64,000 bases of DNA from Anaerolineales bacterium (GTDB lineage Bacteria > Chloroflexota > Anaerolineae > Anaerolineales > UBA4823): the NCBI GenBank assembly GCA_020060465.1, contig JAGVAD010000024.1, forward strand, positions 62,001 through 126,000, given 5' to 3'. Below, piece by piece: positions 1 through 64,000 of the stretch. Below the pieces are notes generated by a model, which worked only from the letters and a program-made list of their open reading frames with translations, was not told the DNA's origin and made no database searches. Position 1 is the stretch's first letter, and each line of letters opens with the position of its first letter. Made by a program: the position numbers and the translations under genes.

Positions 1-2
1 TG

Positions 3-533
3 ACCGTCATCAATAAGTCTGGCTATGACGTTTTCATCAAGCTCACCGGTTCGGCAGTGACGGATGCGTTCTATTACCTGACCATCCCCAGCGGCGACCG
101 CGACGCGCCAACCATCAAGGTCTTCACCATCATGAGCGACCTGTATGATCGCGAGACCTGGCAGTGCGACGGCGTCAAGAGCAGCGGCATCCTGATCGTG
201 GATGGCAACATCCGCCTGACCTTCACCCCCTGCGGCGAATTCAGGACCTACTGCTATTACTATGATGCAGGTCTCGCCTTCTTGGGCAAGGACATCTGCG
301 GCCGCTTTGCTCCGCTGGGCTGGACCTATGCATTCACCAGCACCGCTTGGCGTGTTGCCGGCGAGCCCCGCATGGAGAAGGTGACCTACTTCCGCTATCT
401 GCAGTATGGCGATCCCGACTGGTCCCTGGCTTTTCTCTACAACGGCTTCTGGACCACCGGCTGCACCACCCTCTTCTGGCGCTCCCGCACCTGGCTGACC
501 CCCACCGGTTGCTCCTGGCGCTATCAGTACTAA
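3..533 (+). CDS. Unrecognised Cys- and aromatic-rich protein, C-terminal part (5' truncated)
   Basis: The reading frame is open from the window edge, so the GTG at 57 offered by the ORF track is probably internal. The visible 176 residues begin TVINKSGYDVFIKLTG and continue with many Tyr, Phe, Trp and Cys residues, ending in CSWRYQY. The N-terminal part resembles short beta-rich repeat modules found in exported proteins, but I do not recognise a family. The scattered cysteines (about eight) could form disulfides in an exported domain, which is inference because the signal peptide lies outside the window. A strong hairpin 60 bases downstream closes the unit. Function unknown. Confidence 0.6.
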   Translation, partial: TVINKSGYDVFIKLTGSAVTDAFYYLTIPSGDRDAPTIKVFTIMSDLYDRETWQCDGVKSSGILIVDGNIRLTFTPCGEFRTYCYYYDAGLAFLGKDICGRFAPLGWTYAFTSTAWRVAGEPRMEKVTYFRYLQYGDPDWSLAFLYNGFWTTGCTTLFWRSRTWLTPTGCSWRYQY

Positions 534-594
534 GCCGATGGCAACTGGCTGAGAGGTTCATAATCCCAGCCGGATGAACAAAACTGAATAAGCA

Positions 595-625
595 ATCGGG
601 GCCTCGTGATCCACGAGGCCCCGAT
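595..625 (+). terminator. Strong hairpin terminator after the first gene
   Basis: A perfect 14-bp stem (ATCGGGGCCTCGTG with its complement) closes on a 3-base loop. It lies about 60 bases after the stop of the partial gene. There is no long T-tract, so it may be an intrinsic terminator of the weak-U type or an mRNA-stabilising hairpin. Confidence 0.7.
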
Positions 626-735
626 GTGGTTAAATGGAAAGCGTTCGGAAATTCCCCCCACCCCTATTCCCCCTTCCCAGCGGGAAGGTAAGCCAGGGGG
701 GATGGGTAAGAAAGACGGTTTCCGAACATTCTCAA

Positions 736-744
736 TGATATAAT
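736..744 (+). promoter_or_regulatory. Extended -10 promoter candidate for prfA
   Basis: TGATATAAT is a perfect extended -10 element about 85 bases before the prfA start codon. No convincing -35 box lies 17 bases upstream, which is tolerated at extended -10 promoters. The rest of the 534-829 gap holds only the terminator and C-rich sequence with no gene. Confidence 0.5.
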
Positions 745-829
745 CTGAGTTGACTCCGAGGCGCAAAGGTCACAAGCAAGCGTTGTGGGCGATGCGCCTT
801 TTAAATGCCAGGATGGACTGATTGAGAAT

Positions 830-1891
830 ATGTTGGAAAAGCTGAAAGCAATCGAAGAACGGTACGAAGAAATCAATCATTTATTGATGGAAACCGGCAA
901 CGACTACCAGCGCGCCGCCGAACTGGGTATGGAACGCGCCGAACTGGAACCTATCGTGCACAAGGCGCAGGAATATCGCCAGGCGCTAACGCGCCTGGAA
1001 GAAGCGCGCAGCCTGCGCGAGAGCGAAGATGAAGAACTGCATCTGCTGGCGCAAGCCGAGATCGAGGAATTGGAACCGCAAATCGAACGCCTGGAGGCCG
1101 AGATTAAGGGTCTGCTCTTGCCCAAAGACCCGCGCGACCAGCGCAATGTAATCATGGAAATCCGCGCCGGCGCCGGCGGGGACGAGGCAGCTTTATTCGC
1201 CGCCGATCTGTTTCGCATGTATTCGCGCTACGCTGAGCGACAGGGCTGGACGGTGGAGGTGCTTTCCGCCAATGAGATCGGCATCGGCGGCTACAAAGAA
1301 ATCATCTTCATGGTCAAGGGGCGCGGTGCATATTCGCGCCTCAAATACGAGTCGGGCGTCCATCGCGTACAACGCGTGCCGGTCACCGAAGCCTCCGGCC
1401 GCATTCACACCTCTACAGCCACGGTAGCCGTTCTGGCAGAGGTGGACGAGGTCGAAGTAGATATTCCCGAAAGCGACATCCGCATGGATGTTTATAAATC
1501 GGCCGGCGCCGGCGGACAGAATGTGCAAAAGAACGCCACCGCAGTACGCATCACCCATATTCCCACCGGCATCGTAGTCGCCTGCCAGGATGAGCGTTCG
1601 CAATTGCAGAACCGGCTGCGGGCGATGAGCATCCTGCGCGCCCGATTATACGAGATCGAACAGGAAAAGCTGCGCCAGGAAGTAGATGAAACCCGCCGCT
1701 CTCAGGTAGGCACCGGCGATCGGTCGGAGAAGATCCGCACTTATAATTATCCACAGTCGCGCGTCACCGATCACCGCATCAACCTATCGAACTATAACCT
1801 TCCGGCGGTGATGGAAGGGTATATTGACGAATTTATCGAAGAACTGGCTTTGCAGGACGAAACCGAACGTCTGGCGACCATTGGGGAATGA
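830..1891 (+). CDS. prfA: Peptide chain release factor 1
   Basis: Class I release factor that reads UAA and UAG in the ribosomal A site and triggers peptidyl-tRNA hydrolysis. The codon-recognition tripeptide is PVT (residues 184-186, in RVPVTEASGRIHTS), the RF1 type and not the SPF of RF2. The catalytic GGQ lies at 228-230 within SAGAGGQNVQKN. The start was set at ATG 830 (MLEKLKAIEERYEE), which gives 353 residues, the usual RF1 length; the longer ORF-track start adds an unrelated 15-residue lead. prmC, which methylates the GGQ glutamine, follows after 23 bases, a widespread pairing. Confidence 0.97.
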   Translation: MLEKLKAIEERYEEINHLLMETGNDYQRAAELGMERAELEPIVHKAQEYRQALTRLEEARSLRESEDEELHLLAQAEIEELEPQIERLEAEIKGLLLPKDPRDQRNVIMEIRAGAGGDEAALFAADLFRMYSRYAERQGWTVEVLSANEIGIGGYKEIIFMVKGRGAYSRLKYESGVHRVQRVPVTEASGRIHTSTATVAVLAEVDEVEVDIPESDIRMDVYKSAGAGGQNVQKNATAVRITHIPTGIVVACQDERSQLQNRLRAMSILRARLYEIEQEKLRQEVDETRRSQVGTGDRSEKIRTYNYPQSRVTDHRINLSNYNLPAVMEGYIDEFIEELALQDETERLATIGE

Positions 1892-1914
1892 AAAGCCCTG
1901 CATCTGAGTGATCC

Positions 1915-2754
1915 TTGATTTATCCCACCTCTGTTCTGTCCAGCGTTACGCAACGGCTTAGCAGCGTCAGTGAAAGCGCTGCGCTGGATGCCCAGGTGTT
2001 GCTGGCGGCAATACTCGGTCGTCCGCGCTCCTGGGTGATGGCGCATCCAGAGGCGCGCCTGACCCCGCAACAAGAGGCCGCTTTGACCGAGAAGCTGGCG
2101 CGCCTGGAAAAGGGCGAACCGCTGCCGTATGTGCTGGGGCGCTGGGAATTTTACGGCCTGGAATTTGAGGTCTCGTCGGCGGCTTTGATCCCGCGCCCGG
2201 AGACCGAGTTGATGGTAGATGTTGCGCTGAACTGGCTGCGCAGCCGATCCAAGCCCTGTTTGGCGGTTGATGTGGGCGCCGGGACGGGCTGCATCGCGGT
2301 TGCATTGGCTGTACATGACAAGAATTTGCGCGTTATTGTCGTGGATATTTCCCTGGAAGCATTACGCCTGGCGCAACGCAACATCCAGCGCCACGCGCTG
2401 CAAGAACGCGCCCTTTGCATCCAGGCCGATTTACTCCCCGCGGCAGGTGTGCAATACGACCTCATTTGCGCCAACCTGCCGTATATTCCTACCGATACGC
2501 TGCGCGGGCTTCCCATTGCCAGGTGGGAGCCCTGGCAGGCTTTGGACGGGGGCGCCGATGGGCTGCAACTGATTCGGCGGCTGCTCGCACGAGCGCCAAC
2601 CGCCATCAAACCAGGCGGTCTGATTTTGTTAGAGATCGAAGCCAGCCAGGGCGAGGCCGTTCAAGCGCTGGCGCAAGCGGCGTTCCCACACGTCGAAATC
2701 AAATTGACCCAAGACCTGGCGGGGCGCGACCGCCTCATCTCAATCCAAACCTGA
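1915..2754 (+). CDS. prmC: Release factor glutamine N5-methyltransferase
   Basis: Methylates the glutamine of the GGQ motif of release factors with S-adenosylmethionine. The N-terminal helical domain (about residues 1-75) is followed by RWEFYGLEFEVSSAALIPRPETE and a class I methyltransferase fold with the SAM loop VDVGAGTGCIAVALA. The substrate-binding motif is NLPYIPT, whereas most PrmC proteins have NPPY; the second position is therefore altered, although the asparagine and Pro-Tyr are kept. The only reasonable start is TTG 1915, just after prfA. The next gene begins one base after its stop. 279 residues, full length. Confidence 0.94.
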   Translation: MIYPTSVLSSVTQRLSSVSESAALDAQVLLAAILGRPRSWVMAHPEARLTPQQEAALTEKLARLEKGEPLPYVLGRWEFYGLEFEVSSAALIPRPETELMVDVALNWLRSRSKPCLAVDVGAGTGCIAVALAVHDKNLRVIVVDISLEALRLAQRNIQRHALQERALCIQADLLPAAGVQYDLICANLPYIPTDTLRGLPIARWEPWQALDGGADGLQLIRRLLARAPTAIKPGGLILLEIEASQGEAVQALAQAAFPHVEIKLTQDLAGRDRLISIQT

Positions 2755-2755
2755 T

Positions 2756-3544
2756 ATGTTTGTCTTTCTTTCCAAGCTGCTTCCGTTGTTGATTTACCCA
2801 TTAGGGCTGGCCTGCATTTTTATCTTCCTGGCGCTGACGCTGCGACGGGCTAACCGGCAGCGCGTCGCGCTGATTGCAGCGTTGCTGTGTTTGTGGCTGG
2901 GCGGCAACCGTTGGGTAGCCCTGTCGCTGGCGCGCTCGCTGGAACAGCGTTATCTGCCGCCGGACTCAACGCCGCACGCTGAAGCCATCGTTCTGTTGGG
3001 CGGCGGCACAGAAACCTGGGATGTTCCCCGCCCGATGACCGAAATCAGCAGCGCGGGGGACCGCATCCTCTATGCGGCAAGTCTCTATCGTCAGGGCGCA
3101 GCCCCCTACATCCTGGTGAGCGGCGGGCTGCTGGATTGGAATCGTCTGCCGACCACGCCAGCCGAGGATATGACCGCCTTGCTGACCTTTATGGGCGTCC
3201 CGGCTGAAGCCATCTGGCAGCAAAACGCCTCGCGCAACACCTATGAAGACGCAATGTATTGCGCCCGCATCCTGCGGGAAAAGGGCATCCAACGCATTTT
3301 ACTGGTCACTTCAGCAGCCCACATGCCGCGTTCCGTGCATCTGTTTGAGGCTCAGGGGCTGGAAGTGCTGCCTGCGCCGGTGGATTACACGATCACCGAT
3401 AGCGAATGGCGCAACGAATGGCGCGCGGGTCCGCGTGCCTGGCTGATCGGCCTGATCCCCAGCGCCGATCACCTGGCTACGACCACGCGCATGTTAAAAG
3501 AGTACCTGGGGATGTTCATTTACGACTTGCGCGGCTGGTACTGA
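2756..3544 (+). CDS. YdcF/ElyC-like DUF218 membrane protein
   Basis: A 262-residue protein with two N-terminal membrane segments (LLPLLIYPLGLACIFIFLAL and VALIAALLCLWLGG) followed by a soluble DUF218 domain. Family landmarks are EAIVLLGGGTE, ILVSGG, AEDMTALLTFMGVPAEAIWQ, SRNTYEDA and LLVTSAAHMPRS. Members such as SanA, ElyC and YdcF are linked to envelope integrity and peptidoglycan or undecaprenyl metabolism, but the reaction is not settled. Its start codon lies one base beyond the prmC stop, so it is co-transcribed with prfA-prmC. Confidence 0.85.
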   Translation: MFVFLSKLLPLLIYPLGLACIFIFLALTLRRANRQRVALIAALLCLWLGGNRWVALSLARSLEQRYLPPDSTPHAEAIVLLGGGTETWDVPRPMTEISSAGDRILYAASLYRQGAAPYILVSGGLLDWNRLPTTPAEDMTALLTFMGVPAEAIWQQNASRNTYEDAMYCARILREKGIQRILLVTSAAHMPRSVHLFEAQGLEVLPAPVDYTITDSEWRNEWRAGPRAWLIGLIPSADHLATTTRMLKEYLGMFIYDLRGWY

Positions 3545-3603
3545 GGCTTTTCCTGGAAAGCGGTAAAATATTCCCGCTTTCAGCGCAAAGAAAAGGATTC
3601 TCC

Positions 3604-4836
3604 ATGGTCAACCCGCTTCAAGACAAACGTATTTTATTGGGCGTTACCGGCTCCATCGCGGCTTATAAGGCAGCCGATTTGGCCTCAAAACTGACCCAGT
3701 TTGGGGCGCAAGTGGATGTCATCCTGACCCAGGCGGCCACGCAATTTGTTTCTCCGCTCACTTTTCAATCTGTGACCGGGCGCCGCGCCTACACCGATGC
3801 TGATCTGTGGGGCAACGAAGGGCATGTTCAGCACATCAACCTGGCGAGAAACGCCCAACTGATGACGATTGCGCCGGTCACTGCCAATACCCTGGCGCGC
3901 CTGGCGCATGGCATGGCGGATAATTTGTTAACCGTCGCCGCGCTGGCCATCCATTGCCCGTTGATTCTGGCGCCGGCGATGGATGGCGGCATGTACTCCC
4001 ATCCAGCCACCCAGGCTAATGTGGAGACCTTGCAGGCGCGCGGGGCAATTGTCGTGGGGCCAGCAGCCGGACATCTCGCCTCAGGTTTGGCGGGCGTGGG
4101 ACGCATGGTCGAGCCGGTGGAACTGCTCGGTCACATCCGTTGGGCGCTGGCGCAAGGCGGAAGGTTGCAAGGGCGCAAAATCATCGTCACCGCTGGCGGC
4201 ACGCAAGAGCCGATTGATCCGGTGCGAATGATCACCAACCGCTCCTCCGGCAAGCAGGGTTATGCATTGGCGCAGGCGGCTCTGGATTTGGGCGCAGAAG
4301 TGATCTTGATCAGCGCCCCCACAGCATTGACCACACCCGTCGGCGCGCGGTGTGTAGATGTACAAACTGCGGAGGAGATGTTGCAAGCGGTTCTGGCGGC
4401 GCTGCCTCAAGCAGACGCCCTGGTGATGGCGGCAGCGGTGGCTGATTTTCGCCCCGTTCAGGCAGCTATCCACAAAATCAAGAAAGAAAACGGCGCGCCA
4501 GAAATCCTGCTGGAAAGCACGCCGGATATTTTGCGCGCTGTTGCCCAGGCAAAGGCTGAACATGGTTGGCCGCGGGTCAGCGTGGGATTCGCCGCAGAAT
4601 CTCAGGACCTGATCGAAAATGCAGCAGCCAAGTTGAAAAACAAAAAATTAGACCTGATCGTCGCCAATGACATCAGCGCCTCCGACGCCGGTTTTGGCGC
4701 GGACGCCAACCGAGTGGTGTTGTTATATCCAGATGGGCGCGCAGATGCATTGCCATTGATGAGCAAGGATCAAGTAGCGGAAATTGTGATGCAGCGCGTC
4801 GTTGAGCTGCTGGAGGCGAACCAATCCACCAGATAA
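3604..4836 (+). CDS. coaBC: Bifunctional phosphopantothenoylcysteine decarboxylase / phosphopantothenate-cysteine ligase
   Basis: Makes 4'-phosphopantetheine from phosphopantothenate in coenzyme A synthesis. The N-terminal CoaC flavoprotein half contains ILLGVTGSIAAYKAADLA, the active-site histidine in GHVQHINLAR, and APVTANTLARLAHGMADNLLT. The canonical PxMNxxMW loop reads PAMDGGMY here. The CoaB half starts near residue 190 with IIVTAGGTQEPIDPVRMITNRSSGKQG and has the lysine motif AAAVADFRP..IHKIKK. The start is ATG 3604, preceded by AAAGGA; the ORF-track extension overlaps the upstream gene and is rejected. 410 residues, normal for the fusion. Confidence 0.95.
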   Translation: MVNPLQDKRILLGVTGSIAAYKAADLASKLTQFGAQVDVILTQAATQFVSPLTFQSVTGRRAYTDADLWGNEGHVQHINLARNAQLMTIAPVTANTLARLAHGMADNLLTVAALAIHCPLILAPAMDGGMYSHPATQANVETLQARGAIVVGPAAGHLASGLAGVGRMVEPVELLGHIRWALAQGGRLQGRKIIVTAGGTQEPIDPVRMITNRSSGKQGYALAQAALDLGAEVILISAPTALTTPVGARCVDVQTAEEMLQAVLAALPQADALVMAAAVADFRPVQAAIHKIKKENGAPEILLESTPDILRAVAQAKAEHGWPRVSVGFAAESQDLIENAAAKLKNKKLDLIVANDISASDAGFGADANRVVLLYPDGRADALPLMSKDQVAEIVMQRVVELLEANQSTR

Positions 4837-4842
4837 TTATTG

Positions 4843-4848
4843 TATAAT
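4843..4848 (+). promoter_or_regulatory. Possible -10 element upstream of the peroxiredoxin gene
   Basis: TATAAT sits 120 bases before the start codon of the peroxiredoxin gene, just after the coaBC stop. No clear -35 box is visible, so this is a weak call. Confidence 0.3.
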
Positions 4849-4967
4849 TTGGGGAAATTCTATCGTATATTGCTTTTATACGCACAGTTATTCCTTGTCT
4901 GATAAGCGATTCTCTGTTATCCTTTTTCACAAAGCAAAAAACAAAATCGCAACCAAAGGAGAGTAGT

Positions 4968-5765
4968 ATGGCGTTAAGAGTCGGGCAATACGCCCCTGAT
5001 TTTGTTTTAGAAGATCATCGCGGTGAGAAAATCCGCCTCAGCGATTATCTGGGGCGCAAAAACGTCGTTTTAGCGTTTTTCCCGCTGGCGTTTACACCGA
5101 TATGAACGGCTCAGATCCCCTCGTACCAGGTTGCATTAGACCAGTTCGAGCGGGTGAAAACCCAGGTCCTGGGTATCAGCGTTGACAGTAAACATTGCTT
5201 GAAAGCCTGGGCGGAGAGCCTGGGGGGCATCACCTATCCGCTGCTTTCGGATTTTTGGCCGCACGGCCAGGTAGCCCAGAAATACGGCGTTCTACGACCA
5301 GATGGCCGCAGTGAACGGGCGATCTTCATCATTGACAAAAGCGGCGTCATCTGCTATGTGGACGTTCATAATATTGATGAGCAACCCGATAACAACGTCC
5401 TGTTTCGCGAACTGGCAGCCATCGAAGGCGTCCCTGTGCCTGAGGAGCGTATTCCAGAGGCGGTTGCAGCCGGAGTCGTGCCCCAATCCGCGCCAGCAGG
5501 ACAAACAACATCTGGGGCGGCTGAACCCGCAGTGGTGATGTATTGCACCGATTGGTGCCCGGCTTGCCGTCGGGCGAGGGCTTATTTCAAGATCAATGAT
5601 GTGCCTTTTGAAGAGGTCAATATCACCCGCGATCGGGCAGCCGCGGCGCGTGTGCGCGCCTGGACGGGGGGGTATGAAACCACCCCTACCTTCGATGTGC
5701 GCGGTACGATTGTGGTTAACTTCGATGTAGATCGGCTGAATGAGCTGCTCGGCATCCAGGGCTGA
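4968..5765 (+). CDS. Selenocysteine peroxiredoxin fused to glutaredoxin (in-frame TGA at 5103-5105)
   Basis: Thiol/selenol peroxidase fused to its likely reductant. Translation from ATG 4968, after a strong AAAGGAGA site, gives MALRVGQYAPDFVLEDHRG..., a typical peroxiredoxin start. It runs to PLAFTPI, meets TGA, and continues in the same frame as TAQIPSYQVALDQFERVKTQVLGISVDS. The TGA is codon 46 and occupies the peroxidatic cysteine of the family motif PxxxTxxC, so it should be read as selenocysteine. The family arginine is seen in RSERAIFIID. After a Pro/Ala-rich linker comes a glutaredoxin domain (residues about 188-265) with CTDWCPACRRARAYF, active-site Cys197 and Cys200, and the cis-Pro segment TTPTF. 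The ORF track starts only at GTG 5154, losing the N-terminal 62 residues. A candidate SECIS hairpin follows the TGA. The alternative is a nonsense-mutated pseudogene, but that would have to hit exactly this codon. Confidence 0.85.
5117..5154 (+). promoter_or_regulatory. Candidate bacterial SECIS element
   Basis: Just downstream of the TGA at 5103, CCCCTCG (5117-5123) can pair with CGAGCGGG (5147-5154) with one bulged base. An inner GGT/ACC stem plus a flanking C-G pair closes the apical loop TGCATTAG (5132-5139). The loop starts 26 bases after the TGA and has G at its second position; both fit the known bacterial SECIS rule (G among the first two loop bases, roughly 16-37 bases spacing). Folded by hand only. 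Confidence 0.55.
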
Positions 5766-5804
5766 AAAGGATAGCCCACTTTACGCGGGCGCCAGCCGTC
5801 TGTC

Positions 5805-5821
5805 CAAACGGTTAGCGTTTG
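5805..5821. terminator. Weak hairpin between convergent genes
   Basis: CAAACG-GTTAG-CGTTTG forms a 6-bp stem between the converging peroxiredoxin and phosphatase genes. It could end transcription from either side, but there is no strong T-tract. Confidence 0.3.
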
Positions 5822-5825
5822 CAGT

Positions 5826-7376
5826 TTAGATAGACCGGCTCAGCGTGACAATGGTGATGTCATCCTCTTGTTCCCAGTCAGGGCCGGTAAATTCTGTGAG
5901 CCGCCCGATCAGGTACTGAATGAGTTCCTCGCCCTCCATGCGCGAATCGATGGTGAGCGATGAGAGGGTGTCTTGCAAGCGAGGAAAACCAAACATTTCT
6001 CGCCGAGAATCGTGCGCTTCGACCAGACCATCGCTGTACATCAGCAGACTATCGCCGGGCGCCAGTTGATCTTCTTTCTCCTCGTATTCGAGATCGGGAA
6101 AAAGCCCTAACGGAATGCCAGAAGCTTTCAATTCTCGCGCACCGTGCTGGGTGCGCAGATAAGGAAGATTATGGCCGGCGTTCGCATAGCGGATATGCCC
6201 CGTTTGCGGATCCAGGATCACCAGCAAACAGGTGACAAACATATCCATAGGCATTTCCTGGCTGAGTACATCGTTGACGCGCGCCAGCAATTTCCCCGGC
6301 GAATCCCGCCCGCTGCGGCCTATGCTGGCGGCTGCGCCGCGCAATACACTGCGGGCATTCGCCATGAGCAGCGCCGCCGGCACACCCTTATCGGTCACAT
6401 CTGCCACTACCAGACCCAACTTGCCATTTGGAAGGTGAATAAAGTCATAGAGGTCGCCGCTGACCACCCGCGCCGGCCGCCAAAACGCCGCCATGCGCCA
6501 CCCTGGGATCGCCGGTATCTGCTTGGTCAACAACCCCGATTGCACCTGACGCGCCATTTGCAAATCGCGCTCCAGCCAGGCTCTCTCGATTTCAAGTTGA
6601 TGTAGATGGGCGATCTCGATAGCCGGCGCGGTTTGCTGCGCAATAGCGCTGATCAGTTTGAGGTCGCCGCCGGTAAAAGGTCGGGTTGGCTCGCGCATCA
6701 AAACAAAGATGCCGATTACCCGCGTGTCAGACTTGAGCGGGGCGCAAAGCAGAGACACCGTCTCGTGATCCAGATCGCGAAAGTAGTGATTGGCAGACGC
6801 ATCATTAGAAATCTCTGCGCTGCCGCTTTGGATCACCCTCCCAATGAATTGATCTGGGGCAAGCGCTTCCGGCAGCAGATCGGCAGAAAGGCCGCAGCCG
6901 GCGATGATTTCTATTTGCTGTGTATCCTTGTGAATCAGGGCTGCAATGCCATGAGCGCCCTGGGCGCCAGAACAGATCTCGCTTAAGGCGGTCTCGGCAA
7001 TCAATTGGGGTTTTGGCGAGGCAATCAACCGCTCGGATAAGCGATAAAGCAAGTGTAGCTCTCGATATTTATCCAGAGCCTCCGCGGCGAGCGCCCTTTT
7101 TTGCATCTCTTGATCCAACAAGTAGGCGATAAGACTGGCCGTCAGCTCGCCCCACCGCGAACCCGGCAAGCTGAGCACCCAGCCGGCAACGAGATTGTCC
7201 TGAAGGATCGGGGAACGGACACCATTCGCGAGGGGATGATCCAGAGAAACGCCCAGCAGGGGTTTACCATCGGCGTCAAGGATGCTCAACGGTTCTCCTA
7301 AAGGTTGCAAAAACCTTTCCAGGAGACGCCCGCCTTCTTTATGCAGCCATCTATTCAGGGTAGTAATCGGGGTCAT
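5826..7376 (-). CDS. GAF-domain PP2C-type (RsbU/SpoIIE-like) serine phosphatase
   Basis: A 516-residue cytoplasmic regulator. The middle part (about residues 110-260) is a GAF domain introduced by YRELHLLYRLSERLIASPKP. The C-terminal part is a PPM/SpoIIE phosphatase with metal-binding SGDLYDF, VVADVTDKGVPAALLMA, NAGHNLPYL and YSDGLVEA. Such enzymes dephosphorylate anti-sigma-factor antagonists, and the family is often controlled by an upstream receiver. Its start overlaps the receiver gene by 26 bases, so it is the last gene of the kinase operon and probably its output. No anti-sigma or antagonist gene is adjacent, so the target is unknown. Confidence 0.88.
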   Translation of the reverse strand: MTPITTLNRWLHKEGGRLLERFLQPLGEPLSILDADGKPLLGVSLDHPLANGVRSPILQDNLVAGWVLSLPGSRWGELTASLIAYLLDQEMQKRALAAEALDKYRELHLLYRLSERLIASPKPQLIAETALSEICSGAQGAHGIAALIHKDTQQIEIIAGCGLSADLLPEALAPDQFIGRVIQSGSAEISNDASANHYFRDLDHETVSLLCAPLKSDTRVIGIFVLMREPTRPFTGGDLKLISAIAQQTAPAIEIAHLHQLEIERAWLERDLQMARQVQSGLLTKQIPAIPGWRMAAFWRPARVVSGDLYDFIHLPNGKLGLVVADVTDKGVPAALLMANARSVLRGAAASIGRSGRDSPGKLLARVNDVLSQEMPMDMFVTCLLVILDPQTGHIRYANAGHNLPYLRTQHGARELKASGIPLGLFPDLEYEEKEDQLAPGDSLLMYSDGLVEAHDSRREMFGFPRLQDTLSSLTIDSRMEGEELIQYLIGRLTEFTGPDWEQEDDITIVTLSRSI

Positions 7377-7764
7377 TGGTGAAAAGAACCTTTGTCGCTA
7401 GTTCCAGAAGCTCATCTGGGTCGAAAGGTTTGCTCATATAGAAATTTGCCCCAGCTTCTTGACCCATTTGGCGGTCATATTCCTGACCTTTCGCAGTGAG
7501 GATTACAATCATTGTATCTTCGTATTGATATTCCTGTTTGATCACCCGGCAAACTTCAAAACCGTTGATTTTGGGGATCATCACATCCAAAAAGATCAAC
7601 CGAGGTCGCTGCTCGCGGGCCAGCCGCAGGGCATCCTCGCCGTTATCGGCTTTCAAGATGTCAACGCCGCGTTCCTCCAACTCCTCCAGCGTTTGTTCGA
7701 GGAGCAGCCGAATATACGCCTCGTCATCAACGATCAAAACTTTCTTTTGCGAACCATTGCCCAT
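7351..7764 (-). CDS. Single-domain response regulator (receiver only)
   Basis: A 137-residue CheY-like receiver without an output domain. Acidic residues are in VLIVDDEAY, the phosphorylated aspartate is Asp60 in LIFLDVMIP, and the conserved lysine is in YMSKPFDPDEL. It begins 3 bases after the kinase stop and overlaps the phosphatase start. The simplest reading is a phosphorelay in which the upstream kinase phosphorylates this receiver, which then controls the phosphatase. That order of action is inference from the operon. Confidence 0.9.
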   Translation of the reverse strand: MGNGSQKKVLIVDDEAYIRLLLEQTLEELEERGVDILKADNGEDALRLAREQRPRLIFLDVMIPKINGFEVCRVIKQEYQYEDTMIVILTAKGQEYDRQMGQEAGANFYMSKPFDPDELLELATKVLFTNDPDYYPE

Positions 7765-7767
7765 TTT

Positions 7768-10239
7768 CTAACGCTCCTGCAGGCTGCCTTCTGGATATCC
7801 ATCAACTTTTGGCCGCTCTTCATGACCACCGGGATCAACAACCGGTATAGAGAAGGAGAAAGTACTGCCTTTGCCCACCTCGCTTTCAACCCAAATCCGC
7901 CCGCCGTGCTGTTCAACGATCTCTTTACTGATCGCCAAACCCAAGCCGGTGCCCTTCGGTTTGGCAGTCAACATATCTCCCACCTGCCTGAACTTTTCAA
8001 AAACCAGCGCCTGATCCGAGGGCGAGATTCCAATTCCCTGATCAATCACCTGAACGATCACTTCGCGGTTCTCTTGCTGGGCGCGAACGATGACTGAACC
8101 CTGGGGCGTAAACTTCACCGCATTGGATACCAGATTGATCACCACCTGAACGATGCGATCTGCATCGCCAATCACTTTGGGTAAATTCTCTGGGATATCC
8201 ACAATGAAAGAAAGGTTCTTGCCATCAAACAAAGCGGCGCAGGCGGTCGTCGCCTGACGGATTACATTGCCAATCGGGAGCGGTTGAAATTGCCACTCCA
8301 TTTTCCCGGCTTCGATCTTTTCCAAATCCAGCAGGTTGTTGATCAGCGTCATCAGGCGCTGCCCCTCGTCTAAAATGATTTGCAGATTCTCCTGGATCAG
8401 GGCCGTGGCGCGCTGCAATTTCTCGTCTTGATCTGGCAACAAGGGAAATATTCGTTCTTCCAGCCGCTTTTGAACGATGCGGGTGAACCCAAAGATGGAA
8501 ACCAGAGGCGTACGTAATTCATGGCTGATATTTGCCAGGAAATCGCTCTTGGCGGCGTTGGCGGCTTCGGCAATGGCACGCGCTTCTTCAGCAGCCTGGC
8601 GAGCCGCCTCCATTTGCTGCGCGTACACAACCGTCTGTTTATACAGACGCGCGTTATCCATCGCCACACCGATCTGCTGTCCAATGGAGGCTGGCACAGC
8701 CAATTGCTCAGGCGAAGGCCATATCAGGGAACGACTGGTCACGTTGATAGCGCCCAGTACACTATCTTGATTGAGCAGCGGGATGCTGACTACAGTTTTA
8801 AGCTGATCTCGCTCCATCACCTCCCGCAACGCGCCAGGCGGATAATCGGCGACCAGGCGGGCAACCGGGCGGTGCGTTCTCACCACTTCGTCAATGATGC
8901 TGGCTTCAACCGGCAGGCGTTGAATTAACAACAGCATTTCAGGGCTGATACCTTGCTGGTCCACCAGGATGAGCTGGTGCGCATCCAAATCGAAGCGGAA
9001 GACTGCGCCGGCATCCATGTGCAATACCTCGATGGTTTTGGTCAAAGCGTCTGAAAGGATCTGATCCAGGTCCAACGAACGACTGACCACTGCCGCCACC
9101 GAATTCAGAGCCGTAAGTTCTTCTGTGCGCTGCGCCACCCGCATTTCCAGCGTCTCATAGGATTCTTTCAACTGGCCCGCCATGATGTTGAACTGGTTTG
9201 CCAGGTTCTCCATTTCATCGCCGGTTTTCAAGGTGATGGGGTGGGTGAAGTCGCCTCCGGCAATGCGCTGAGCAGCGGCGGTAAAATCCATCAATGGACG
9301 GGTCACGCGCCGGACGCCAAAAGCCATGGTCAGGGTAGGAATAAGCACGCCTAAAACTAACAAAATCCACAAAAACCGCAGATACCCCTGGCTGGTGAGC
9401 GCCAGATCGCTCCAGTTTTCTTCGACGATCAATGTCCAGGAAGTACGCGGTATCGGGGCGTAACCCGCTACAATATCCCGCCCATCCAGCGACCGCGTCC
9501 GCGCCACCCCCACTCGGCCGGTTAGAGCCTGGTTCGCCACCGGATGGCTGGTGAACACTTCGCCGATTTGCTCTGAGAAATTGGTAAAGACGACACGCCG
9601 GTTGCTATCCACCAGATAAGCATTGCCGCTGCGGCCAATGCGCAATTTAATCAGCGCACCATAAAATGGGCTTACCGAATTTACGTCTAAATGAAACATC
9701 CCCGCCGCAACCCCTCGGAACTCTCCTCGGTCGCCCAGGATGGGGACAGCCAGAGCAATTACCTCTTCTCCATTGGGTCCATTCGGCTCGATATTTGAAA
9801 TATATAAGGCAGGCGTGCGCACCATGGTGCGGAAAAACGAGCGATTGGACCAATCCTGATTCAGCAGCCGGGGGTTTTCTGGCAGGGCAGCGACGACATA
9901 TCCCAGATTGTTCATCAAGTACACGCCGGCGTCGAAAAAGACAAGCTGGTTTTTCGAGCCAATCAACGCCAGGCGTTGATTGCGCGGTGCGCCGGCATAA
10001 ATATCCGGCAGGCGCGTCAGCGTGGTGAGGCGGTCAATATACTCTTCAAAGCTGGCGGAGATCTCACTGGCGGAAAGGCGCGTCAACTCTTCATCGCGCT
10101 TGAGCACCAAATCTTCGGTGACCTTCTGATACGCCACATAGACCGTCAGCGCCACCAGGAAAAGAATGATGACGGTTGGGATGAACGACCAGGCGACAAT
10201 TTTATTGCTCAGCCTGGATCCGAAGCGAGGAAAAACCAA
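7768..10239 (-). CDS. Membrane sensor histidine kinase (CACHE-HAMP-GAF-HisKA-HATPase)
   Basis: An 823-residue kinase. Order: first membrane helix (NKIVAWSFIPTVIILFLVALTVYV), extracytoplasmic double-CACHE-like sensor (about 40-320), second helix (FLWILLVLGVLIPTLTMAF), HAMP, GAF domain, coiled coil, HisKA with the phosphorylated His573 in FLANISHELRTP, and a HATPase domain with NLVSNAVKFT, DQGIGIS and GTGLGLAISKEIVEQHGG. The start was moved from the ORF-track 10491 to TTG 10239. That TTG has AGGAG seven bases upstream, and the longer version would run 230 bases into the binding-protein gene with a low-complexity translation. It follows the binding-protein gene after 19 bases, suggesting that the binding protein presents a ligand to this sensor. 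Confidence 0.88.
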   Translation of the reverse strand: MVFPRFGSRLSNKIVAWSFIPTVIILFLVALTVYVAYQKVTEDLVLKRDEELTRLSASEISASFEEYIDRLTTLTRLPDIYAGAPRNQRLALIGSKNQLVFFDAGVYLMNNLGYVVAALPENPRLLNQDWSNRSFFRTMVRTPALYISNIEPNGPNGEEVIALAVPILGDRGEFRGVAAGMFHLDVNSVSPFYGALIKLRIGRSGNAYLVDSNRRVVFTNFSEQIGEVFTSHPVANQALTGRVGVARTRSLDGRDIVAGYAPIPRTSWTLIVEENWSDLALTSQGYLRFLWILLVLGVLIPTLTMAFGVRRVTRPLMDFTAAAQRIAGGDFTHPITLKTGDEMENLANQFNIMAGQLKESYETLEMRVAQRTEELTALNSVAAVVSRSLDLDQILSDALTKTIEVLHMDAGAVFRFDLDAHQLILVDQQGISPEMLLLIQRLPVEASIIDEVVRTHRPVARLVADYPPGALREVMERDQLKTVVSIPLLNQDSVLGAINVTSRSLIWPSPEQLAVPASIGQQIGVAMDNARLYKQTVVYAQQMEAARQAAEEARAIAEAANAAKSDFLANISHELRTPLVSIFGFTRIVQKRLEERIFPLLPDQDEKLQRATALIQENLQIILDEGQRLMTLINNLLDLEKIEAGKMEWQFQPLPIGNVIRQATTACAALFDGKNLSFIVDIPENLPKVIGDADRIVQVVINLVSNAVKFTPQGSVIVRAQQENREVIVQVIDQGIGISPSDQALVFEKFRQVGDMLTAKPKGTGLGLAISKEIVEQHGGRIWVESEVGKGSTFSFSIPVVDPGGHEERPKVDGYPEGSLQER

Positions 10240-10258
10240 AACCAGACTCCTGTAGATA

Positions 10259-11635
10259 TCAGCTCTGCTCGTTGCACGCGCACAGTGAAGGAGATAGACT
10301 GACGCCCTGTTGAATTTTCTCGATTTGCTGGCAGACTTTTTCCATTTCGCTGACCGGCATTTTGCCAAGCGTGAAAATCTGATCCCAGGCGTCTTTTGCC
10401 AGCTTGCTGACCCCAACCATGTTCGGAAAGGTCTCTGCGGTGACGGAATAGCCCTTGATTTGTCCGTCCGCAAATGCGGCAATATCCACATCTTTGCTGC
10501 GTTCCGGGTATTCCTGGCGAATGTACTCCACCCATTCTGGCACTAACGAGGCGCGCGCTGGCTGTAAAAAATGGGCGCGCGCCATGGCGCGCCCATAATC
10601 CTTACTTATCAGGAATTTCAACAATTCCCAGGCCGCCTCTGGATGCTTCGTTCCGGCGTAAATGCCAAAGCCATCCGTGGTCGCCAGTGTGGCATGGCGT
10701 TTCGGGCCGGTCGGAAACGGCGCGACACCGATGCGAAATCTTGCGTTGTCCAGAATATCCTTTAACGCCCAGGAGCCATCTTCCACCATTGCAACTTTTT
10801 GCTGGATGAAAGCCTGGCGGGTCTCAATATTTTGCACATCCAGAAACGTCGCCATCACCTTGTCTTCCCACATCCTTCGCCGCAGCCACTCCATGGCTTC
10901 TTGCGCCGGTGGGGCGGACATCTCACAGCGGGCGGGGTCATCGGGGTTGACATAGTGGCCGCCAAAGCTATTGACGTGGATCTGGATGCGATCCCATGTG
11001 ACGTCAAACATGCTACCCCATTGAGTAATTCCATCGCTGTTGTGGCGGGTCAGGCGGGTCATCGCTGACCAATAATCATCGTATGTCCAATCACCTGCGG
11101 GATACTCGACCGCCGCGGCGTCGAACAAATCTTTGTTGTAGTATAAAGCCAGCGCGCCGTGATACTTGGGCAAGCCGAATTGTTTCCCATCGCGGGTGAA
11201 AAGCGCTTGATATTGAGCGGGTGACCAATCATCAATGGTCTCTTTGTCAAGGTCCGCTTCTACAAGGGGTCTCAAATCCATCAGATAGCCAGCGTTTGCC
11301 CAGGCGGGGAAAAACTCGCAGCAACCGGAAAGTACATCCGGCGCAGTTCCTGCCGCCATATCGTCTAGCATTTTCTCTTCCAGATTATCCGGATCCGGCG
11401 TATAAAAGACGCGAATATTGGGATGATCTTTGTTAAAGATTTCCAACATCTGCTGCGCCAGCGACGGGAACCATTCGGTTCTCCAGTCTTGATAGACTAA
11501 CTGCACTGCGCCTTTATCGCCGCTGGCAGTTGACGACGGCGAAAGACCACATGCCGACAACGCCGCGCTGGCGGCAGCGACGCCCGCCACACGGAGAAAG
11601 TCACGCCGCCTCAATAACCTGCTGCCCTTGTTCAT
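10259..11635 (-). CDS. Extracellular solute-binding protein (family 1, sugar type) with Tat/lipoprotein signal
   Basis: A 458-residue periplasmic or surface binding protein. The N-terminus MNKGSRLLRRRDFLRVAGVAA has a twin-arginine motif, and AALSAC gives a lipobox-like cysteine. The mature part looks like carbohydrate family 1 binding proteins: VYQDWRTEWFP, DMAAGTAPDVLSGC, GLPKYHGALALYYNKDLFDAA, TLATTDGFGIYAGTKHPEAAWELLKFL. The start was set at ATG 11635; the ORF-track start adds 44 residues without signal character. No ABC permease or ATPase follows. Instead the operon continues with a sensor kinase, receiver and phosphatase, so a role as a ligand sensor is likely. Ligand unknown. Confidence 0.87.
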   Translation of the reverse strand: MNKGSRLLRRRDFLRVAGVAAASAALSACGLSPSSTASGDKGAVQLVYQDWRTEWFPSLAQQMLEIFNKDHPNIRVFYTPDPDNLEEKMLDDMAAGTAPDVLSGCCEFFPAWANAGYLMDLRPLVEADLDKETIDDWSPAQYQALFTRDGKQFGLPKYHGALALYYNKDLFDAAAVEYPAGDWTYDDYWSAMTRLTRHNSDGITQWGSMFDVTWDRIQIHVNSFGGHYVNPDDPARCEMSAPPAQEAMEWLRRRMWEDKVMATFLDVQNIETRQAFIQQKVAMVEDGSWALKDILDNARFRIGVAPFPTGPKRHATLATTDGFGIYAGTKHPEAAWELLKFLISKDYGRAMARAHFLQPARASLVPEWVEYIRQEYPERSKDVDIAAFADGQIKGYSVTAETFPNMVGVSKLAKDAWDQIFTLGKMPVSEMEKVCQQIEKIQQGVSLSPSLCACNEQS

Positions 11636-11683
11636 ATGAGATTTCCCTTTCCCTATAATCTCCACGCGCCTGTTCAGACAATG

Positions 11684-11689
11684 ATTATA
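11684..11689 (-). promoter_or_regulatory. Possible -10 box of the binding-protein/kinase operon
   Basis: On the minus strand the sequence reads AAGCTATAATCATTG, giving a perfect TATAAT about 50 bases before the binding-protein start. A -35 match is poor. Confidence 0.35.
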
Positions 11690-11739
11690 GCTTAAAAATT
11701 GGAGTGCATCAGTCCAAACTGGTGTTATAGATGTACTCA

Positions 11740-11873
11740 AAAGTTGTTGTTCGCGCCCGCCCGGCATCGGTTTCCAACCGCCGCCTCAGGTTACAAAGCC
11801 CGCATTCAGCGGGCTGAAGCGGCATCCATCTCCCAGGCGCAGGAAACAGGCCGCGGCGACAAATAACAACTTT
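11740..11873. repeat. Dispersed multi-hairpin repeat, family A copy 1
   Basis: About 134 bases bounded by imperfect inverted ends (AAGTTGTTGTTCGC and GCGACAAATAACAACTT). Inside are CGGTTTCCAACCG and the hairpin AGCCCGCATTCAGCGGGCT, joined by CCTCAGGTTACAAAG. The core matches, in reverse orientation, the element near 51131-51232. It fills most of the 340-base divergent gap between the binding-protein gene and arfB; I see no gene there. Confidence 0.65.
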
Positions 11874-11975
11874 AATGAGGCCCGACGGGACGTCTTCCAA
11901 CTCGAAGACACTACAACCGCAACCAATAACGCATGTTATACTCATTTCGACCCAGTTGGGAGGCAGAACACGGAA

Positions 11976-12395
11976 ATGATTGAAATAACGCCGGCTGTGG
12001 CTATTCGAGAAGACGAGATAGAGATCGAATTTGTGCAGGCCTCCGGCCCAGGCGGACAAAATGTCAATAAAGTTGCCACCAGCGCTCAGTTGCGTTTTGA
12101 CGTGCGCAATTCGCCCTCCCTGCCGGAGGATGTGCGGGCGCGGCTATCTCGCCTGGCAGGGAAAAGGTTGACCGCCGAGGGGGTATTAATCATTGAAGCC
12201 AAACGCTATCGCTCCCAGGAGCAGAACCGTCAGGATGCTATTGAACGGCTGGTTGAACTCATCCGCAAAGCCACCGAAAAGCCCAAAGTCCGGCGCAAGA
12301 CAAAACCCAGCCAGGCTGCTATTCGGAAGCGTCTGGAAGAGAAACACCGCCGAGGTGAAATCAAACGGCAGCGGCGACAGATCGAGGACCTCTAA
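11976..12395 (+). CDS. arfB: Peptidyl-tRNA hydrolase ArfB (ribosome rescue)
   Basis: A 139-residue protein that releases stalled, non-stop ribosomes by hydrolysing peptidyl-tRNA. It has the release-factor GGQ motif in FVQASGPGGQNVNKVATSAQLRF near residue 25, but no codon-recognition domain. The C-terminal tail is rich in Lys and Arg (KPKVRRKTKPSQAAIRKR and onward), which in ArfB/YaeJ sits in the empty mRNA channel. Length and architecture are those of ArfB. It is a single gene, convergent with the M14 peptidase. Confidence 0.93.
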   Translation: MIEITPAVAIREDEIEIEFVQASGPGGQNVNKVATSAQLRFDVRNSPSLPEDVRARLSRLAGKRLTAEGVLIIEAKRYRSQEQNRQDAIERLVELIRKATEKPKVRRKTKPSQAAIRKRLEEKHRRGEIKRQRRQIEDL

Positions 12396-12448
12396 GTTTT
12401 CAGCACCCTCGGTTATAGGGGCAGAGGGTTGATTTCGCCAGCGTAAGA

Positions 12449-13954
12449 TTAGGGGGTCGAATTTGAGATGGGGGAAGCCTCGAGGCTGGCTGTGACCGTC
12501 GAAGCGACTGTGGTGCCCGGCGTTGCGGTGGGTGGGATGAGCTCGAAATGCAGCAACAGATCCAGAACTCTCAGGTTGGCGTCGAACTCGGTCTGGTTGA
12601 TGCTGTTCAATTCCAGATCCACAGCGGCGATGACGCCGTTATCCGCTGCCCAATCCACCAGCGTGCCGGTATATTCGCAGCCCGTGTTCACCGGCGGATA
12701 TTGATAGCCGCTTATCTCTGAAATCGCTTTCGCCAGGCGAATCGACTCTGGATGTGCAGGGTCGCCGCTGGGAAATACCCCCAGCCCGGCGCTATGGTAG
12801 CTGATCAATGCTTCGATCTGGCGTGAAAGCAAGAACGCCTTGACCGCCTGCGTCTCCGGCTCCGAACCGGGAGCCGGACCGGCAGTACCTGGGGCAGAAG
12901 CGCAACCTACGCTGCGCCAGCTCGATTTCCAATTCACGTCAAAATTGCGATTCAAATCAACCTGGTTGGCGTTCAGCCGGCCCTCGGTTTTTCGGCCAAC
13001 TGCCTCCCCATCTACGTTAAGCGAGCGCAAAATGTACAAAGTTGTTCCAGAGGGGATCAGGCTGGGATGGCGTTGGATGTGTCGAATAAGCTCATCGGCC
13101 AGAGCGATGGTGTTCCACTCATCCCCGCCATGGATGCCGGCGATGATCATACGCTCTCGTGGGCCGCTTCCGAAACGATAGACCTCAATCGGGCGACCTT
13201 GCACCGAACGGCCAATGACCAGCCGCCAGTAGCCGTAAAAGGGCGTGATGGAGGCAATCGGCGTGGAGGATGGCTGAAAAGCAGGCGAGTTCGTAGTCGG
13301 CGATGGCGTAAGAGTAGCCGAGGCCTCTGGCGAGGGCGTCGGCGTCCAGGTGGGTGGTAATTGCAGGATGACGACCCCGCTTCCCCCGCCGACGACCGGC
13401 GGCGGAGCAGATGGCGGCTGTAACGCGTTTTCAGGCAAGACATCGAAACCGTTTTTCCAGGCCATGCCTCCCAAAGCAGCCACGGCGCCAAGCGCCAGCA
13501 ATGCCAATAAAACGATCAAGATAGATTGGGAGCGAGAGAGGGCAGACGTTGATGGTTTCCTCTTCGCCGCCGGCGCTTCCCGATTGACGGACTTCTGGCT
13601 GCTTTGCGCCGACGACAGAGGCGGGTCAGTCTCTGCGGTATGCGTGACGAGGTCTTGCACCGCAGCAGGCTTTGTATCAGACGGCGCAGGCTCGGCAGGC
13701 GGCGGCAAATCCTTGTGTGCGGAAAGCTGCTCCAGCGCACGGCGGACTGTTGGATGATTTGGGCGGAGGGAAAACGCTTTCTCCAAGCAGTAACGCTTCC
13801 TGTCCACTTCCTGGATACATGCCGCCAACCCTAGCCAGGCGTGGAAGTCATTGGGATCGGCTTGAAGCGCCTGAATGAAAAAGCCTTGCGCTCGTTCTTT
13901 TTCACCCTTTTTCAGGGCTTCGAGCGCCTGAGTGAGCATGGGTTGTTGAGTCAT
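12449..13954 (-). CDS. Membrane-anchored M14 zinc carboxypeptidase with N-terminal TPR
   Basis: A 501-residue protein. Residues 1-75 form tetratricopeptide-like repeats (MTQQPMLTQALEALKKGEKERAQ, DFHAWLGLAACI). A charged linker leads to one membrane helix near residue 150 (ILIVLLALLALGAVAALGG). A Thr/Pro/Ser-rich spacer follows, then an M14 domain from about 245. Zinc ligands are suggested by GIHGGDEWNT and by the histidine in ALISYHSAGLG; RSLNVDGEAVG, VDLNRNFDVNW and a late glutamate in AVDLELNS complete the family pattern. The catalytic domain should face outside with the TPR inside. Substrate unknown; peptidoglycan peptides or proteins are both possible. Confidence 0.85.
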   Translation of the reverse strand: MTQQPMLTQALEALKKGEKERAQGFFIQALQADPNDFHAWLGLAACIQEVDRKRYCLEKAFSLRPNHPTVRRALEQLSAHKDLPPPAEPAPSDTKPAAVQDLVTHTAETDPPLSSAQSSQKSVNREAPAAKRKPSTSALSRSQSILIVLLALLALGAVAALGGMAWKNGFDVLPENALQPPSAPPPVVGGGSGVVILQLPPTWTPTPSPEASATLTPSPTTNSPAFQPSSTPIASITPFYGYWRLVIGRSVQGRPIEVYRFGSGPRERMIIAGIHGGDEWNTIALADELIRHIQRHPSLIPSGTTLYILRSLNVDGEAVGRKTEGRLNANQVDLNRNFDVNWKSSWRSVGCASAPGTAGPAPGSEPETQAVKAFLLSRQIEALISYHSAGLGVFPSGDPAHPESIRLAKAISEISGYQYPPVNTGCEYTGTLVDWAADNGVIAAVDLELNSINQTEFDANLRVLDLLLHFELIPPTATPGTTVASTVTASLEASPISNSTP

Positions 13955-13960
13955 GGAAAA

Positions 13961-15979
13961 CTATCCGCAGATATATACCAGCAATTCTCCTGGGCCATGA
14001 ACACCAATCGTAAGCGTCATTTCAATATCCGCGGTGCGCGACGGTCCGCTGATCAGCACGGCAGTTGGCGCTTCGCGCACCGATTGCAACCCCAAAGCCT
14101 GGGGAAGCGAGGGTAAAATATCTGCCTCTCGCAGCACCGCCAGATGAATCTCAGGCAGCAGCGAGGCCGTAAGAGGCTGCTGCGCTCCTCCCGACAATAC
14201 CAATGTACCCGATTCGGCAACCCCGGCCAGCGCGCCGGTCAGCCCGGCCCGGATTTGCGGATCGGGTTCACGCTGCGTCTGAACGCCGCTTTCCCGCAAC
14301 GCCGAAATCAACCCGGCGGGTAGATGGGATTCATCCCAGGTCTGCACGCGGCGAATTTCGCGGCGCATCAGCTCCTGGGCAATGCGCCCGGCTAATTCTT
14401 CGGGCGAGCAATGCACAACGACGCCGCCCAGAGCGGCGAGTTCATCGGAAAACTGTTGCGCCAGCGGTTTTGAGTTCGATGAATGCGGCGATTCGGCGGG
14501 CGGCGGCAGGGTTTCTGAATTGCCGTCAGCGTGATTTGCTGGATGCAGCGCTGCAAAGCGATCGCGGAAAGGGCGCCCATTTGGCAGTGGAAAATCCTTC
14601 GAGTATCCCCAGCCGGTGAACGCTGGAAGGCGCAGCCAGCGGGAAAACAGCGAAGCCAGCCAGCCGAAGCCTCCGCCGATGCGCTGCGCAACGGCGTAAC
14701 GGCGCGGCGACGACGCCAGCCAGGTGTAAAGACGTAAAGCCAGGCGCAAGCTGGCTGGTACGTGCGAACGCCTGGAGGCAGATGAGGACGCATGAGCCAG
14801 GTTGGCCCCTTCCGCGCGCACGCGCAGCAATAGCTTAGGCAGGTCAATATCCACCGGGCAGGCATCTTTGCAAGCGCCGCACAGGCTGGAAGCCCGCGCC
14901 AGGTGACCAAACTCCTCCACGCCGAACAGACCCGGAGAAACCACCGAGCCGATCGGGCCAGGATATGGAGTATATTGTCCGCTGACGCCCTGATATACAT
15001 GTCCGCCGATCTCGCGGAAGACCGGACATGCATTCAGACAGGCGCCGCAGCGAATGCAGTAAAGACTCTCTGCCAGCGGCGAACGGCGCATTGCGCTGCG
15101 TCCGTTATCTACCAGGATCAGATGGCGTTCCAGCGAGCCATCCACCTCGCCGGGACGTCGCGGGCTGTGGATCAGACTGGTATAAACGCTCAGTTTCTGC
15201 CCGGTGGCAGAACGCGGTAGTAAATACAACATCAACGCCAGGTCGTCCAGTGTTGGAACCAGACGTTCGATGCCCATCAAGGCAATGTGCAGGCGCGGCA
15301 AGGTGGTGCACATGCGCCCATTTCCCTCATTGGTCACGATGCACAACGTACCGCTCTCTGCCACACCAAAGTTCACCCCCGAAATCCCGATGTCGGCGTC
15401 CAGAAAGACCTGGCGCAGCAACTGGCGCGCGATGCGGGTCAGCGTGGGAATATCCTCGGTGTAAGCGATGCCCAGTTTTTCGACAAATGTCTGCGCCACC
15501 TGCGCGCGTGTCAGATGAACCGCCGGGGTAATAATATGTGCCGGGGGTTCGCTGCGTAGCTGAACAATATATTCGCCCAAATCGGTCTCTACTACGCGAA
15601 CGCCCAACGCTTCCAGCGCATGGTTCAAATGCACTTCTTCGCTGACCATAGACTTGGATTTCACGACCAGCCGCGCCCCGGCGTTTTGGGCAATATCACT
15701 TACAATCTGTACCACTTGATCGGCGGTATCGCCGTGATGGACAACGACGCCATTGGCTTGTAGGTTGGCTATAAATTGAGCTAAATATTGGTCGAGATGA
15801 GCGATGACCTCGGCGCGAACGGCGTGAGCGCGTTGGCGCAACGCCTGGCGTCCTTGGGGAAGAGAAGCAAACGCCTGGCTGAAAGCTCTCTGACGGCGCT
15901 CGGCGTTGCCATCCAGGGCGGATTGTAGGACCGGATCGTCCAACGCAGCGCGGATTTGGCTGTGAAAGAGGTCAGTCAT
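13961..15979 (-). CDS. LutB-LutC fusion (lactate utilisation iron-sulfur protein plus LUD domain)
   Basis: A 672-residue fusion of two subunits of the LutABC L-lactate oxidation complex. The LutB part (about 1-440) has the LUD domain (GDTADQVVQIVSDIA, SKSMVSEEVHLN, GVNFGVAESGTL) and two ferredoxin clusters in CIRCGACLNACPVF and CGACKDACPVDIDLPK. The LutC-like part (about 470-672) has a second LUD domain ending ISGPSRTADIEMTLTIGVHGPGE. The start was placed at ATG 15979 (MTDLFHSQIRAAL); the ORF-track extension runs into lutA. lutA lies 23 bases upstream. LutB and LutC are normally separate, so the fusion is notable. Confidence 0.9.
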   Translation of the reverse strand: MTDLFHSQIRAALDDPVLQSALDGNAERRQRAFSQAFASLPQGRQALRQRAHAVRAEVIAHLDQYLAQFIANLQANGVVVHHGDTADQVVQIVSDIAQNAGARLVVKSKSMVSEEVHLNHALEALGVRVVETDLGEYIVQLRSEPPAHIITPAVHLTRAQVAQTFVEKLGIAYTEDIPTLTRIARQLLRQVFLDADIGISGVNFGVAESGTLCIVTNEGNGRMCTTLPRLHIALMGIERLVPTLDDLALMLYLLPRSATGQKLSVYTSLIHSPRRPGEVDGSLERHLILVDNGRSAMRRSPLAESLYCIRCGACLNACPVFREIGGHVYQGVSGQYTPYPGPIGSVVSPGLFGVEEFGHLARASSLCGACKDACPVDIDLPKLLLRVRAEGANLAHASSSASRRSHVPASLRLALRLYTWLASSPRRYAVAQRIGGGFGWLASLFSRWLRLPAFTGWGYSKDFPLPNGRPFRDRFAALHPANHADGNSETLPPPAESPHSSNSKPLAQQFSDELAALGGVVVHCSPEELAGRIAQELMRREIRRVQTWDESHLPAGLISALRESGVQTQREPDPQIRAGLTGALAGVAESGTLVLSGGAQQPLTASLLPEIHLAVLREADILPSLPQALGLQSVREAPTAVLISGPSRTADIEMTLTIGVHGPGELLVYICG

Positions 15980-16002
15980 TGGCAGGATGAATGAGTAATT
16001 GG

Positions 16003-16743
16003 CTAACGCTTGTCTTCCGTATTGGCCAACACTTCGGCGATATGAACTGCGCGTTGGGTTTTCCCGCGGCGATGCAGACCGCCGTTCATATGCGTGATAC
16101 AACCGGCGTCGCAAGATACCACCACCGGCGACTGGCTGGCCTCAATGCTGGCGATTTTGCGTTCCAGCATTGCCGCAGAAATTTCGGGGTGCTCTACGGA
16201 AAACACCCCGCCGAAGCCGCAGCAATCGGTCGCATAGGGCAATTCGACCAGTTCCGCCCCTTGAACGGCTGCCAGCAAGGCGCGTGGCTGACGGTCAACC
16301 CCCAGATCGCGCAGCAAATGGCAGGAGGCATGGTAAGTCAACCGACCCGACCAGCGCGCACCCAAATCAACAACGCCGAGGTGATCCACCAGGAACTCGG
16401 TCAATTCATAGGTGCGTTCCGCCAATCGGCGAGCGCGGGCAAGCCAGCGATCATCATCGGCGAATAACTCCAAATACCCGTGGCGAATCATCGCCGCGCA
16501 GGAGCCAGAAGGCACAATGACCGCTCCGGCGGTGTTTTCAAAGACTTCAATCGTGCGCCTGGCGAGAGGCAATGCCTGGTCACGCAGCCCGGCGTTGTAA
16601 GCCGGCTGGCCGCAGCAAGTTTGCGCAGAGGGAAATTCAACCTGAGCGCCGGCGCGCTGCAAAACACGCACCACAGCTTCGCCAACGTCTGGATAAAGTG
16701 TGTCAATGATACAGGTGACAAAAAGCTGCACCGGCAAGTTCAC
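16003..16743 (-). CDS. lutA: LutA-type (Fe-S)-binding CCG-domain protein
   Basis: A 246-residue protein with two CCG domains: SAQTCCGQPAYNAG and ATDCCGFGGVFSV, with associated cysteines in PSGSCAAMI and SCHLLRDLG. These bind iron-sulfur or heterodisulfide-reductase-like clusters. LutA works with LutB and LutC to oxidise L-lactate to pyruvate and pass electrons to the respiratory chain. The start is GTG 16743; there is no better upstream codon. It leads the lutA-lutBC pair. Confidence 0.92.
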   Translation of the reverse strand: MNLPVQLFVTCIIDTLYPDVGEAVVRVLQRAGAQVEFPSAQTCCGQPAYNAGLRDQALPLARRTIEVFENTAGAVIVPSGSCAAMIRHGYLELFADDDRWLARARRLAERTYELTEFLVDHLGVVDLGARWSGRLTYHASCHLLRDLGVDRQPRALLAAVQGAELVELPYATDCCGFGGVFSVEHPEISAAMLERKIASIEASQSPVVVSCDAGCITHMNGGLHRRGKTQRAVHIAEVLANTEDKR

Positions 16744-16783
16744 GTTGCGTATTGTATCCTAAAAACATTGCAAATGGAAACAG

Positions 16784-19525
16784 TCAAACGCGACGACTCT
16801 CTCGCCGGCGCTGAACATTTCCCTGCACATCCAGCGCGCTTTCTTCATCCAGGGCAACTTGATAATAACGCAGGCGTTTGTGTAGCGCCTTCATCGCCTG
16901 CAGGGTTTGAACATAGTCGGCGCTGCCGTGAAGATAGGCGCGGCGCATCTGCGCCAGGTCTCGGCGGCTCGTTTCCAGCAATCCGCGAATTTCCTGGCTG
17001 GTCTGCTCATTTTCGCCGTATTCATAGAGCAGATTTTGCCATAGCTGGATTAATTCGTTGATCTGCGCCTCCAGTTCTTCTGCTTCCCCTTGTTCATGGG
17101 CGGCGCGTTCCACAATTTGAGCCACGCGTTCAACCAGCGCCTGGCTGCGTGCGCTCAAGTTGCCAAGCTGAGCTACCCGGGCGATAGCTTTACCCTTGCT
17201 GGCGCGCAATTCCTGCCATTGCGCCTGTATCTTTTCCAGCTCTTGCATCTCCGAGTCAAACGAAACAGAAGTTGGCGGCCAGGAGCGTTTTTGCTGGAAG
17301 TAGGTCGAAGCCTCTTTCAAGCTTTGCCGCGCTTTCTCCAGTTGATATTGAGCTTCACGAAAGGTTTCAATCAACGGATGGAAATCCTCCAGCGAGCGAA
17401 TAGCAGCGTTGCAGGAATGCCAAAAGTCGCTGTGACGCTTCAATTCAGAGGGCAACTTTTCCAACGAATGATCGGACTTCACCCGATGGCTGAGGTAAGT
17501 CGCCCCTGTGCTGGAAGAAAGCACGCGCCGCGCTTCTCCGATTGCTCTTTCCTCTAAATCCGCGATTTTATCCAGCTCGCCCAACAGAGCAGTCAGTTCT
17601 CTGGTCTGCTGCTGCACCTCGGCGATCAATTGATCCAGCCAGCGGTTCGCCATCTGCTCGCTGCGCTCGACCAGAGAGGCCGCCTGGCGCGCCTTTCGCT
17701 CTACCGCGCCATGCTGCCGGTTATCCAACTCGCCGATCAAACGCTGCACTTCTCTGGATTGGCGCTCGATTTCTTGTCCAGCGATGTTGCTCAAAAACTC
17801 GTTGCTGCGGGCGATAAATTCGATTTGCCCCAGCGCAGCGCGAGCGCTTTCCAGTTGTTCGCGGGCAGATTTTTCGGTTTCGATCAAGGCATTCAGACGT
17901 ATGCGCGCTTGTTCCACACGTCGGCGCAATTTCTGATAGAGCTGGTTCAATTGCCGGGTGTCTTCCAGGCGCTGCATGACCTGATCCTCCGGGACAGGTT
18001 CGGAGGGTTTATGAATATCCAATCGTTCACTTTCGCGCTCCAGGGCGTCAATCTCCACTGGCAGGCTCTCGATTGCCTCGGCGCGGGACCAGTTCTCCAC
18101 AGCAAACCCCTGGATCTCCTCCGCCAACCGCTTCGCCCCTTCCAGCCAGGTTTGCAGACCGCCGAAGTCTGGAGCGGTGAGCATGGCTGTCCACTGCGTA
18201 TGAGCCTGTTCAATCTGCTGGCAATGCTGGGCTAGTTCCTTCTGGCTGGCGCGCAGGCTGGCGACGATTTGCAGATCCTTGCCCACCTGCTCCGGTGAAC
18301 GCGGTTTGTCGGCCGGGACCAGGCTGGCTGCCTGACGATTCAAGTCGCTCAATACATCCAGGCTGCGTCGCCAAACCACAGGGTGGGGCGACCTGGCGCC
18401 GAGCATTGCCATTTGCATCGAGAGTTGTTTGAACCCTTCCGGTAGCTCGCGAAGCGCCGCCTCCAAGGCGGATATTTCACGCCGGGCGCGCTTTAGATTG
18501 GCGCCCATCTCTTGCGCAAGCCGCGTCAGGCGCTCTGCTTCAGCAATCACTGCTGGCAAACCGTCCACTTCCAGCCGCGTCAGTGTATCGTTTAGATTTT
18601 TATGAACAACGCTCAATTGATCGAACTGGGCGCGGTAATCCGTGGTTTCAATTCCCGCAGGCATATTATTCAGCGTAAGCGAAGCATCCTCCAGGGCGCG
18701 GCCCAACGCGCCGACTGTCTCCTCAGCACGCCGCGCCTGGCTTTCCCAGAGCTGTGCTTGCCCCAGCAAACGTTCTAAAATCGGTTGAGTCTCTACGATG
18801 ATCTGATGAGCCTGGACGATGGTAGCACGATCCGTCCTGGCGAGGATAGATTCTTCGCTGCCGTGATACAGGTAAGCCGGGATTTTTTCCAGCTCCCCAC
18901 GCGCCTGATCTGCTTGCCGACGCGCCTCATCTAAAACATCGCCTCGCACATTTTTGGCGTATAGAGATTCAAGCATCTGGTGGAGTTTTTGCTGCATTTG
19001 CAGCGCCCGCTTCGCCTGCTGGGCGACGTCCCAGCCAACCCGACGGATCTCGGTTTCTTTTTGCGCAGCCGCGTCTATGAGCTGTCCGATTTGAACCATC
19101 TCCTGACGCAAGCGTTTGACATCCCGGCGCAGAAAATACCACAAATACGGCGCGCCCATCATCACCCGCCAACGAACCATGCTCAGATCGTTGGCGCGTT
19201 GGTTCAGCGCCGCCCGTTGAGCTTGCCAATCGAAAATCTGCCGCTCAATTTCGTCTAGTAACGCCCATAAATCCTGCACATGAGAGCGGAAAGGCTCCTG
19301 TTCGTCGGCTGCGAACTCCTGGGCGGCGATCCTGAATGGACGTCGCCTGGTTTCTAACAGACGCCCGTCGCGGCGCAACTGCTCCAGTTCGTTTTGGGTT
19401 TGTTTTTGCAGGGCGCGTGTCAAGAGATAAAGGCCGCCAATGGTCAAAAGTAAGACCAGCGGGACCAGGCAAAGTTCATAGGGAAAGCCCGCCTGCGCCA
19501 TATCTCCAAGTAAATGATAATCCAA
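16784..19525 (-). CDS. Large membrane-anchored coiled-coil protein, unrecognised
   Basis: A 913-residue protein. The N-terminus has one membrane helix (YELCLVPLVLLLTIGGLYLL). The rest is almost entirely Gln/Glu/Arg/Leu-rich and heptad-like, with long stretches such as EREQLESARAALGQIE typical of coiled coils. No ATPase Walker motifs are visible, so it is not an SMC protein. A septation-ring (EzrA-like) or stalk-like scaffold role is possible, because EzrA shares the layout of one N-terminal helix followed by cytoplasmic coiled coil, but sequence identity was not recognised. An alternative start is ATG 19501. It lies between lutA and htpG with small gaps. Confidence 0.6.
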   Translation of the reverse strand: MDYHLLGDMAQAGFPYELCLVPLVLLLTIGGLYLLTRALQKQTQNELEQLRRDGRLLETRRRPFRIAAQEFAADEQEPFRSHVQDLWALLDEIERQIFDWQAQRAALNQRANDLSMVRWRVMMGAPYLWYFLRRDVKRLRQEMVQIGQLIDAAAQKETEIRRVGWDVAQQAKRALQMQQKLHQMLESLYAKNVRGDVLDEARRQADQARGELEKIPAYLYHGSEESILARTDRATIVQAHQIIVETQPILERLLGQAQLWESQARRAEETVGALGRALEDASLTLNNMPAGIETTDYRAQFDQLSVVHKNLNDTLTRLEVDGLPAVIAEAERLTRLAQEMGANLKRARREISALEAALRELPEGFKQLSMQMAMLGARSPHPVVWRRSLDVLSDLNRQAASLVPADKPRSPEQVGKDLQIVASLRASQKELAQHCQQIEQAHTQWTAMLTAPDFGGLQTWLEGAKRLAEEIQGFAVENWSRAEAIESLPVEIDALERESERLDIHKPSEPVPEDQVMQRLEDTRQLNQLYQKLRRRVEQARIRLNALIETEKSAREQLESARAALGQIEFIARSNEFLSNIAGQEIERQSREVQRLIGELDNRQHGAVERKARQAASLVERSEQMANRWLDQLIAEVQQQTRELTALLGELDKIADLEERAIGEARRVLSSSTGATYLSHRVKSDHSLEKLPSELKRHSDFWHSCNAAIRSLEDFHPLIETFREAQYQLEKARQSLKEASTYFQQKRSWPPTSVSFDSEMQELEKIQAQWQELRASKGKAIARVAQLGNLSARSQALVERVAQIVERAAHEQGEAEELEAQINELIQLWQNLLYEYGENEQTSQEIRGLLETSRRDLAQMRRAYLHGSADYVQTLQAMKALHKRLRYYQVALDEESALDVQGNVQRRRESRRV

Positions 19526-19612
19526 TTAAGCGCCACGCGACCAGCTCTCAACTCCGCTTACGGCATTGCGTGCTGCTGATGGCTGGCCGCTGGTCGCTGA
19601 AAGGTGATGTAA

Positions 19613-21508
19613 TTATACTAAAGCTGCTTCCATAATCTTTTGGATGCGGGAAATCATGCTGGCCGGGTCGGGATGTAACCCTTCGATGAGCAGCGCATTC
19701 TCGTAAATCTGCTCGATGACCAGCGGCCCAAGCGGGTCTTCTGGGGGCATATTGTTCAAGCGCACCAGGATGGCGTGGCGCGGGTTTAGCTCCAGCACCT
19801 TTTTGGGCGGGGTGAAGTCTTTATTCAGCAGGCGATACACGCGCTGTAACTCTTGATTGGGAGCGCCCGCCGGATCCACCAGGCGCGCCGGCGAATCCGA
19901 GAGACGTTCGGTCATGCGCACATCTGCCACGCGCTCGCCAAGCTGGGCTTTGAAACGTTCCACCAGGCTGCTCTGGCCGGCGGCATCCACACCGGCTTGC
20001 TGCTGATCGCCCTCTTTGGTATCCGCTTCTGGCGCCGGCAGGTCGGCATTGGCGACGTTGACAAGCGGAAAATCCTTATATTTCGTCAACCTTGCCAGCA
20101 TGAAGGCATCCACCGGATCGGTCAATAAAAGCACCGGATAACCATAACGCCGTACAATGTCCAGGTGCGGCGAATATAACACCGACCGCTCGTCATCGCC
20201 CAGCAAGTAGTAAATGTGTTTCTGCTCCGGTTTCATGCTTTTCAAGTAATCCTCCAGGGAGGACCACTGATCTGGATGATCCGTGGTGCGGAAGCGCAGC
20301 AAGGGGTACAAACTTTCCGGCTCATTGGGTTCGATCGCCACGCCTTGCTTGATGTAACGGGCATACGCCTGCCAGAAGCGGTTGTACTTTTCCGCGTCTT
20401 CCTCCGCCAGTTTCTTCAGTGTATCTATCACCTTTGAAGTCACCAGCTTTTTCAGGTTGACCATCACCCGTGTGGATTGAATGGATTCGCGCGAAACGTT
20501 CAGCGGCAGATCTTCCGAATCCACCACGCCCTGGACAAAAGAGAGATATTCCGGCAAAAGATCGCGGTTGTATTCCTGAATGAGAACTTTGCGAGCGTAT
20601 AACTTGAGGCCATCCTCTTTACGCAGAGAAAACAGGCTGCGCTCGGGGCTGGCTGGCACAAACAGCAAGGCATACATCTGAACCGGAGCGTCCACCACCA
20701 TGTGGGCGTACGCCAGAGGCGGCTCAAAGTCTAAGGTGAGTTGTTTATAAAAATCCTCGTAATCTTTCTTTTCCACCTCACGCGGCGATTGCCGCCACAA
20801 AGCGGTTTGACGGTTTGCCTGTTCTTCTTGCTGACCAATAAAGATCGGGAAGGGGACAAAATCCGAGTGCTTGCGCACGATTTCACGCAGACGGGCTTCC
20901 TGGAGGAACTCTTTGGCATCGTCCTTCAACTTTATGATGACATCGGTGCCGCGTTCGGCTTTCTCGGCCGGCTCCACGCTAAACGTGTCCGCTCCGGTGC
21001 AGAACCAGGCGGCGGCTTGAGCGTCCTTGCGATAGGAACGAGAAATCACACGCACCCACTCGGCGACCATAAAGACCGAATAAAACCCCACGCCAAACTG
21101 ACCAATTAGATCCGCAACGTTTTTGCCTCCCTGGCGAGCAGCCTGGACAAATTCACGCGCTCCAGAATGTGCAATCGTGCCTAGATTGGCGATCATTTCT
21201 TCAGCGGTCATCCCCACGCCGCTATCTCGAATGGTCAAGGTGTTCGCCTCGGCGTCGGGGATCAAGCGGATCTCCAGGCGCGCGTCCGGGTTAAGCACAT
21301 CGCGATTGGTGAGCATTTCGAAATCCAGGCGGGTGAGGGCGTCGGACGCATTCGAAATCAGCTCGCGCAAGAATATTTCTCGTTCTGTGTAGAGAGAATG
21401 GATCAAGATATCCAACAGTTGACGGGTTTCTGCTTTGAAGGCGATAGAGGCTGCGCCCGCAGAAGAAGGCGCATCCTGTGCAGCGTTCGAATTGGCTGAA
21501 TCTTCCAT
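19613..21508 (-). CDS. htpG: Molecular chaperone HtpG (Hsp90)
   Basis: A 631-residue ATP-dependent chaperone. The GHKL ATPase domain shows TEREIFLRELISNASDALTR, IRDSGVGMTAEEMIANLGTIAHSG and IGQFGVGFYSVFMVA. The middle domain has SRESIQSTRVMVNLKKLVTSKVIDTLK, and the C-terminal domain ends without the eukaryotic MEEVD. The start was moved to ATG 21508 (MEDSANSNAAQ), which has a near-perfect GGAGGTAA site; the ORF-track start would place the ribosome site inside the gene. No CIRCE inverted repeat was seen upstream. Confidence 0.96.
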   Translation of the reverse strand: MEDSANSNAAQDAPSSAGAASIAFKAETRQLLDILIHSLYTEREIFLRELISNASDALTRLDFEMLTNRDVLNPDARLEIRLIPDAEANTLTIRDSGVGMTAEEMIANLGTIAHSGAREFVQAARQGGKNVADLIGQFGVGFYSVFMVAEWVRVISRSYRKDAQAAAWFCTGADTFSVEPAEKAERGTDVIIKLKDDAKEFLQEARLREIVRKHSDFVPFPIFIGQQEEQANRQTALWRQSPREVEKKDYEDFYKQLTLDFEPPLAYAHMVVDAPVQMYALLFVPASPERSLFSLRKEDGLKLYARKVLIQEYNRDLLPEYLSFVQGVVDSEDLPLNVSRESIQSTRVMVNLKKLVTSKVIDTLKKLAEEDAEKYNRFWQAYARYIKQGVAIEPNEPESLYPLLRFRTTDHPDQWSSLEDYLKSMKPEQKHIYYLLGDDERSVLYSPHLDIVRRYGYPVLLLTDPVDAFMLARLTKYKDFPLVNVANADLPAPEADTKEGDQQQAGVDAAGQSSLVERFKAQLGERVADVRMTERLSDSPARLVDPAGAPNQELQRVYRLLNKDFTPPKKVLELNPRHAILVRLNNMPPEDPLGPLVIEQIYENALLIEGLHPDPASMISRIQKIMEAALV

Positions 21509-21600
21509 AAAATTACCTCCTGGCAAACCTGATCAATCACCCCCTAACTATACTCAACAAATATCAGAATTATGTAAGAAGAGACGATAGAGACCGAGCT

Positions 21601-22761
21601 TCAATCAGGGGTGTCCCAGGGCGCTGCGCCGCCATTCAATCCATTCAACGAGCGGCGAATCGGCTCGCCCAGCTCTGGGATCACGTCCGCCACAGCCGCC
21701 AGCAGCCCAAAACAACCGGCGATCATCATATCTCCAAAAGGCGTAGCAAAATAGGGGCGTAAGGATGAGCCTCGCATCAGGTTGCGCCGCGGCCCGGTCA
21801 CTGCAACGCCGAACTCGCCTTCATCTAATGAAAGCGGCTGTGGATGGTAAATCAATGCGCCATGACCATGATGGTCGAACACGTCGCGATGGGTGAGGCT
21901 GCCATCTGCCAGCGCCAGCAGCAAAGCCTCCAATTGTTGTAAAGTCAGCAGGCCGGTATGATGTTCAAATACCCCTTCGATTCCATCTGGCCCCAAACGA
22001 AAGGCCAGGGTGTGGAAGTTGCCCACATTGACGATGACCACACGCTGCCGTCGTCTCACAACGGGGTCAAAAGCAGCGCCCAACACCGCCGCCGGCGCGG
22101 TATCCATCACCACCAGGGGAACATTATCTAACAGGCCAGAATGCCGCTGAGCTGATTGCACAACAGCCTGCAAGCGAGTCATAATGGGCGGCGCATCTTC
22201 GGCGCGGTAGGCAAACGCCGTCAGGCGGTTCTCCGCCCGGATGCGCTCATCCAGATAATCGAAGCGGAACTGCCGGTCGGAGTATTCGGGGGGTGAATTG
22301 CCGTGGTCAAAGACCGCCACAGCCACTGCCGAAAGCCCTTTGAGCGAAACGCCGAAAAGCTCCAGCGCCTGAGCGATTGCTTGCATGTCGAAATCGCGCA
22401 GCTCCAGTTGCAATACCGAATCCGGCAATTGATCGGCTTCGTCCTCTGAAATCACGGTGACGCCGCTGGCTTGAACCACTTCCAAATCATCGTTGAAAGA
22501 GCGCGCCGCCTCTGGCGTGGCGTACACCTTCAAACCGGCGTGGATGTGCTCTTCCGCCGCCCACTGGCTGGGTCCTCCGCCCATGGTTACCCCGCGCAGC
22601 GCCACCGCCTGACGCCGACGGGTGGCTTCTTTTATCCGCCGATTTACGATCATAGTCGGGGAAGGCACAACCAGTTTAAATCCGTTCTCAAGATCCAGGT
22701 GAGAGTCGTATAAAAAGATGTCCTGAGTGCCGGTGCCAACATCTACGGTTAAGATTTTCAT
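21601..22761 (-). CDS. DUF1786 family protein (actin-like ATPase fold)
   Basis: A 386-residue protein beginning MKILTVDVGTGTQDIFLYDS, a phosphate-loop-like start seen in ASKHA-fold proteins and in the DUF1786 family. Other landmarks are SPTMIVNRRIKEATRR, LRGVTMGGGPSQW, AVFDHGNSPPEYSDRQFRF, VIVNVGNFHTLAF and the acid-rich end. The function of the family is not established. The start was set at ATG 22761; the ORF-track extension of 16 residues lacks family character. It is divergent from the serS T-box leader and stands alone. Confidence 0.75.
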   Translation of the reverse strand: MKILTVDVGTGTQDIFLYDSHLDLENGFKLVVPSPTMIVNRRIKEATRRRQAVALRGVTMGGGPSQWAAEEHIHAGLKVYATPEAARSFNDDLEVVQASGVTVISEDEADQLPDSVLQLELRDFDMQAIAQALELFGVSLKGLSAVAVAVFDHGNSPPEYSDRQFRFDYLDERIRAENRLTAFAYRAEDAPPIMTRLQAVVQSAQRHSGLLDNVPLVVMDTAPAAVLGAAFDPVVRRRQRVVIVNVGNFHTLAFRLGPDGIEGVFEHHTGLLTLQQLEALLLALADGSLTHRDVFDHHGHGALIYHPQPLSLDEGEFGVAVTGPRRNLMRGSSLRPYFATPFGDMMIAGCFGLLAAVADVIPELGEPIRRSLNGLNGGAAPWDTPD

Positions 22762-22837
22762 TTTCTTTCTACCAAACCAGTCCGATTTCAGGTGAAACGA
22801 GTTTACCACTAACCAGCTCGGATTTGAAGAGCGCGCC

Positions 22838-22865
22838 TTGACACAACGCCTGGCTCAGGTATAAT
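22838..22865 (+). promoter_or_regulatory. Sigma-70 type promoter for the serS leader
   Basis: TTGACA (22838-22843) and TATAAT (22860-22865) are both perfect consensus hexamers with a 16-base spacer. Transcription should start near 22872, just before the T-box leader. Confidence 0.85.
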
Positions 22866-22871
22866 CGCACA

Positions 22872-23166
22872 AATTGATCTATATGAAAGATTTGCGCGGA
22901 GAAAAGTAACCGTCAACCCTTTGCAGAGAGCCGTCGGCGGTGCGAGGCGGCAAGGATGGGCGGCGAATTCCACTCCGCCGGCCTGTAATTTTCCTCATCA
23001 ACAGGCCAATTGTCTTCGCAGGGGCGGCGCAATTACATTGTAACGCCGTCGTAAGAGGACCGGGGCAGCCCGTTAGCGCGCATGAGAGGCCATTCTCCAT
23101 GGATGGTGAAAGCAGGTGGCACCACGAGCGCCCCCCTCGTCCTGCAGGACATGGGGGGTTATTTCG
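22872..23166 (+). promoter_or_regulatory. T-box riboswitch controlling serS
   Basis: A leader of about 300 bases before serS. Stem I features include AGAGAGCC and GGTGCGAGGCGGC, then GAATTCCACTCC, in which TCC (22969-22971) is in the usual specifier position and is a serine codon. The T-box sequence AGGTGGCACCACGAG lies at 23114-23128; its TGGC (23117-23120) would pair with the GCCA end of tRNA-Ser, whose discriminator base is G. A terminator follows. Uncharged tRNA-Ser should favour antitermination and raise serS transcription. The two specificity contacts agree with the downstream gene. Confidence 0.88.
23131..23165 (+). terminator. T-box regulated terminator
   Basis: CCCCCC (23131-23136) pairs with GGGGGG (23153-23158) around the inner palindrome GTCCTGCAGGAC, followed by a T-rich run (TTATTTCGTTATTTT). 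The 5' side overlaps the region that would form the antiterminator with the T-box sequence. Confidence 0.8.
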
Positions 23167-23189
23167 TTATTTTGAACGGAGGTGCAACC

Positions 23190-24464
23190 ATGTTAGATAT
23201 CAATTTGATACGCGAGCAGCCAGATCGGGTGCGCAAAGCGCTGGAAGCGCGGCAGATGGAAACCGCGCCGGTGGACAGCGTGTTGCAACTGGATGAGCAG
23301 CGCCGCGCCCTGATCCAGGAAGTGGAAGCGTTGAAGGCTGAACGCAACGCGGTCTCGAAAGAGATTGGCAGGATCAAGGACGCGGCAGAGCGCCAGGCGA
23401 AGATCGAAGCCATGCGCCAGGTTGGCGAGCGCATTGCGCAGCTCGATGAGCGTTTGCGTCAGACCGAGCAGGAATTAAACGACCTGTTAGCGACATTGCC
23501 AAACCTTCCCGATCCACGCGTGCCATACGGCAAAGACGAGAGCGAAAACGTCGTGGTGCGCGTCCACGGAGACCTGCCCGCATTCGACTTTGAACCCAAA
23601 CCGCACTGGGACCTTGGCCCTGCGCTGGGCATTATCAACTTCGAACAAGGGGTGAAGATCACTGGTTCGCGCTTTTACGTGCTGAGCGGCGCCGGCGCCC
23701 GTTTGCAGCGCGCTCTGATCGCCTGGATGCTCGACCTGCACATTCGACAGGGATATACCGAGAAATATACCCCCTTCATGGTCAAAGGGCAGACGCTGTT
23801 TGGCGCCGGACAGTTGCCCAAGTTCACCGACAATCTGTATCGCGATCATGAGGAAGACTTGTGGATGGTGCCGACCGCTGAGGTGCCTCTCACCGGTTTG
23901 CACATGGATGACATCCTGGAGGAAGCTGACCTTCCACTGCTCTATACCGGCTATACTCCTTGCTTTCGCCGCGAGAAGATGAGCGCCGGACGAGATGTGC
24001 GCGGGATCAAACGCGGCCATCAGTTCGATAAGGTGGAGATGTATATCTATTGCAAGCCGGAAGAATCGGAGGCAATGCTGCAAAAGATGGTCGGAGATGC
24101 CGAGGAGACCTGCCGCCTGCTGGGCTTGCCCTATCGCGTCAAGCAATTGTGCACCGGCGATCTAGGATTTGGGGCAAGCATCACCTATGATATCGAAGCG
24201 TGGGCAGCGGGCTGCCAGGAATGGCTGGAAGTGTCATCGGTATCCAACGTGACCGACTTCCAGGCGCGCCGCGCCAATATCAAATACCGACCGGCGGAAG
24301 GCGGTAAAGCGCGTCTGGTGCATACGCTGAACGGTTCGGGACTGGGCATGCCGCGCACGTTGATCGCCGTGCTGGAGAACAACCAGCAAGCCGACGGCTC
24401 GGTGGTTGTGCCGCCGGTGCTGCACCCCTGGATGGGCGGGATCGAAGTGATCCGCCCAGAGTGA
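23190..24464 (+). CDS. serS: Seryl-tRNA synthetase
   Basis: Charges tRNA-Ser. The 424-residue protein has an N-terminal coiled-coil arm (about 1-105, [20 protein letters not shown]) and a class II catalytic domain. Motif 2 is in [28 protein letters not shown] and motif 3 in [18 protein letters not shown]. The start is ATG 23190 with GGAGGTGCAACC upstream; the ORF-track start at 23082 lies within the T-box and is rejected. Regulation by serine-tRNA charging is indicated by the leader. Confidence 0.97.
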
Positions 24465-24502
24465 GGCGTTGCCGATGGAGACCTTAAGCGATTGGATATC
24501 CA

Positions 24503-25000
24503 GTGAGCGAAATTTTTAATTTCCTGGGAGTATGGCTGATCCAGTTCTTAATGCTGGTTGGACTGCTGGGGCTGATCCTGCCAATTTTCCCCGGCTTATT
24601 GGTGATGTGGTTGACCGCCCTGGCTTATGGCGTGGTGTATGGGTTCAGTTCCGTGGGCACGGCGATTTTCGTTGTGATCAGCGTGCTGGCTTTGGCGGGC
24701 TCATTGGTGGATAACGTGTTGATGGGTGCCGGAGCGCGACAGGGAGGCGCGTCCTGGTCCACCATTCTGGTCGCCATGCTGGCCGGAGTGGTCGGTACGC
24801 TGATCTTCCCACCCATTGGCGGATTGATCGCCGCGCCGGGCGCGGTGCTGCTGCTCGAATATTCTCGCCTGCGGGATTGGAATAAAGCCTGGCAGGCGCT
24901 GCGCGGCATGGCCACAGGGTGGGGGTTGTCTTTCGTCGCCCGCTTTGCTATTGGGCTGGTCATCATGGCGTTATGGTGGCTGTGGGTGTGGAAGGGCTGA
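24503..25000 (+). CDS. DUF456 small membrane protein
   Basis: A 165-residue hydrophobic protein with about four or five membrane segments, including FLGVWLIQFLMLVGLLGLIL and FARFAIGLVIMALWWLWVW. It has the DUF456 features GLLGLILPIFPGLLVMW and a glycine-rich loop VGTLIFPPIGGLIAAPGAVLLLEY. Function unknown. GTG start, 38 bases after serS, so it may be read from the serS promoter. Confidence 0.8.
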   Translation: MSEIFNFLGVWLIQFLMLVGLLGLILPIFPGLLVMWLTALAYGVVYGFSSVGTAIFVVISVLALAGSLVDNVLMGAGARQGGASWSTILVAMLAGVVGTLIFPPIGGLIAAPGAVLLLEYSRLRDWNKAWQALRGMATGWGLSFVARFAIGLVIMALWWLWVWKG

Positions 25001-25011
25001 CGCCTCGGCGG

Positions 25012-25596
25012 TTATTCGGGCGTAAAGAACGCCATGCCCACCCCCATTCGTTCTAATCCTTCGCCAGCCCAATATTCCAGCAGAGCCGAATCTTCATCCA
25101 GGGCGTTGAATAACGCCGGTATAGAGCGCTTGTCTTGCACGAAGGCCAGCGCGCGCGCCGCAGCTAACCGCGCCGTACGGTTTCCATTTTGCAGCGCTTC
25201 CAGGAGCGGCGGAACGGCTTCGGCGCCAATCGCCGCCAGGGCATCGCCTGCCAGGCGCGCCGCCAATCCGTCGGCCTCGCCGAGCATTTTTACCAATGGA
25301 GGTATAGCCTGCGGAGTGGGATGAGAACGCAGTCCCAGCGCCGCACAGCGACGCACATCCGGGTCAGCGTCGCTCAGCGCCTGTGTGAGAAGCGTTGGAA
25401 CACGCGCATCGTCGAGCGCGCTGAGCGCTCGCGCCGCCCACCAGCGCGTTTCCGCGTCTGGAGAAGCCAGCCAACCGGATAAAGTCTCCAATAAAGCTTT
25501 GCTTTGCAGCGAGGCCAGATGTTCCACCGCCGCCTCAGCCCGCGTTTCATCGCCGCTGGTCAGTTCCGACAGCAGTTCCTCCAGGTTTTGCGCCAT
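25012..25596 (-). CDS. HEAT-repeat protein
   Basis: A 194-residue cytoplasmic protein made of about five HEAT (PBS-lyase-like) repeats, seen as the recurring pattern of DAETRWWAARALSALDD, DADPDVRRCAALGLRSH, DGLAARLAGDALAAIG and NRTARLAAARALAFVQD. Such solenoids bind other proteins; no enzymatic residues are visible. It converges with the DUF456 gene and ends 12 bases from it. Partner unknown. Confidence 0.8.
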   Translation of the reverse strand: MAQNLEELLSELTSGDETRAEAAVEHLASLQSKALLETLSGWLASPDAETRWWAARALSALDDARVPTLLTQALSDADPDVRRCAALGLRSHPTPQAIPPLVKMLGEADGLAARLAGDALAAIGAEAVPPLLEALQNGNRTARLAAARALAFVQDKRSIPALFNALDEDSALLEYWAGEGLERMGVGMAFFTPE

Positions 25597-25638
25597 AGCT
25601 GTAGATTAGCAGTGTCTAACGACGAAAACTAACGCGGC

Positions 25639-25857
25639 TCAGGCATTGGGTGGCGGGATGGGCAAGTCCTCCACCCGCGTCTGCGCCCACTTATCCCCTT
25701 CGTCAATCAACATAACCGGTATGTCATCCCGCACCGGATATTTTCTTCCACAATCCCGGCAGATGAACCAGGATTCTTTATAAAAGTCCAGCAGTCCCTC
25801 TTTTTCACGAACGCAAGCCGGACAGCGTAAGATTTCAAGCAAATCTTTGTTGACCAT
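25639..25857 (-). CDS. Trm112-like zinc-ribbon protein
   Basis: A 72-residue protein starting MVNKDLLEILRCPACVREKEG, with a second CxxC in CRDCGRKYPVRDDIPVMLIDE. The Trm112/YcaR family has this pattern; in eukaryotes and archaea it activates methyltransferases, while the bacterial role is unclear. The start was moved to ATG 25857, preceded by AGGAG six bases away. It lies upstream of the HEAT protein on the same strand with a 42-base gap. Confidence 0.85.
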   Translation of the reverse strand: MVNKDLLEILRCPACVREKEGLLDFYKESWFICRDCGRKYPVRDDIPVMLIDEGDKWAQTRVEDLPIPPPNA

Positions 25858-25906
25858 AGCTTCTCCTAGCATGAGAACAAATTGAAGTTTTGTAAGACGC
25901 GTTTGC

Positions 25907-27784
25907 TTATGGATTCACCCTGGGTTTGCGGCGATTCGGCAACTGTGTGCCGGGGCCGTACTGATACACATCGGCCCATGGTAAATAGTGAGTAATAAAC
26001 GTATCGGTAAAGAGCACCTGTCCATCGCGGTAAACTGTGCGCGTAACCGTCACATCGGCGCCTTCAGCGGCCCAATCCACCTGTACGATCTCGCCTTCAG
26101 CCAGTTCTGGATTTTCTTCATATACCGGATCAGGCGGTTCGACAATGTTCTGTGGCCCGGTAGTTTCCCACTCCACACGGCGGCCATCGGAAGTCGAATA
26201 GAATTTCCATGTCAGGCTGCGCGAGTTGGGGCGGAAATAAGTTTCCATCAGTAACCAGTATGGTGTGTCGTTCGTGAATTTGAAATCCACCACCGGCACA
26301 AAAACCGTGGCGTCCAGGCCAGCCAGGCGATCATCCCAGCCGTTGGCGGTTTGCTCGTAGTATCCGACGCGGTAAGCGTGGGGGTAACGCTCGACAATGG
26401 GGAAACCGGCAAAGAAAGCGGCGCGGAACAAGGTGGTGCTGACCTGGCACACCCCGCCGCCCACGCCTTTGATCGTGCGCCCGCCATAGATGATCCAGGC
26501 TTCGGCGTAACCCGTGTCCAGGCTGACGTTTCCCATCACGCTGGCCATGGAGAACACCGCGCCGGGCGGCACCAACAATCCGTGGAAGTTCGCCGCAGCC
26601 ATTTCGATATTTTGCAGCCGCTCGGCGGATGAGCCGCGGAAATAGGTGGTGTAGGAGATGATTTGCTCGCGGATGCCAAGTTGTTCCCCCGTGGCCTCAT
26701 TTCCGACTTCTGGTTGCGTGTACACCAGGGGAAGAGAGACCGTGCGTTGCCCGGCGGCGATTTGGGCGTTAATCGTTTTGATCGCCGTGTAAACGTCCAG
26801 ATTACGGCCAACAACCGCGGGTTTGATTAATTCCAACTGGCGGGTATCATCGTTAAAGATAAAACGGGCGTTTTCCGGCTGACGGTTGATGCTGCCAGCC
26901 AGAGAATTCAGATAAGTGTACAAAGCCTCTTCATCCAGCGCGACCTGATACGTTGCGCCGTTCGAATCTTCTACCCGCTGAATAGTCAACATGGCGGCCA
27001 GTTGCTCGCGTGGCACCTCCCATGGGCCAGGGTCGCCGGCCGCAGTTTCTGGCAGGGTCAGGGTCAATGGGGCGCTGAGGATGCGGCGCGCCGCCTCCGC
27101 CTGCTGGCTGGCGTCCAAAATGGCCGGCGGGGTCTCTTGAACCACCAGGGGGATGACCCCATCCGACAGGCTGCGCATCTGTTGTTCCAACGGAGCTAAG
27201 GTTGCGGCGATGTCAATCTGGACCCCAATTTGCCCAGGCACGGCGATCACTTCTAGACCGTTGACGCTGAGCGATGCATCGAGGGTTGGGCGGTTGATCT
27301 GCGCCGCAATTTGCGCCAAATAGTCGCGTGCCAGACGTTCGTCAAAGGTCAACGCCAGGGGCAAATTCTCCCCCGAATGCCAGGCGCCCAACCGCTGCGC
27401 CAGACGCTTGAATGGGTTGCCGCTGCGCCCCACCCGATAAGCTGCCTGGGCGTTGGCTTCGACATCCAGGCTCAGCCCCAATTCTTGCGGGCGAGCCGCC
27501 CAGATATGCTCTTGATACTGAAAGACGATTTTGCCAGTCTGGGGATAGGTGATTCTGGCTGCCAGCAAGACCGCGGCGTCTTTCTCCGTCAAGCCGCTGA
27601 GATCAATCCCTGCAACCGATATGCCAGGATAGATTTTGCTGGCGTAAGATAACCCGCTGCCTAGCAGAAGCGCCAGCGAAAATACGAGGAATAACGCCAA
27701 ACCACCCACTACGGACGCAATCCATTGCAGCAAAAAGGTTGCGTCGGATGGGCGTCTGCGTTGCGTCACAGGATATACGGTCAT
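25907..27784 (-). CDS. VanW family protein with peptidoglycan-binding domains
   Basis: A 625-residue surface protein. After a cytoplasmic stub one membrane helix (WIASVVGGLALFLVFSLALLLG) anchors it. Two repeated peptidoglycan-binding-like domains follow (about 60-380), each beginning like GIDLSGLTEKDAAVLLAARI. The VanW domain spans about 400-540, with AANFHGLLVPPGAVFSMASVMG and KGVGGGVCQVSTTLFRAAFFAG. A C-terminal extension contains WAAEGADVTVTRTVYRDG. VanW proteins accompany vancomycin resistance loci but are widespread cell-wall proteins of unclear reaction. The start is ATG 27784; the longer ORF lacks a signal. Confidence 0.87.
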   Translation of the reverse strand: MTVYPVTQRRRPSDATFLLQWIASVVGGLALFLVFSLALLLGSGLSYASKIYPGISVAGIDLSGLTEKDAAVLLAARITYPQTGKIVFQYQEHIWAARPQELGLSLDVEANAQAAYRVGRSGNPFKRLAQRLGAWHSGENLPLALTFDERLARDYLAQIAAQINRPTLDASLSVNGLEVIAVPGQIGVQIDIAATLAPLEQQMRSLSDGVIPLVVQETPPAILDASQQAEAARRILSAPLTLTLPETAAGDPGPWEVPREQLAAMLTIQRVEDSNGATYQVALDEEALYTYLNSLAGSINRQPENARFIFNDDTRQLELIKPAVVGRNLDVYTAIKTINAQIAAGQRTVSLPLVYTQPEVGNEATGEQLGIREQIISYTTYFRGSSAERLQNIEMAAANFHGLLVPPGAVFSMASVMGNVSLDTGYAEAWIIYGGRTIKGVGGGVCQVSTTLFRAAFFAGFPIVERYPHAYRVGYYEQTANGWDDRLAGLDATVFVPVVDFKFTNDTPYWLLMETYFRPNSRSLTWKFYSTSDGRRVEWETTGPQNIVEPPDPVYEENPELAEGEIVQVDWAAEGADVTVTRTVYRDGQVLFTDTFITHYLPWADVYQYGPGTQLPNRRKPRVNP

Positions 27785-27841
27785 GGCGAGTATTGTACCA
27801 AAGATTAGCTGCCCAAAACTTATTGTTGACCTGCAGTGTAT

Positions 27842-27912
27842 TTGGTCATGAACACACCGCAGGTTTCTGATGAGGGCAACCTGCGGGAGGTTTTGCATCG
27901 TGAATATCAATA
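27842..27912. repeat. Dispersed hairpin repeat, family B copy 1
   Basis: TTTGGTCATGAAC...CCGCAGGTTTCTG...AACCTGCGGGAGGTTTTGCATCGTGAAT. CCGCAGGTT (27857-27865) pairs with AACCTGCGG (27878-27886). The flanks and stem match the copy at 48252-48332. It lies between the divergent VanW and macroglobulin genes. Confidence 0.7.
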
Positions 27913-27929
27913 GGACAAAGCAGGTACGT

Positions 27930-27935
27930 TATAAT
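27930..27935 (+). promoter_or_regulatory. Possible -10 box for the macroglobulin gene
   Basis: TATAAT about 60 bases before the macroglobulin start codon. No good -35 box lies at the usual distance. Confidence 0.35.
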
Positions 27936-27994
27936 TCAACCCATAGACGGAACTACCCACGGATTGGTTTCGTCCTGTGTGCAAAGGAGAAAAC

Positions 27995-30900
27995 ATGCAT
28001 AGCTTCCCAGAGAAACCGCCAGCGCCTCGGTTTCAAACATTGGCGCGATGGGCGCCCTTGCTGTTGATCATCGTTGCAATGGCATGCGCCTTGCCTTTCG
28101 CCAGCAAGCCCACGCCGACCCGCTGGTCGCCTTCGCCGACGCCCAGCCTGCCACCCACCGCAACTCCCACGCCACAGCCTCAACCGCCAGCGTTGGTGGA
28201 AATTGACCCCCCGGTTAACGCCGAATTGCCCCTGAACGGGCCAATTACCCTGTATTTCAATCAGGACATGGATCGCGCCTCGGTGGAAGCCGCGTTGACC
28301 AGCCAGATGGGCGCCGGCCTGGCGTTTACCTGGGTGGACAACTCAACCGTGATTGTATATCTCAGCGCCCCGCTCCAGCCGGATACGCAGCTTAGCTTGA
28401 TGGTCAGCGATAATGTACGCTCCGCGCAGGGCAAACCGCTCTTGCAACCCATCAGCCTGAATTATCGCACAGCCGGCTTTTTGGGGTTATCCTTAAATCT
28501 GCCGGAGAATGGCGCAGTGGATGTTGACCCGACGGCGGCAGTTGTGGCAGCGTTTAACCGCCCCATCGTGGCTTTGGGCGCAGATCCGGCTTCCTTGCCG
28601 CAGGCTTTCAGCCTGGAGCCGGCGGCGCAGGGCCGCGGCGAATGGCTGAACACCAGCACCTACGCCTTTTACCCCTCGCCCTCGCTGGAGGGCGGAAGAC
28701 AATACACGGTGCGCCTCAACCCGGAGTTGAAGAGCGCCGACGGCGGGCCGTTGAAAGGCGAGACATCGTGGAGTTTCACCACCTCTCGCCCGCAGTTGCT
28801 TTCTCTGGAGCCGGTCAGCGAAATCCCCTGGCGGTTAGACGCCCAAGTTGTGCTGCATTTCAACCAGCCCATGGATACTGCCAGCGTCGAAAACAACTTC
28901 AGCCTGCTGGGACCAAACGGCGATGCCGTCCCCGGCAAAGCGAGCTGGAGCGAAGAAGATACAGTTTTCACTTTTACGCCCAACGCTTTGCTGACGCGCG
29001 GCGCAACTTATACTGTGACCCTGAATGGTCAGGCGCAGGGGCGCGGTGGAGCGCCTTTGGGTGAGACCTTCAACGCTTCGGTTATCACCGTCGCGCCGCT
29101 GCAGGTGGTGAACACCGAGCCAGGCGCAGGTGTTCCGCTGGATCCAGCCAACAACCTGGGGCTGTATTTCAGCGCGCCCATACAAGAAAAAGAGGTGTTG
29201 CAACACATTTCTCTGGAACCCGCGGTATCCAACCTGGACTATTATTGGGATGAATCGGTGTACGCATTGCACCTGCGCGGTGCTTTTGCTCCCAATACGA
29301 CTTATACCCTGCGCGTTTCCGGTTTGATGGACGTGTGGGGCGGAGCAATGAGCCAGGATTTCGTGCATACGTTCACCACTTCGTCATTACGACCCAACAT
29401 TAACCTGATCTCCGCCACCTCGACGATCTACCTGACGGCGCAAGACCGCAGTTTACAGGTGCAAGCGGTGAACTTGCCCAGCGTTCCTCTTTCGTTGGGC
29501 GCGCTGCCGCTCAGGGATTTCCTCGCTCTGAACGGGCCGGGTGGCTACGAAATGCAGGATGATCTGCAACGCAGGGAACGCCAGAGCTGGGTGCAAGCGC
29601 TGGATAGTCCCTCCGATCGAATGCAGGTCGCGGAGCTTTACCTCTCGCCAGACCGCGCTCCTTTAAATCCGGGTTTATACTTCCTCAACTTCAATTTTTC
29701 ACAGGCGGCAGATCCCTCTCTAAGAAACATCTACTCTGGGCCATTCCTGCTGGTGGTGAGCAACTTACAATTGACCTTCAAAGCCAGCGCCACGGATGCG
29801 TTGATTTGGGCGGTGGACTTGCGGAATAATTCGCCAGTGGCAAACGCTCCAGTGATTTTGTACAATGAAAAAGGCGACATACTGGCGCAGGGTCAAACTG
29901 ACTCTCAAGGCATTTACCAGGCGACCTATAATCCGCTGGAGAGCGTCTATCAAACGGTTACAGCAGTGGTCGGGCAGCCGGGGGAAGACCTGTTCGGCCT
30001 GGCGCTCTCCTCCTGGACTGCTGGCATCGAACCGTGGGATTTTGGCCTGCGCGGCGGTGGAAACCCGCCCGGCTTGCGGGCTTACTTCTACACCGACCGC
30101 CCCATCTATCGCCCCGGGCAGACGGTCTATTTCCGCGCCATCCTGCGCAACGCCAGCAATGGGCGCTACACCCCGCCAGGGATCGCTCGTTTACCGGTGA
30201 CGATCGGCGGCGACGATGGACGAACACTGGCCGAATTCGAACTGCCCGTCTCTGGCATGGGGACGGCGCACGGACAATTCGTCCTACCCGACGACGCCAC
30301 GCCGGGATACTATTCACTTCACACCTCGCTCGATATGAACTCCTATCTGGGCTTTCAGGTCGCGAACTACCGCAAACCAGAGATCAACTTACAGGTCAGC
30401 TTTACTGAAGAACAGGTCCAGGCTGGCGATAAACTCAAAGCGACGGTTCAGGCGCGCTATTTCTACGACGCCCCAGCCAACAACCTGGAGGCGCATTGGG
30501 CGCTCTACCGGACGCGTGCGTTCTTTGATCTGCCTGGCTTCCGGGTTGGAAAAGAGGACACTTCCTGGTTAGATGCGTTCCGCTATCCGGAGTGGTTTAC
30601 CAACCTGGGTGAGTTGGTGGACGAAGGCCAGGCAAGCACCGATGCGGAGGGTTTATTCTCGCTGGAATTTCCCACCCAGCCAACCGACGAACGCTATCAA
30701 TACTCGCTGGAAGTGACCCTTACTGACGAAAGCGGTTTGCCGGTGTCGGCGCGCAGCAACGCCCTGGTGAACCCCGATGCCTTCTATATTGGCATCCGAC
30801 CAGACGCCTGGGTTGGTCGGGCTGGCGAACAGGCCGGTTTTGACATTCAGGTTGTGGACTGGCAACAGAATCCGACCGAGGCGAGCAGCCTGCGCGCCGA

Positions 30901-33900
30901 GTTTCAGAAGGTTGTGTGGCGGCGCATTGATCCGCCAGCCAGCGAGCCGTATGAATCGCCCAAATTTGAGCCGCAATACACGCCGGCTGGCAGCACAGAT
31001 TTCGCCGCCGATGCGCAAGGCAGAGCGCGGCTGGCGTTCACCCCCACAGAGCCTGGCACCTACCTGCTGGATGTATATCACCTGCAAGCGGCGCAGAGCA
31101 AAGGCGCGCGTTCACAGTTTTTGTTATGGGTGGGCGGCGCAGGTCAGGCAATCTGGCCGAACCTGCCCAATTCGCGCTTGCGCCTGGTTGCCGATCAAGC
31201 CAGTTATCAACCCGGCGACACGGCGCAGGTCTTCATTCCCAATCCTTTCGGGAAGACCGTGCCAGCCTTGCTGACCATTGAGCGCAGCGTGGTAATGAAA
31301 CATGAGATCCTCTCTATCCCCGCCGAGGGTTACAACCTGAGCCTGCCGCTGCCCGCGGATTACGCGCCGAACGTATATCTCTCCGTGACGCTGCTCAGCG
31401 GCGATGAACCAGGCGCGCCGGACTTCCGCCAGGGTTACCTCAACATTCCGGTAGCGCCGCTTGAGCAGATTTTGCAAGTCCGGTTGGTCAGCGAACCGCA
31501 GCGCGCCGCGCCGGGCGACGCGGTGACTTTTGATTTACAGGTGACAGACTCTGCTGGCAATCCAGTGCAGGGAGAATTTTCATTGTCTGTGGTTGACCTG
31601 GCCGTGCTGGCTTTAGCGGAGCCAAATTCGCCAGACATTGTCAGCGCTTTTTACGCCGAACAGCCCATCGGCGTGCGTACCAGCCTGGCGCTGGCGGCTT
31701 ACAACCGACGGCAAATGAACCTGGCCGCCGGGATGGGCGGAGGCGGTGGAGCGGAGGCGCCGCAGGTGGCGCGCGAGAATTTCCCCGATACCGCCTACTG
31801 GAACGCCGAGATCATCACCGACGCGGATGGCCGGGCGCAAGTCCATTTAAACCTGCCGGATACTCTGACTACCTGGCAGGTGGAGACGCGCGGCGTGACG
31901 CAAGATACCCGCGTCGGTCAGGCGCGGACCCAGGTGATCGCCACCAAAGAACTTCTGATACGACCGGTGACGCCGCGCTTTTTCGTGGTGAACGACCACG
32001 CTCAAATTTCAGCCGTAGTGCAGAACAACACCGACCTGGCAATGCGGGTGGAAGTCTCATTGCAATCCAACGGTCTGCTTCTGGACGATGTAAGCCGTCA
32101 GACGCAGCAGGTGGATGTCCCCGCCCGCGGGCGCGCCCGACTGGAATGGTGGGGCGTGGTGCAGGATGTAGCCAGCGTTGACCTGATCTTCTCAGCACAG
32201 AGTGGTTCTTATCAGGATGCTGCCCGTCCAGCTCTGGGCGCTTTGCCGGTGCTGCGTTATATTGCCCCACAAACTTTCCGAACTTCGGGCGTGCTGGACG
32301 CTGCCGGAGAGTTGACCGAGTTGGTCAGCCTGCCGCGCTCTTTCGATGCGCAAAACGGCGAATTGGATATTGAGCTTTCTCCATCGCTGGCGGCGGCGAT
32401 GAGCAAGTCGCTGGATGCGCTGGAGACCCAACCCTACGAAAGCGCAGAGCAAACATTGTCCAGCTTTTTGCCCAATCTGGAAACTTACCGTACCTTGCAA
32501 ACCTTTGGCATTGAGGATCCAGGGTTGAAGAGCCGTCTGGATCGCACACTTAATCAGGGCTTGCTGCGCTTGCTGGCGCGCCAGAATTACGACGGCGGTT
32601 GGGGCTGGTGGAAAGGCGAAGAGAGCGACGCCTACGTCACTTCCTATGTACTTTTTGGCTTGCTGCGCACCCGCCAGGCGGGGATCACAGTCAGCCAGGA
32701 TACAATCCAGCGCGCCATAGATTACCTGAAAGAAGCTAAGCCGCAAAGCTCTGATGGTGGACAACCCTTACAACCCTGGCAATGGGATCGTTTGGCGTTC
32801 CAGGAATATGTCTTGAGCGAGGCCGACGCAGGAGACGCAGAGGCAATCGCCCAATTGATTCAGGAGCGTGACCAGCTCAGCCCGTGGGCGCAGGCGCTCT
32901 TAGCCCTGGCGTTACAGCGCCAACAACCAGGCGCGAGTGAAGCGCAAACCATCCTGTCGGATTTGCAGTCTAATGCGGTGCGTTCTGCCACTGGCGCGTA
33001 TTGGGAAATGCGTCAGGATGAGAGCGCTTTATTGGCCGCGGGCATGAACATGCAAACCAATCTATCTAACAGCGCCATTGTCTTGTTTGCTCTGGCGCAG
33101 CGCGACCCCGGCTCACCACTGGTTGCGGATGCAGTGCGCTATCTGATGGCAAACCGCAGCGCCGACGGCGGCTGGGCGTCCACCTACTCCGCCGCCTGGA
33201 CGTTGCTTGCCCTGAACGAGGTCATCCAGGGCACCGGCGAATTGGCGGGTAATTTTACTTTCGACGCTGCGTTGAACGGCAATGTGATCGCCCAGGGAAA
33301 AGCCGCCCAAGCGCAACAAATTACACCCGTGATTGCCCAGGCGCCGCTGAATCGGCTCTACCCGGATTATCCAAATCCGCTGACCATCCGGCGAGACGGA
33401 GGCGCGGGGCGTCTCTACTATGCGGTTGGATTACAGGTCAGCCGTCCAGTTGAAGAAGTTACGCCGCTGTCGCAAGGGATGAGCCTTGAGCGCTCCGTTT
33501 ATCCATTCGGCGAGACCTGCGCCCCAGAGCCTTGCAAACCGATTCAATCCGCAAAAGCCGGACAAAAGGTCACTGTACGATTGACGCTCACTGCGCCGCA
33601 CGATCTATACTATCTGGCAGTATCGGATTACATCCCTGCTGGCGCAGAGATTTTGGACACACGCCTGCAAACCAGTCAGCTTGGCCTGGATGCTGAACCA
33701 GAGCTGCAAACCATCTATGATCCGCGCCGGCCATATAGCCGAGGTTGGGGCTGGTGGCTATTCAATGCACCGCAAATCTACGACGATCACATTTCATGGA
33801 CCATCCGTCATCTACCGGCGGGGACATACGAACTTACCTATACGCTGGTGCTGCTCCAGCCCGGCGAATATCGCGCCCTGCCCGCCCGCGCCTGGCAGCT

Positions 33901-33958
33901 CTACTTCCCAGAGGTGCAGGCCAACAGCGCCGGTTCGGTGTTCGAGATTCGCCCTTAA
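27995..33958 (+). CDS. Giant alpha-2-macroglobulin-family lipoprotein lacking the thioester cysteine
   Basis: A 1987-residue surface protein. The signal LLLIIVAMACALPF predicts a lipoprotein, followed by a Pro/Thr linker. Then come several Big/Ig-like modules (residues about 65-480, repeats of the type FNQPMDTASVENNF and AGFLGLSLNLPENGAVDV) and macroglobulin domains (YFYTDRPIYRPGQTVYFRAILR). Next is the MG7/A2M core (ELLIRPVTPRFFVVNDHAQI) and the thioester-type helical domain. There the usual PYGCxEQT thioester motif reads PYESAEQTLSSFLP, with Ser1483 in place of the reactive cysteine. Bacterial relatives trap or inhibit proteases, and cysteine-free members such as MagD also exist. Start ATG 27995 has AAAGGAGA. 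It is single-gene and follows its own promoter region. Confidence 0.9.
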   Translation: MHSFPEKPPAPRFQTLARWAPLLLIIVAMACALPFASKPTPTRWSPSPTPSLPPTATPTPQPQPPALVEIDPPVNAELPLNGPITLYFNQDMDRASVEAALTSQMGAGLAFTWVDNSTVIVYLSAPLQPDTQLSLMVSDNVRSAQGKPLLQPISLNYRTAGFLGLSLNLPENGAVDVDPTAAVVAAFNRPIVALGADPASLPQAFSLEPAAQGRGEWLNTSTYAFYPSPSLEGGRQYTVRLNPELKSADGGPLKGETSWSFTTSRPQLLSLEPVSEIPWRLDAQVVLHFNQPMDTASVENNFSLLGPNGDAVPGKASWSEEDTVFTFTPNALLTRGATYTVTLNGQAQGRGGAPLGETFNASVITVAPLQVVNTEPGAGVPLDPANNLGLYFSAPIQEKEVLQHISLEPAVSNLDYYWDESVYALHLRGAFAPNTTYTLRVSGLMDVWGGAMSQDFVHTFTTSSLRPNINLISATSTIYLTAQDRSLQVQAVNLPSVPLSLGALPLRDFLALNGPGGYEMQDDLQRRERQSWVQALDSPSDRMQVAELYLSPDRAPLNPGLYFLNFNFSQAADPSLRNIYSGPFLLVVSNLQLTFKASATDALIWAVDLRNNSPVANAPVILYNEKGDILAQGQTDSQGIYQATYNPLESVYQTVTAVVGQPGEDLFGLALSSWTAGIEPWDFGLRGGGNPPGLRAYFYTDRPIYRPGQTVYFRAILRNASNGRYTPPGIARLPVTIGGDDGRTLAEFELPVSGMGTAHGQFVLPDDATPGYYSLHTSLDMNSYLGFQVANYRKPEINLQVSFTEEQVQAGDKLKATVQARYFYDAPANNLEAHWALYRTRAFFDLPGFRVGKEDTSWLDAFRYPEWFTNLGELVDEGQASTDAEGLFSLEFPTQPTDERYQYSLEVTLTDESGLPVSARSNALVNPDAFYIGIRPDAWVGRAGEQAGFDIQVVDWQQNPTEASSLRAEFQKVVWRRIDPPASEPYESPKFEPQYTPAGSTDFAADAQGRARLAFTPTEPGTYLLDVYHLQAAQSKGARSQFLLWVGGAGQAIWPNLPNSRLRLVADQASYQPGDTAQVFIPNPFGKTVPALLTIERSVVMKHEILSIPAEGYNLSLPLPADYAPNVYLSVTLLSGDEPGAPDFRQGYLNIPVAPLEQILQVRLVSEPQRAAPGDAVTFDLQVTDSAGNPVQGEFSLSVVDLAVLALAEPNSPDIVSAFYAEQPIGVRTSLALAAYNRRQMNLAAGMGGGGGAEAPQVARENFPDTAYWNAEIITDADGRAQVHLNLPDTLTTWQVETRGVTQDTRVGQARTQVIATKELLIRPVTPRFFVVNDHAQISAVVQNNTDLAMRVEVSLQSNGLLLDDVSRQTQQVDVPARGRARLEWWGVVQDVASVDLIFSAQSGSYQDAARPALGALPVLRYIAPQTFRTSGVLDAAGELTELVSLPRSFDAQNGELDIELSPSLAAAMSKSLDALETQPYESAEQTLSSFLPNLETYRTLQTFGIEDPGLKSRLDRTLNQGLLRLLARQNYDGGWGWWKGEESDAYVTSYVLFGLLRTRQAGITVSQDTIQRAIDYLKEAKPQSSDGGQPLQPWQWDRLAFQEYVLSEADAGDAEAIAQLIQERDQLSPWAQALLALALQRQQPGASEAQTILSDLQSNAVRSATGAYWEMRQDESALLAAGMNMQTNLSNSAIVLFALAQRDPGSPLVADAVRYLMANRSADGGWASTYSAAWTLLALNEVIQGTGELAGNFTFDAALNGNVIAQGKAAQAQQITPVIAQAPLNRLYPDYPNPLTIRRDGGAGRLYYAVGLQVSRPVEEVTPLSQGMSLERSVYPFGETCAPEPCKPIQSAKAGQKVTVRLTLTAPHDLYYLAVSDYIPAGAEILDTRLQTSQLGLDAEPELQTIYDPRRPYSRGWGWWLFNAPQIYDDHISWTIRHLPAGTYELTYTLVLLQPGEYRALPARAWQLYFPEVQANSAGSVFEIRP

Positions 33959-34045
33959 CAGTCAGTCAATGATGATGGCTCGATGCCCTGGCGTCTCTGC
34001 GTTAAATTGGCGGCTGAAGGTAAAAATCTGAGTGATATTTTGTGA

Positions 34046-34076
34046 CCCTCCCGCAGATTCCAAATCTGCGGGAGGG
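34046..34076. terminator. Bidirectional hairpin terminator
   Basis: CCCTCCCGCAGATT and its exact complement form a 14-bp stem with a 3-base loop, followed by TTTG. It lies between the converging macroglobulin and FAD-oxidase genes and could serve both. Its CCGCAG core resembles family B repeats. Confidence 0.75.
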
Positions 34077-34099
34077 TTTGTAAATTGCCTCCGCGCGCC

Positions 34100-35440
34100 T
34101 CAGTCGGAGATACGGCGCTCGTATGCCCAATCTTCTAATTGTAGGTAGCCTCGCAGCGCATAGGCGACCACGCTGCGCAGGGGTTCGGGCGGCCACGGGA
34201 TGACCCAATTTCTGACAAAAGGGCTATCCACCAGCTCGCTCTTTCGCTCCAGCAGCATATCGCGCAGCGTTTGGGCGTTGAGGTGGCTCATTGAAACGCC
34301 ATGCCCAATACAACCCAGGCTGTACACGGCTCGTCGGTCGTCGCCGATGTAACCCATGGCTGGGGTCAGGTCAACCGTCACTGAAAAGGGGCCGCCCCAG
34401 CGATGCGTGATGCGCACCTCGCTCAAAGACGGGAATAAAAAGCGGATATGCTCCTCTAAATGGCGCCAGGCAGCCTCGTTTCGGTCGGCGTTCAAGTCGT
34501 TGGCAAAGCTCAGCCCCACCGGACCGCCGCCCATCACCAGGCGGTTATCGGGTGTCAGGCGGTAGTAATGGATGAGATTGCGCGCATCTTCGATGCCTTC
34601 ACGACCCTGCCAACCGATGGGTTGAAGTTGTTCAGGGTTGAGCGGTTCGGTGGCTACCATATAGGTGAAAGCGGGGATCTGCTTGCGACGCAAGACAGGA
34701 AACAGGTGAGAGTAAGCATTTGTAGCGAAGACGAGTTTTTCGCTGCGTAAATTTCCGTTGGGTGTTTTTAGATGAAATTTAGGTCTGGTCGTGATTTCTA
34801 AAACCGGGGTGTTTTCATACACCTCCACGCCCAGGCGCAGAATCAGTTGACGTTCGGCGCGCGCCAGCCTGGCAGGGTTCACCAATACCAGCCGCGGTTC
34901 CCAAAGCGCGCCCAGGTAGCGCGGGGAATTGACGCGGGCGCGGACTTCTTCCTGGCTGATCCAGAAGATGTCATCAAAGCCGAAGGCATTCATCCTTTCT
35001 ACATCGCGCTGGAGACGGCGGACATAGCCTTCAGTCGTCGCTGTGCGCAAGAAACCAGGGCGGATGCGGTCGCAGTCTAGGTTTTCGCGCTGGATGAAAG
35101 CGTCCAATTCGTCCACGGCGCGCATCATATAGCGATGGGCGGCTTTGAATCTCTCTACACCCATCAGCGTTGGGGCGACGTCAAAACCCAACCCCACAAC
35201 GGTCATGGCAAAAGAACCGTTGCGACCGCTGGCGCCGTAGCCGACGGTCATCGCTTCAAGCACCGCCACCCGTAAGGCAGGTTCAGCGCGCTTCAACTCA
35301 TAAGCCGTCATCAGACCGGTAAACCCCCCGCCGATGACGGCTATATCCACCTCTCGCTCGCCCTGCAAAGATGGCATGGGCGCATAGTCGCCATAGGTGG
35401 CGAGCCACAAAGATAAAGGTGATTCTGGCAATGGTTTCAT
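34100..35440 (-). CDS. FAD-dependent amine/amino-acid oxidase (DAO family)
   Basis: A 446-residue flavoprotein. The Rossmann FAD motif is [24 protein letters not shown] near residue 30, with [18 protein letters not shown] at the second FAD contact. The C-terminus has [23 protein letters not shown] and [24 protein letters not shown]. The closest general pattern is gamma-glutamylputrescine oxidase-like or glycine oxidase-like enzymes that oxidise secondary or primary amines. The substrate cannot be fixed. GGGAGGG precedes ATG 35440. It is divergent from the IclR-led catabolic genes, from which a 323-base gap separates it. Confidence 0.85.
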
Positions 35441-35518
35441 GTTCCCTCCCGCATAGTTATTATAAACTCCAAATTAAGCAATTTGTGGCTCAAACGAGCG
35501 ATCTGACGGTTTGCAAAA

Positions 35519-35618
35519 TGTCATTGCGAAGAAGCGCAGCGACTGAAGCAATCCCCTGCCAAAGTCGTTTTCTGGCTGTCGGAAGATTGCTTGGGGGTAA
35601 AAATGCCCTTGCAATGAC
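35519..35618. repeat. MITE-like palindromic element
   Basis: Starts TGTCATTGCGAAGAAGCGCAGCGACTGAAGCAATC and ends AGATTGCTTGGGGG...GCAATGAC, so the ends are inverted copies of TCATTGC and AGCAATC. This is the recognisable TGTCATTGCGAGGAGC type of dispersed palindrome found in many unrelated bacterial genomes. No transposase. The rest of the 35441-35763 gap holds the IclR promoter. Confidence 0.8.
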
Positions 35619-35718
35619 GTCGCTCCGTGGAGGGGTAAAACTGCCTGGTGGCTAGTGGCTCAAATTTCAATCCCATTGGTCATCAACAAATTAGCAGGCG
35701 CGCCTGGCGTTTTTGCAG

Positions 35719-35747
35719 TTGCATAGAAATATTGATCATGATATAAT
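35719..35747 (+). promoter_or_regulatory. Sigma-70 promoter before the IclR regulator
   Basis: TTGCAT (35719-35724) and TATAAT (35742-35747) with a 17-base spacer and an extended TGA. The start point would be about 10 bases from the iclR start codon, so the leader is very short. Confidence 0.75.
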
Positions 35748-35753
35748 TGCATA
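35719..35753 (+). promoter_or_regulatory. Candidate operator: direct repeats TTGCATA around the promoter
   Basis: TTGCATA occurs at 35719-35725 and again at 35747-35753, 28 bases apart, with the palindrome ATCATGAT between them. The repeats overlap the -35 box and the edge of the -10 box, as expected of an autoregulatory site. Whether IclR binds here is inference. Confidence 0.4.
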
Positions 35754-35763
35754 AAATAAACCG

Positions 35764-36594
35764 ATGGTTCACAATACGAAACAAACACCCGCTCAAACCC
35801 TACCCAAGATTTCCTCCCGCTCAAATCCCGAAGGGGTGCAGTCGGTTGAGCGCGCCTTCGATCTGCTGGAGGTTTTCCCACGTTTTGGGCCAGAGATTGG
35901 TCTGACTGCCATCGCCAGTCAAGCCGGGGTCAACAAAGCTACCGCCTACCGGCTGCTATCTACGTTGGAGCGGCGCGGCTACATCGAGCGCACTCCTGAC
36001 GGTCGCAAGTATCGCCTGGGAGTGCGCCTATTTGAATTGGGGGCTTATTATCAAAGCCAGATAGATGTCCGCCGTATGACATTGCCATATTTGACCAGCA
36101 TGGTGGAACAAACCGGCGAAGCCGCCTTCCTTTGCGTGCGTGAAGGCGATGAAGCGCTGTGCATCGAGCGGGTGGAGGCGGCGCACGAGGTCAACATCTT
36201 CGCGTTGCGCGTCGGTGGGCGCCAGCCGCTGCATTGCGGCGCAGCGCCGCGCGCCCTGCTCTCTGGAATGAGCGAGGCTGAACTGCGGGACTATGCTGAA
36301 CGCACCGGCTTGCCGGCTCTTACTTCGGCCACGTTGACCAGCCTTGAAGCGCTATTACAGGATGTCGCCCTCACACGACGTCAGGGGTATGTAATCAGCA
36401 TGGAGGATGTCACCCTGGGCATTGCTGCCATTGGCGCGCCGCTGCGCGATCATTCCGGGAAAGTCGTCGCCGCAATCAGCCTGAGCGGGCTGGTGCGGCG
36501 CTTTGAACCTGCGCGAATTGCTGAGCTTTCTCACCTCGTATGCCTCAACGCGCAGCAAATCTCGCGCCAGTTGGGATTTCGGGAGGAACTTTGA
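35764..36594 (+). CDS. IclR-family transcriptional regulator
   Basis: A 276-residue regulator. The winged helix-turn-helix is at about 25-85 (SVERAFDLLEVFPRFGPEIGLTAIASQAGVNKATAYRLLSTLERRGYIER). The effector domain follows with RRMTLPYLTSMVEQTGEAAFLCVREGDEALCIERV and GAPLRDHSGKVVAAISLSGLVRRFEP. IclR proteins respond to small carboxylic or aromatic compounds. It starts the colinear set of transketolase, AOR, LarA and XDH genes, with a 3-base gap to the transketolase, so it likely controls that set and itself. No Shine-Dalgarno is visible before ATG 35764, in keeping with a very short leader. Confidence 0.9.
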   Translation: MVHNTKQTPAQTLPKISSRSNPEGVQSVERAFDLLEVFPRFGPEIGLTAIASQAGVNKATAYRLLSTLERRGYIERTPDGRKYRLGVRLFELGAYYQSQIDVRRMTLPYLTSMVEQTGEAAFLCVREGDEALCIERVEAAHEVNIFALRVGGRQPLHCGAAPRALLSGMSEAELRDYAERTGLPALTSATLTSLEALLQDVALTRRQGYVISMEDVTLGIAAIGAPLRDHSGKVVAAISLSGLVRRFEPARIAELSHLVCLNAQQISRQLGFREEL

Positions 36595-36597
36595 ACG

Positions 36598-37476
36598 ATG
36601 GAACCACTCACTCCACAACGCCTGAAAGAGCTTGAAGAAGTCGCCGCCCGGGTGCGAGCGCGCATTCTGTTGGCGGTGCATCACGCTGGCGCAGGGCATG
36701 TCGGCGGGCCGCTATCCTGCACAGATATGCTGGTCGCTCTGTATTTCCATATCTTGAACGTTGATCCCAACCGCCCGGATTGGGAAGATCGGGACCGGTT
36801 CATCCTTTCCAAAGGTCATTCCACCATCGCCCTGTACACCGTTCTGGCTGAGCGCGGCTATTTTCCGCTCGAGGAGCTTTTCACCTTCGACGCCATTGAT
36901 TCACGGATGCAAGGCCACCCGGACATGACCAAGACGCCCGGCATAGACATGTCCAGCGGCTCGTTGGGTCAGGGGCTTTCGCCCGGGCTGGGCATGGCGC
37001 TGGGCGCTCGCCTGTTGGGAAAGTCTTTTCGCACCTATGTAATCCTGGGCGATGGAGAATCTCAAGAAGGTCAGATATGGGAAGCGGCGTTTGTGGCGGC
37101 GCGCTACCAATTAGACAATCTGACCGCCATCCTCGACTATAATGGTTTGCAGCAATATGGCTGGCGAAACGCGCCGGGTGAACACATGTTCCCCCCCATC
37201 GAAAATCCGGCGCAGAAATGGCAGGCTTTTGGCTGGCGTGTCATCGAGACCGACGGCCATGACATGGCTCAATTTACTGCTGCGGTTGAAGAAGCGCAAA
37301 CCACGCGCGGCAAACCGACCCTTATCATCGCCCATACCGTGAAAGGCAAAGGCGTCAGCTTCATGGAAGATCAATACGATTGGCACGCCCGCGTGCCAAC
37401 CCAACAGGAACTCGTCGCTGCCCTGGCTGAGCTGGGTCAGAGCGATCTATTGGTCATCAGCCAGGGAGGAGACTAA
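36598..37476 (+). CDS. Transketolase, N-terminal subunit
   Basis: A 292-residue thiamine-diphosphate-binding half of a split transketolase. The TPP-magnesium region is GDGESQEGQIWEAAFVAARYQLDNLTAILDYNGLQQYG, with catalytic histidines suggested in ILSKGHST, GHPDMTKTPGIDMSSGSLGQGLS and GHD. It acts with the following gene as a heterodimer. The ribosome site GGGAGG lies just inside the end of iclR. Placement in a catabolic island and not with pentose-phosphate genes suggests a pathway-specific aldehyde transfer. The partner substrate is not known. Confidence 0.9.
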   Translation: MEPLTPQRLKELEEVAARVRARILLAVHHAGAGHVGGPLSCTDMLVALYFHILNVDPNRPDWEDRDRFILSKGHSTIALYTVLAERGYFPLEELFTFDAIDSRMQGHPDMTKTPGIDMSSGSLGQGLSPGLGMALGARLLGKSFRTYVILGDGESQEGQIWEAAFVAARYQLDNLTAILDYNGLQQYGWRNAPGEHMFPPIENPAQKWQAFGWRVIETDGHDMAQFTAAVEEAQTTRGKPTLIIAHTVKGKGVSFMEDQYDWHARVPTQQELVAALAELGQSDLLVISQGGD

Positions 37477-37478
37477 CG

Positions 37479-38414
37479 ATGACCACCACCAAAGCGCAAC
37501 GCGTCGCCTTCGGCGAGACCCTGGTCGAATTGATTGACCAGGATCCTCGCATCTTGGTTTTGGATGGTGACCTGGCCAATTCCACCCGCGCCGACATCGT
37601 CGCCAACGCACGCCCGGAAAGATTCTTTGAGATGGGCATCGCAGAGCAAAATATGGCCGGCGTGGCTGCGGGGTTGGCTACATTGGGGTTCATTCCCTTC
37701 ATCAGTACCTTTGCGGCTTTCTCTGCCAAGCGCGACCTGGATCAGATTCGCGTAGTAATCGCCCAGCCGGGTTTACATGTCATCATCACGGGCGCTTACA
37801 GCGGCATCCTGACCGGCAAAACGGGCAAGACGCACCAATCGGTAGAAGACATCACCATCTTCCGCGCCATGCCTAACATGACTGTGGTTGCGCCAGCGGA
37901 TGACGTGGAAGTGCGCAAAGCCATGCACGCCCTGGTCTATGACTTGAACGGGCCGGCTTACCTGCGCCTGACGCGCGATCCTTATAAGACCATCTTCGAC
38001 GATAGTTATCATTTCCAGATTGGCAAAGGCGTTGTATTGGCCGATGGCGAGGATGTGGCGCTCATCGGCACGGGCGAACAAACCGTGCGTTGCCTGGAAG
38101 CAGCCGACCTTCTGGCCGCTGAGGGCATTCGCGCCTACGTGCTGCACTTGCCCACCATCAAACCGCTTGACGAGGAAGCCATCATCTATGCGGCTCGGCG
38201 CACCGGGCGCGTGGTGACCGCCGAGGATCATACCATCCTGGGTGGGCTGGGCGGCGCGGTGGCCGAAACGCTGGGCGAACATTATCCGACCCCGATGAAG
38301 CGCGTGGGCTGGCGCGATGTTTACGGCGAATCGGCGGACAACAACGCTTTGTTAGAAAAGTATGGTCTGACCCCGCGGCACATCGCCGAGGCGGCAAAAG
38401 CTCTGTTGAAGTAA
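37479..38414 (+). CDS. Transketolase, C-terminal subunit
   Basis: A 311-residue pyrimidine-binding and C-terminal half that completes the preceding gene (gap of 2 bases, GGAGGAG before ATG). The catalytic glutamate is in ERFFEMGIAEQNMAGVAAGLA; FISTFAAFSAKRDLDQIR and the NDH segment KTGKTHQSVEDI are typical. The C-terminal domain shows VVTAEDHTILGGLGGAVAETL. Also resembles DXS-type C-terminal halves, but the split pair is the usual archaeal/bacterial transketolase arrangement. Confidence 0.9.
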   Translation: MTTTKAQRVAFGETLVELIDQDPRILVLDGDLANSTRADIVANARPERFFEMGIAEQNMAGVAAGLATLGFIPFISTFAAFSAKRDLDQIRVVIAQPGLHVIITGAYSGILTGKTGKTHQSVEDITIFRAMPNMTVVAPADDVEVRKAMHALVYDLNGPAYLRLTRDPYKTIFDDSYHFQIGKGVVLADGEDVALIGTGEQTVRCLEAADLLAAEGIRAYVLHLPTIKPLDEEAIIYAARRTGRVVTAEDHTILGGLGGAVAETLGEHYPTPMKRVGWRDVYGESADNNALLEKYGLTPRHIAEAAKALLK

Positions 38415-38436
38415 TCCAAACGCTAGCGGAGGTAGT

Positions 38437-40155
38437 ATGACATCCTCAATTTCCCCGGCTGTCTGGCGCGTTAACCTGCGCGAAAAGTCCTTCCGCCGTG
38501 AGGCAGTTCCGGCCAGTTGGGAGCGGCTTGGCGGGCGCGGCTTACTGGCGCGCATCTTGTTGGATGAAGTGGACCCCACCTGCGATCCACTGGGGCCACG
38601 CAACAAGTTGATCCTCGCCCCTGGTCTGTTGGTTGGGCACATGATCTCCAGCACCGACCGCATCTCGATTGGCGCGAAAAGCCCGCTCACTGGCGGCGTC
38701 AAAGAAGCCAACGCTGGTGGGCGCACCGGTTTGCAGCTCGCCTTGTTGGGTGTCAAGGCGCTGATCATCGAAGAGCAACCCACCGAACCCGGCTGGCAAC
38801 TGTTGCATCTGAGCGCCGATGGGGTGCGCTTCGAACCCGCCGATGATCTGGCAGGTCTGGGCGTTTATGATACCGTTCCGCCATTGCTCCAGCGATATGG
38901 CAATAAAGTCGCCATTGCCCTCATCGGCCCCGGCGGCGAGATGCGCCTGCGCACGGCTGGCATTCAAAATCTGGATAAGGACCGCTCGCCCTCGCGCATT
39001 TCGGCGCGCGGCGGCATTGGCGCAGTGATGGGTCAAAAGGGGTTGAAAGCTATTGTCATTGACGGCAGCGGCGGCGCGAAACCCTCTCTGGCCGACCCCC
39101 AGGCGTTCAAAGCGGCGCAGAAAGAATTTACCCAGGCTCTGATGGCTCACCCGCAAACCGCTACTTACCGCGACTACGGTACAGCAGGGATTGTGATGAT
39201 GTGTCAGGGCTTTGGCTGCCTGCCCACGCGCAGTTTCCGCAGCGGGCAATTCGAAAGCGCCGAAACCATCTCCGGCGAATATATGCGCCAGGTTCTGCTG
39301 CAACGCGACGGGGATTGCGAAACCTCGCATGCCTGCATGGCTGGCTGCACCATTCGCAGTTCAAATGTTTATGGAGGACCAGACGGCAAAGCCATTGTCT
39401 CGCCGCTGGAATATGAGACCATTGGATTGATGGGTTCTAACCTGGGCATTGGCGACCTGGATACCATTGCTCGACTGAATTACGAGGTGAACGATCTCGG
39501 CCTGGATAGCATCGAGATCGGCGCGGCGTTAGGCGTGGCGGCCGAGGCGGGGCTGATGGAATTCGGCGATGGGGAGCGCGCCATGCAGCTTTTGAAAGAA
39601 ATACGCCGCAACACGCCGCTGGGACACATTCTGGGCAATGGCCCAGCCATCGCCGGGCAGGTGCTGGGCGTGGAACGTGTTCCGGTGGTGAAAAATCAGG
39701 CTATTTCCGCGTACGATCCACGTACCATCAAAGGCACCGGGGTCACTTACGCCACTTCACCGCAAGGCGCTGACCACACCGCCGGTCTGACCATCCGAGC
39801 TAAGGTCAATCACCTCGATCCAGCGGGGCAGGTGGAGTTGTCGCGCAAGGCGCAAATCAATATGGCGGGGTACGACACGCTGGGGGCGTGCATCTTTGCC
39901 GGTTTTGGCTACGCGGCGGCGCCGCATACCATCCCGGCGTTGCTCAAGGCGCGCTATGGATGGGACGCCCCCGCCGACGCTCTACAAGCCCTGGGGCGCG
40001 AGACGCTGAAATTGGAGCGCGAGTTCAACCGCCGCGCCGGTTTCACCGCCGCTCACGACCGCCTGCCAGAGTGGATGACCCGCGAGCCTTTACCGCCGAT
40101 GAATGCAGTCTTTGACGTACCGCCTGAGGAGATGGATCAACTCTTTAACTGGTAA
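38437..40155 (+). CDS. Aldehyde:ferredoxin oxidoreductase family (tungsten/molybdenum), altered Fe-S motif
   Basis: A 572-residue AOR-family enzyme that would oxidise an aldehyde to a carboxylic acid and reduce ferredoxin with a tungstopterin centre. The N-terminal domain has WERLGGRGLLARILLDEVDP and GAKSPLTGGVKEANAGGRTGLQLALLG. Cofactor-contact segments include SPSRISARGGIGAVMGQKGLKAIVI and KGTGVTYATSPQGADHTAG. The [4Fe-4S] region reads CETSHACMAGCTIRSSN: Cys300 and Cys304 are present, but the position expected to be the third cysteine is Ser308 (AGT). The distal cysteine is Cys485 (LGACIFAGFG). It lies in the IclR-led operon with GGAGG before ATG. Confidence 0.88.
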   Translation: MTSSISPAVWRVNLREKSFRREAVPASWERLGGRGLLARILLDEVDPTCDPLGPRNKLILAPGLLVGHMISSTDRISIGAKSPLTGGVKEANAGGRTGLQLALLGVKALIIEEQPTEPGWQLLHLSADGVRFEPADDLAGLGVYDTVPPLLQRYGNKVAIALIGPGGEMRLRTAGIQNLDKDRSPSRISARGGIGAVMGQKGLKAIVIDGSGGAKPSLADPQAFKAAQKEFTQALMAHPQTATYRDYGTAGIVMMCQGFGCLPTRSFRSGQFESAETISGEYMRQVLLQRDGDCETSHACMAGCTIRSSNVYGGPDGKAIVSPLEYETIGLMGSNLGIGDLDTIARLNYEVNDLGLDSIEIGAALGVAAEAGLMEFGDGERAMQLLKEIRRNTPLGHILGNGPAIAGQVLGVERVPVVKNQAISAYDPRTIKGTGVTYATSPQGADHTAGLTIRAKVNHLDPAGQVELSRKAQINMAGYDTLGACIFAGFGYAAAPHTIPALLKARYGWDAPADALQALGRETLKLEREFNRRAGFTAAHDRLPEWMTREPLPPMNAVFDVPPEEMDQLFNW

Positions 40156-40257
40156 AATGATCCACGCGATGCGTGCGGTTTAAACGCCCCGCCCGATTGC
40201 CTCCTATCGCGCTGGGCGAACATGTTCGCAGGAGGTTTCCGGCAAGTGGAGCCAGGC

Positions 40258-41514
40258 ATGTCAACCACCATTCAACTTCCGTATGGCGACGCCAGCTTGA
40301 GTGTCGCCATCCCCAGCCAAAATTTATTGGGCGTAGTCATGCCACGCCAAAACGTTGTGGAGCAGCTTGATGAAGATAAACTCCTGCGCGCCGCGCTGGA
40401 TCATCCCATTGGTACGCCGCCGCTGCGCGACCTGGCGCGCCGAGGTCAACGCGTAGCGATCGTCACCAGCGACCTGACTCGCCCCTGTCCATCGGCGCGC
40501 TTGCTGCCCTATATACTGGATGAACTTGCCGCAGCCGGCGTCCCGAATGAGGACATCTTCATCGTGATGGGGTTGGGTCTGCACCGCTCTATGAGCGCCG
40601 CAGAGATGGATCAGGCAGTGGGGCCAGCAGTGCACCGCCGAATCGCTGTGCTGAATCATGACGCCAATGACATAATCCGCCTGGGCGTGACTTCGCGCGG
40701 TACGCCGGTGGAGATATTTCGCCCGGTGGTCGAAGCGGATCTTCGCATTTGCCTGGGCAACCTGGAATTTCATTGGTTCGCCGGGTATTCCGGCGGGGCA
40801 AAAGCCATCTTGCCGGGTGTGGCTTCCAAAGCCACAGTGACCGCCAACCACGGACTAATGATCCAGCCCGGGGTCGGCGCAGGGCGCATTCAAGACAATC
40901 CGTTGCGTATGGATATCGAAGAAGGCGTGGCCATGCTGGGGGTGGATTTCATCCTGAATGTTGTGGTGGATGGCGAACACCGCATTATTGGCGCGGTGGC
41001 TGGCGATGTCACCGCGGCGCATCGCCGCGGCTGCCAGATGATCGCCGAACGCGGCATGGTCAAAGTTGAGCGCAAAGCCGATATTGTGATCGCCAGCGCA
41101 GGCGGCTTTCCCAAAGACATCAATATGTATCAGGCGCATAAAGGCCTGGAAAACGCCAGCTACTTCGTGCGCGACGGGGGAGTGATCATCCTGGCAGCGG
41201 AATGCCGCGAGGGCTGGGGCAACCAGACTTTTGAAGCATGGATGAAAGCTGCTCGCTCGCCGCAGGACATCCTCGAGCGCATCCAAAGAGAATTTCAACT
41301 CGGCGGGCACAAAGCTGCCGGCATTGCGAATATCGAACGCCGCGCGCGGGTGTTTCTGACCTCTGCTATGCCCGATGACCAGGTGAACCAGATGTTTATG
41401 ACGCCGTTCGCTGGTCCGCAGCAGGCGCTAGAGGCGGCATTTGCCGAGCTGGGAGCGGACAGCCAGGCGCTGGCGCTGCCGTTGGCGGGCTCCATCATCC
41501 CCAGTGTATCCTGA
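40258..41514 (+). CDS. LarA-type nickel-pincer racemase
   Basis: A 418-residue protein of the lactate racemase family, which racemises or epimerises 2-hydroxyacids using a nickel pincer cofactor on a lysine. Family residues appear intact: the DxTRP motif in TSDLTRPCPSARL, the histidine in MGLGLHRSMS, the histidine and cofactor lysine in LEFHWFAGYSGGAKAILPGVAS, and a further histidine in TANHGLMI. C-terminal GGFPKDINMYQAHKGLENA is typical. Start ATG 40258 with GGAG six bases before. The cofactor-making larB, larC and larE are not in the window. Many LarA homologues act on substrates other than lactate, and the neighbourhood argues for one here. Confidence 0.88.
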   Translation: MSTTIQLPYGDASLSVAIPSQNLLGVVMPRQNVVEQLDEDKLLRAALDHPIGTPPLRDLARRGQRVAIVTSDLTRPCPSARLLPYILDELAAAGVPNEDIFIVMGLGLHRSMSAAEMDQAVGPAVHRRIAVLNHDANDIIRLGVTSRGTPVEIFRPVVEADLRICLGNLEFHWFAGYSGGAKAILPGVASKATVTANHGLMIQPGVGAGRIQDNPLRMDIEEGVAMLGVDFILNVVVDGEHRIIGAVAGDVTAAHRRGCQMIAERGMVKVERKADIVIASAGGFPKDINMYQAHKGLENASYFVRDGGVIILAAECREGWGNQTFEAWMKAARSPQDILERIQREFQLGGHKAAGIANIERRARVFLTSAMPDDQVNQMFMTPFAGPQQALEAAFAELGADSQALALPLAGSIIPSVS

Positions 41515-41606
41515 AGCATCAACAAAGCGGGGCAAGCTGGTAATTCTCAATCCTGCATGACCCCGCGCCGGTTTAGCGAAGCGCCAATTGCTCTGTTTGA
41601 ATTTGT

Positions 41607-41612
41607 TATAAT
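41607..41612 (+). promoter_or_regulatory. Possible -10 box before the XDH genes
   Basis: TATAAT in TTGTTATAATATTG, 84 bases before the FAD-subunit start, in the only sizeable gap of this gene set. No good -35 box. Confidence 0.35.
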
Positions 41613-41695
41613 ATTGCATGCGTGCGCGTGTCAAACCGGTCCTCCTGATAGATGACCGGAGAACCGCGAAAGTCCCGACTCTATGGAGCCCACTT

Positions 41696-42595
41696 ATGCC
41701 CGTCTGGGAAAAGTATATTTTGCCCGCCAGCCTGCAAGAGGCTTTAGAAGCCGCGGCCAGCGCCCCCGGAACGGCGCGCTTCATCGCTGGCGGCACCGAC
41801 CTGTTGCTCGATTTACAACAGGGGCGGCATCCTCCTGTGCATACATTGATTGACATCACTGCGCTGGCAGAAACCACTGCATTGGAAATTCGCTCGGACG
41901 AATTATTCATCGGCGCGGCTGTTCCGCTTAGCCGCATCGTCCAATCGCCCCTGGTAATCGAGCATGCCCAGGCGCTCGCCGAAGCCAGCGCATTAATTGG
42001 TGGACCGCAGGTGCGCAACACAGCTTCGTTAGGGGGCAACGTTTGCCACGCCTTACCCGCGGCAGATGGCGCCATCGCCTTATTGGCGTTGGACGCCAGC
42101 GCAGAAATCGCCGACCGACGAGGCTGCCGCAGAGCGCCGTTGGGTGAGCTTTTTCTGGGCCCAGGCCGCTCGGCGCTGGATCCGCGCGCAGAATTGCTCA
42201 CTGGCTTCTACCTGCCGCTAAAAAGCAGCGGTCAGGCATCCGCCCACCGCCGTGTGATGCGCCCGCAAGGAGTGGCTATTGCCATTCTGAACATGGCGAT
42301 CTGGTTAGCCCGTCACGACGACCTCATCCAGGATATCCGCATTGCTGTCGGCCCGGCCGGTCCCAAACCGCTGCGCGCCGTTCAAACCGAAGGTTTCCTG
42401 CGGGGAAAGCCCTACCGTAAGGAGACAATTGCGCCAGGTCTGGACGTCTTGCTGGCGGAAACCCACTTTCGCACCAGCCCACATCGCGCCACCGCCGAAT
42501 ATCGCCGTCGCCTGGCTGGCGTATTACTGGAAGATGCACTTCAGGCGGCCTGGCAGCGCGCTGGAGAATCGAGCGAACACCAGACGGTTATCTGA
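41696..42595 (+). CDS. Xanthine dehydrogenase family, FAD-binding subunit (CoxM/XdhB-like)
   Basis: A 299-residue flavin subunit that takes electrons from the Fe-S domain of the molybdenum enzyme. FAD-binding motifs are FIAGGTDLLLDLQQG near residue 30 and NTASLGGNVCHALPAADGAIALLALDA near 110. The CO-dehydrogenase-flavoprotein-like C-terminal domain includes IRIAVGPAGPKPLRAVQTEGFLRG. Start ATG 41696 (MPVWEKYILP) with GGAG upstream; the ORF-track extension begins before this. The fused Fe-S/Mo subunit follows after 32 bases. Confidence 0.9.
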   Translation: MPVWEKYILPASLQEALEAAASAPGTARFIAGGTDLLLDLQQGRHPPVHTLIDITALAETTALEIRSDELFIGAAVPLSRIVQSPLVIEHAQALAEASALIGGPQVRNTASLGGNVCHALPAADGAIALLALDASAEIADRRGCRRAPLGELFLGPGRSALDPRAELLTGFYLPLKSSGQASAHRRVMRPQGVAIAILNMAIWLARHDDLIQDIRIAVGPAGPKPLRAVQTEGFLRGKPYRKETIAPGLDVLLAETHFRTSPHRATAEYRRRLAGVLLEDALQAAWQRAGESSEHQTVI

Positions 42596-42627
42596 TAATT
42601 AGCGGTACAAACAATTGGAAGGAAGCC

Positions 42628-45453
42628 ATGGAACTCAAAATTAATGGTAAACATGTTTCGATTGAGCCTGAATCGGGCGAGATGCTGGTGGATTTGCTGC
42701 GCGAACGATTGGGGTTGACCGGCGTCAAAGTCGGGTGCAACGAGTCTGAGTGCGGCGCATGTACGGTGATCGTCAACGGAGAGCCAGTCCTCTCCTGCAC
42801 CTACCCCTCGGCAAAAGCGGCTGGCAAGGATGTCTGGACTATCGAAGGTCTGGCGTCGCTTTCCCCAGTCCACTTGCCCGCCAGCGTCGAACAGGAAGAT
42901 TTACTGCGCGGGTTGCATCCGTTGCAGCAGGCGTTTGTGTTATACGGCGCAGTGCAATGTGGATTCTGCATTCCAGGTCAGTTAATGACTGCCCACGCGT
43001 TATTGAGCCGCAATCCCAACCCAACCCAGGCAGATATTCGCTACGCGCTCAAAGATACGCTATGTCGCTGCGCGGGTTATCCCACCATCGAACGCGCCGT
43101 CCTGGCTGCGGCCGAATCGCTGCGCAGCGGCAAACCGGTGCAACCGCCAGAGATCCCGGCCTCGCACACGCCTTTAGAGGTAATTGGCACGGTTCAGATC
43201 CGCCCAGATGCGGTAGAGAAAGTGACCGGCGAAGCCATTTACACCGACGATCTGAAATTCCCTGGAATGTTACACGGGCGCGTCAAGCGGGCGGGCATTC
43301 CACATGGCATTGTCCGCCGTTTGGACGTCTCCAAAGCGCGCGCCCTATCCGGTGTGGTTGCGGTGTTAACCGCAGAGGATATTCCCGGCGAACGCTATCA
43401 TGGGCTGGTGATTTTTGACTGGCCAACGCTGGTGGGGGTGGGCGAGCGCGTCCGTTATGTCGGCGATAGCGTGGCGATTGTCGCTGCCGAAAGCCGTGAA
43501 ATCGCCTCCCAGGCGCTGGAGCTGATCGAGGTCGAATACGAACCTCTAGAACCCATCTGCGACCCGGTGGCGGCGCGCAGCCCGGATGCGCCGGCCATTC
43601 ACCCACAGGGCAACCTGCTCAAACATATTAAAGTGCGCAAAGGCGACGTTGAACAGGGGTTCGCTGAATCCGAGATCATCCTGGAACACACTTTTCACAC
43701 CGCCTTCACCGATCACGCGTTTATTGAACCGGAATGCAGCATTGCCAGGCCCACCGAAGATGGGCGCATGGAGGTTTACGTCGGTTCACAGATTCCTTAC
43801 GCCGACCGCAATCAGGTGGCGCGCGCCCTGGGTTGGCCCGAAGAACGCGTGCGCGTGATCGGTCAACTGATGGGCGGCGGCTTTGGCGGTAAAGAAGACG
43901 TCATGGGGCAAATCCACGCCGCGTTGCTGGCCAACGCCACCGGACGACCGGTGAAACTGTTGTTTGACCGCCACGAAAGCCTGTTGGTACATCCCAAGCG
44001 ACACGCCACCCAAATTCGAGTGAAGATGGGCGCCAAACGCGATGGCACATTGGTTGCTGTGGAGACCGAATTATACGGCGACACCGGGGCTTACGCCTCG
44101 CTGGGCGAAAAGGTGATGACCCGCGCTACCACCCATTCCACCGGGCCGTATGAAATGCCGCATGTGCGCGCCGACTGTTATGCCATGTACACCAATAACC
44201 CGCCCGCTGGAGCGTTCCGCGGCTTTGGCGTCACCCAGTCGGCGTTTGCCATCGAAAGCATGATGGACATGCTGGCGGAAAAACTCGGCCTGGATCGGGT
44301 TGAAATCCGCCGCAAAAACGCCTTGAAAGTGGGCAGCGTCACCAACACCGGCCAATTTCTGGATGAAAGCGTTGGTTTGAAAGAATGCATTGACCAGGTG
44401 ATCGCCGAAATGGATCGTCTGATCGGTCAAGGCGGCGACCCGGCGGCGCGTTTCGCCTCACGCAGCGTTCCGGGTGCGCCGCATTTGCGCCGCGCCTGGG
44501 GATTTGCCGTAGCTTTCAAGAACACCGGTCTGGGCGGCGGCGCGCCGGATAAAGCCGGCGCAGAGGTCGAGCTGTTCGCAGATGGATCGCTGGAAGTGCG
44601 CACTTCTTCCGCTGAACTGGGACAAGGATTGGTCACTGTGCTGCGGATGATTGTGGCGCAGGAATTCAACCAATCTCCATCAAAGGTCAAAGTGCTGGTG
44701 ATGGACACCGATTTGACGCCGGACGGCGGGCCAACCACCGCCTCGCGCCAGACGTATGTCACCGGCAACGCCGCGCTGTACGCTGCCCGCACGTTGCGCC
44801 AGGCCATCGCTTCCACGCTGGCCGAAAAATACGACGTTCCGCCGGAACAGGTGCGTTTCGTCGAAGGGCTGGCGCAAGTCAACGGCTTTTCGTTGCCGTT
44901 AGGCGAGGTGGTCGCCGAGATGCGCGCCGAGGGCCGTGAACCACGGGCGCTCTACGAATATTGGGCGCCAGCCACCAGTCCGCTTGGAACAGGCGGGAAG
45001 ATGCATTTCGCCTATTCATTTGCGGCGCAGGCCGCGGAGGTGGAAGTGAACACCCGCACCGGCGAGACGCGTGTTTTACGCGTCATTGCGGCGAACGATG
45101 TCGGGCGCGCCCTGAACCCGCTTGGCTTGCAAGGGCAAGTGGAAGGCGGCGTGGTGATGGGTATGGGCAATGCATTGACGGAACATTTCGTCGTCGAGAA
45201 TGGCCGGGTCTTCACCGACCGCATGGCGCGCTACCGCATCCCTTCGATCATCCAGACGCCGGAGATCATCTCGCTTGTCGTAGAACATCCCACCGCCGAG
45301 GGACCTTACGGCGCAAAAGGGGTCGGCGAAATCGTCAGCATCCCCACCACGCCAGCCATCACCAACGCCATTTACAACGCCGTGGGCGTGCGCATCGATT
45401 CCCTGCCGGTGGACCAGGAAAAGATCTTGCTGGCGCTGGAAAGTTCGCGATAA
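42628..45453 (+). CDS. Xanthine dehydrogenase family, fused [2Fe-2S] plus molybdenum subunit
   Basis: A 941-residue fusion of CoxS-like and CoxL-like subunits. The [2Fe-2S] domains (1-160) show GCNESECGACTVIVNG and QCGFCIPGQLM, and CRCAGYPTIERAV. The molybdopterin part (about 185-941) has GGGFGGKEDVMGQIHAALLA, AFRGFGVTQSAFAIE and the proton-accepting glutamate in GAKGVGEIVSIPTTPAI. It lacks the CO-dehydrogenase active-site loop (AYRCSFR), so it hydroxylates an N-heterocycle or oxidises an aldehyde. Expected to pair with the preceding flavoprotein. Substrate unknown; the AOR, LarA and transketolase neighbours suggest breakdown of a ring or hydroxy-acid compound. Confidence 0.9.
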   Translation: MELKINGKHVSIEPESGEMLVDLLRERLGLTGVKVGCNESECGACTVIVNGEPVLSCTYPSAKAAGKDVWTIEGLASLSPVHLPASVEQEDLLRGLHPLQQAFVLYGAVQCGFCIPGQLMTAHALLSRNPNPTQADIRYALKDTLCRCAGYPTIERAVLAAAESLRSGKPVQPPEIPASHTPLEVIGTVQIRPDAVEKVTGEAIYTDDLKFPGMLHGRVKRAGIPHGIVRRLDVSKARALSGVVAVLTAEDIPGERYHGLVIFDWPTLVGVGERVRYVGDSVAIVAAESREIASQALELIEVEYEPLEPICDPVAARSPDAPAIHPQGNLLKHIKVRKGDVEQGFAESEIILEHTFHTAFTDHAFIEPECSIARPTEDGRMEVYVGSQIPYADRNQVARALGWPEERVRVIGQLMGGGFGGKEDVMGQIHAALLANATGRPVKLLFDRHESLLVHPKRHATQIRVKMGAKRDGTLVAVETELYGDTGAYASLGEKVMTRATTHSTGPYEMPHVRADCYAMYTNNPPAGAFRGFGVTQSAFAIESMMDMLAEKLGLDRVEIRRKNALKVGSVTNTGQFLDESVGLKECIDQVIAEMDRLIGQGGDPAARFASRSVPGAPHLRRAWGFAVAFKNTGLGGGAPDKAGAEVELFADGSLEVRTSSAELGQGLVTVLRMIVAQEFNQSPSKVKVLVMDTDLTPDGGPTTASRQTYVTGNAALYAARTLRQAIASTLAEKYDVPPEQVRFVEGLAQVNGFSLPLGEVVAEMRAEGREPRALYEYWAPATSPLGTGGKMHFAYSFAAQAAEVEVNTRTGETRVLRVIAANDVGRALNPLGLQGQVEGGVVMGMGNALTEHFVVENGRVFTDRMARYRIPSIIQTPEIISLVVEHPTAEGPYGAKGVGEIVSIPTTPAITNAIYNAVGVRIDSLPVDQEKILLALESSR

Positions 45454-45468
45454 GCCGCCGAGAGCTGC

Positions 45469-46038
45469 TTAAGGCAAAGATTTGAGAAATTCGAACAGGT
45501 CGGCCAAATCCTGATCACCGATTTGCCAACGGGGCATATCTGTGGAGAGAGGTTCGCCATCGGGGTGTTTCCCCTCCACAACGGCCAGACGGAACTCTTC
45601 CAGGGTGTAGTCGCCGTGATTGTTCTCATGCTCTTCGCCGGCATGTTCCTCAGCTTCGCCAAGAAGTGCAGCAAAACGAATATCGGGAGCTTCCATCACC
45701 TGCATGTGCATCGTATGCAGCCCGCCGCGGCCATCTGGGCCATGGCAATCTACGCAGGCTAAATAAGCTCCCATCATCATGCCGCCGTAGGGCGGACCGC
45801 CCGAATAACGAATACGCCGACCCTGGCTGTCTACTCCGGTGAAGTAGATGCGCTCCCCGTTGGATATGCCGGTAGGTTGATCCTGCCCAGGAAAGAGAGG
45901 GCGCTGGCGGAATGCCACAGGCGCATTGAACAGCATCCCGCAGGCGAGGCTCAGGCTTGCGAGACCGAGCGCGAGCAGAATTATTGTTGTGCGCTTCTGC
46001 AACACAGACGATTTGATTTCAGGATTCGGAATAGACAC
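45469..46038 (-). CDS. Monoheme c-type cytochrome lipoprotein next to the copper ATPase
   Basis: A 189-residue exported protein. The signal IILLALGLASLSLACG ends in a lipobox cysteine, so it is membrane-tethered outside. One heme site, ACVDCHGPDGRGG, is present, with candidate distal methionine in DMPRWQIGDQDLADL. A histidine- and glutamate-rich insert (EAEEHAGEEHENNH) could bind metal. GTG 46038 is preferred, with AGAAGG upstream; TTG 46059, overlapping the ATPase stop as TTGA, is the longer alternative. Co-transcribed with the copper ATPase, so a role in periplasmic copper or redox handling is inferred. Confidence 0.82.
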   Translation of the reverse strand: MSIPNPEIKSSVLQKRTTIILLALGLASLSLACGMLFNAPVAFRQRPLFPGQDQPTGISNGERIYFTGVDSQGRRIRYSGGPPYGGMMMGAYLACVDCHGPDGRGGLHTMHMQVMEAPDIRFAALLGEAEEHAGEEHENNHGDYTLEEFRLAVVEGKHPDGEPLSTDMPRWQIGDQDLADLFEFLKSLP

Positions 46039-46055
46039 AGAACACCTTCTGAACC

Positions 46056-48194
46056 TCAAGCGTCTAAACGAACGCCGCGTAAAAATTGGGCATTGATAGC
46101 TACAACAATTGTGCTGAGCGACATGAATAATGCGCCTACCGCGGGGGAAAGCAGGATGCCGAACGGCGCCAGTAAACCTGCGGCTAAGGGCAAAGCGATC
46201 ACATTGTAACCGGTCGCCCAGACCAGGTTCTGGATCATTTTACGGTAACTGGCTCGACTCAGGGAAAAGATTTTCACCACATCCAATGGGTTGCTCTTGA
46301 CCAGGATGATGCCGGCAGATTCGATCGCCACATCTGTACCGCTGCCGATAGCAATGCCTACGTCTGCGCGAATCAAAGCCGGAGCGTCGTTGACTCCATC
46401 GCCCACCATCGCCACCCGCATACCTTGTTGTTGAAGTTCGACTACCTTCTGGTCTTTATGCTCTGGCAGCACCTCCGCAAAGTATTGGTCAATCGCTAAT
46501 TCGTCTGCCACTGCTTTGGCTACCGCCCAACTGTCGCCGGTAAGCATCACCACTCGCATTCCCATTTGATGTAATTCCTGGATTGCCCGTTTGCTCTCTG
46601 GACGGATGACATCCGCCAAAGCAAACGCAGCGACCATGCGCTCGCCAACGATCAGATTTACCAGGCTATGGCCTTTTTGATTGGCCTGGGCTTCAAATTC
46701 AGCCAATTCTTCAATTGGAGAAATCCCCAAAGTTTCGCGTAAACGGGGGCCGCCCACATATACAGTATCACCTTCGTAGTTAGCCCGAACGCCGCGGCCT
46801 TTTAGGGCTTCGAAGTTTTCGACCTTTGGCAAAGGTAAGCCGCGTTCTTCCGCCGCCCGGCGAATGCCGCGAGCAATGGTATGCTCTGAATCGCCTTCGA
46901 TAGCTGCTGCCAGAGCCAGCGCCTGATCTTCGTTCCAACCTGGCGCGGTTTGCATCGCCACCACGCCGAACTCACCTCTGGTCAATGTGCCGGTCTTATC
47001 AAAGACCACCGTATCTATCAGCCTGGCTTGTTCCAGCGCCAGGCGATTGCGCACCAGAATACCATTCCTGGCGCCAATCGAAGTAGTGATGGCAACTACC
47101 AATGGAATAGCCAGCCCCAGAGCGTGAGGACAGGCGATGACCAACACCGTTGCTACTCGCGCAACGACTTCGACGCTGAACCCCACTGCAATGATCCAGA
47201 CGGCTGCTGTTAAACCAGCAACCGCCAGGGCAATGTAAAACAGCCATCCAGCAGCTTTGTCGGCCAATATCTGTGTACTGGACTTGCTCTGCTGCGCCTG
47301 TTCTACCAGGCGCATAATCCCAGCCAGAGCGGTATGATCGCCCACCGCGGTTACGCGCAGGCGCAGGCTGCCGCTGCCGTTGATCGTTCCGGCAATCACC
47401 GTGCTGCCGGGCGATTTCTTTACTGGCAGCGACTCGCCGGTGATCATTGCTTCATTAACATCTGATTCGCCCTCTTCAACCAACCCATCCGCGGGGATGC
47501 TGCCACCCGGGCGCACCAGCACGCGATCATCCACGCGCAACCAGCCGATGGGAACATCTTCTGTGCCGCCCCCCTCCAGGATACGTTCGGCAGTATCCGG
47601 CAGCAATTTTGCCAGCTCGTTGAGGGCGCCGGACGCCTGACGCACGCTGCGCATCTCTAACCAGTGCCCCAGCAGCATGATGTCAATCAAAGTAACCAAT
47701 TCCCAAAAGAAAGAATCGGTTGTTGAAATAAATAAAGCTGCCAGGCTGTAAACCAGAGCCACGCTGATCGCCAATGAGATCAAGGTCATCATCCCTGGCT
47801 GGCGATTGCGCAACTCGGGCGCCGCCATTTGCAAAAATGGAACGCCGCCGTAGGCGAATACCAGGATCGAGAACAGCGGTGCGATCCACTCGCTGCCCGA
47901 AAATGCCGGCATGCTAAATCCGAACCACCTTTGGATCATCTCGCTATACAATAAGACGGGAATAGAAAGGAGCGCGCAGACCCAGAAGCGACGTTGAAAC
48001 ATCTGCTCGTGACCGGTATGATCTACGTGCGCCGGATGCGCCGTCTGCTTCACTGAACCGGTTGGTTTAATCTCGTGATGTGTGGGAGGCGCCTGATGAT
48101 GGGTTGGGACAGTATGCATCTCATGCCCTGCGTGCGGATCAGCGGGCGGCGGTTGATGTTGTGCGTGGGATTGATGGTCGGCGTGGTCGTTCAT
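46056..48194 (-). CDS. copB: CopB-type copper-exporting P1B ATPase
   Basis: A 712-residue transporter. The N-terminus is a His-rich metal-binding stretch ([14 protein letters not shown]... [11 protein letters not shown]) in place of CxxC domains. The transport motif in helix 6 is [11 protein letters not shown], the CPH type of P1B-3 pumps, which points to Cu2+, Cu+ or Ag+. Phosphorylation site [11 protein letters not shown], actuator TGESLP, nucleotide-domain histidine in SEHTIARGI and hinge [10 protein letters not shown] are all present. It exports copper across the cytoplasmic membrane. The cytochrome gene follows at once. Confidence 0.93.
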
Positions 48195-48251
48195 TTGTCT
48201 CTTCTCTGGGTTGCAACATAAGGATAATATCGTTCCATTTCACGTTGTGAC

Positions 48252-48332
48252 TTTGGTTATGAACGTCCCGCAGGTTTCTGTTCACACGGGCCTGTTTAGG
48301 GGGGAAACTGCGGGATGTTTTGCATCATCAAT
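48252..48332. repeat. Dispersed hairpin repeat, family B copy 2
   Basis: TTTGGTTATGAAC...CCCGCAGGTTTCTG...GAAACTGCGGGATGTTTTGCATCATCAAT. The stem pairs CCCGCAGGTTTC with GAAACTGCGGG with one bulge. It matches the copy at 27842-27912 in both flanks. It sits in the 332-base divergent gap before the NarX-like gene; no gene is seen there. Confidence 0.7.
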
Positions 48333-48526
48333 GTCCAATTTGCCATATTGATTATGCCACACAGATGAGGAGCGGCAAGCGCCAAATGGCGCAGTCTGGT
48401 TACAACCCACCATTGATTCCCAATGGATGGCGCTTGACGAACGCAGATGAATAAACTTTAATGTATGGTGGTAACTATCCTGCGGCAAACAGTCATAGAA
48501 TATAATCAAAACGGATCGGATTTGAC

Positions 48527-50476
48527 ATGGTGAAAATCAGCAGCCTCAAAGGGCAGATTCGCCTGTTGCTTATTGCGTTTGCCGCGTTGGTTACTATCTC
48601 TGTGGTCATCACCTATTGGGGATTAGAAGCGCAGAAAACCGACGCCATGGTGATCAATCTGGCCGGGCGCCAGCGGATGTTGCTTCAGCAAATGACCCGC
48701 CTGGCGCTGGAAGTTCAACACCAGCCTGAGGCGGATAAAAAACTGGCTCTGCGGGAAAGCATGATTGCCTTTGAGCAAACCCTGACCGCGCTGATAGACG
48801 GGGGGCCAGCTCCATACTACTCTGGCCTGTCGGCGGAGCTGCCGGCTGCTAAAAACACAACCATTATCGAAAGATTGCAGCGCGTTGCTCAAAGTTGGCC
48901 TGCTTTTCGCTTCAGCCTGGATCAGGTTTTGGACTATGCGCCTGAGACGCCTGAGTTCCAGGTCGCTCTGCAAAACGTGGAAACCCAGTCGCCTCAACTG
49001 ATCCAGCAGATGGACGAAGCAGTGCGTCAGATCTCCCAGGTCTCCCGCCAGAACTTGAACCGCTTGAAATGGGCGCAGGCGGCGTTTCTGGCGGCTGCGT
49101 TGGGATTGTTAGGCTTGGGTCGTTGGCTTACGCAGCGTTCGCTGATTGCGCCGTTGCAAGAAGTGGGAGAAGCTGCCCGCAGGATTGGGCAGGGTGATCT
49201 GGCCAGCCCGGTAGAGACGCAGGAGCCAGAGGAAGTTCGCCTTTTAAGTGAAACCCTGGAGAACATGCGCCTTCAGTTGCGCGCCTCACGCGAGGCGTTG
49301 CTCTCGATGAATGAGCGCCTGGAAGAGAATGTGGCGCAGCGTACGCGCGAGCTGGAAGCGCTTTACACCGTCAGCCGCGAGATCTCCTCCCGTTTGGATA
49401 TCCAGCATGTGCTGCGTTCCGTCGCCGATAAGGCGCGCCAGCTACTTGGCGGCGAAGCAGCCTACCTGTGCCTGTTAGACCAAAAAGGGCGTTACCTGCA
49501 CTTACAGGCCACCAGCGGACCGCCGAACGCGGTGGTGGAGATCTTTTCAACCACACAGGCTCCATTTGTTGGACAGGTGCTTTCCAGCCCTCAGGCGGTG
49601 ATGTGCAATGTGGCCGGCTGTCACGGCTATTGCGAGATCATGTCCACTCCCTATCGCGCCAGTCACCTGGCTGCGCCGCTGCGCGTGGGCGAGCGGGTGA
49701 TCGGCGCGTTGTGCGTGGGCAGCACCCAAACGAATGCCTTCTCCGAGGACGCCATGGATTTGCTGACCCGTCTGGCGAGCGCTGCCGCCATTGCTTTAGA
49801 GAATGCGCGATTGTACGAGCAGGCGGAACGCACCGCCACTTTAGAAGAGCGACAACGCCTGGCGGCGGAAATGCACGACGGCCTGGCCCAAACGCTGAGC
49901 TACTTACAATTGACCATTGATCTGGCGCGCGAGCAGGTGGAAAAAGGTCGCCCCACCCAGGCAATGGAAACGCTGGCCCGCGGCCAACGCGCCATAGATC
50001 AGGCAGCGTTGGAGATTCGCCGCGCCATCGCCAACCTTCAGCAGGAACTACCGTTGCGCTACACCCTTCAGGAACAACTGGCTGAACTCGTCGCCGAATT
50101 TCCTGACGATGGAGCGCCGATCGAATGCAAACCTGAGGTGAAAGAACCCGTCGTGTTGCCACGCGATCAGGCAGAACAGGCGCTGCGGGTGGCGCGGGAG
50201 GCGCTGCTTAACGCCCGTCGCCACAGTCAGGCCAGCCGCATCCTGCTTACTTTAAGCCAGGAAGAAGGCTGCTTGAAACTGAGCGTGGAAGACGATGGTT
50301 CAGGATTTGATTTGGATAGCCTGCCATGCGATGACGGCCGCCCGCATTTCGGCGTCAACATCATGTACGCGCGCGCAGCCAGACTGGGCGGCGACCTGCA
50401 AATACAATCAGCGCCTGGCGCAGGAACGCGGGTGGTTTTGAAATGGCCGACGCAGTTTTCAGGAGAGCTGGCATGA
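48527..50476 (+). CDS. NarX-like nitrate/nitrite sensor histidine kinase
   Basis: A 649-residue kinase. Two membrane helices (LLLIAFAALVTISVVITYW and AAFLAAALGLLGLG) flank a periplasmic sensor. The sensor holds a P-box-like stretch, DAMVINLAGRQRMLLQQM, which resembles the nitrate-binding DAxxINxAGxxRM of NarX. HAMP follows, then a GAF domain with a cysteine cluster (VMCNVAGCHGYCEIM, residues about 360-370), then a HisKA_3 helix with phosphorylated His450 (EMHDGLAQTLSYLQ) and a HATPase. Its stop overlaps narL as ATGA. Context upstream of narGHJ supports nitrate sensing. Confidence 0.88.
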   Translation: MVKISSLKGQIRLLLIAFAALVTISVVITYWGLEAQKTDAMVINLAGRQRMLLQQMTRLALEVQHQPEADKKLALRESMIAFEQTLTALIDGGPAPYYSGLSAELPAAKNTTIIERLQRVAQSWPAFRFSLDQVLDYAPETPEFQVALQNVETQSPQLIQQMDEAVRQISQVSRQNLNRLKWAQAAFLAAALGLLGLGRWLTQRSLIAPLQEVGEAARRIGQGDLASPVETQEPEEVRLLSETLENMRLQLRASREALLSMNERLEENVAQRTRELEALYTVSREISSRLDIQHVLRSVADKARQLLGGEAAYLCLLDQKGRYLHLQATSGPPNAVVEIFSTTQAPFVGQVLSSPQAVMCNVAGCHGYCEIMSTPYRASHLAAPLRVGERVIGALCVGSTQTNAFSEDAMDLLTRLASAAAIALENARLYEQAERTATLEERQRLAAEMHDGLAQTLSYLQLTIDLAREQVEKGRPTQAMETLARGQRAIDQAALEIRRAIANLQQELPLRYTLQEQLAELVAEFPDDGAPIECKPEVKEPVVLPRDQAEQALRVAREALLNARRHSQASRILLTLSQEEGCLKLSVEDDGSGFDLDSLPCDDGRPHFGVNIMYARAARLGGDLQIQSAPGAGTRVVLKWPTQFSGELA

Positions 50477-51132
50477 ATAAAGTACGCGTCCTGCTCGCCG
50501 ACGATCATGTGCTTTTTCGCGAGGGGTTGTCGGGCATTATTGCTTCCCAGGCGGATATGCAGGTGGTGGGCGAAGCCAGCGATGGCCTGGAAGCGGTGAT
50601 CAAAGCTCGCGAACTACAACCCGATCTGATCTTGATGGATATTCAAATGCCGGGCTGCGATGGGCTGGAAGCCACACGCCGCATCAAGCAAGAGCAGCCT
50701 GCAACCACCATTGTCGTTCTCACCGTGCGCGACGACGAAGAGAAATTGTTCGAGGCAATCAAAAGCGGCGCGCAAGGCTATCTTCTCAAAAGCGCCCGCT
50801 CGAAAGAGGTGTTGGAAATGTTGCGCGGGGCGCTGCGCGGCGAAGCGGCCATCCCGCCGCACCTCGCCGGGCGCATGTTGGAGGAATTCCGCCGCCTCAG
50901 TCGTCAGGCGACAGCGAGTGATGAGGAAGAAGACGAAATCCCAACGCTGACGATGCGTGAACAAGAAGTGCTGGGATTGGTGGCGCAGGGCATGGCCGAT
51001 AAAGACATTGCCGCCGCGCTCTCGCTCAGCTTGCATACGGTAAAATCCCACTTGCGCAACATCCTGGCGAAATTGCATGTCTCCAGCCGTCACGAAGCCG
51101 CCCGTTTTGCCAGACGCCGCGGCTTGATCTAG
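50473..51132 (+). CDS. NarL-family response regulator
   Basis: A 219-residue regulator. The receiver has VLLADDHVLFREGL, phosphorylated Asp56 in LILMDIQMPGCDG, and lysine in GYLLKSARS. The C-terminal LuxR-type helix-turn-helix is LTMREQEVLGLVAQGMADKDIAAALSLSLHTVKSHLRNILAKL. Start ATG 50473 overlaps the kinase stop by the ATGA arrangement. It probably activates the nitrate-reductase genes that follow the terminator at 51297. Confidence 0.92.
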   Translation: MNKVRVLLADDHVLFREGLSGIIASQADMQVVGEASDGLEAVIKARELQPDLILMDIQMPGCDGLEATRRIKQEQPATTIVVLTVRDDEEKLFEAIKSGAQGYLLKSARSKEVLEMLRGALRGEAAIPPHLAGRMLEEFRRLSRQATASDEEEDEIPTLTMREQEVLGLVAQGMADKDIAAALSLSLHTVKSHLRNILAKLHVSSRHEAARFARRRGLI

Positions 51133-51232
51133 CGGCGACCGTAAGTCGCCGCCTGGAAATGTGCAAGGTCGGCGAAGCCGACTCCCAGCCCGCTTTAGCG
51201 GTCTTTGTAACCTCAGGCGGGAGTTTCGAACC
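51131..51232. repeat. Dispersed multi-hairpin repeat, family A copy 2
   Basis: A chain of hairpins directly after narL: GGCGAC-CGTAA-GTCGCC, GTCGGC-GAA-GCCGAC, AGCCCGC-TTTA-GCGGTCT, then TTTGTAACCTCAGGCGGGAGTTTCGAACCCC. Read in reverse it shares CCTNAGGTTACAAAG and the CCGC...GCGGGCTG hairpin with 11740-11873. Confidence 0.65.
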
Positions 51233-51296
51233 CCCTGGTCTGCAGCAACCAACACCTATTTCTTGTATCCAGTGCGAAGAACTAAGTCTTACGGTT

Positions 51297-51325
51297 AAAG
51301 AGCGATGATAAAATCGCTCTTTTTT
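51297..51325 (+). terminator. Rho-independent terminator after narL
   Basis: AAAGAGCGAT and ATCGCTCTTT form a 10-bp stem with a 6-base loop, followed by a T run. It separates the narXL transcript from the bc-nar gene set. Confidence 0.88.
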
Positions 51326-51403
51326 CGTTCTTCAAGAAGGGCTTCGAACGATTTTATTCTTCGATGGGCTTTGGTAACCTTTGGGCTGATGAAAGGCAGC
51401 CCC

Positions 51404-53464
51404 ATGACTGAGGAAACCTACGCCGTCAAAATCCCCGATGCAGAGTATTACCGCCAGATGGTCAAATGCCAGGCGGCCTGTCCGGTTTACACGGATGCCC
51501 GCGGTTATGTCACTGCCGTTGCGCGCGGCGACTTGGAATTGGGATATGAAATTGCCCATGACCCGAATCCGCTTTCCACCATTTGCGGGCGTATTTGCGG
51601 CGCGCCCTGCGAAGCGGCCTGTCGGCGACAAGTGATTGGGCCGGACTACGAATCGGTAGCCATCCGCCCTCTCAAGCGTGTATTGACCGAGCGCTTTGGC
51701 CCAGAAGCGCAACAACGGCTGCCCGGCGCGCAAGCTATGGAGACGGTTGGCTCTCCACTCGTTCCTCTTAAAGGTGTAATCGTCAACGGCGCTGTCGCCC
51801 CACGCAATCCCTATCTGCCGGGGCAAGGCGCGCCGTTGCCTTTCTCCACCGCGCGTTGGTCACGCCAGACGCTGCGCGACCTGGCCTCGATTCCTTACCG
51901 CAAACGCGGCAAAATCGCTGTGATCGGCGCCGGCCCTTCCAGCCTGACGGTGGCTCATGATCTGGCTCTGCTTGGGCATCAGGTGGTGATCTACGAAGCC
52001 GGCCCAAAGACAGGCGGCATGATGCGTTACGGCGTGCCGGTTTACCGCATTGACCAACAGGCGATGGATCTGGAGATCGAGTCAATCCTCAACCTGGGTG
52101 TGGAGATTCGTTTTAACACGCGCATTGGCCAGGAAATTACTTTAGCAGACTTACGCCGCAGCCACGATGCAGTGTTCCTGGGCATTGGTCTGATGGAAGG
52201 CCGTGGGCTGAACATCGAGGGCGCCGACCTGGATGGGGTCATCAGCGCGGTGGATCTGCTGCTCAACTACAACCTGGGCTATCAGGTGCATTTAGGGAAA
52301 AGGGTGATCGTGGTCGGCGGCGGCGACGTCGCCATGGACGCTGCTCGCACCGCCCTGCGCCTGGGGCAAATCACCGCTGACCAGGAGCGCGCCATGCAGC
52401 AAATCGAAAGCCGCAGCGAGGAAGAATCCGAAGCCGTGCGCACGGCACTGGATGTCGCCCGCACCGCCTTGCGTTTGGGCGTGGCGGACGTGCGCATCAT
52501 CGCCCTCGAATCGTGGGATGAACTTCCGGCTTCGCGTATCGAGCTGGAAGAAGCTCTGGAAGAAGGCATTGAATTGCTGCCGCGCCTGGGGCCGAACCGC
52601 ATTTTAGGCAAAGACGGCAGGGTGACCGGCCTGGAGGTGATTGAAGTCGCCTCGGTGTTCGATGAGGCAGGCCGTTTCAATCCGAAATTCAAACTGGGCA
52701 CTGCCCGCGTCATGCCGTGCGACAGTGTGGTGCTGGCCATCGGTCAACGCGCCAATCTGGAGGCTCTGGGCGGCGCGCCGGACGTGACAATCACACCGCG
52801 CGGCCTGGTGCAGGTGGATCCGCTCACCCTGCAAACCACCGCCCCAGATGTGTTTGCCGGCGGCGATGTGGCGTTCGGTCCGCGCCTGATTGTCAGCGCC
52901 GTGCGAGACGGTCACATTGCAGCGCTGGGCATCGAGCAATTTATTCAGGGGAAGCGCTTGAAGACTGAAACCCAGTTCGAATGGACCGACCTGACCCAAC
53001 GCCATACCATGTTTCCGGGTTGGACAAAATTGCCGCGTCAGAAAGTACCCGGTTTGCCGGTGGATCGTCGCACAGGGATTTCGGTCATCGAATTGGGCTA
53101 TAACCTGGAACAAGCCGCCGATCAGGGCAGCCGTTGTCTGGAGTGCAGCGTCAATACGGTTTTCGATGGCAGCAAGTGCATTCTATGCAATGGATGCGTG
53201 GACGTCTGTCCCTGGGATTGCCTGAAAATCGTGCGCCTGGATCAGATCAGCGGCGACGCCAACCTGGAACGGGTGATCGAAAACCAGTTGGGGGCGCCAG
53301 CGTCTTTCTGGAGCGGGGAAACTGTCCCCTCCGTTGCGGTCATGCTCAAGGATGATGAAACCTGCACGCGCTGCGCATTATGTGCCCGCCGCTGCCCTAC
53401 TGGAGCAATCACTATGGAGGCTTTCCGCTTCCGCGAAACTTTGGCGTATGCAGATCAAGGCTAA
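51404..53464 (+). CDS. GltD-like flavin oxidoreductase with N- and C-terminal Fe-S clusters
   Basis: A 686-residue protein. The N-terminal Fe-S domain contains CQAACPVYTDARGY and ICGRICGAPCEAACRR. The FAD motif is VIGAGPSSLTVAHDLALLGHQV, and the NAD(P) motif is VIVVGGGDVAMDAARTALRLG. The end has LTLQTTAPDVFAGGDVAFG and two [4Fe-4S] clusters in CILCNGCVDVCPWDCLKI and CTRCALCARRCPTGAI. The core resembles the small subunit of glutamate synthase, but no large subunit is present. It precedes the bc-complex genes, so feeding electrons from NAD(P)H or ferredoxin into that chain is inferred. Start ATG 51404 with AAAGG seven bases before. Confidence 0.85.
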   Translation: MTEETYAVKIPDAEYYRQMVKCQAACPVYTDARGYVTAVARGDLELGYEIAHDPNPLSTICGRICGAPCEAACRRQVIGPDYESVAIRPLKRVLTERFGPEAQQRLPGAQAMETVGSPLVPLKGVIVNGAVAPRNPYLPGQGAPLPFSTARWSRQTLRDLASIPYRKRGKIAVIGAGPSSLTVAHDLALLGHQVVIYEAGPKTGGMMRYGVPVYRIDQQAMDLEIESILNLGVEIRFNTRIGQEITLADLRRSHDAVFLGIGLMEGRGLNIEGADLDGVISAVDLLLNYNLGYQVHLGKRVIVVGGGDVAMDAARTALRLGQITADQERAMQQIESRSEEESEAVRTALDVARTALRLGVADVRIIALESWDELPASRIELEEALEEGIELLPRLGPNRILGKDGRVTGLEVIEVASVFDEAGRFNPKFKLGTARVMPCDSVVLAIGQRANLEALGGAPDVTITPRGLVQVDPLTLQTTAPDVFAGGDVAFGPRLIVSAVRDGHIAALGIEQFIQGKRLKTETQFEWTDLTQRHTMFPGWTKLPRQKVPGLPVDRRTGISVIELGYNLEQAADQGSRCLECSVNTVFDGSKCILCNGCVDVCPWDCLKIVRLDQISGDANLERVIENQLGAPASFWSGETVPSVAVMLKDDETCTRCALCARRCPTGAITMEAFRFRETLAYADQG

Positions 53465-53500
53465 CCCTTGATCTCGCTTTGCTCATCATAAGGAGATTGT

Positions 53501-54226
53501 ATGTCAAACCTGGTTCAAACCATCACTCAATCCAGAATATGGCGCTCGTTTTTCCGTCACGGCTGGCCAGATAACCCGCTGGATCGTTCGCTGGTGATGA
53601 CCAGCAACATCTTCTTTCACCTGCATCCGGTGAAGGTCAACCGAAAAAGCCTGCGCGCTTCCTACACTTTGGGCCTGGGTGTGATGGCCGTGATCTTATT
53701 TTTGGAGCTGACGCTCACCGGCATGTTGTTGATGTTTTATTACGCCCCGACGGTTGAGCGCGCCTATACCTACATCGTTGCGCTGCAAACGCAGACACCC
53801 TACGGGCAGTTGCTGCGCAACCTGCACCGCTGGGGGGCGCATTTGATGGTGTTGGTGGTAGTGCTGCACATGGCGCGGGTTTTCTACACTGGCGCTTATA
53901 AGCCGCCGAGGGAATTCAACTGGGTGCTAGGCGTCGGCCTGCTTCTGCTCACACTGGGCGCCAGCTTCACCGGTTATCTGCTCCCCTGGGATCAGCTTTC
54001 GTTTTGGGCGATCACCGTGGGTACCAGTGTGGCGGGGTATGCGCCTGTGTTAGGTTCAACTGCTAAAGCCTATTTGTTGGGCGGCCCCGAGGTAGGACAG
54101 GAAGCGCTGACCCGCTTCTACGCTCTGCATGTGATGCTCATTCCGCTGGGCATTGCCCTGATCACATCCATTCATATTTGGCGCGTGCGCAAAGACGGCG
54201 GGCTGGCCGCCAACGACGATCGGTAG
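53501..54226 (+). CDS. Cytochrome b, N-terminal half (b6-like)
   Basis: A 241-residue membrane protein with four helices. The heme ligands fit NLHRWGAHLMVLVVVLHMARVF (two histidines 14 apart) and YALHVMLIPLGIALITSIHIW (15 apart). The loop GASFTGYLLPWDQLSFW is typical. There is no cysteine in the whole protein, so the covalent heme ci of cytochrome b6 in b6f is not expected. Together with the next gene it forms a split cytochrome b, as in b6f and many Gram-positive or Chloroflexi bc complexes. AAGGAGA precedes the start. Confidence 0.92.
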   Translation: MSNLVQTITQSRIWRSFFRHGWPDNPLDRSLVMTSNIFFHLHPVKVNRKSLRASYTLGLGVMAVILFLELTLTGMLLMFYYAPTVERAYTYIVALQTQTPYGQLLRNLHRWGAHLMVLVVVLHMARVFYTGAYKPPREFNWVLGVGLLLLTLGASFTGYLLPWDQLSFWAITVGTSVAGYAPVLGSTAKAYLLGGPEVGQEALTRFYALHVMLIPLGIALITSIHIWRVRKDGGLAANDDR

Positions 54227-54244
54227 CAATTTGGAAAACTGGCA

Positions 54245-55012
54245 ATGACAAACATACCCACAAGAACTTCCTTCTCCAAATCTTCTGGCAAGACTTATAC
54301 GCTGGTCGAACTGGTGCACCGCGCCCCTGCCCAAATGGTAGATCACGGGCCGGATAACACCGTCTTCGCCTTTCCGGTGGTGGCGTTATTGGAGCTGTTG
54401 CTGACATTGGGCGTTTCGGCTGTGCTTCTTTTCATGTCCCTGACCATTAACGCACCGCTGGAGGAGATCGCCAACCCCAATCAGACCACCGATCCGGCAA
54501 AAGCGCCCTGGTATTTTATGGGCTTGCAGGAGATGCTGGAACATGGTCACCCAACGTTGATGGCAGTCGTTATTCCAACGATTCTGGTACTTTTCACGCT
54601 GGCGATCCCTTATATAGATAATGACCGCCAGGGTTCTGGGCGCTGGTTTACCTCAGAGCGCGGCAAGCGCATCGCCCGCAACACAGCGATCTATGCATTG
54701 TTGGTCATGCCAGCGTTCATTCTGTTAGACAATAGCTTCCCGCCTCGGGAGTTGTTGCGCGGCATCGTACCGGATTTCGTGGCTCAGACGCTGATCCCTG
54801 GAGCCATCATGACTGCCATTGTGATTGCGCCGTTGTTGGTCTTGCGTCGCTCAAAACCCAACGCACGCGAAGTGGTACTGACGCTATTCACCTTAATGTT
54901 TGTGTCCGCAATCGTTTTTACCCTGACCGGTTTTCTCTTTCGCGGACCAGGGTTCGAACTGTATTGGCCCTGGAACATGCCCGATGGCTATAACCCTTTC
55001 TTAAACCTATAG
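54245..55012 (+). CDS. Cytochrome b, C-terminal half (subunit IV-like)
   Basis: A 255-residue membrane protein with about five helices. The quinol-oxidation motif, PEWY in ubiquinone-type enzymes, reads KAPWYFMGLQEML here, a form found with menaquinone. Charged loops AIPYIDNDRQGSGRWF and the extra helices ILDNSFPP and VVLTLFTLMFVSAIVFTLTGF make it longer than plant subunit IV. It completes the cytochrome b of the preceding gene and is followed by the Rieske protein. Confidence 0.88.
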   Translation: MTNIPTRTSFSKSSGKTYTLVELVHRAPAQMVDHGPDNTVFAFPVVALLELLLTLGVSAVLLFMSLTINAPLEEIANPNQTTDPAKAPWYFMGLQEMLEHGHPTLMAVVIPTILVLFTLAIPYIDNDRQGSGRWFTSERGKRIARNTAIYALLVMPAFILLDNSFPPRELLRGIVPDFVAQTLIPGAIMTAIVIAPLLVLRRSKPNAREVVLTLFTLMFVSAIVFTLTGFLFRGPGFELYWPWNMPDGYNPFLNL

Positions 55013-55070
55013 GCATCGAGCATATCGTTTTCAACGATAGGTCGAACGAACATCTCTGCATGGAGTCTTT

Positions 55071-55595
55071 ATGAACCTGGAAACGACGCATCAAAAATCA
55101 TCCTTGAACGCCAATCGCCGCGACTGGCGGACTTTGATCAGTCGGCGGGAATTTCTCGGCGCAGCCTTCGCCAGCTCGTTGGCGGTGTTGCTTGGGCAAT
55201 CGTTGGTTGCGCTGCTGAACTTTCTTAAACCCGTGAACAAGGGCGGCTTTGGCGGCATGGTGTACGCTGGCAAAGTGGATGAATTCGCTGTCAACAGCGT
55301 GAACCGCATTCTGACCGGGCGCTTTTACATCGCCCGCACCGAGGACGGCCTGCTTGCCCTGTGGCAGCGTTGCACTCACCTGGGCTGCGCTGTGCCGTGG
55401 GTGGAGGAAGAAGGGCAGTTCCACTGTCCCTGCCATGGCTCACTGTTCAACACGGTTGGCGAGGTGATCGGAGGCCCTGCGCCGCGCCCATTGGACATCT
55501 TTCCGATCACCATCAAGAGCGGCGAAGTGTGGGTGGACACCAGCAAACCGATTGAACGCAGCGCGTTCGATCCATCGCAAATTACGGGTGCTTGA
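55071..55595 (+). CDS. Rieske [2Fe-2S] protein
   Basis: A 174-residue bc-complex subunit. The N-terminus RREFLGAAFASSLAVLLGQSLVALL is a Tat-like uncleaved anchor. The cluster motifs are CTHLGCAVPW and CPCHGSLFN, with the two His and four Cys of a true Rieske protein. It passes electrons from quinol to cytochrome c. It is placed between cytochrome b and the triheme cytochrome. Confidence 0.95.
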   Translation: MNLETTHQKSSLNANRRDWRTLISRREFLGAAFASSLAVLLGQSLVALLNFLKPVNKGGFGGMVYAGKVDEFAVNSVNRILTGRFYIARTEDGLLALWQRCTHLGCAVPWVEEEGQFHCPCHGSLFNTVGEVIGGPAPRPLDIFPITIKSGEVWVDTSKPIERSAFDPSQITGA

Positions 55596-55606
55596 GGTTC
55601 CCAACC

Positions 55607-56752
55607 ATGCAAACAGCCGCAGAGAATTATCGGAATCACATCCTGGTGGGGCTGGCGCTCAGCCTGGCGCTGATCTTGGCATTGGGCGTTTACGGCTTCA
55701 ATGAGCAGGTGCGCCTGGCGCAGGCAGCGGAAGAATTCAATCGCGAACGGGTTGCCCGCGGCCAGAGCATTTACAACCAGCAATGCGTCGCCTGCCACGG
55801 CGCGCAAGGCGAGGGCGGGGTCGGCCCGGCGCTGAACAACCGCAATGTGCTAAAGAATACCCTGGATAGCGTCTTTTTCGCCGTCATCCGCTCTGGCGTG
55901 CCCGGCACACAAATGCCCGCCTGGAGCGTGGATTTCGGCGGCCCACTGACCGACGAGGATGTGCGCGACGTGGTTGCTTTGCTGCGCTCCTGGGAACCGA
56001 CCGCGCCGGAAGTAAAGCCGGCCGTCTTTACGCCCGACCCCGGCCGTGGCGCTATGCTGTTCGCCGGCACCTGCGCGGTCTGTCACGGCGAGAACGGCGC
56101 TGGCGGAGAAAATGCGCCGCGCCTCAACGACCCACTTCGCCTGCAAGCGTTGCCGGATGATTGGTATCGGGCGGTGATCCGCAACGGTCGCCCGGCAAAA
56201 GGTATGCCCACCTGGGGCACGGTGCTATCGCCAGAGCAGATCGAAGACCTGGTCTCTCTGATCGCAGCCTGGCGGAAGGGCGTCGAAGTCAAACCCAGTT
56301 TTGCGGTGAGCGATCTATTAGAACGGGCGATTTTCTCGTTGCAGAATAACGATCAGCAGAGTGCGGCGCTGCACATTGAGCGCGCCCTCTCTGTGGCAAC
56401 CGGCCCGGGGGCGCAGGCGTTGCGCAGTAGCCAGGCGCAGCTTGCGGCGCAGGAGACGTCGGCTGCCTTGAACGCCTTGCAGGAGTTGCGCGACCAATGG
56501 CCGATTGGCGATCCTGCCTCCGGGGCGCTGCTCTACACCGCCAACTGTTCCGCCTGCCACGGCATCCAGGGCGAGGGCGGGATCGGGCTTGCGCTCAACC
56601 CGAGCGCTTTTGTCCAGGGTCAAACCAACGCGCAACTTCTCACCTTCCTGCAGCAAGGCCGCCCCGGCACGGCCATGGCAGGATTTTCCGATCGTTTATC
56701 CGAGGCCCAACTGGCGGACGTGATCGCTTTCTTGCGGCTGTGGCAGCCTTAG
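55607..56752 (+). CDS. Membrane-anchored triheme cytochrome c
   Basis: A 381-residue cytochrome with an N-terminal anchor (ILVGLALSLALILALGVYGF). Three heme sites are seen: CVACHGAQGEGG (about residue 60), CAVCHGENGAGG (about 150) and CSACHGIQGEGG (about 315). Each is followed by the typical class I segment ending in methionine, for example GTQMPAW and AKGMPTWG. A coiled spacer (about 225-300) separates the second and third domains. Start ATG 55607; TTG 55592 overlaps the Rieske stop. A likely electron acceptor of the Rieske protein. Confidence 0.9.
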   Translation: MQTAAENYRNHILVGLALSLALILALGVYGFNEQVRLAQAAEEFNRERVARGQSIYNQQCVACHGAQGEGGVGPALNNRNVLKNTLDSVFFAVIRSGVPGTQMPAWSVDFGGPLTDEDVRDVVALLRSWEPTAPEVKPAVFTPDPGRGAMLFAGTCAVCHGENGAGGENAPRLNDPLRLQALPDDWYRAVIRNGRPAKGMPTWGTVLSPEQIEDLVSLIAAWRKGVEVKPSFAVSDLLERAIFSLQNNDQQSAALHIERALSVATGPGAQALRSSQAQLAAQETSAALNALQELRDQWPIGDPASGALLYTANCSACHGIQGEGGIGLALNPSAFVQGQTNAQLLTFLQQGRPGTAMAGFSDRLSEAQLADVIAFLRLWQP

Positions 56753-56768
56753 AAAGGGTTCTTCAAGG

Positions 56769-57134
56769 ATGGAAAAGCGGCGTGTGGCTATCCTGGGCGC
56801 AAAACAATTGCTGGATGAGAGTTTGGAGCATTTGTTGCGCGGTTTGGATGATGTTCAACTGCTGGGACCCTGGGTTTTAGATCAGCGTGTCCTGGCGCGT
56901 TTGACAGCCCACTCCCCGCAAATCATCCTGTTAGCCATGCCCGACGAACTTCCAGAGCACAGTATTCAGATTATTGGGCAAATCATGGAGCGCTTTCCAG
57001 AGCTTCCTTTGATCCAGGTGTATCTGGAGAAGAATATCGTCCGCTTTCACAGCGCCCAAACGCTGCCGGCGCGCAGCGCCGAATTGATAGATTTGATCCG
57101 CAACTTACCACTGACCGATCATTCGAATGAGTAG
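56769..57134 (+). CDS. Degenerate receiver-like small protein
   Basis: A 121-residue cytoplasmic protein between two cytochrome genes. The start RRVAILGAKQLLDESLEHLLRGLDDVQLLGP and the strand IILLAMPDELPEHSIQII resemble a response-regulator receiver fold, but the phosphorylated aspartate is not where it should be and the DD pair is missing. Function unknown. GGATG-adjacent start, same strand and tight spacing show it belongs to the operon. Confidence 0.65.
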   Translation: MEKRRVAILGAKQLLDESLEHLLRGLDDVQLLGPWVLDQRVLARLTAHSPQIILLAMPDELPEHSIQIIGQIMERFPELPLIQVYLEKNIVRFHSAQTLPARSAELIDLIRNLPLTDHSNE

Positions 57135-57154
57135 ATAGAGATAAGGCGGTGAAT

Positions 57155-58015
57155 ATGCAACTTGACTCCCCTGTTTTACGAAGATGGAGCATCTGGCTGT
57201 TGGCAGCCGTTCTTCTTGCCGCGCCGGTGTATCTGGTCCGAGCGACTTCGTTGCAACAATCCAGCAGCGAGGGTCAGGCAATTTTCGCCCAGAAATGTCA
57301 GGCCTGCCATACCATTGGCGGCGGCCGGCTGGTCGGTCCCGATTTACAGGGCGTGACCCAGCGCCGCGATCTGAGCTGGCTCAAAGAATTTATCTCCGCC
57401 CCAGACCAGATGCTCGCTTCTGGAGACCCGATTGCCACTCAATTGCTAGCCGAGTATAACAATGTCCCCATGCCCAATCTGGCCCTCTCGCCAGCGGAAG
57501 TGGAGGCGCTCATCGCTTACCTGGAAAATCCAGCCGCTGGCGGCGCAGGCAATGTTCCTCCTTCGGCTGCGCCAGCCGGCCCAGGCGATGCTGCGCGCGG
57601 CCAGGCTTTGTTCAGCGGTCAGATCCGCCTGCAAAACGGCGGCGCCAGTTGCATTGCCTGCCACAGCGTCGCTGGCCTCCCCACTCTGGGCGGCGGCTCG
57701 CTAGGCCCAGATCTAACCCAGGTGGTGCAGCGTTATGGCGGCGAAGCCGGAACGGCGAGTGTGCTGGTCAGCCTGCCATTCCCAACCATGCAGGGTTTCT
57801 TCGCTACCCGACCGTTCACCCCGCAGGAACAAGCTGACTTGTTGGCTTACTTCATTTGGGCAGGCGCGCAACCCGCGCCGCAGCAAACCACCTCCCCAGC
57901 CGCATGGTTCTGGGCGGTTGGCATCGGCGGGGCGCTGGTGTTATTTGCCGGCATGGCGCTCTTCTGGCCGCGCCAACGGCGCAGCATTTCGGAACAACTG
58001 CGCAGCATGGGATGA
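57155..58015 (+). CDS. Membrane-anchored diheme cytochrome c
   Basis: A 286-residue cytochrome with an N-terminal signal/anchor ([20 protein letters not shown]) and a C-terminal helix ([22 protein letters not shown]). The hemes bind at [18 protein letters not shown] (about residue 48) and [11 protein letters not shown] (about 165), each with a distal class I fold ([11 protein letters not shown] and [10 protein letters not shown]). It lies directly before narG. It should face outside the membrane, so it connects the bc complex to an external partner. ATG 57155 follows AAGGCGG; GTG 57149 is an alternative. Confidence 0.88.
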
Positions 58016-58056
58016 GACACAGTGTAACGCATGATTTGAGATTACTGGAGGCCTTG

Positions 58057-61000
58057 ATGACCGATTGGAGTAAAGATATCGTATCGCCCGCCGAGCGGCG
58101 TTGGGAAGAGTTCTATCGTAACCGCTTTCAGCACGATCGGCGCGTACGCACCACGCATGGCGTGAACTGCACCGGCAGTTGCTCGTGGGAAGTTTTTGTA
58201 AAGGATGGCATCGTCACCTGGGAACTTCAAGCGACGGATTATCCACAGCTAGAGGACGGACTGCCGCCCTATGAACCCAGAGGCTGCCAACGGGGCATCA
58301 GCTTCTCGTGGTATCTATACAGCCCCATCCGGGTCAAATATCCGTATGCACGCGGAATTCTGATTGATCAATGGCGTCTGGCGCGCGCGGCTTTCGATGA
58401 TCCGGTGCAGGCCTGGGAATCCATTGTCAGCAACGAAGGCGAACGGCGCAAATATCAGCAAGCGCGCGGCAAGGGCGGCTTTCGACGCGTTTCCTGGGAT
58501 GAGGCGTTGGAGATGATTGCAGCATCGCTGATTTACACCATCAAAAAGTATGGGCCAGATCGAGTGATCGGCTTTTCACCCATCCCAGCCATGTCGCAGG
58601 TCAGCTACGCCGCCGGTAGCCGTTTTTTGACCTTGCTGGGCGGCGTGGCGATGAGCTTTTATGACTGGTACTGCGATCTGCCGCCTGCCAGCCCGGAGAT
58701 ATGGGGCGAGCAGACCGATGTGCACGAATCGGCGGACTGGTACAACGCGCGCTTCATCGCCGTGATGGGTTCAAACCTGAACATGACGCGCACGCCCGAC
58801 ACGCATTTCATCTCCGAAGTGCGTCATGCGGGCGCCAAATTGGTGGTGTTCTCGCCCGACTTTTCTCAAGTGGCAAAATACGCCGATTACTGGATCCCCG
58901 TCCACGCCGGACAGGATACCGCCTTCTGGATGGCGGTTAATCACGTTCTGCTCAAGGAATTCTACGTAGAGCGCCAGACGCCGTATTTCATCGAATATGT
59001 CAAACAATATACCGACCTGCCTTTTCTGGTTGAAATCGAAGAGGACCAGCGCCCGGGGCGCTACTTGCGGGCGAATCGCCTGGCGGAATACCAGAAGAGC
59101 GAGAACGGCGATTGGAAACTGATCGTCTGGGATCAAACTACTAAACAACCGCGAATGCCGCAAGGTACAATCGGCTTTCGCTGGCCGCAGCAGGATCAGG
59201 GCAAATGGAATCTGGAGCTGAAAGATGCGCTTACGGGTGAAGCAATAGATCCGCAGTTATCGTTCATTGACGATTATGACAAGCTGTTCGAGCTGCAATT
59301 CGACGATTTTGCCAGCGGGCGGGTGCTACGCCGCAGCGTACCCGCTCGTTATGTCAAGACCCAAGAAGGGCGAACGTTGACCACCACGGTCTTCGATTTG
59401 ATCATGGCGCAGTTCGGGGTGGATCGAGGGCTGCCCGGCGATTATCCCCAGGATTATGAGGATGATATTCCTTATACGCCCGCCTGGCAGGAGAAATATA
59501 CCGGTATCCACCGCGAGACGCTGCTGCGCTTTGCCCGCGAGTGGGCTGTCAACGCCGAAAAGACGCGCGGTAAAAATCTGATCATCATCGGCGCGGGCGC
59601 CAACCATTGGTATCACAACAACCTGCTCTACCGTTCGGGCATCGTTGCGCTGATGTTGACCGGTTCAGTGGGAGTGAACGGCGGCGGGTTGGCGCATTAT
59701 GTGGGTCAGGAGAAGGTGGTCAACCAGGCTTCCTGGGCAGCCATTGCCTTTGCCTCGGATTGGGGGATGGCGCCCCGTCAGCAAAACACACCTTCTTTCC
59801 ATTACGTCCATTCGGATCAATGGCGTTATGAGCGCGGCTTCTCTGCCTATGACGTCTTGCCATCCCAGGATGGTCCTGGCGCGCAAGACGCCAAACCCTT
59901 GCACACGATGGACATTCAAGCCCAAGCGGTGCGCCGCGGCTGGCTGCCGTTTTTCCCGCAGTTCAATAAAAGCTCATTGCAGGTCGTGCAGCAAGCCATC
60001 GCCGCCGGCGCGGAGAACGACGCTCAAATCATCGCCTATGTGGTTGAGCAATTACGCAAAAACCAATTGTATTTCTCTGTGGAGGCGCCGGACCTGCCAG
60101 AAAACTGGCCGCGGGTTTGGTTCATCTGGCGAGGTAATGCCATCGGCACCAGCGCCAAGGGCCATGAATACTTCCTCAAACATTATCTGGGCACGCATAC
60201 CAACGCCATCGCGCCCGAGCAGGCAGAAGGGTATGTCCACGAAGTGGCTTACCGCCCGACCGCGCCCACCGGCAAGCTGGACCTGGTGGTAGACCTGAAT
60301 TTCCGCATGGATACCTCCGCACTTTATTCAGATATTGTATTGCCCGCTGCCACCTGGTACGAAAAAGACGACCTGAACACAACCGACCTGCACTCTTACA
60401 TCAATCCGATGCAGGCAGCCGTGCCGCCAGCCTGGGAGTCTAAACCCGATTGGGAGATTTACAAGGCTATCGCCCGCAGATTCAGTGAGCTGGCGCAAAT
60501 TCATCTGCCTGAGCCGGTTAAAGACATCGTGATGCTGCCCCTGCAACACGATACCCCGGATGAACTGGCGCAGCCGCAGGTTTTGGATTGGAAGAGCGGC
60601 GAGGTCGAGCCGCTTCCAGGGAAGACCATGCCCAAATTTCGCCTCGTGGAGCGCGATTACGTCAACTTATATGAGCGCATGATCAGCCTGGGGCGCGGCG
60701 TGGAACAGAACGGGGTCAGCGCGCATGGATTGACCATCCCGGTCAAACAGGAATATTACGAGCTGCAAAACTTGCAGCCGCGCGCCTTCGGCGGCGGGGG
60801 CGGAAACCCAGCCGCAGCGACCAACGGGCGCGTCTATCCTTCTCTGGAATTCGCACGCCAGGTGGCTGACGCCATCCTGTACCTGGACCCCAGCTCCAAC
60901 GGCGAGTTGGCTTACCGCGCTTTCCAGGCAGAAGAGCACAAGACCGGCTTATCGCTGACCGACCTGGCGGATGGGCTACGTGAGCTGCGCTATACCTTCG

Positions 61001-61707
61001 CCGACATTGTCTCACAGCCGCGGCGGGTGCTCACCACGCCCACCTGGTCGGCCATCGTCAACAAAGGGCGGGCGTATGCGCCATTCACGCTCAACGTTGA
61101 GCGGCGCATCCCATGGCGCACATTATCTGGTCGGCAGCACTTCTATTTAGATCATGAGATGTACCTGCAATGGGGCGAGCATCTGCCCACCTATAAGCCG
61201 CGCCCCGACCACACCATGCTGGGCGAGACCCAGCGCAGCCTGGTCGAAGCGCAGGGTAAGATGCTCAACTACATCACGCCACACGGCAAATGGAGCATCC
61301 ATTCCACCTATTCGGAGAACCACCGCATGATGACCCTCTCGCGCGGCGATTACCCGGTGTGGCTGAATGACAAAGACGCCGCGGAACTGGGCATTCGGGA
61401 CAATGATTGGGTAGAGCTGTTCAACGACAACGGAGTGTTCGTCCAGCGGGCCATCGTCTCGGCGCGCATCCCACGCAACACCGTCTTTGTCTATCACGCC
61501 ACTGAGCGCACGGTCGGCATCCCCAAGTCGCCGCTACGCGGCCGCCGCGCCGGGATGAACAACTCGCTCACTCGCGCCCGCCTGAAGCCGGTGTTAATGT
61601 CGGGCGGCTATGCTCAATTCACCTACGCCTTCAACTACTGGGGGCCGACTGGCGTCAACCGCGATACATTCGTATTCGTGCGCAAGCTGGACAAAGTGGA
61701 GTTTTAG
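58057..61707 (+). CDS. narG: Respiratory nitrate reductase, alpha subunit
   Basis: A 1216-residue molybdenum-bis-MGD enzyme that reduces nitrate to nitrite. The FS0 cluster motif is [19 protein letters not shown], with RGCQRG as the fourth cysteine. The molybdenum aspartate region is [20 protein letters not shown]. Further landmarks are [15 protein letters not shown] and [26 protein letters not shown]. No twin-arginine signal is seen at the N-terminus ([16 protein letters not shown]), so it is predicted to be cytoplasmic, as in the classical NarG. Start ATG 58057 with GGAGG; the ORF-track start overlaps the cytochrome gene. A nitrite oxidoreductase role cannot be excluded. Confidence 0.95.
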
Positions 61708-61709
61708 CC

Positions 61710-63218
61710 ATGAACGTTCGCGCTCACATGAGTATGCTCTTTCATCTGGATAAATGCATTGGCTGCCACACCTGCTCGGTGGCCTGCAAGAATCTCTGGA
61801 CCGATCGCAAAGGCGCTGAATATATGTGGTGGAACAACGTCGAAACCCGCCCAGGTTCTGGTTATCCAACGCAATGGGAGGACCAGGAGCATTTCCAGGG
61901 CGGCTGGGAATTCAAAGACGGCAAGCTGCGTCTGCGCCTGCACTCACGGGCTACCGGGCTGCTGAAGCTATTTTTCAACCCCGCCTTGCCCAGCCTGGAA
62001 GACTATTACGAGCCGTTCACCTATCGCTATCAGGACTTATTCAACGCCCCCGCCGGTGACGATCAACCCACCGCCATACCGATCTCGATGATCACCGGCG
62101 AGCCGATGGAGATCAAGAGCGGTCCCAATTGGGATGACGATCTGGGCGGGTCGAACATCTACGCCCGCAACGATCCGAACCTGGAGGGTGTGCCTGCCGA
62201 GGTTCGAGCGCAACTGGATGAACTGGAGCGGATCGTGTTCAATTATCTGCCGCGCATTTGCAACCATTGCCTGAACCCTGCCTGCGTAGCCGCTTGCCCC
62301 TCCGGTGCGATCTACAAACGCCAGGAAGACGGCGTGGTGCTGGTCAACGAGAACAAGTGCCGCGCCTGGCGTATGTGTGTGGCAGCCTGCCCGTACAAAA
62401 AAGTGTATTACAACTGGTCAACCGGCAAGTCGGAGAAATGCATCTTGTGTTTCCCGCGCCTGGAAACCGGTCAGGCGCCAGCCTGTGCTCATTCCTGCGT
62501 TGGCCGCATCCGCTATATGGGCGTGTTGCTCTATGACGCCGACCGTCTGCCGGAGGCGGCTATGGTCCCCGATGAGCAACTGGTTGAAGCGCAGCGCGAT
62601 GCTATCTTAGACCCGTTCGACCCTGAAGTAATCAGCGCTGCAAAAGCCAGCGGCCTGGGCGAGGATTGGATACGCGCCGCGCAGCTTTCGCCGGTTTATC
62701 AGTTTGTCAAGGTCTGGAAGCTGGCTTTGCCGCTGCATCCGGAATACCGCACCCTGGCAATGATGTTCTATATCCCCCCGCTTTCGCCTGTGGTCAGCGT
62801 CATCGAAGATGGCCTGTTCCGCCTGGATCTCAGCGACGCCAACCACGACTTTGAAATCTTCCACCGCCTGTCCGCCGCCCGTTTACCGATGCAATACCTG
62901 GCGAACCTGTTCACGGCGGGCAACCAGGAAATCATCCGCCAAACGCTGGTTAAGATGCTGGCGGTGCGCGTTTACATGCGCCGCAAGAGTGTAGACGGCG
63001 AGGTAGATGAGAAACTGGTCAGGCTGCTGGCCGACGCCGGGACGACCCCACAGGAAGCCGAAGCGATCTATCAATTGACCACCCAGCCGACGTTGGAGGA
63101 GCGTTTTGTTTTGCCGCCCTATCATCGCGAGATGGCGCTGGAGACCTGGAAAGATCCGCTGGCGCATAAGGGCGAAGCCGGACTGGGCTACCTGCAAGCG
63201 CCCAGACGAGGGGAGTGA
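61710..63218 (+). CDS. narH: Respiratory nitrate reductase, beta subunit
   Basis: A 502-residue Fe-S electron-transfer subunit. Four clusters are encoded: CIGCHTCSVACKNLW, CNHCLNPACVAACPSGAI, CRAWRMCVAACPYKK (where tryptophan replaces a cysteine, the [3Fe-4S] site) and CILCFPRLETGQAPACAHSCVG. It connects NarG to the membrane quinol donor. The start is 3 bases after the narG stop. Length agrees with NarH. Confidence 0.96.
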   Translation: MNVRAHMSMLFHLDKCIGCHTCSVACKNLWTDRKGAEYMWWNNVETRPGSGYPTQWEDQEHFQGGWEFKDGKLRLRLHSRATGLLKLFFNPALPSLEDYYEPFTYRYQDLFNAPAGDDQPTAIPISMITGEPMEIKSGPNWDDDLGGSNIYARNDPNLEGVPAEVRAQLDELERIVFNYLPRICNHCLNPACVAACPSGAIYKRQEDGVVLVNENKCRAWRMCVAACPYKKVYYNWSTGKSEKCILCFPRLETGQAPACAHSCVGRIRYMGVLLYDADRLPEAAMVPDEQLVEAQRDAILDPFDPEVISAAKASGLGEDWIRAAQLSPVYQFVKVWKLALPLHPEYRTLAMMFYIPPLSPVVSVIEDGLFRLDLSDANHDFEIFHRLSAARLPMQYLANLFTAGNQEIIRQTLVKMLAVRVYMRRKSVDGEVDEKLVRLLADAGTTPQEAEAIYQLTTQPTLEERFVLPPYHREMALETWKDPLAHKGEAGLGYLQAPRRGE

Positions 63219-63222
63219 AAGA

Positions 63223-63732
63223 GTGAAAATGAGCGATTATTCTATTCTTGCAGAGGCTTTTCGCTACCCAACCGCAGGCGGCCTGGATAGACTGCGTAAG
63301 CTCGTCGAGCAAATGCAAAACAGCAGCGCCCGTCGCCTTTTGGATAAATTTATCATTCTCGCGCAGTCGCACTCATTGGGCGAGTGGGAAGAACTTTACA
63401 CCTCTGCGTTGGATATGAACCCTTCTTCCGCTCCATACCTGGGCTTCCAGACCTGGGGCGAGAGTTATCAGCGCGGCGAGTTCATGTCGCGCCTCAATCA
63501 CGAACTGGCGCGTCTGGGTGTGGAAACGGAAGGCGAGCTGCCCGACCATATCATCCCCGTGCTGCGGTATTTGGATGCGGCGGCAGAGCCGTTGCCGGAA
63601 TTGCTGGCCATATTTGAGCCCGCCTTGAAACGCGCCGCAGCCGCGTTGCGCAAGGCAGATGCAGGCAACCCATATAACTTGTTATTTGAAGCTGCGCTGT
63701 CGCTGATAGCGATGGCGCCGGAAAACATTTGA
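63223..63732 (+). CDS. narJ: Nitrate reductase assembly chaperone NarJ
   Basis: A 169-residue TorD-like chaperone that helps insert the molybdenum cofactor into NarG and is not part of the final enzyme. It has the helical pattern YSILAEAFRYPTAGGLDRL and SLGEWEELYTSALDMNPSSAPYLGFQTWGE, the latter a recognisable NarJ loop. GTG 63223 has GGGGAG seven bases before; ATG 63229 is the alternative. Short for the family, but the fold elements are complete. narI does not follow. Confidence 0.9.
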   Translation: MKMSDYSILAEAFRYPTAGGLDRLRKLVEQMQNSSARRLLDKFIILAQSHSLGEWEELYTSALDMNPSSAPYLGFQTWGESYQRGEFMSRLNHELARLGVETEGELPDHIIPVLRYLDAAAEPLPELLAIFEPALKRAAAALRKADAGNPYNLLFEAALSLIAMAPENI

Positions 63733-63744
63733 AGGAGAAAGACT

Positions 63745-64000
63745 GTGAAAGCGACACAAATTTTGATGGAAGAGCATCGCGTCATCGAGCGCGTCTTAAA
63801 CACGCTGGAGGCTGGCGCGGCGAAGCTCGAGCAAGGGCAGAACGTACGCCCTGGTTTCTTTATCGAAGCAACAGATTTCGTTAAAGGCTTTGCTGATGGC
63901 TGTCATCACATGAAGGAAGAAGGTGTGCTTTTCAAAGCCATGAATGCCCAGGGTGTGCCGACCGAGGGCGGACCTATCGGCGTGATGCTCGCCGAACACG
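63745..64000 (+). CDS. Hemerythrin-like protein (3' truncated by the window)
   Basis: The open frame begins at GTG 63745 with GAAGGAG ahead and reads MKATQILMEEHRVIERVLNTLEAGAAKLEQ to the window edge, 85 residues. The histidine-rich pattern, EEHRVIERV, then FVKGFADGCHHMKEEGVLFKAM, fits the HxxxE-type iron ligands of hemerythrin-HHE domains. Such proteins next to nitrate or nitrite reductases may bind NO or oxygen. It takes the place where narI would be expected. It is missing from the plus-strand ORF track because it has no stop in the window. Confidence 0.8.
   Translation, partial: MKATQILMEEHRVIERVLNTLEAGAAKLEQGQNVRPGFFIEATDFVKGFADGCHHMKEEGVLFKAMNAQGVPTEGGPIGVMLAEH

Follow-up and report, generated by a model that had tools for sequence, protein, structure and literature searches.

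The minus strand of the 64,000-nt window (the whole stretch of DNA analysed here) carries a four-gene operon that probably encodes a two-component phosphatase pathway gated by a solute-binding protein (SBP). Comparison across genomes revealed that the SBP gene is specifically linked to the gene for a dCache sensor, and that the outputs behind this pair are exchanged. The original prediction of an SBP, a sensor kinase, a receiver and a PP2C phosphatase was reproduced at the same coordinates, with all four genes on the minus strand, and the predicted intergenic spacings of 19, 3 and -26 nt matched exactly. The features of the operon are as follows.

10259..11635, minus strand: SBP gene, operon gene 1; family-1 solute-binding protein of 458 aa (SBP_bac_1, Pfam 2.3e-37)
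11531..11635, minus strand: Tat/lipoprotein signal of the SBP, RRRDFLRVAG...LSAC, with lipobox Cys29 (from the sequence)
10247..10251, minus strand: AGGAG Shine-Dalgarno-like motif, 7 nt 5' of the TTG start of the kinase gene (from the sequence)
7768..10239, minus strand: sensor kinase gene; membrane sensor of 823 aa with a TTG start and the Pfam domains dCache-HAMP-GAF-HisKA-HATPase_c
9421..10089, minus strand: dCache_1 extracytoplasmic domain of the kinase (Pfam 1.1e-22), the proposed docking partner of the SBP
9166..9315, minus strand: HAMP domain of the kinase (Pfam 5.9e-13)
8662..9072, minus strand: GAF domain of the kinase (Pfam 1.4e-9)
7840..8553, minus strand: HisKA and HATPase_c kinase core (Pfam 1.5e-16 and 1.4e-30), H-box His573
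7351..7764, minus strand: stand-alone receiver of 137 aa (Response_reg, Pfam 5.5e-27), Asp60 phospho-acceptor and Lys112
5826..7376, minus strand: GAF-SpoIIE/PP2C phosphatase of 516 aa (SpoIIE, Pfam 3.1e-50), with a 26-nt overlap with the receiver gene

The HAMP and GAF domains of the kinase and the GAF domain of the phosphatase were additional to the domains originally listed (Pfam). The residues of a two-component system were present in Pfam-assigned domains, namely His573 in HisKA, and Asp60 and Lys112 in the receiver, a protein without an output domain. The PP2C product contained all four metal-binding aspartates of the SpoIIE/RsbU type (308, 326, 449 and 506). In a promoter and terminator scan, the real sequence scored no better than shuffled sequences. 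In the proposed pathway, the lipoprotein SBP would be tethered outside the membrane and bind a ligand, most likely an oligosaccharide. We infer that the loaded SBP would then dock on the dimeric sensor, at its dCache domain, and shift the sensor's state without any import. After autophosphorylation at His573, the kinase would hand the phosphate on to Asp60 of the receiver. The receiver stands alone, lacks an output domain and is encoded by a gene that overlaps that of the phosphatase; it would in turn switch the GAF-PP2C on or off. Dephosphorylation of a STAS-type antagonist by the PP2C, most simply the product of C56:21531-21815, would change the bound partner of the adjacent RsbW-type kinase.

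The predicted absence of ABC permease genes was borne out by an HMM search of the 64-kb window, and none of the 51 BPD_transp_1 matches in the genome is located on the 151-kb contig of the operon (C56). The SBP has no cognate permease pair at the same locus, as an ABC importer would, and no permease was seen beside SBP orthologs of at least 55% identity. A transporter pair clearly belonging to the binding protein, which would have spoken against the prediction, was found neither upstream nor elsewhere. The SBP could nevertheless belong to transport, sharing a permease pair whose genes lie elsewhere in the genome, with its adjacency to the sensor gene providing only co-regulation. The genome does contain many permease pairs and five other sugar SBPs, and one maltose-type pair (C63:766-2486) lies beside ORFs that look glycosidase-like and LacI-like by eye; as this pair starts at the contig end, its own SBP is out of view. 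However, the permease-flanked sequence relatives of the SBP are at most 37% identical to it, and no permease was seen beside the orthologs or on the 151-kb contig; such sharing is unlikely.

SBP homologs collected from relatives, from class and phylum samples and from the genome collection fell into two sets of 55-92% and at most 39% identity. This wide gap (at least 55% versus at most 39%) sets the sensing SBPs apart from those of transport by sequence alone. Among 396 Anaerolineae genomes sampled, 22 (about 6%) carry the SBP family, which also occurs in Chloroflexota genomes outside Anaerolineae and in two actinobacterial records. Linkage was counted in 36 independent loci with an SBP of at least 55% identity and readable DNA downstream. 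The next gene downstream on the same strand encoded a dCache sensor in 34 of these 36 loci, which span many families, and this is the arrangement expected of SBP-dependent sensor systems, an SBP gene kept beside a receptor gene. The spacing was mostly -17 to +85 nt, using the start position expected from the alignment, and reached 497 nt in L102; in L182 and L109 the contig ends early, with just the start of the sensor visible. Of the two exceptions, L114 (genome G223) has an SBP split by a frameshift, and the best sensor match in that genome is only 27% identical, with no close one. In L180 (genome G530) the SBP is intact and the next gene encodes a small membrane protein, while a close sensor (49%) is encoded on another contig. 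That sensor could be an SBP-independent paralog; G530 was not taken as unambiguous evidence for an unlinked partner, because many close dCache relatives lack an SBP.

None of the 17 looser relatives (at most 37% identity) directly precedes a gene for a dCache sensor, and all nine of those with Pfam-scanned neighbours, including the four other SBPs of the window genome, adjoin BPD_transp_1 permeases. Between loci with the SBP, genes matched in 253 of 276 pairs at position +1, versus 2 of 231 pairs at position -1 and 1 of 171 pairs at position -2. As the upstream genes are unrelated between loci, chance neighbourhood or simple synteny was ruled out, and the match confined to the downstream side indicates that the SBP-sensor pairing is specific. 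The distances among SBPs and among dCache domains were correlated (Mantel r 0.74, reached in 0 of 5000 permutations), as expected for long co-inheritance. Mean identity was 63% for the SBP versus 45% for dCache; the faster divergence of dCache suggests that the conserved specificity is carried by the SBP. That the SBP partners the sensor instead of a transporter is supported by the pair in 34 of 36 loci, the unconserved neighbours and the absence of a permease that is clearly its own. The expectation that the same four-gene set would recur in other Chloroflexota held in part: the SBP-sensor pair is constant, but the complete set was found at four loci, all with the SBP and all confined to the clade of the window.

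The dCache family is wider than the SBP-coupled set, as 73 of 396 genomes of the class gave a match at E <= 1e-30. The genes upstream of 21 further strong dCache loci were therefore inspected. Four of these loci (L197, L199, L203 and L206) follow a peptide-type SBP_bac_5 gene, with no permease nearby in the two larger contigs; the sensor gene of L202 is preceded by a fragment of an SBP_bac_1 gene at a contig end, and one further locus is also at a contig end. About 15 of the 21 have other or opposite-strand genes upstream, with no recognised SBP immediately upstream. In the sensor tree, the SBP_bac_5-coupled sensors grouped together with weak support (73), and the uncoupled sensors were interleaved with the SBP_bac_1-coupled ones. 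The existence of SBP_bac_5-coupled, SBP_bac_1-coupled and uncoupled sensors supports the view that the binding protein is an exchangeable input. The interleaving indicates that the sensor family is not SBP-dependent by nature, and this is what most limits the SBP-sensor claim.

These uncoupled close relatives also fit an alternative in which dCache senses its own small ligand and the SBP only fine-tunes the response, for example by increasing affinity when ligand is scarce, a role suggested for CuaD with CuaSR, or by keeping the sensor off while the SBP is empty. The AF2 model of the kinase dCache domain (pLDDT 83), with Foldseek matches to 3lif, PctA, CtaA and DctB, resembles the direct ligand binders PctA, CtaA and DctB, and both CuaDSR and CuaSR of Ruminiclostridium cellulolyticum respond to cellobiose (PMC10384115). 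On the other hand, the SBP was always present in two of the output classes described below (A and B) in this sample, and the dCache domain is the less conserved member of the pair. We regard sensing by dCache itself as a serious possibility, if a less probable one than gating by the loaded SBP.

The AF2 model of the SBP (pLDDT 85) agreed with the profile in placing the protein in SBP_bac_1, and the best PDB matches in Foldseek were 5f7v (TMt 0.86), the cycloalternan-binding Lmo0181, and 6rjy (TMt 0.79), the arabino-oligosaccharide-binding AbnE, at 21-23% identity. The modelled fold suggests that the ligand is most likely of the oligosaccharide type, without indicating which oligosaccharide. 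The signal region is kept in most orthologs, and in the window SBP it passed the NCBIfam TAT_signal_seq cut-off (18.0 versus 16.7) and failed the Pfam cut-off. The vicinal pair Cys105-Cys106 is invariant across a 27-row alignment and, from alignment with MalE-like proteins, is probably near the ligand cleft. The pair was ruled out as a sensor-specific mark, as it is also present in the transport SBPs of L118-L126. The genes flanking these CC-type transport SBPs (a peptide release factor with PrmC, radical SAM, GH4 and sulfatase) gave no consistent clue to a ligand.

Behind the SBP-dCache front end, three output classes were distinguished. Class A (the window, L019, L020 and L022) has the HisKA kinase, receiver and GAF-PP2C. 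Class C (17 loci) has a HisKA_3 kinase, adjoined by a LuxR-type regulator in most loci with visible following DNA; in L104 of this class a receiver-LuxR-SpoIIE fusion lies downstream instead, and in L108 and L034 such a fusion lies upstream. The fusion of receiver and PP2C within these SBP-sensor clusters supports signalling from receiver to PP2C. In class B (seven loci plus L202), dCache is fused directly to a SpoIIE-like domain, and the next gene in five loci encodes a multi-TM protein of about 580 aa with a degenerate GAF domain. The aspartate equivalent to 449 was lost in 8 of 8 class B domains and that equivalent to 326 in 7 of 8, and with these metal ligands gone the domains are probable pseudo-phosphatases. 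Overall, the downstream outputs are mostly kinases without a PP2C nearby. In the SBP tree, class A formed one clade (support 100) nested in class C, and class B formed one clade (support 98); the three classes fit two changes on the tree, with the front end kept throughout. As the pair is conserved and specific and its front end is kept across outputs, the reading in which the binding protein would signal to the sensor is well supported. We propose more tentatively, and with slightly less than even confidence, that the family is a plug-in sensory cassette of Chloroflexota that would report a nutrient to partner switching without importing it: one dCache family that takes exchangeable binding proteins outside, whether sugar-type, peptide-type or absent, and exchangeable outputs inside (HisKA with receiver and PP2C, HisKA_3 with a LuxR-type regulator, or a fused pseudo-phosphatase).

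The suggested search for an anti-sigma antagonist in the window genome, which is 83% complete, detected one STAS protein of 111 aa (C56:21531-21815) with a conserved Ser (SSAGL). Its gene adjoins that of the one strong RsbW-type kinase (HATPase_c_2, C56:20932-21327), and the pair is on the contig of the operon, about 46 kb away. The genome thus encodes both an antagonist with a phosphorylatable Ser and an RsbW-type kinase, and it is plausible that the PP2C controls partner switching via this STAS protein. No sigma factor was identified among the scanned neighbours of the two genes. The pair is followed by a 1367-aa GAF-SpoIIE protein, a different phosphatase from the PP2C of the operon, and six strong SpoIIE proteins were found in the genome. 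In Bacillus subtilis, several phosphatases (RsbU and RsbP) converge on one STAS protein; several phosphatases feeding one STAS switch would likewise be the simplest model here. The surplus of six strong SpoIIE proteins over a single detected STAS, and the SpoIIE neighbour that the STAS/RsbW pair already has, could instead mean that the PP2C acts outside partner switching, on another Ser/Thr phosphoprotein or in a pathway that ends in a protein-protein effect. The class B sister systems, in which a PP2C-like domain without metal ligands is used, also suggest that not every output depends on catalysis. However, class A retains the full set of metal ligands, and the SpoIIE/RsbU subfamily of PP2C classically targets STAS antagonists; we hold a role outside partner switching to be the less likely reading.

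Most known examples of SBP-dependent sensing are single cases from Proteobacteria and Firmicutes. In LuxP-LuxQ, ChvE-VirA, TorT-TorS, NspS-MbaA and XylFII-LytS, the ligand-loaded SBP acts on the sensor domain of a membrane receptor to transmit its signal, though the SBP and receptor subfamilies differ from those described here. The nearest described layout that we found is CuaD-CuaS-CuaR of R. cellulolyticum, in which CuaD binds the extracellular part of CuaS (PMC10384115). The likeness is one of layout, a sugar SBP gene dedicated to sensing beside genes for a sensor kinase and a regulator; that system drives a cellobiose transporter operon via CuaR, whereas the operon here has a stand-alone receiver and PP2C as output and no linked transporter genes. 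SBP-dependent receptors are an established kind according to the available part of PMC9602780, where the SBP-activated types listed are chemoreceptors, kinases, c-di-GMP enzymes and Ser/Thr kinases, with no PP2C-type outputs in that part.

On the output side, signalling from a sensor kinase through a receiver-PP2C protein to a partner switch is known from Mycobacterium smegmatis, with RsfS-RsfR (PMC10950880), and from Bacillus cereus, with RsbK-RsbY (PMC4574943, PMC9912610). Receiver and phosphatase form one protein in these two systems, whereas they are encoded by separate overlapping genes here, fused only in the cousins L104, L108 and L034, and an SBP is added at the input. SiaA of Pseudomonas aeruginosa, a membrane protein with HAMP and a PP2C domain that acts on SiaC, resembles class B in layout (PMC7647112). 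However, SiaA binds metals and is catalytically active as a phosphatase (PMC7647112), whereas class B has lost metal ligands and sits behind an SBP gene. No published description of such a system in Chloroflexota, or of an SBP with a PP2C, was found in the open-access literature, and the SBP/sensor/PP2C combination and the modular family appear to be undescribed in the open literature searched. The occurrence of one front end on three outputs provides natural experiments on signal transmission by the SBP-dCache complex, and it also points to Ser/Thr phosphatases as another type of output under SBP control.

The residue equivalent to the metal-binding Asp449 of the window PP2C was absent from the PP2C-like domain of all eight proteins in which dCache is fused directly to SpoIIE (loci L095, L099, L105, L107, L110, L113, L125 and L202), and that equivalent to Asp326 was absent from seven of them. 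As these metal-binding residues are lost, the PP2C-like domains of the eight fusions are probable pseudo-phosphatases. Downstream of the class B fusion, a conserved multi-TM protein of approximately 580 aa, which carries a degenerate GAF domain and what by eye resembles a PDZ loop, was found at five loci:

L107:3223-4962, multi-TM protein after the fusion
L095:4733-6475, multi-TM protein after the fusion
L099:7063-8838, multi-TM protein after the fusion
L110:7189-8799, multi-TM protein after the fusion
L125:346-2064, multi-TM protein after the fusion

On the operon-bearing contig of the window genome (G000), at C56:16812-21852 (equal to L157:813-5852), the genes for STAS, an RsbW-type kinase and a 1367-aa SpoIIE phosphatase with five GAF domains form a single run; no other STAS/RsbW pair was detected in this genome.

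Close relatives of the window dCache sensor were located directly downstream of a peptide-type SBP_bac_5 at four loci, with no permease nearby in the two larger contigs:

L197:2500-4032, SBP_bac_5/dCache sensor locus
L199:1234-2940, SBP_bac_5/dCache sensor locus
L203:669-2429, SBP_bac_5/dCache sensor locus
L206:871-2607, SBP_bac_5/dCache sensor locus

Residues 105-106 of the window SBP (10259-11635, minus strand) are an invariant vicinal Cys-Cys pair, which may form a vicinal disulfide close to the ligand-binding cleft; the pair is common to sensor-type SBPs and some transport SBPs (L118-L126).

Two SBP-sensor pairs were arranged in tandem at L034:434-10938, in the order receiver-LuxR-GAF-SpoIIE, an SBP of 27% identity paired with a dCache HisKA_3 kinase of its own, and the SBP of 64% identity followed by its sensor. 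At L113:9105-10493 and L109:4028-5506, the sensor-type SBP is directly preceded by another, divergent SBP_bac_1 gene. A 23S_rRNA_IVP-family gene separates the sensor kinase from the cognate response regulator at L106:8449-8862 and L098:3125-3559, and a 1308-aa CHAT-domain protein with a CpXC motif is encoded downstream of an SBP-sensor pair at L108:8522-12448.

Follow-up and report, generated by a model that had tools for sequence, protein, structure and literature searches.

Parallel loss of the thioester cysteine in a lineage of Chloroflexota alpha-2-macroglobulin lipoproteins

The window, a stretch of 64,000 nucleotides from an Anaerolineales bacterium, encodes an alpha-2-macroglobulin (A2M) lipoprotein in which serine occupies the position of the thioester cysteine, and which very probably works without covalent capture. 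Comparison with its relatives demonstrates, at the level of sequence, descent from a thioester-bearing ancestor, with loss of the cysteine and accompanying changes in those residues of the thioester domain (TED) and of the C-terminal MG10 domain by which the thioester is covered; by the same evidence the bait region, the TED fold and the TED-MG10 contact remain. The reading that we favour, with a probability of roughly 0.55, is that of a lipid-anchored surface A2M that would dispense with covalent capture and act as a non-covalent protease trap.

The gene (27995..33958, plus strand) encodes 1987 amino acids from an ATG codon with AAGGAG a few bases 5' of it; an alternative in-frame start upstream, GTG at 27977, gives an open reading frame of 1993 codons with the same end at 33958. 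Residues are numbered from the ATG unless the GTG count is indicated, and the former numbers are obtained from the latter by subtracting 6 (Ser1489 in the GTG count is Ser1483). In Pfam the domains follow the order Big_5 (four copies), bMG3, MG2, bMG5, bMG6 (weak), BRD, A2M, TED and bMG10, so that the bacterial A2M architecture of MG domains, BRD, A2M, TED and C-terminal bMG10 is complete and ordered, with which the fold matches agree. In particular, the four Big_5 modules of the N-terminal region (28187..29401, limits approximate) are followed on the plus strand by bMG3 (29756..30055), MG2 (30077..30325), bMG5 (30383..30775), the bait-region domain A2M_BRD (31178..31615), the MG7-like A2M domain (31790..32062), the TED (32366..33256) and the bMG10 or CTMG domain (33476..33913), which packs on the TED in the AlphaFold model. 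The predicted bait region between the BRD and MG7 contains a glycine-rich loop, the putative bait loop AAYNRRQMNLAAGMGGGGGAEAPQVAR, with inferred limits at 31682..31774 on the same strand. Pfam and the predicted structure describe the TED as an alpha-helical toroid. A squalene-cyclase-like identity, to which NCBIfam gave weak matches only, was rejected, because the alpha-toroid common to the TED accounts for these matches.

The first-pass annotation called the protein giant, which is correct insofar as it is longer than E. coli YfhM (1987 versus 1653 amino acids), but the difference is modest and about 2000 amino acids is the usual length in the Chloroflexota family. The same annotation took the many Big-like modules as a pointer to function; they have no bearing on it, the N-terminal half being common to thioester-bearing paralogues (conserved columns 71-299). 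Its proposal of lipoprotein anchoring fared better: the signal peptide has a lipobox whose cysteine (IIVAMA / CALPF, codon 28085..28087, plus strand) is the predicted lipid-anchor site, this cysteine is aligned in nearly all relatives, including every Cys-less orthologue whose sequence is not gapped there, and both Lgt and LspA are present in the genome.

The motif PYESAEQT (32432..32455, plus strand) includes Ser1483, encoded by AGC at 32441-32443, and retains the glutamine (codon 32450-32452). HMMER aligned it to PYGCGEQ of human A2M, and the family profile aligned it to YPYGCLEQ of Salmonella A2M (SaA2M) and YfhM, placing Ser1483 on Cys1187 of E. coli YfhM; the translated open reading frame and both alignments thus confirm the serine that had been noticed at the position of the thioester cysteine. 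Besides the lipobox residue, the only cysteines of the window protein are Cys1848, Cys1853 and one that precedes the ATG codon, and a scan of the TED found none. Since a thioester cannot form in a TED without cysteine, the window protein has no thioester, in agreement with what had been claimed. The expected motif had been given as PYGCxEQT. The replacement of Cys by Ser stands, but the expectation proper to this lineage is PYECTEQT, the motif of thioester-bearing relatives in Chloroflexota; as Glu already replaces Gly in these proteins, the key change is that from Cys to Ser. In the thioester A2Ms of the two orthogroups described below, the position before the cysteine is mostly Glu, Asp or Ala, versus the canonical Gly (PYECTEQ for PYGCxEQ).

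About 100 relatives were collected by searching 60 related genomes and scanning public genomes once. The nearest named relative, 90% identical, belongs to a MAG labelled Anaerolinea thermophila, and the source of the window is therefore a member of the Anaerolineae. Trees built without the motif columns (an LG tree and, for orthogroup A, a mixture-model tree) contain orthogroup A, to which the window protein belongs, and its sister B, which includes a paralogue from the same genome (L005:4047-10106, contig C47) that carries PFACVEQT and is 36% identical over its full length. The cysteine is absent from 30 of the 42 A proteins (Ser in 18, Asn in 5, Phe in 3, Thr in 2, Asp in 2), and Glu-Gln is also gone in 21 of these 30; in B it is absent from 2 proteins and kept in 27/29. 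Parsimony places seven changes in A on both trees and two in B. Because B and the outgroups carry Cys, the changes are losses, and on these trees the cysteine was lost on at least seven branches within A. The two orthogroups are of similar depth (median pair distance 1.49 in A versus 1.34 in B), thus A is not simply older.

The serine of the window protein is common to a clade of six species (SH-aLRT 99) that stands beside the Cys-bearing L010. Conservation of the serine had been suggested as a check, and it extends to the nearest relatives, the clade including two same-genus relatives of the window with PFESAEQ and PFQSTEQ. Homologues with cysteine had been named as one half of a possible refutation; they do exist, both as orthologues with PYECTEQT and as the same-genome paralogue, but the finding stands, since they show that the cysteine was lost.

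The loss of the cysteine is accompanied by a change in a distant residue. According to a study of cleaved E. coli A2M, the protective pocket around the thioester is made up in part of Met1625 and Tyr1626, along with Tyr1175 and Tyr1177 of the TED (PMC4498604). Residue 1975 in the GTG count (1969 from the ATG) corresponds in the alignment to the Met1625 that caps the thioester within the EXMY motif of Salmonella A2M, and is Leu in the window protein (codon 33899..33901, plus strand), whereas nearly all thioester-bearing relatives have Phe or Met. The Tyr1175 position is filled by Gln, so that YPY of the TED and Met-Tyr of EXMY in the CTMG are represented by QPY and Leu-Tyr. We scanned 384 columns conserved in A and B proteins with an intact motif and compared them with the proteins without it. 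The median drop in conservation was 0.02, and the largest drops (GTG count) were observed at the cysteine, by definition, at MG10-1975 (Phe, from 0.97 to 0.03), and at Gln1492 and Thr1493; Phe1497, which follows the motif, and Tyr1487 and Pro1486, all of the same pocket, are also in the top ten. The cysteine aside, MG10-1975 is the column that best tracks the intact motif, and it lies 486 residues from the serine: it is Phe in 31 of 32 intact A and B proteins and in none of the 30 Cys-less A proteins.

In thioester-bearing groups outside A and B, for example those with PFECSEQ or PYGCVEQ, this position is mostly Met. There are several exceptions: L021 has Cys and EQ in an otherwise degenerate motif, with Ser at 1975; L053 has an intact motif and Thr; L107-L109, with PYGC or PNGC, have Tyr; and the Cys-less B protein L062 keeps Phe. 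An independent-pairs test of MG10-1975 against the motif gave 5.6 of 7 pairs in agreement and 0 in disagreement, with p ~0.03, which is a single-column value at the limit of the power of the test, 384 columns having been scanned. The column had been chosen in advance, on the basis of published work, and its rank in the scan is a stronger argument than the pairs test. We read the TED and MG10 residues as two sides of one pocket that probably relax together. The identity of MG10-1975, the Met1625 position, would then report on the use of the thioester.

Against the 90%-identical same-genus relative, dN/dS is 0.081 for the gene, 0.054 for the TED and 0.048 for CUB/MG10. The serine is older than the split of these two proteins, hence the constraint acts on the thioester-less form; this protein is complete, and the ratios show that purifying selection on it is strong. 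Both the BRD and the glycine-rich bait loop are kept in 29 of the 30 Cys-less A orthologues. In the B protein L079 (G002:C99), N in the assembly leaves the residues of the bait loop unread. AlphaFold models of the C-terminal 730 residues, which say nothing on chemistry, have pLDDT 85.9 and pTM 0.80 for the window protein and 86.8 and 0.81 for paralogue B. Both are closed like native YfhM and Salmonella A2M (TM 0.69-0.72; 0.69 for the window protein) and unlike cleaved YfhM (TM 0.37-0.39).

As a non-covalent trap, the protein would be anchored by its lipid to the outside of the cell membrane, where a stray or hostile protease would cut the bait loop; the protein would then collapse around the protease and hold it sterically, in the way that has been reported for MagD, a Type II A2M. 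Covalent capture would fall to paralogue B, which keeps the thioester and is encoded next to two cell-wall enzymes, PBP1C and L,D-transpeptidase. MagD, the one bacterial thioester-less A2M that has been studied, has no CXEQ and yet stably holds its bait-cleaving protease non-covalently, by a mechanism that its authors call unclear (PMC5764988). A counter-point comes from other members of the family. Salmonella A2M with its thioester inactivated failed to trap the protease (PMC5764988), and inhibition by two monomeric members, A2ML1 and rat A1I3, depends on the thioester (PMC9156758), so that a monomer without thioester may inhibit poorly.

The poor inhibition by monomeric A2Ms with a dead thioester equally suits another explanation, which we regard as possible but clearly less probable, namely that the protein is no longer an inhibitor and serves the cell envelope as a scaffold anchored in the membrane or as a bait-triggered sensor. 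Its MG ring and TED-MG10 contact would then bind proteins, perhaps the product of the neighbouring gene, a protein with PG_binding_4 and VanW domains (25907..27910, minus strand) that is conserved in the family and is a candidate partner. The window gene is flanked by this divergent gene and by a gene for a DAO-family oxidoreductase. The divergent VanW/PG_binding_4 arrangement is found at ten distinct A loci, both Cys-bearing (L016, L017, L019, L022 and the degenerate L021) and Cys-less (L006, L007, L011, L018 and L023), and strong constraint on conserved surfaces outside the pocket points in the same direction. However, the VanW neighbour was not found at A loci that are more distant and have flanks of 7-8 kb, such as L043, L045, L047, L048, L049 and L060, and the almost universal retention of the bait loop and BRD in the Cys-less orthologues is unexpected if cleavage is irrelevant. 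On balance we favour the trap over signalling or scaffolding; the non-covalent trap or structural role to which the first-pass annotation had pointed is likewise an inference.

The thioester and the MG10 cap have been discarded repeatedly while the bait-triggered machine has been kept, which might mean that selection maintains the conformational switch alone, as a bait-triggered surface sensor or clamp and a bacterial analogue of the transition from C3 to C5. This suggestion is tentative and we consider it rather doubtful; if true, the A lineage would no longer inhibit proteases in the manner usual for the family. Complement C5, a thioester-less animal member, has the same fold and a TED without thioester, but it is a cleavage-triggered assembly protein of animals, and no orthology is implied. 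The best fold matches in the PDB include C5 chains, with scores that hardly separate C5 from thioester-bearing members.

It is very improbable that an internal oxoester between Ser1483 and Gln1486 substitutes for the thioester. Both residues are present in the window protein and in L007, L011 and L012, and internal ester crosslinks between Thr and Gln are described for bacterial adhesins in two reports (PMC12679949, PMC8382745). Within the Ser clade, nevertheless, two of six species, with SFASTERI and PDESTEAT, have lost the Gln, the MG10 cap residue has changed as well, and the position is variously Ser, Asn, Thr, Phe or Asp across A.

Among known systems, the window protein resembles Type I A2Ms (YfhM/ECAM, SaA2M) in being a lipoprotein with the MG domains, BRD, A2M, TED and bMG10 in the same order, in its profile match over the TED and MG10 and in its predicted closed form, like that of the native crystal structures. 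It differs in the absence of the thioester cysteine, in Gln at Tyr1175 (the first protecting Tyr of SaA2M) and Leu at the Met1625 position, in its four Big_5 modules, in its VanW neighbour as opposed to PBP1C, and in its host, which from the known Chloroflexota cell plan we take to be monoderm. The linkage to PBP1C typical of Type I is seen for paralogue B, which PBP1C adjoins, and not for the window gene. We did not file the protein as Type I because the CXEQ motif by which that type is recognised is replaced by SAEQ.

Nor is it at all probable that the protein belongs to Type II (P. aeruginosa MagD, E. coli YfaS) and is thioester-less by inheritance from their ancestor, although it shares with them the absence of CXEQ, the presence of a bait region and a presumed non-covalent action (PMC5764988). 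Its nearest A relatives carry PYECTEQ and paralogue B is also Cys-bearing, which places the loss later and inside a thioester-bearing lineage; much of the motif, PYE-AEQ, is still recognisable. In the A1 profile YfhM outscores the pieces of YfaS (114 versus 61 bits), the yfaS gene of the strain used being broken. DUF1175 and DUF2138, two families of the six-gene mag/yfa operon of Type II, were found neither in the genome, which is 83% complete, nor in the flanks of the gene. We did not file the protein as Type II because these two operon families are absent and the nearest relatives carry Cys; the best reading of the sequences, from trees that covered A, B and their outgroups, is that the loss evolved independently. 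Finally, a sequencing error or a decaying gene, which the draft state of the genome (64 contigs) might have suggested, is refuted by the open 1993-codon frame, by a dN/dS of 0.08 and by the same serine in six species and in independent assemblies.

Paralogue B has the same architecture as the window protein but keeps the thioester motif and the MG10 Phe. Its gene (L005:4044-10106) follows an L,D-transpeptidase gene (PG_binding_4, LysM) and converges on a PBP1C gene (L005:836-3418). This A2M-PBP1C neighbourhood, similar to yfhM-pbpC of E. coli, occurs in a Chloroflexota genome and at several B loci. We also considered complementation, in which the cysteine would be lost only where another thioester A2M is present, and the tally gave no clear association. 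Among genomes with a completeness of 90% or more, a further A2M with Cys, from B or class C, occurs in about 8 of the 11 that lost the cysteine and 5 of the 7 that kept it, absence being uncertain in fragmented assemblies. In G016, G025 and G049 a thioester-less A protein is present and a B or class-C A2M was not found, thus a division of labour between A and B is not general.

Thioester-less A2Ms as such are already known. What appears to be new, as far as the literature searched shows, is a Chloroflexota A2M lineage in which parallel losses of the thioester are numerous and are accompanied by a change of the MG10 cap residue. No mention of A2M together with Anaerolineae or Chloroflexota was found in that literature, to which subscription journals mostly do not belong, and a prior description is possible. 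The seven or more parallel losses, the close intact orthologues and the intact paralogue in the same genome constitute natural matched pairs for the contribution of the thioester.

Two observations concern other A2Ms. A pair of Patescibacteria proteins on short branches, PYYCTEQ in a Gottesmanbacteria MAG (L063:7659-13844) and PYYSTEQ in a Microgenomates MAG (L068:2-3985), represents by its motifs another change between Cys and Ser, in the direction of Ser. A third class of Chloroflexota A2Ms (L095, L096, L097, L098 and L102-L106), of about 2000-2066 amino acids, carries PFECSEQ or PYECSEQ and EEMY in MG10; it co-occurs with A in several genomes, and one copy, G017:C1:3171360, has an in-frame TAG.
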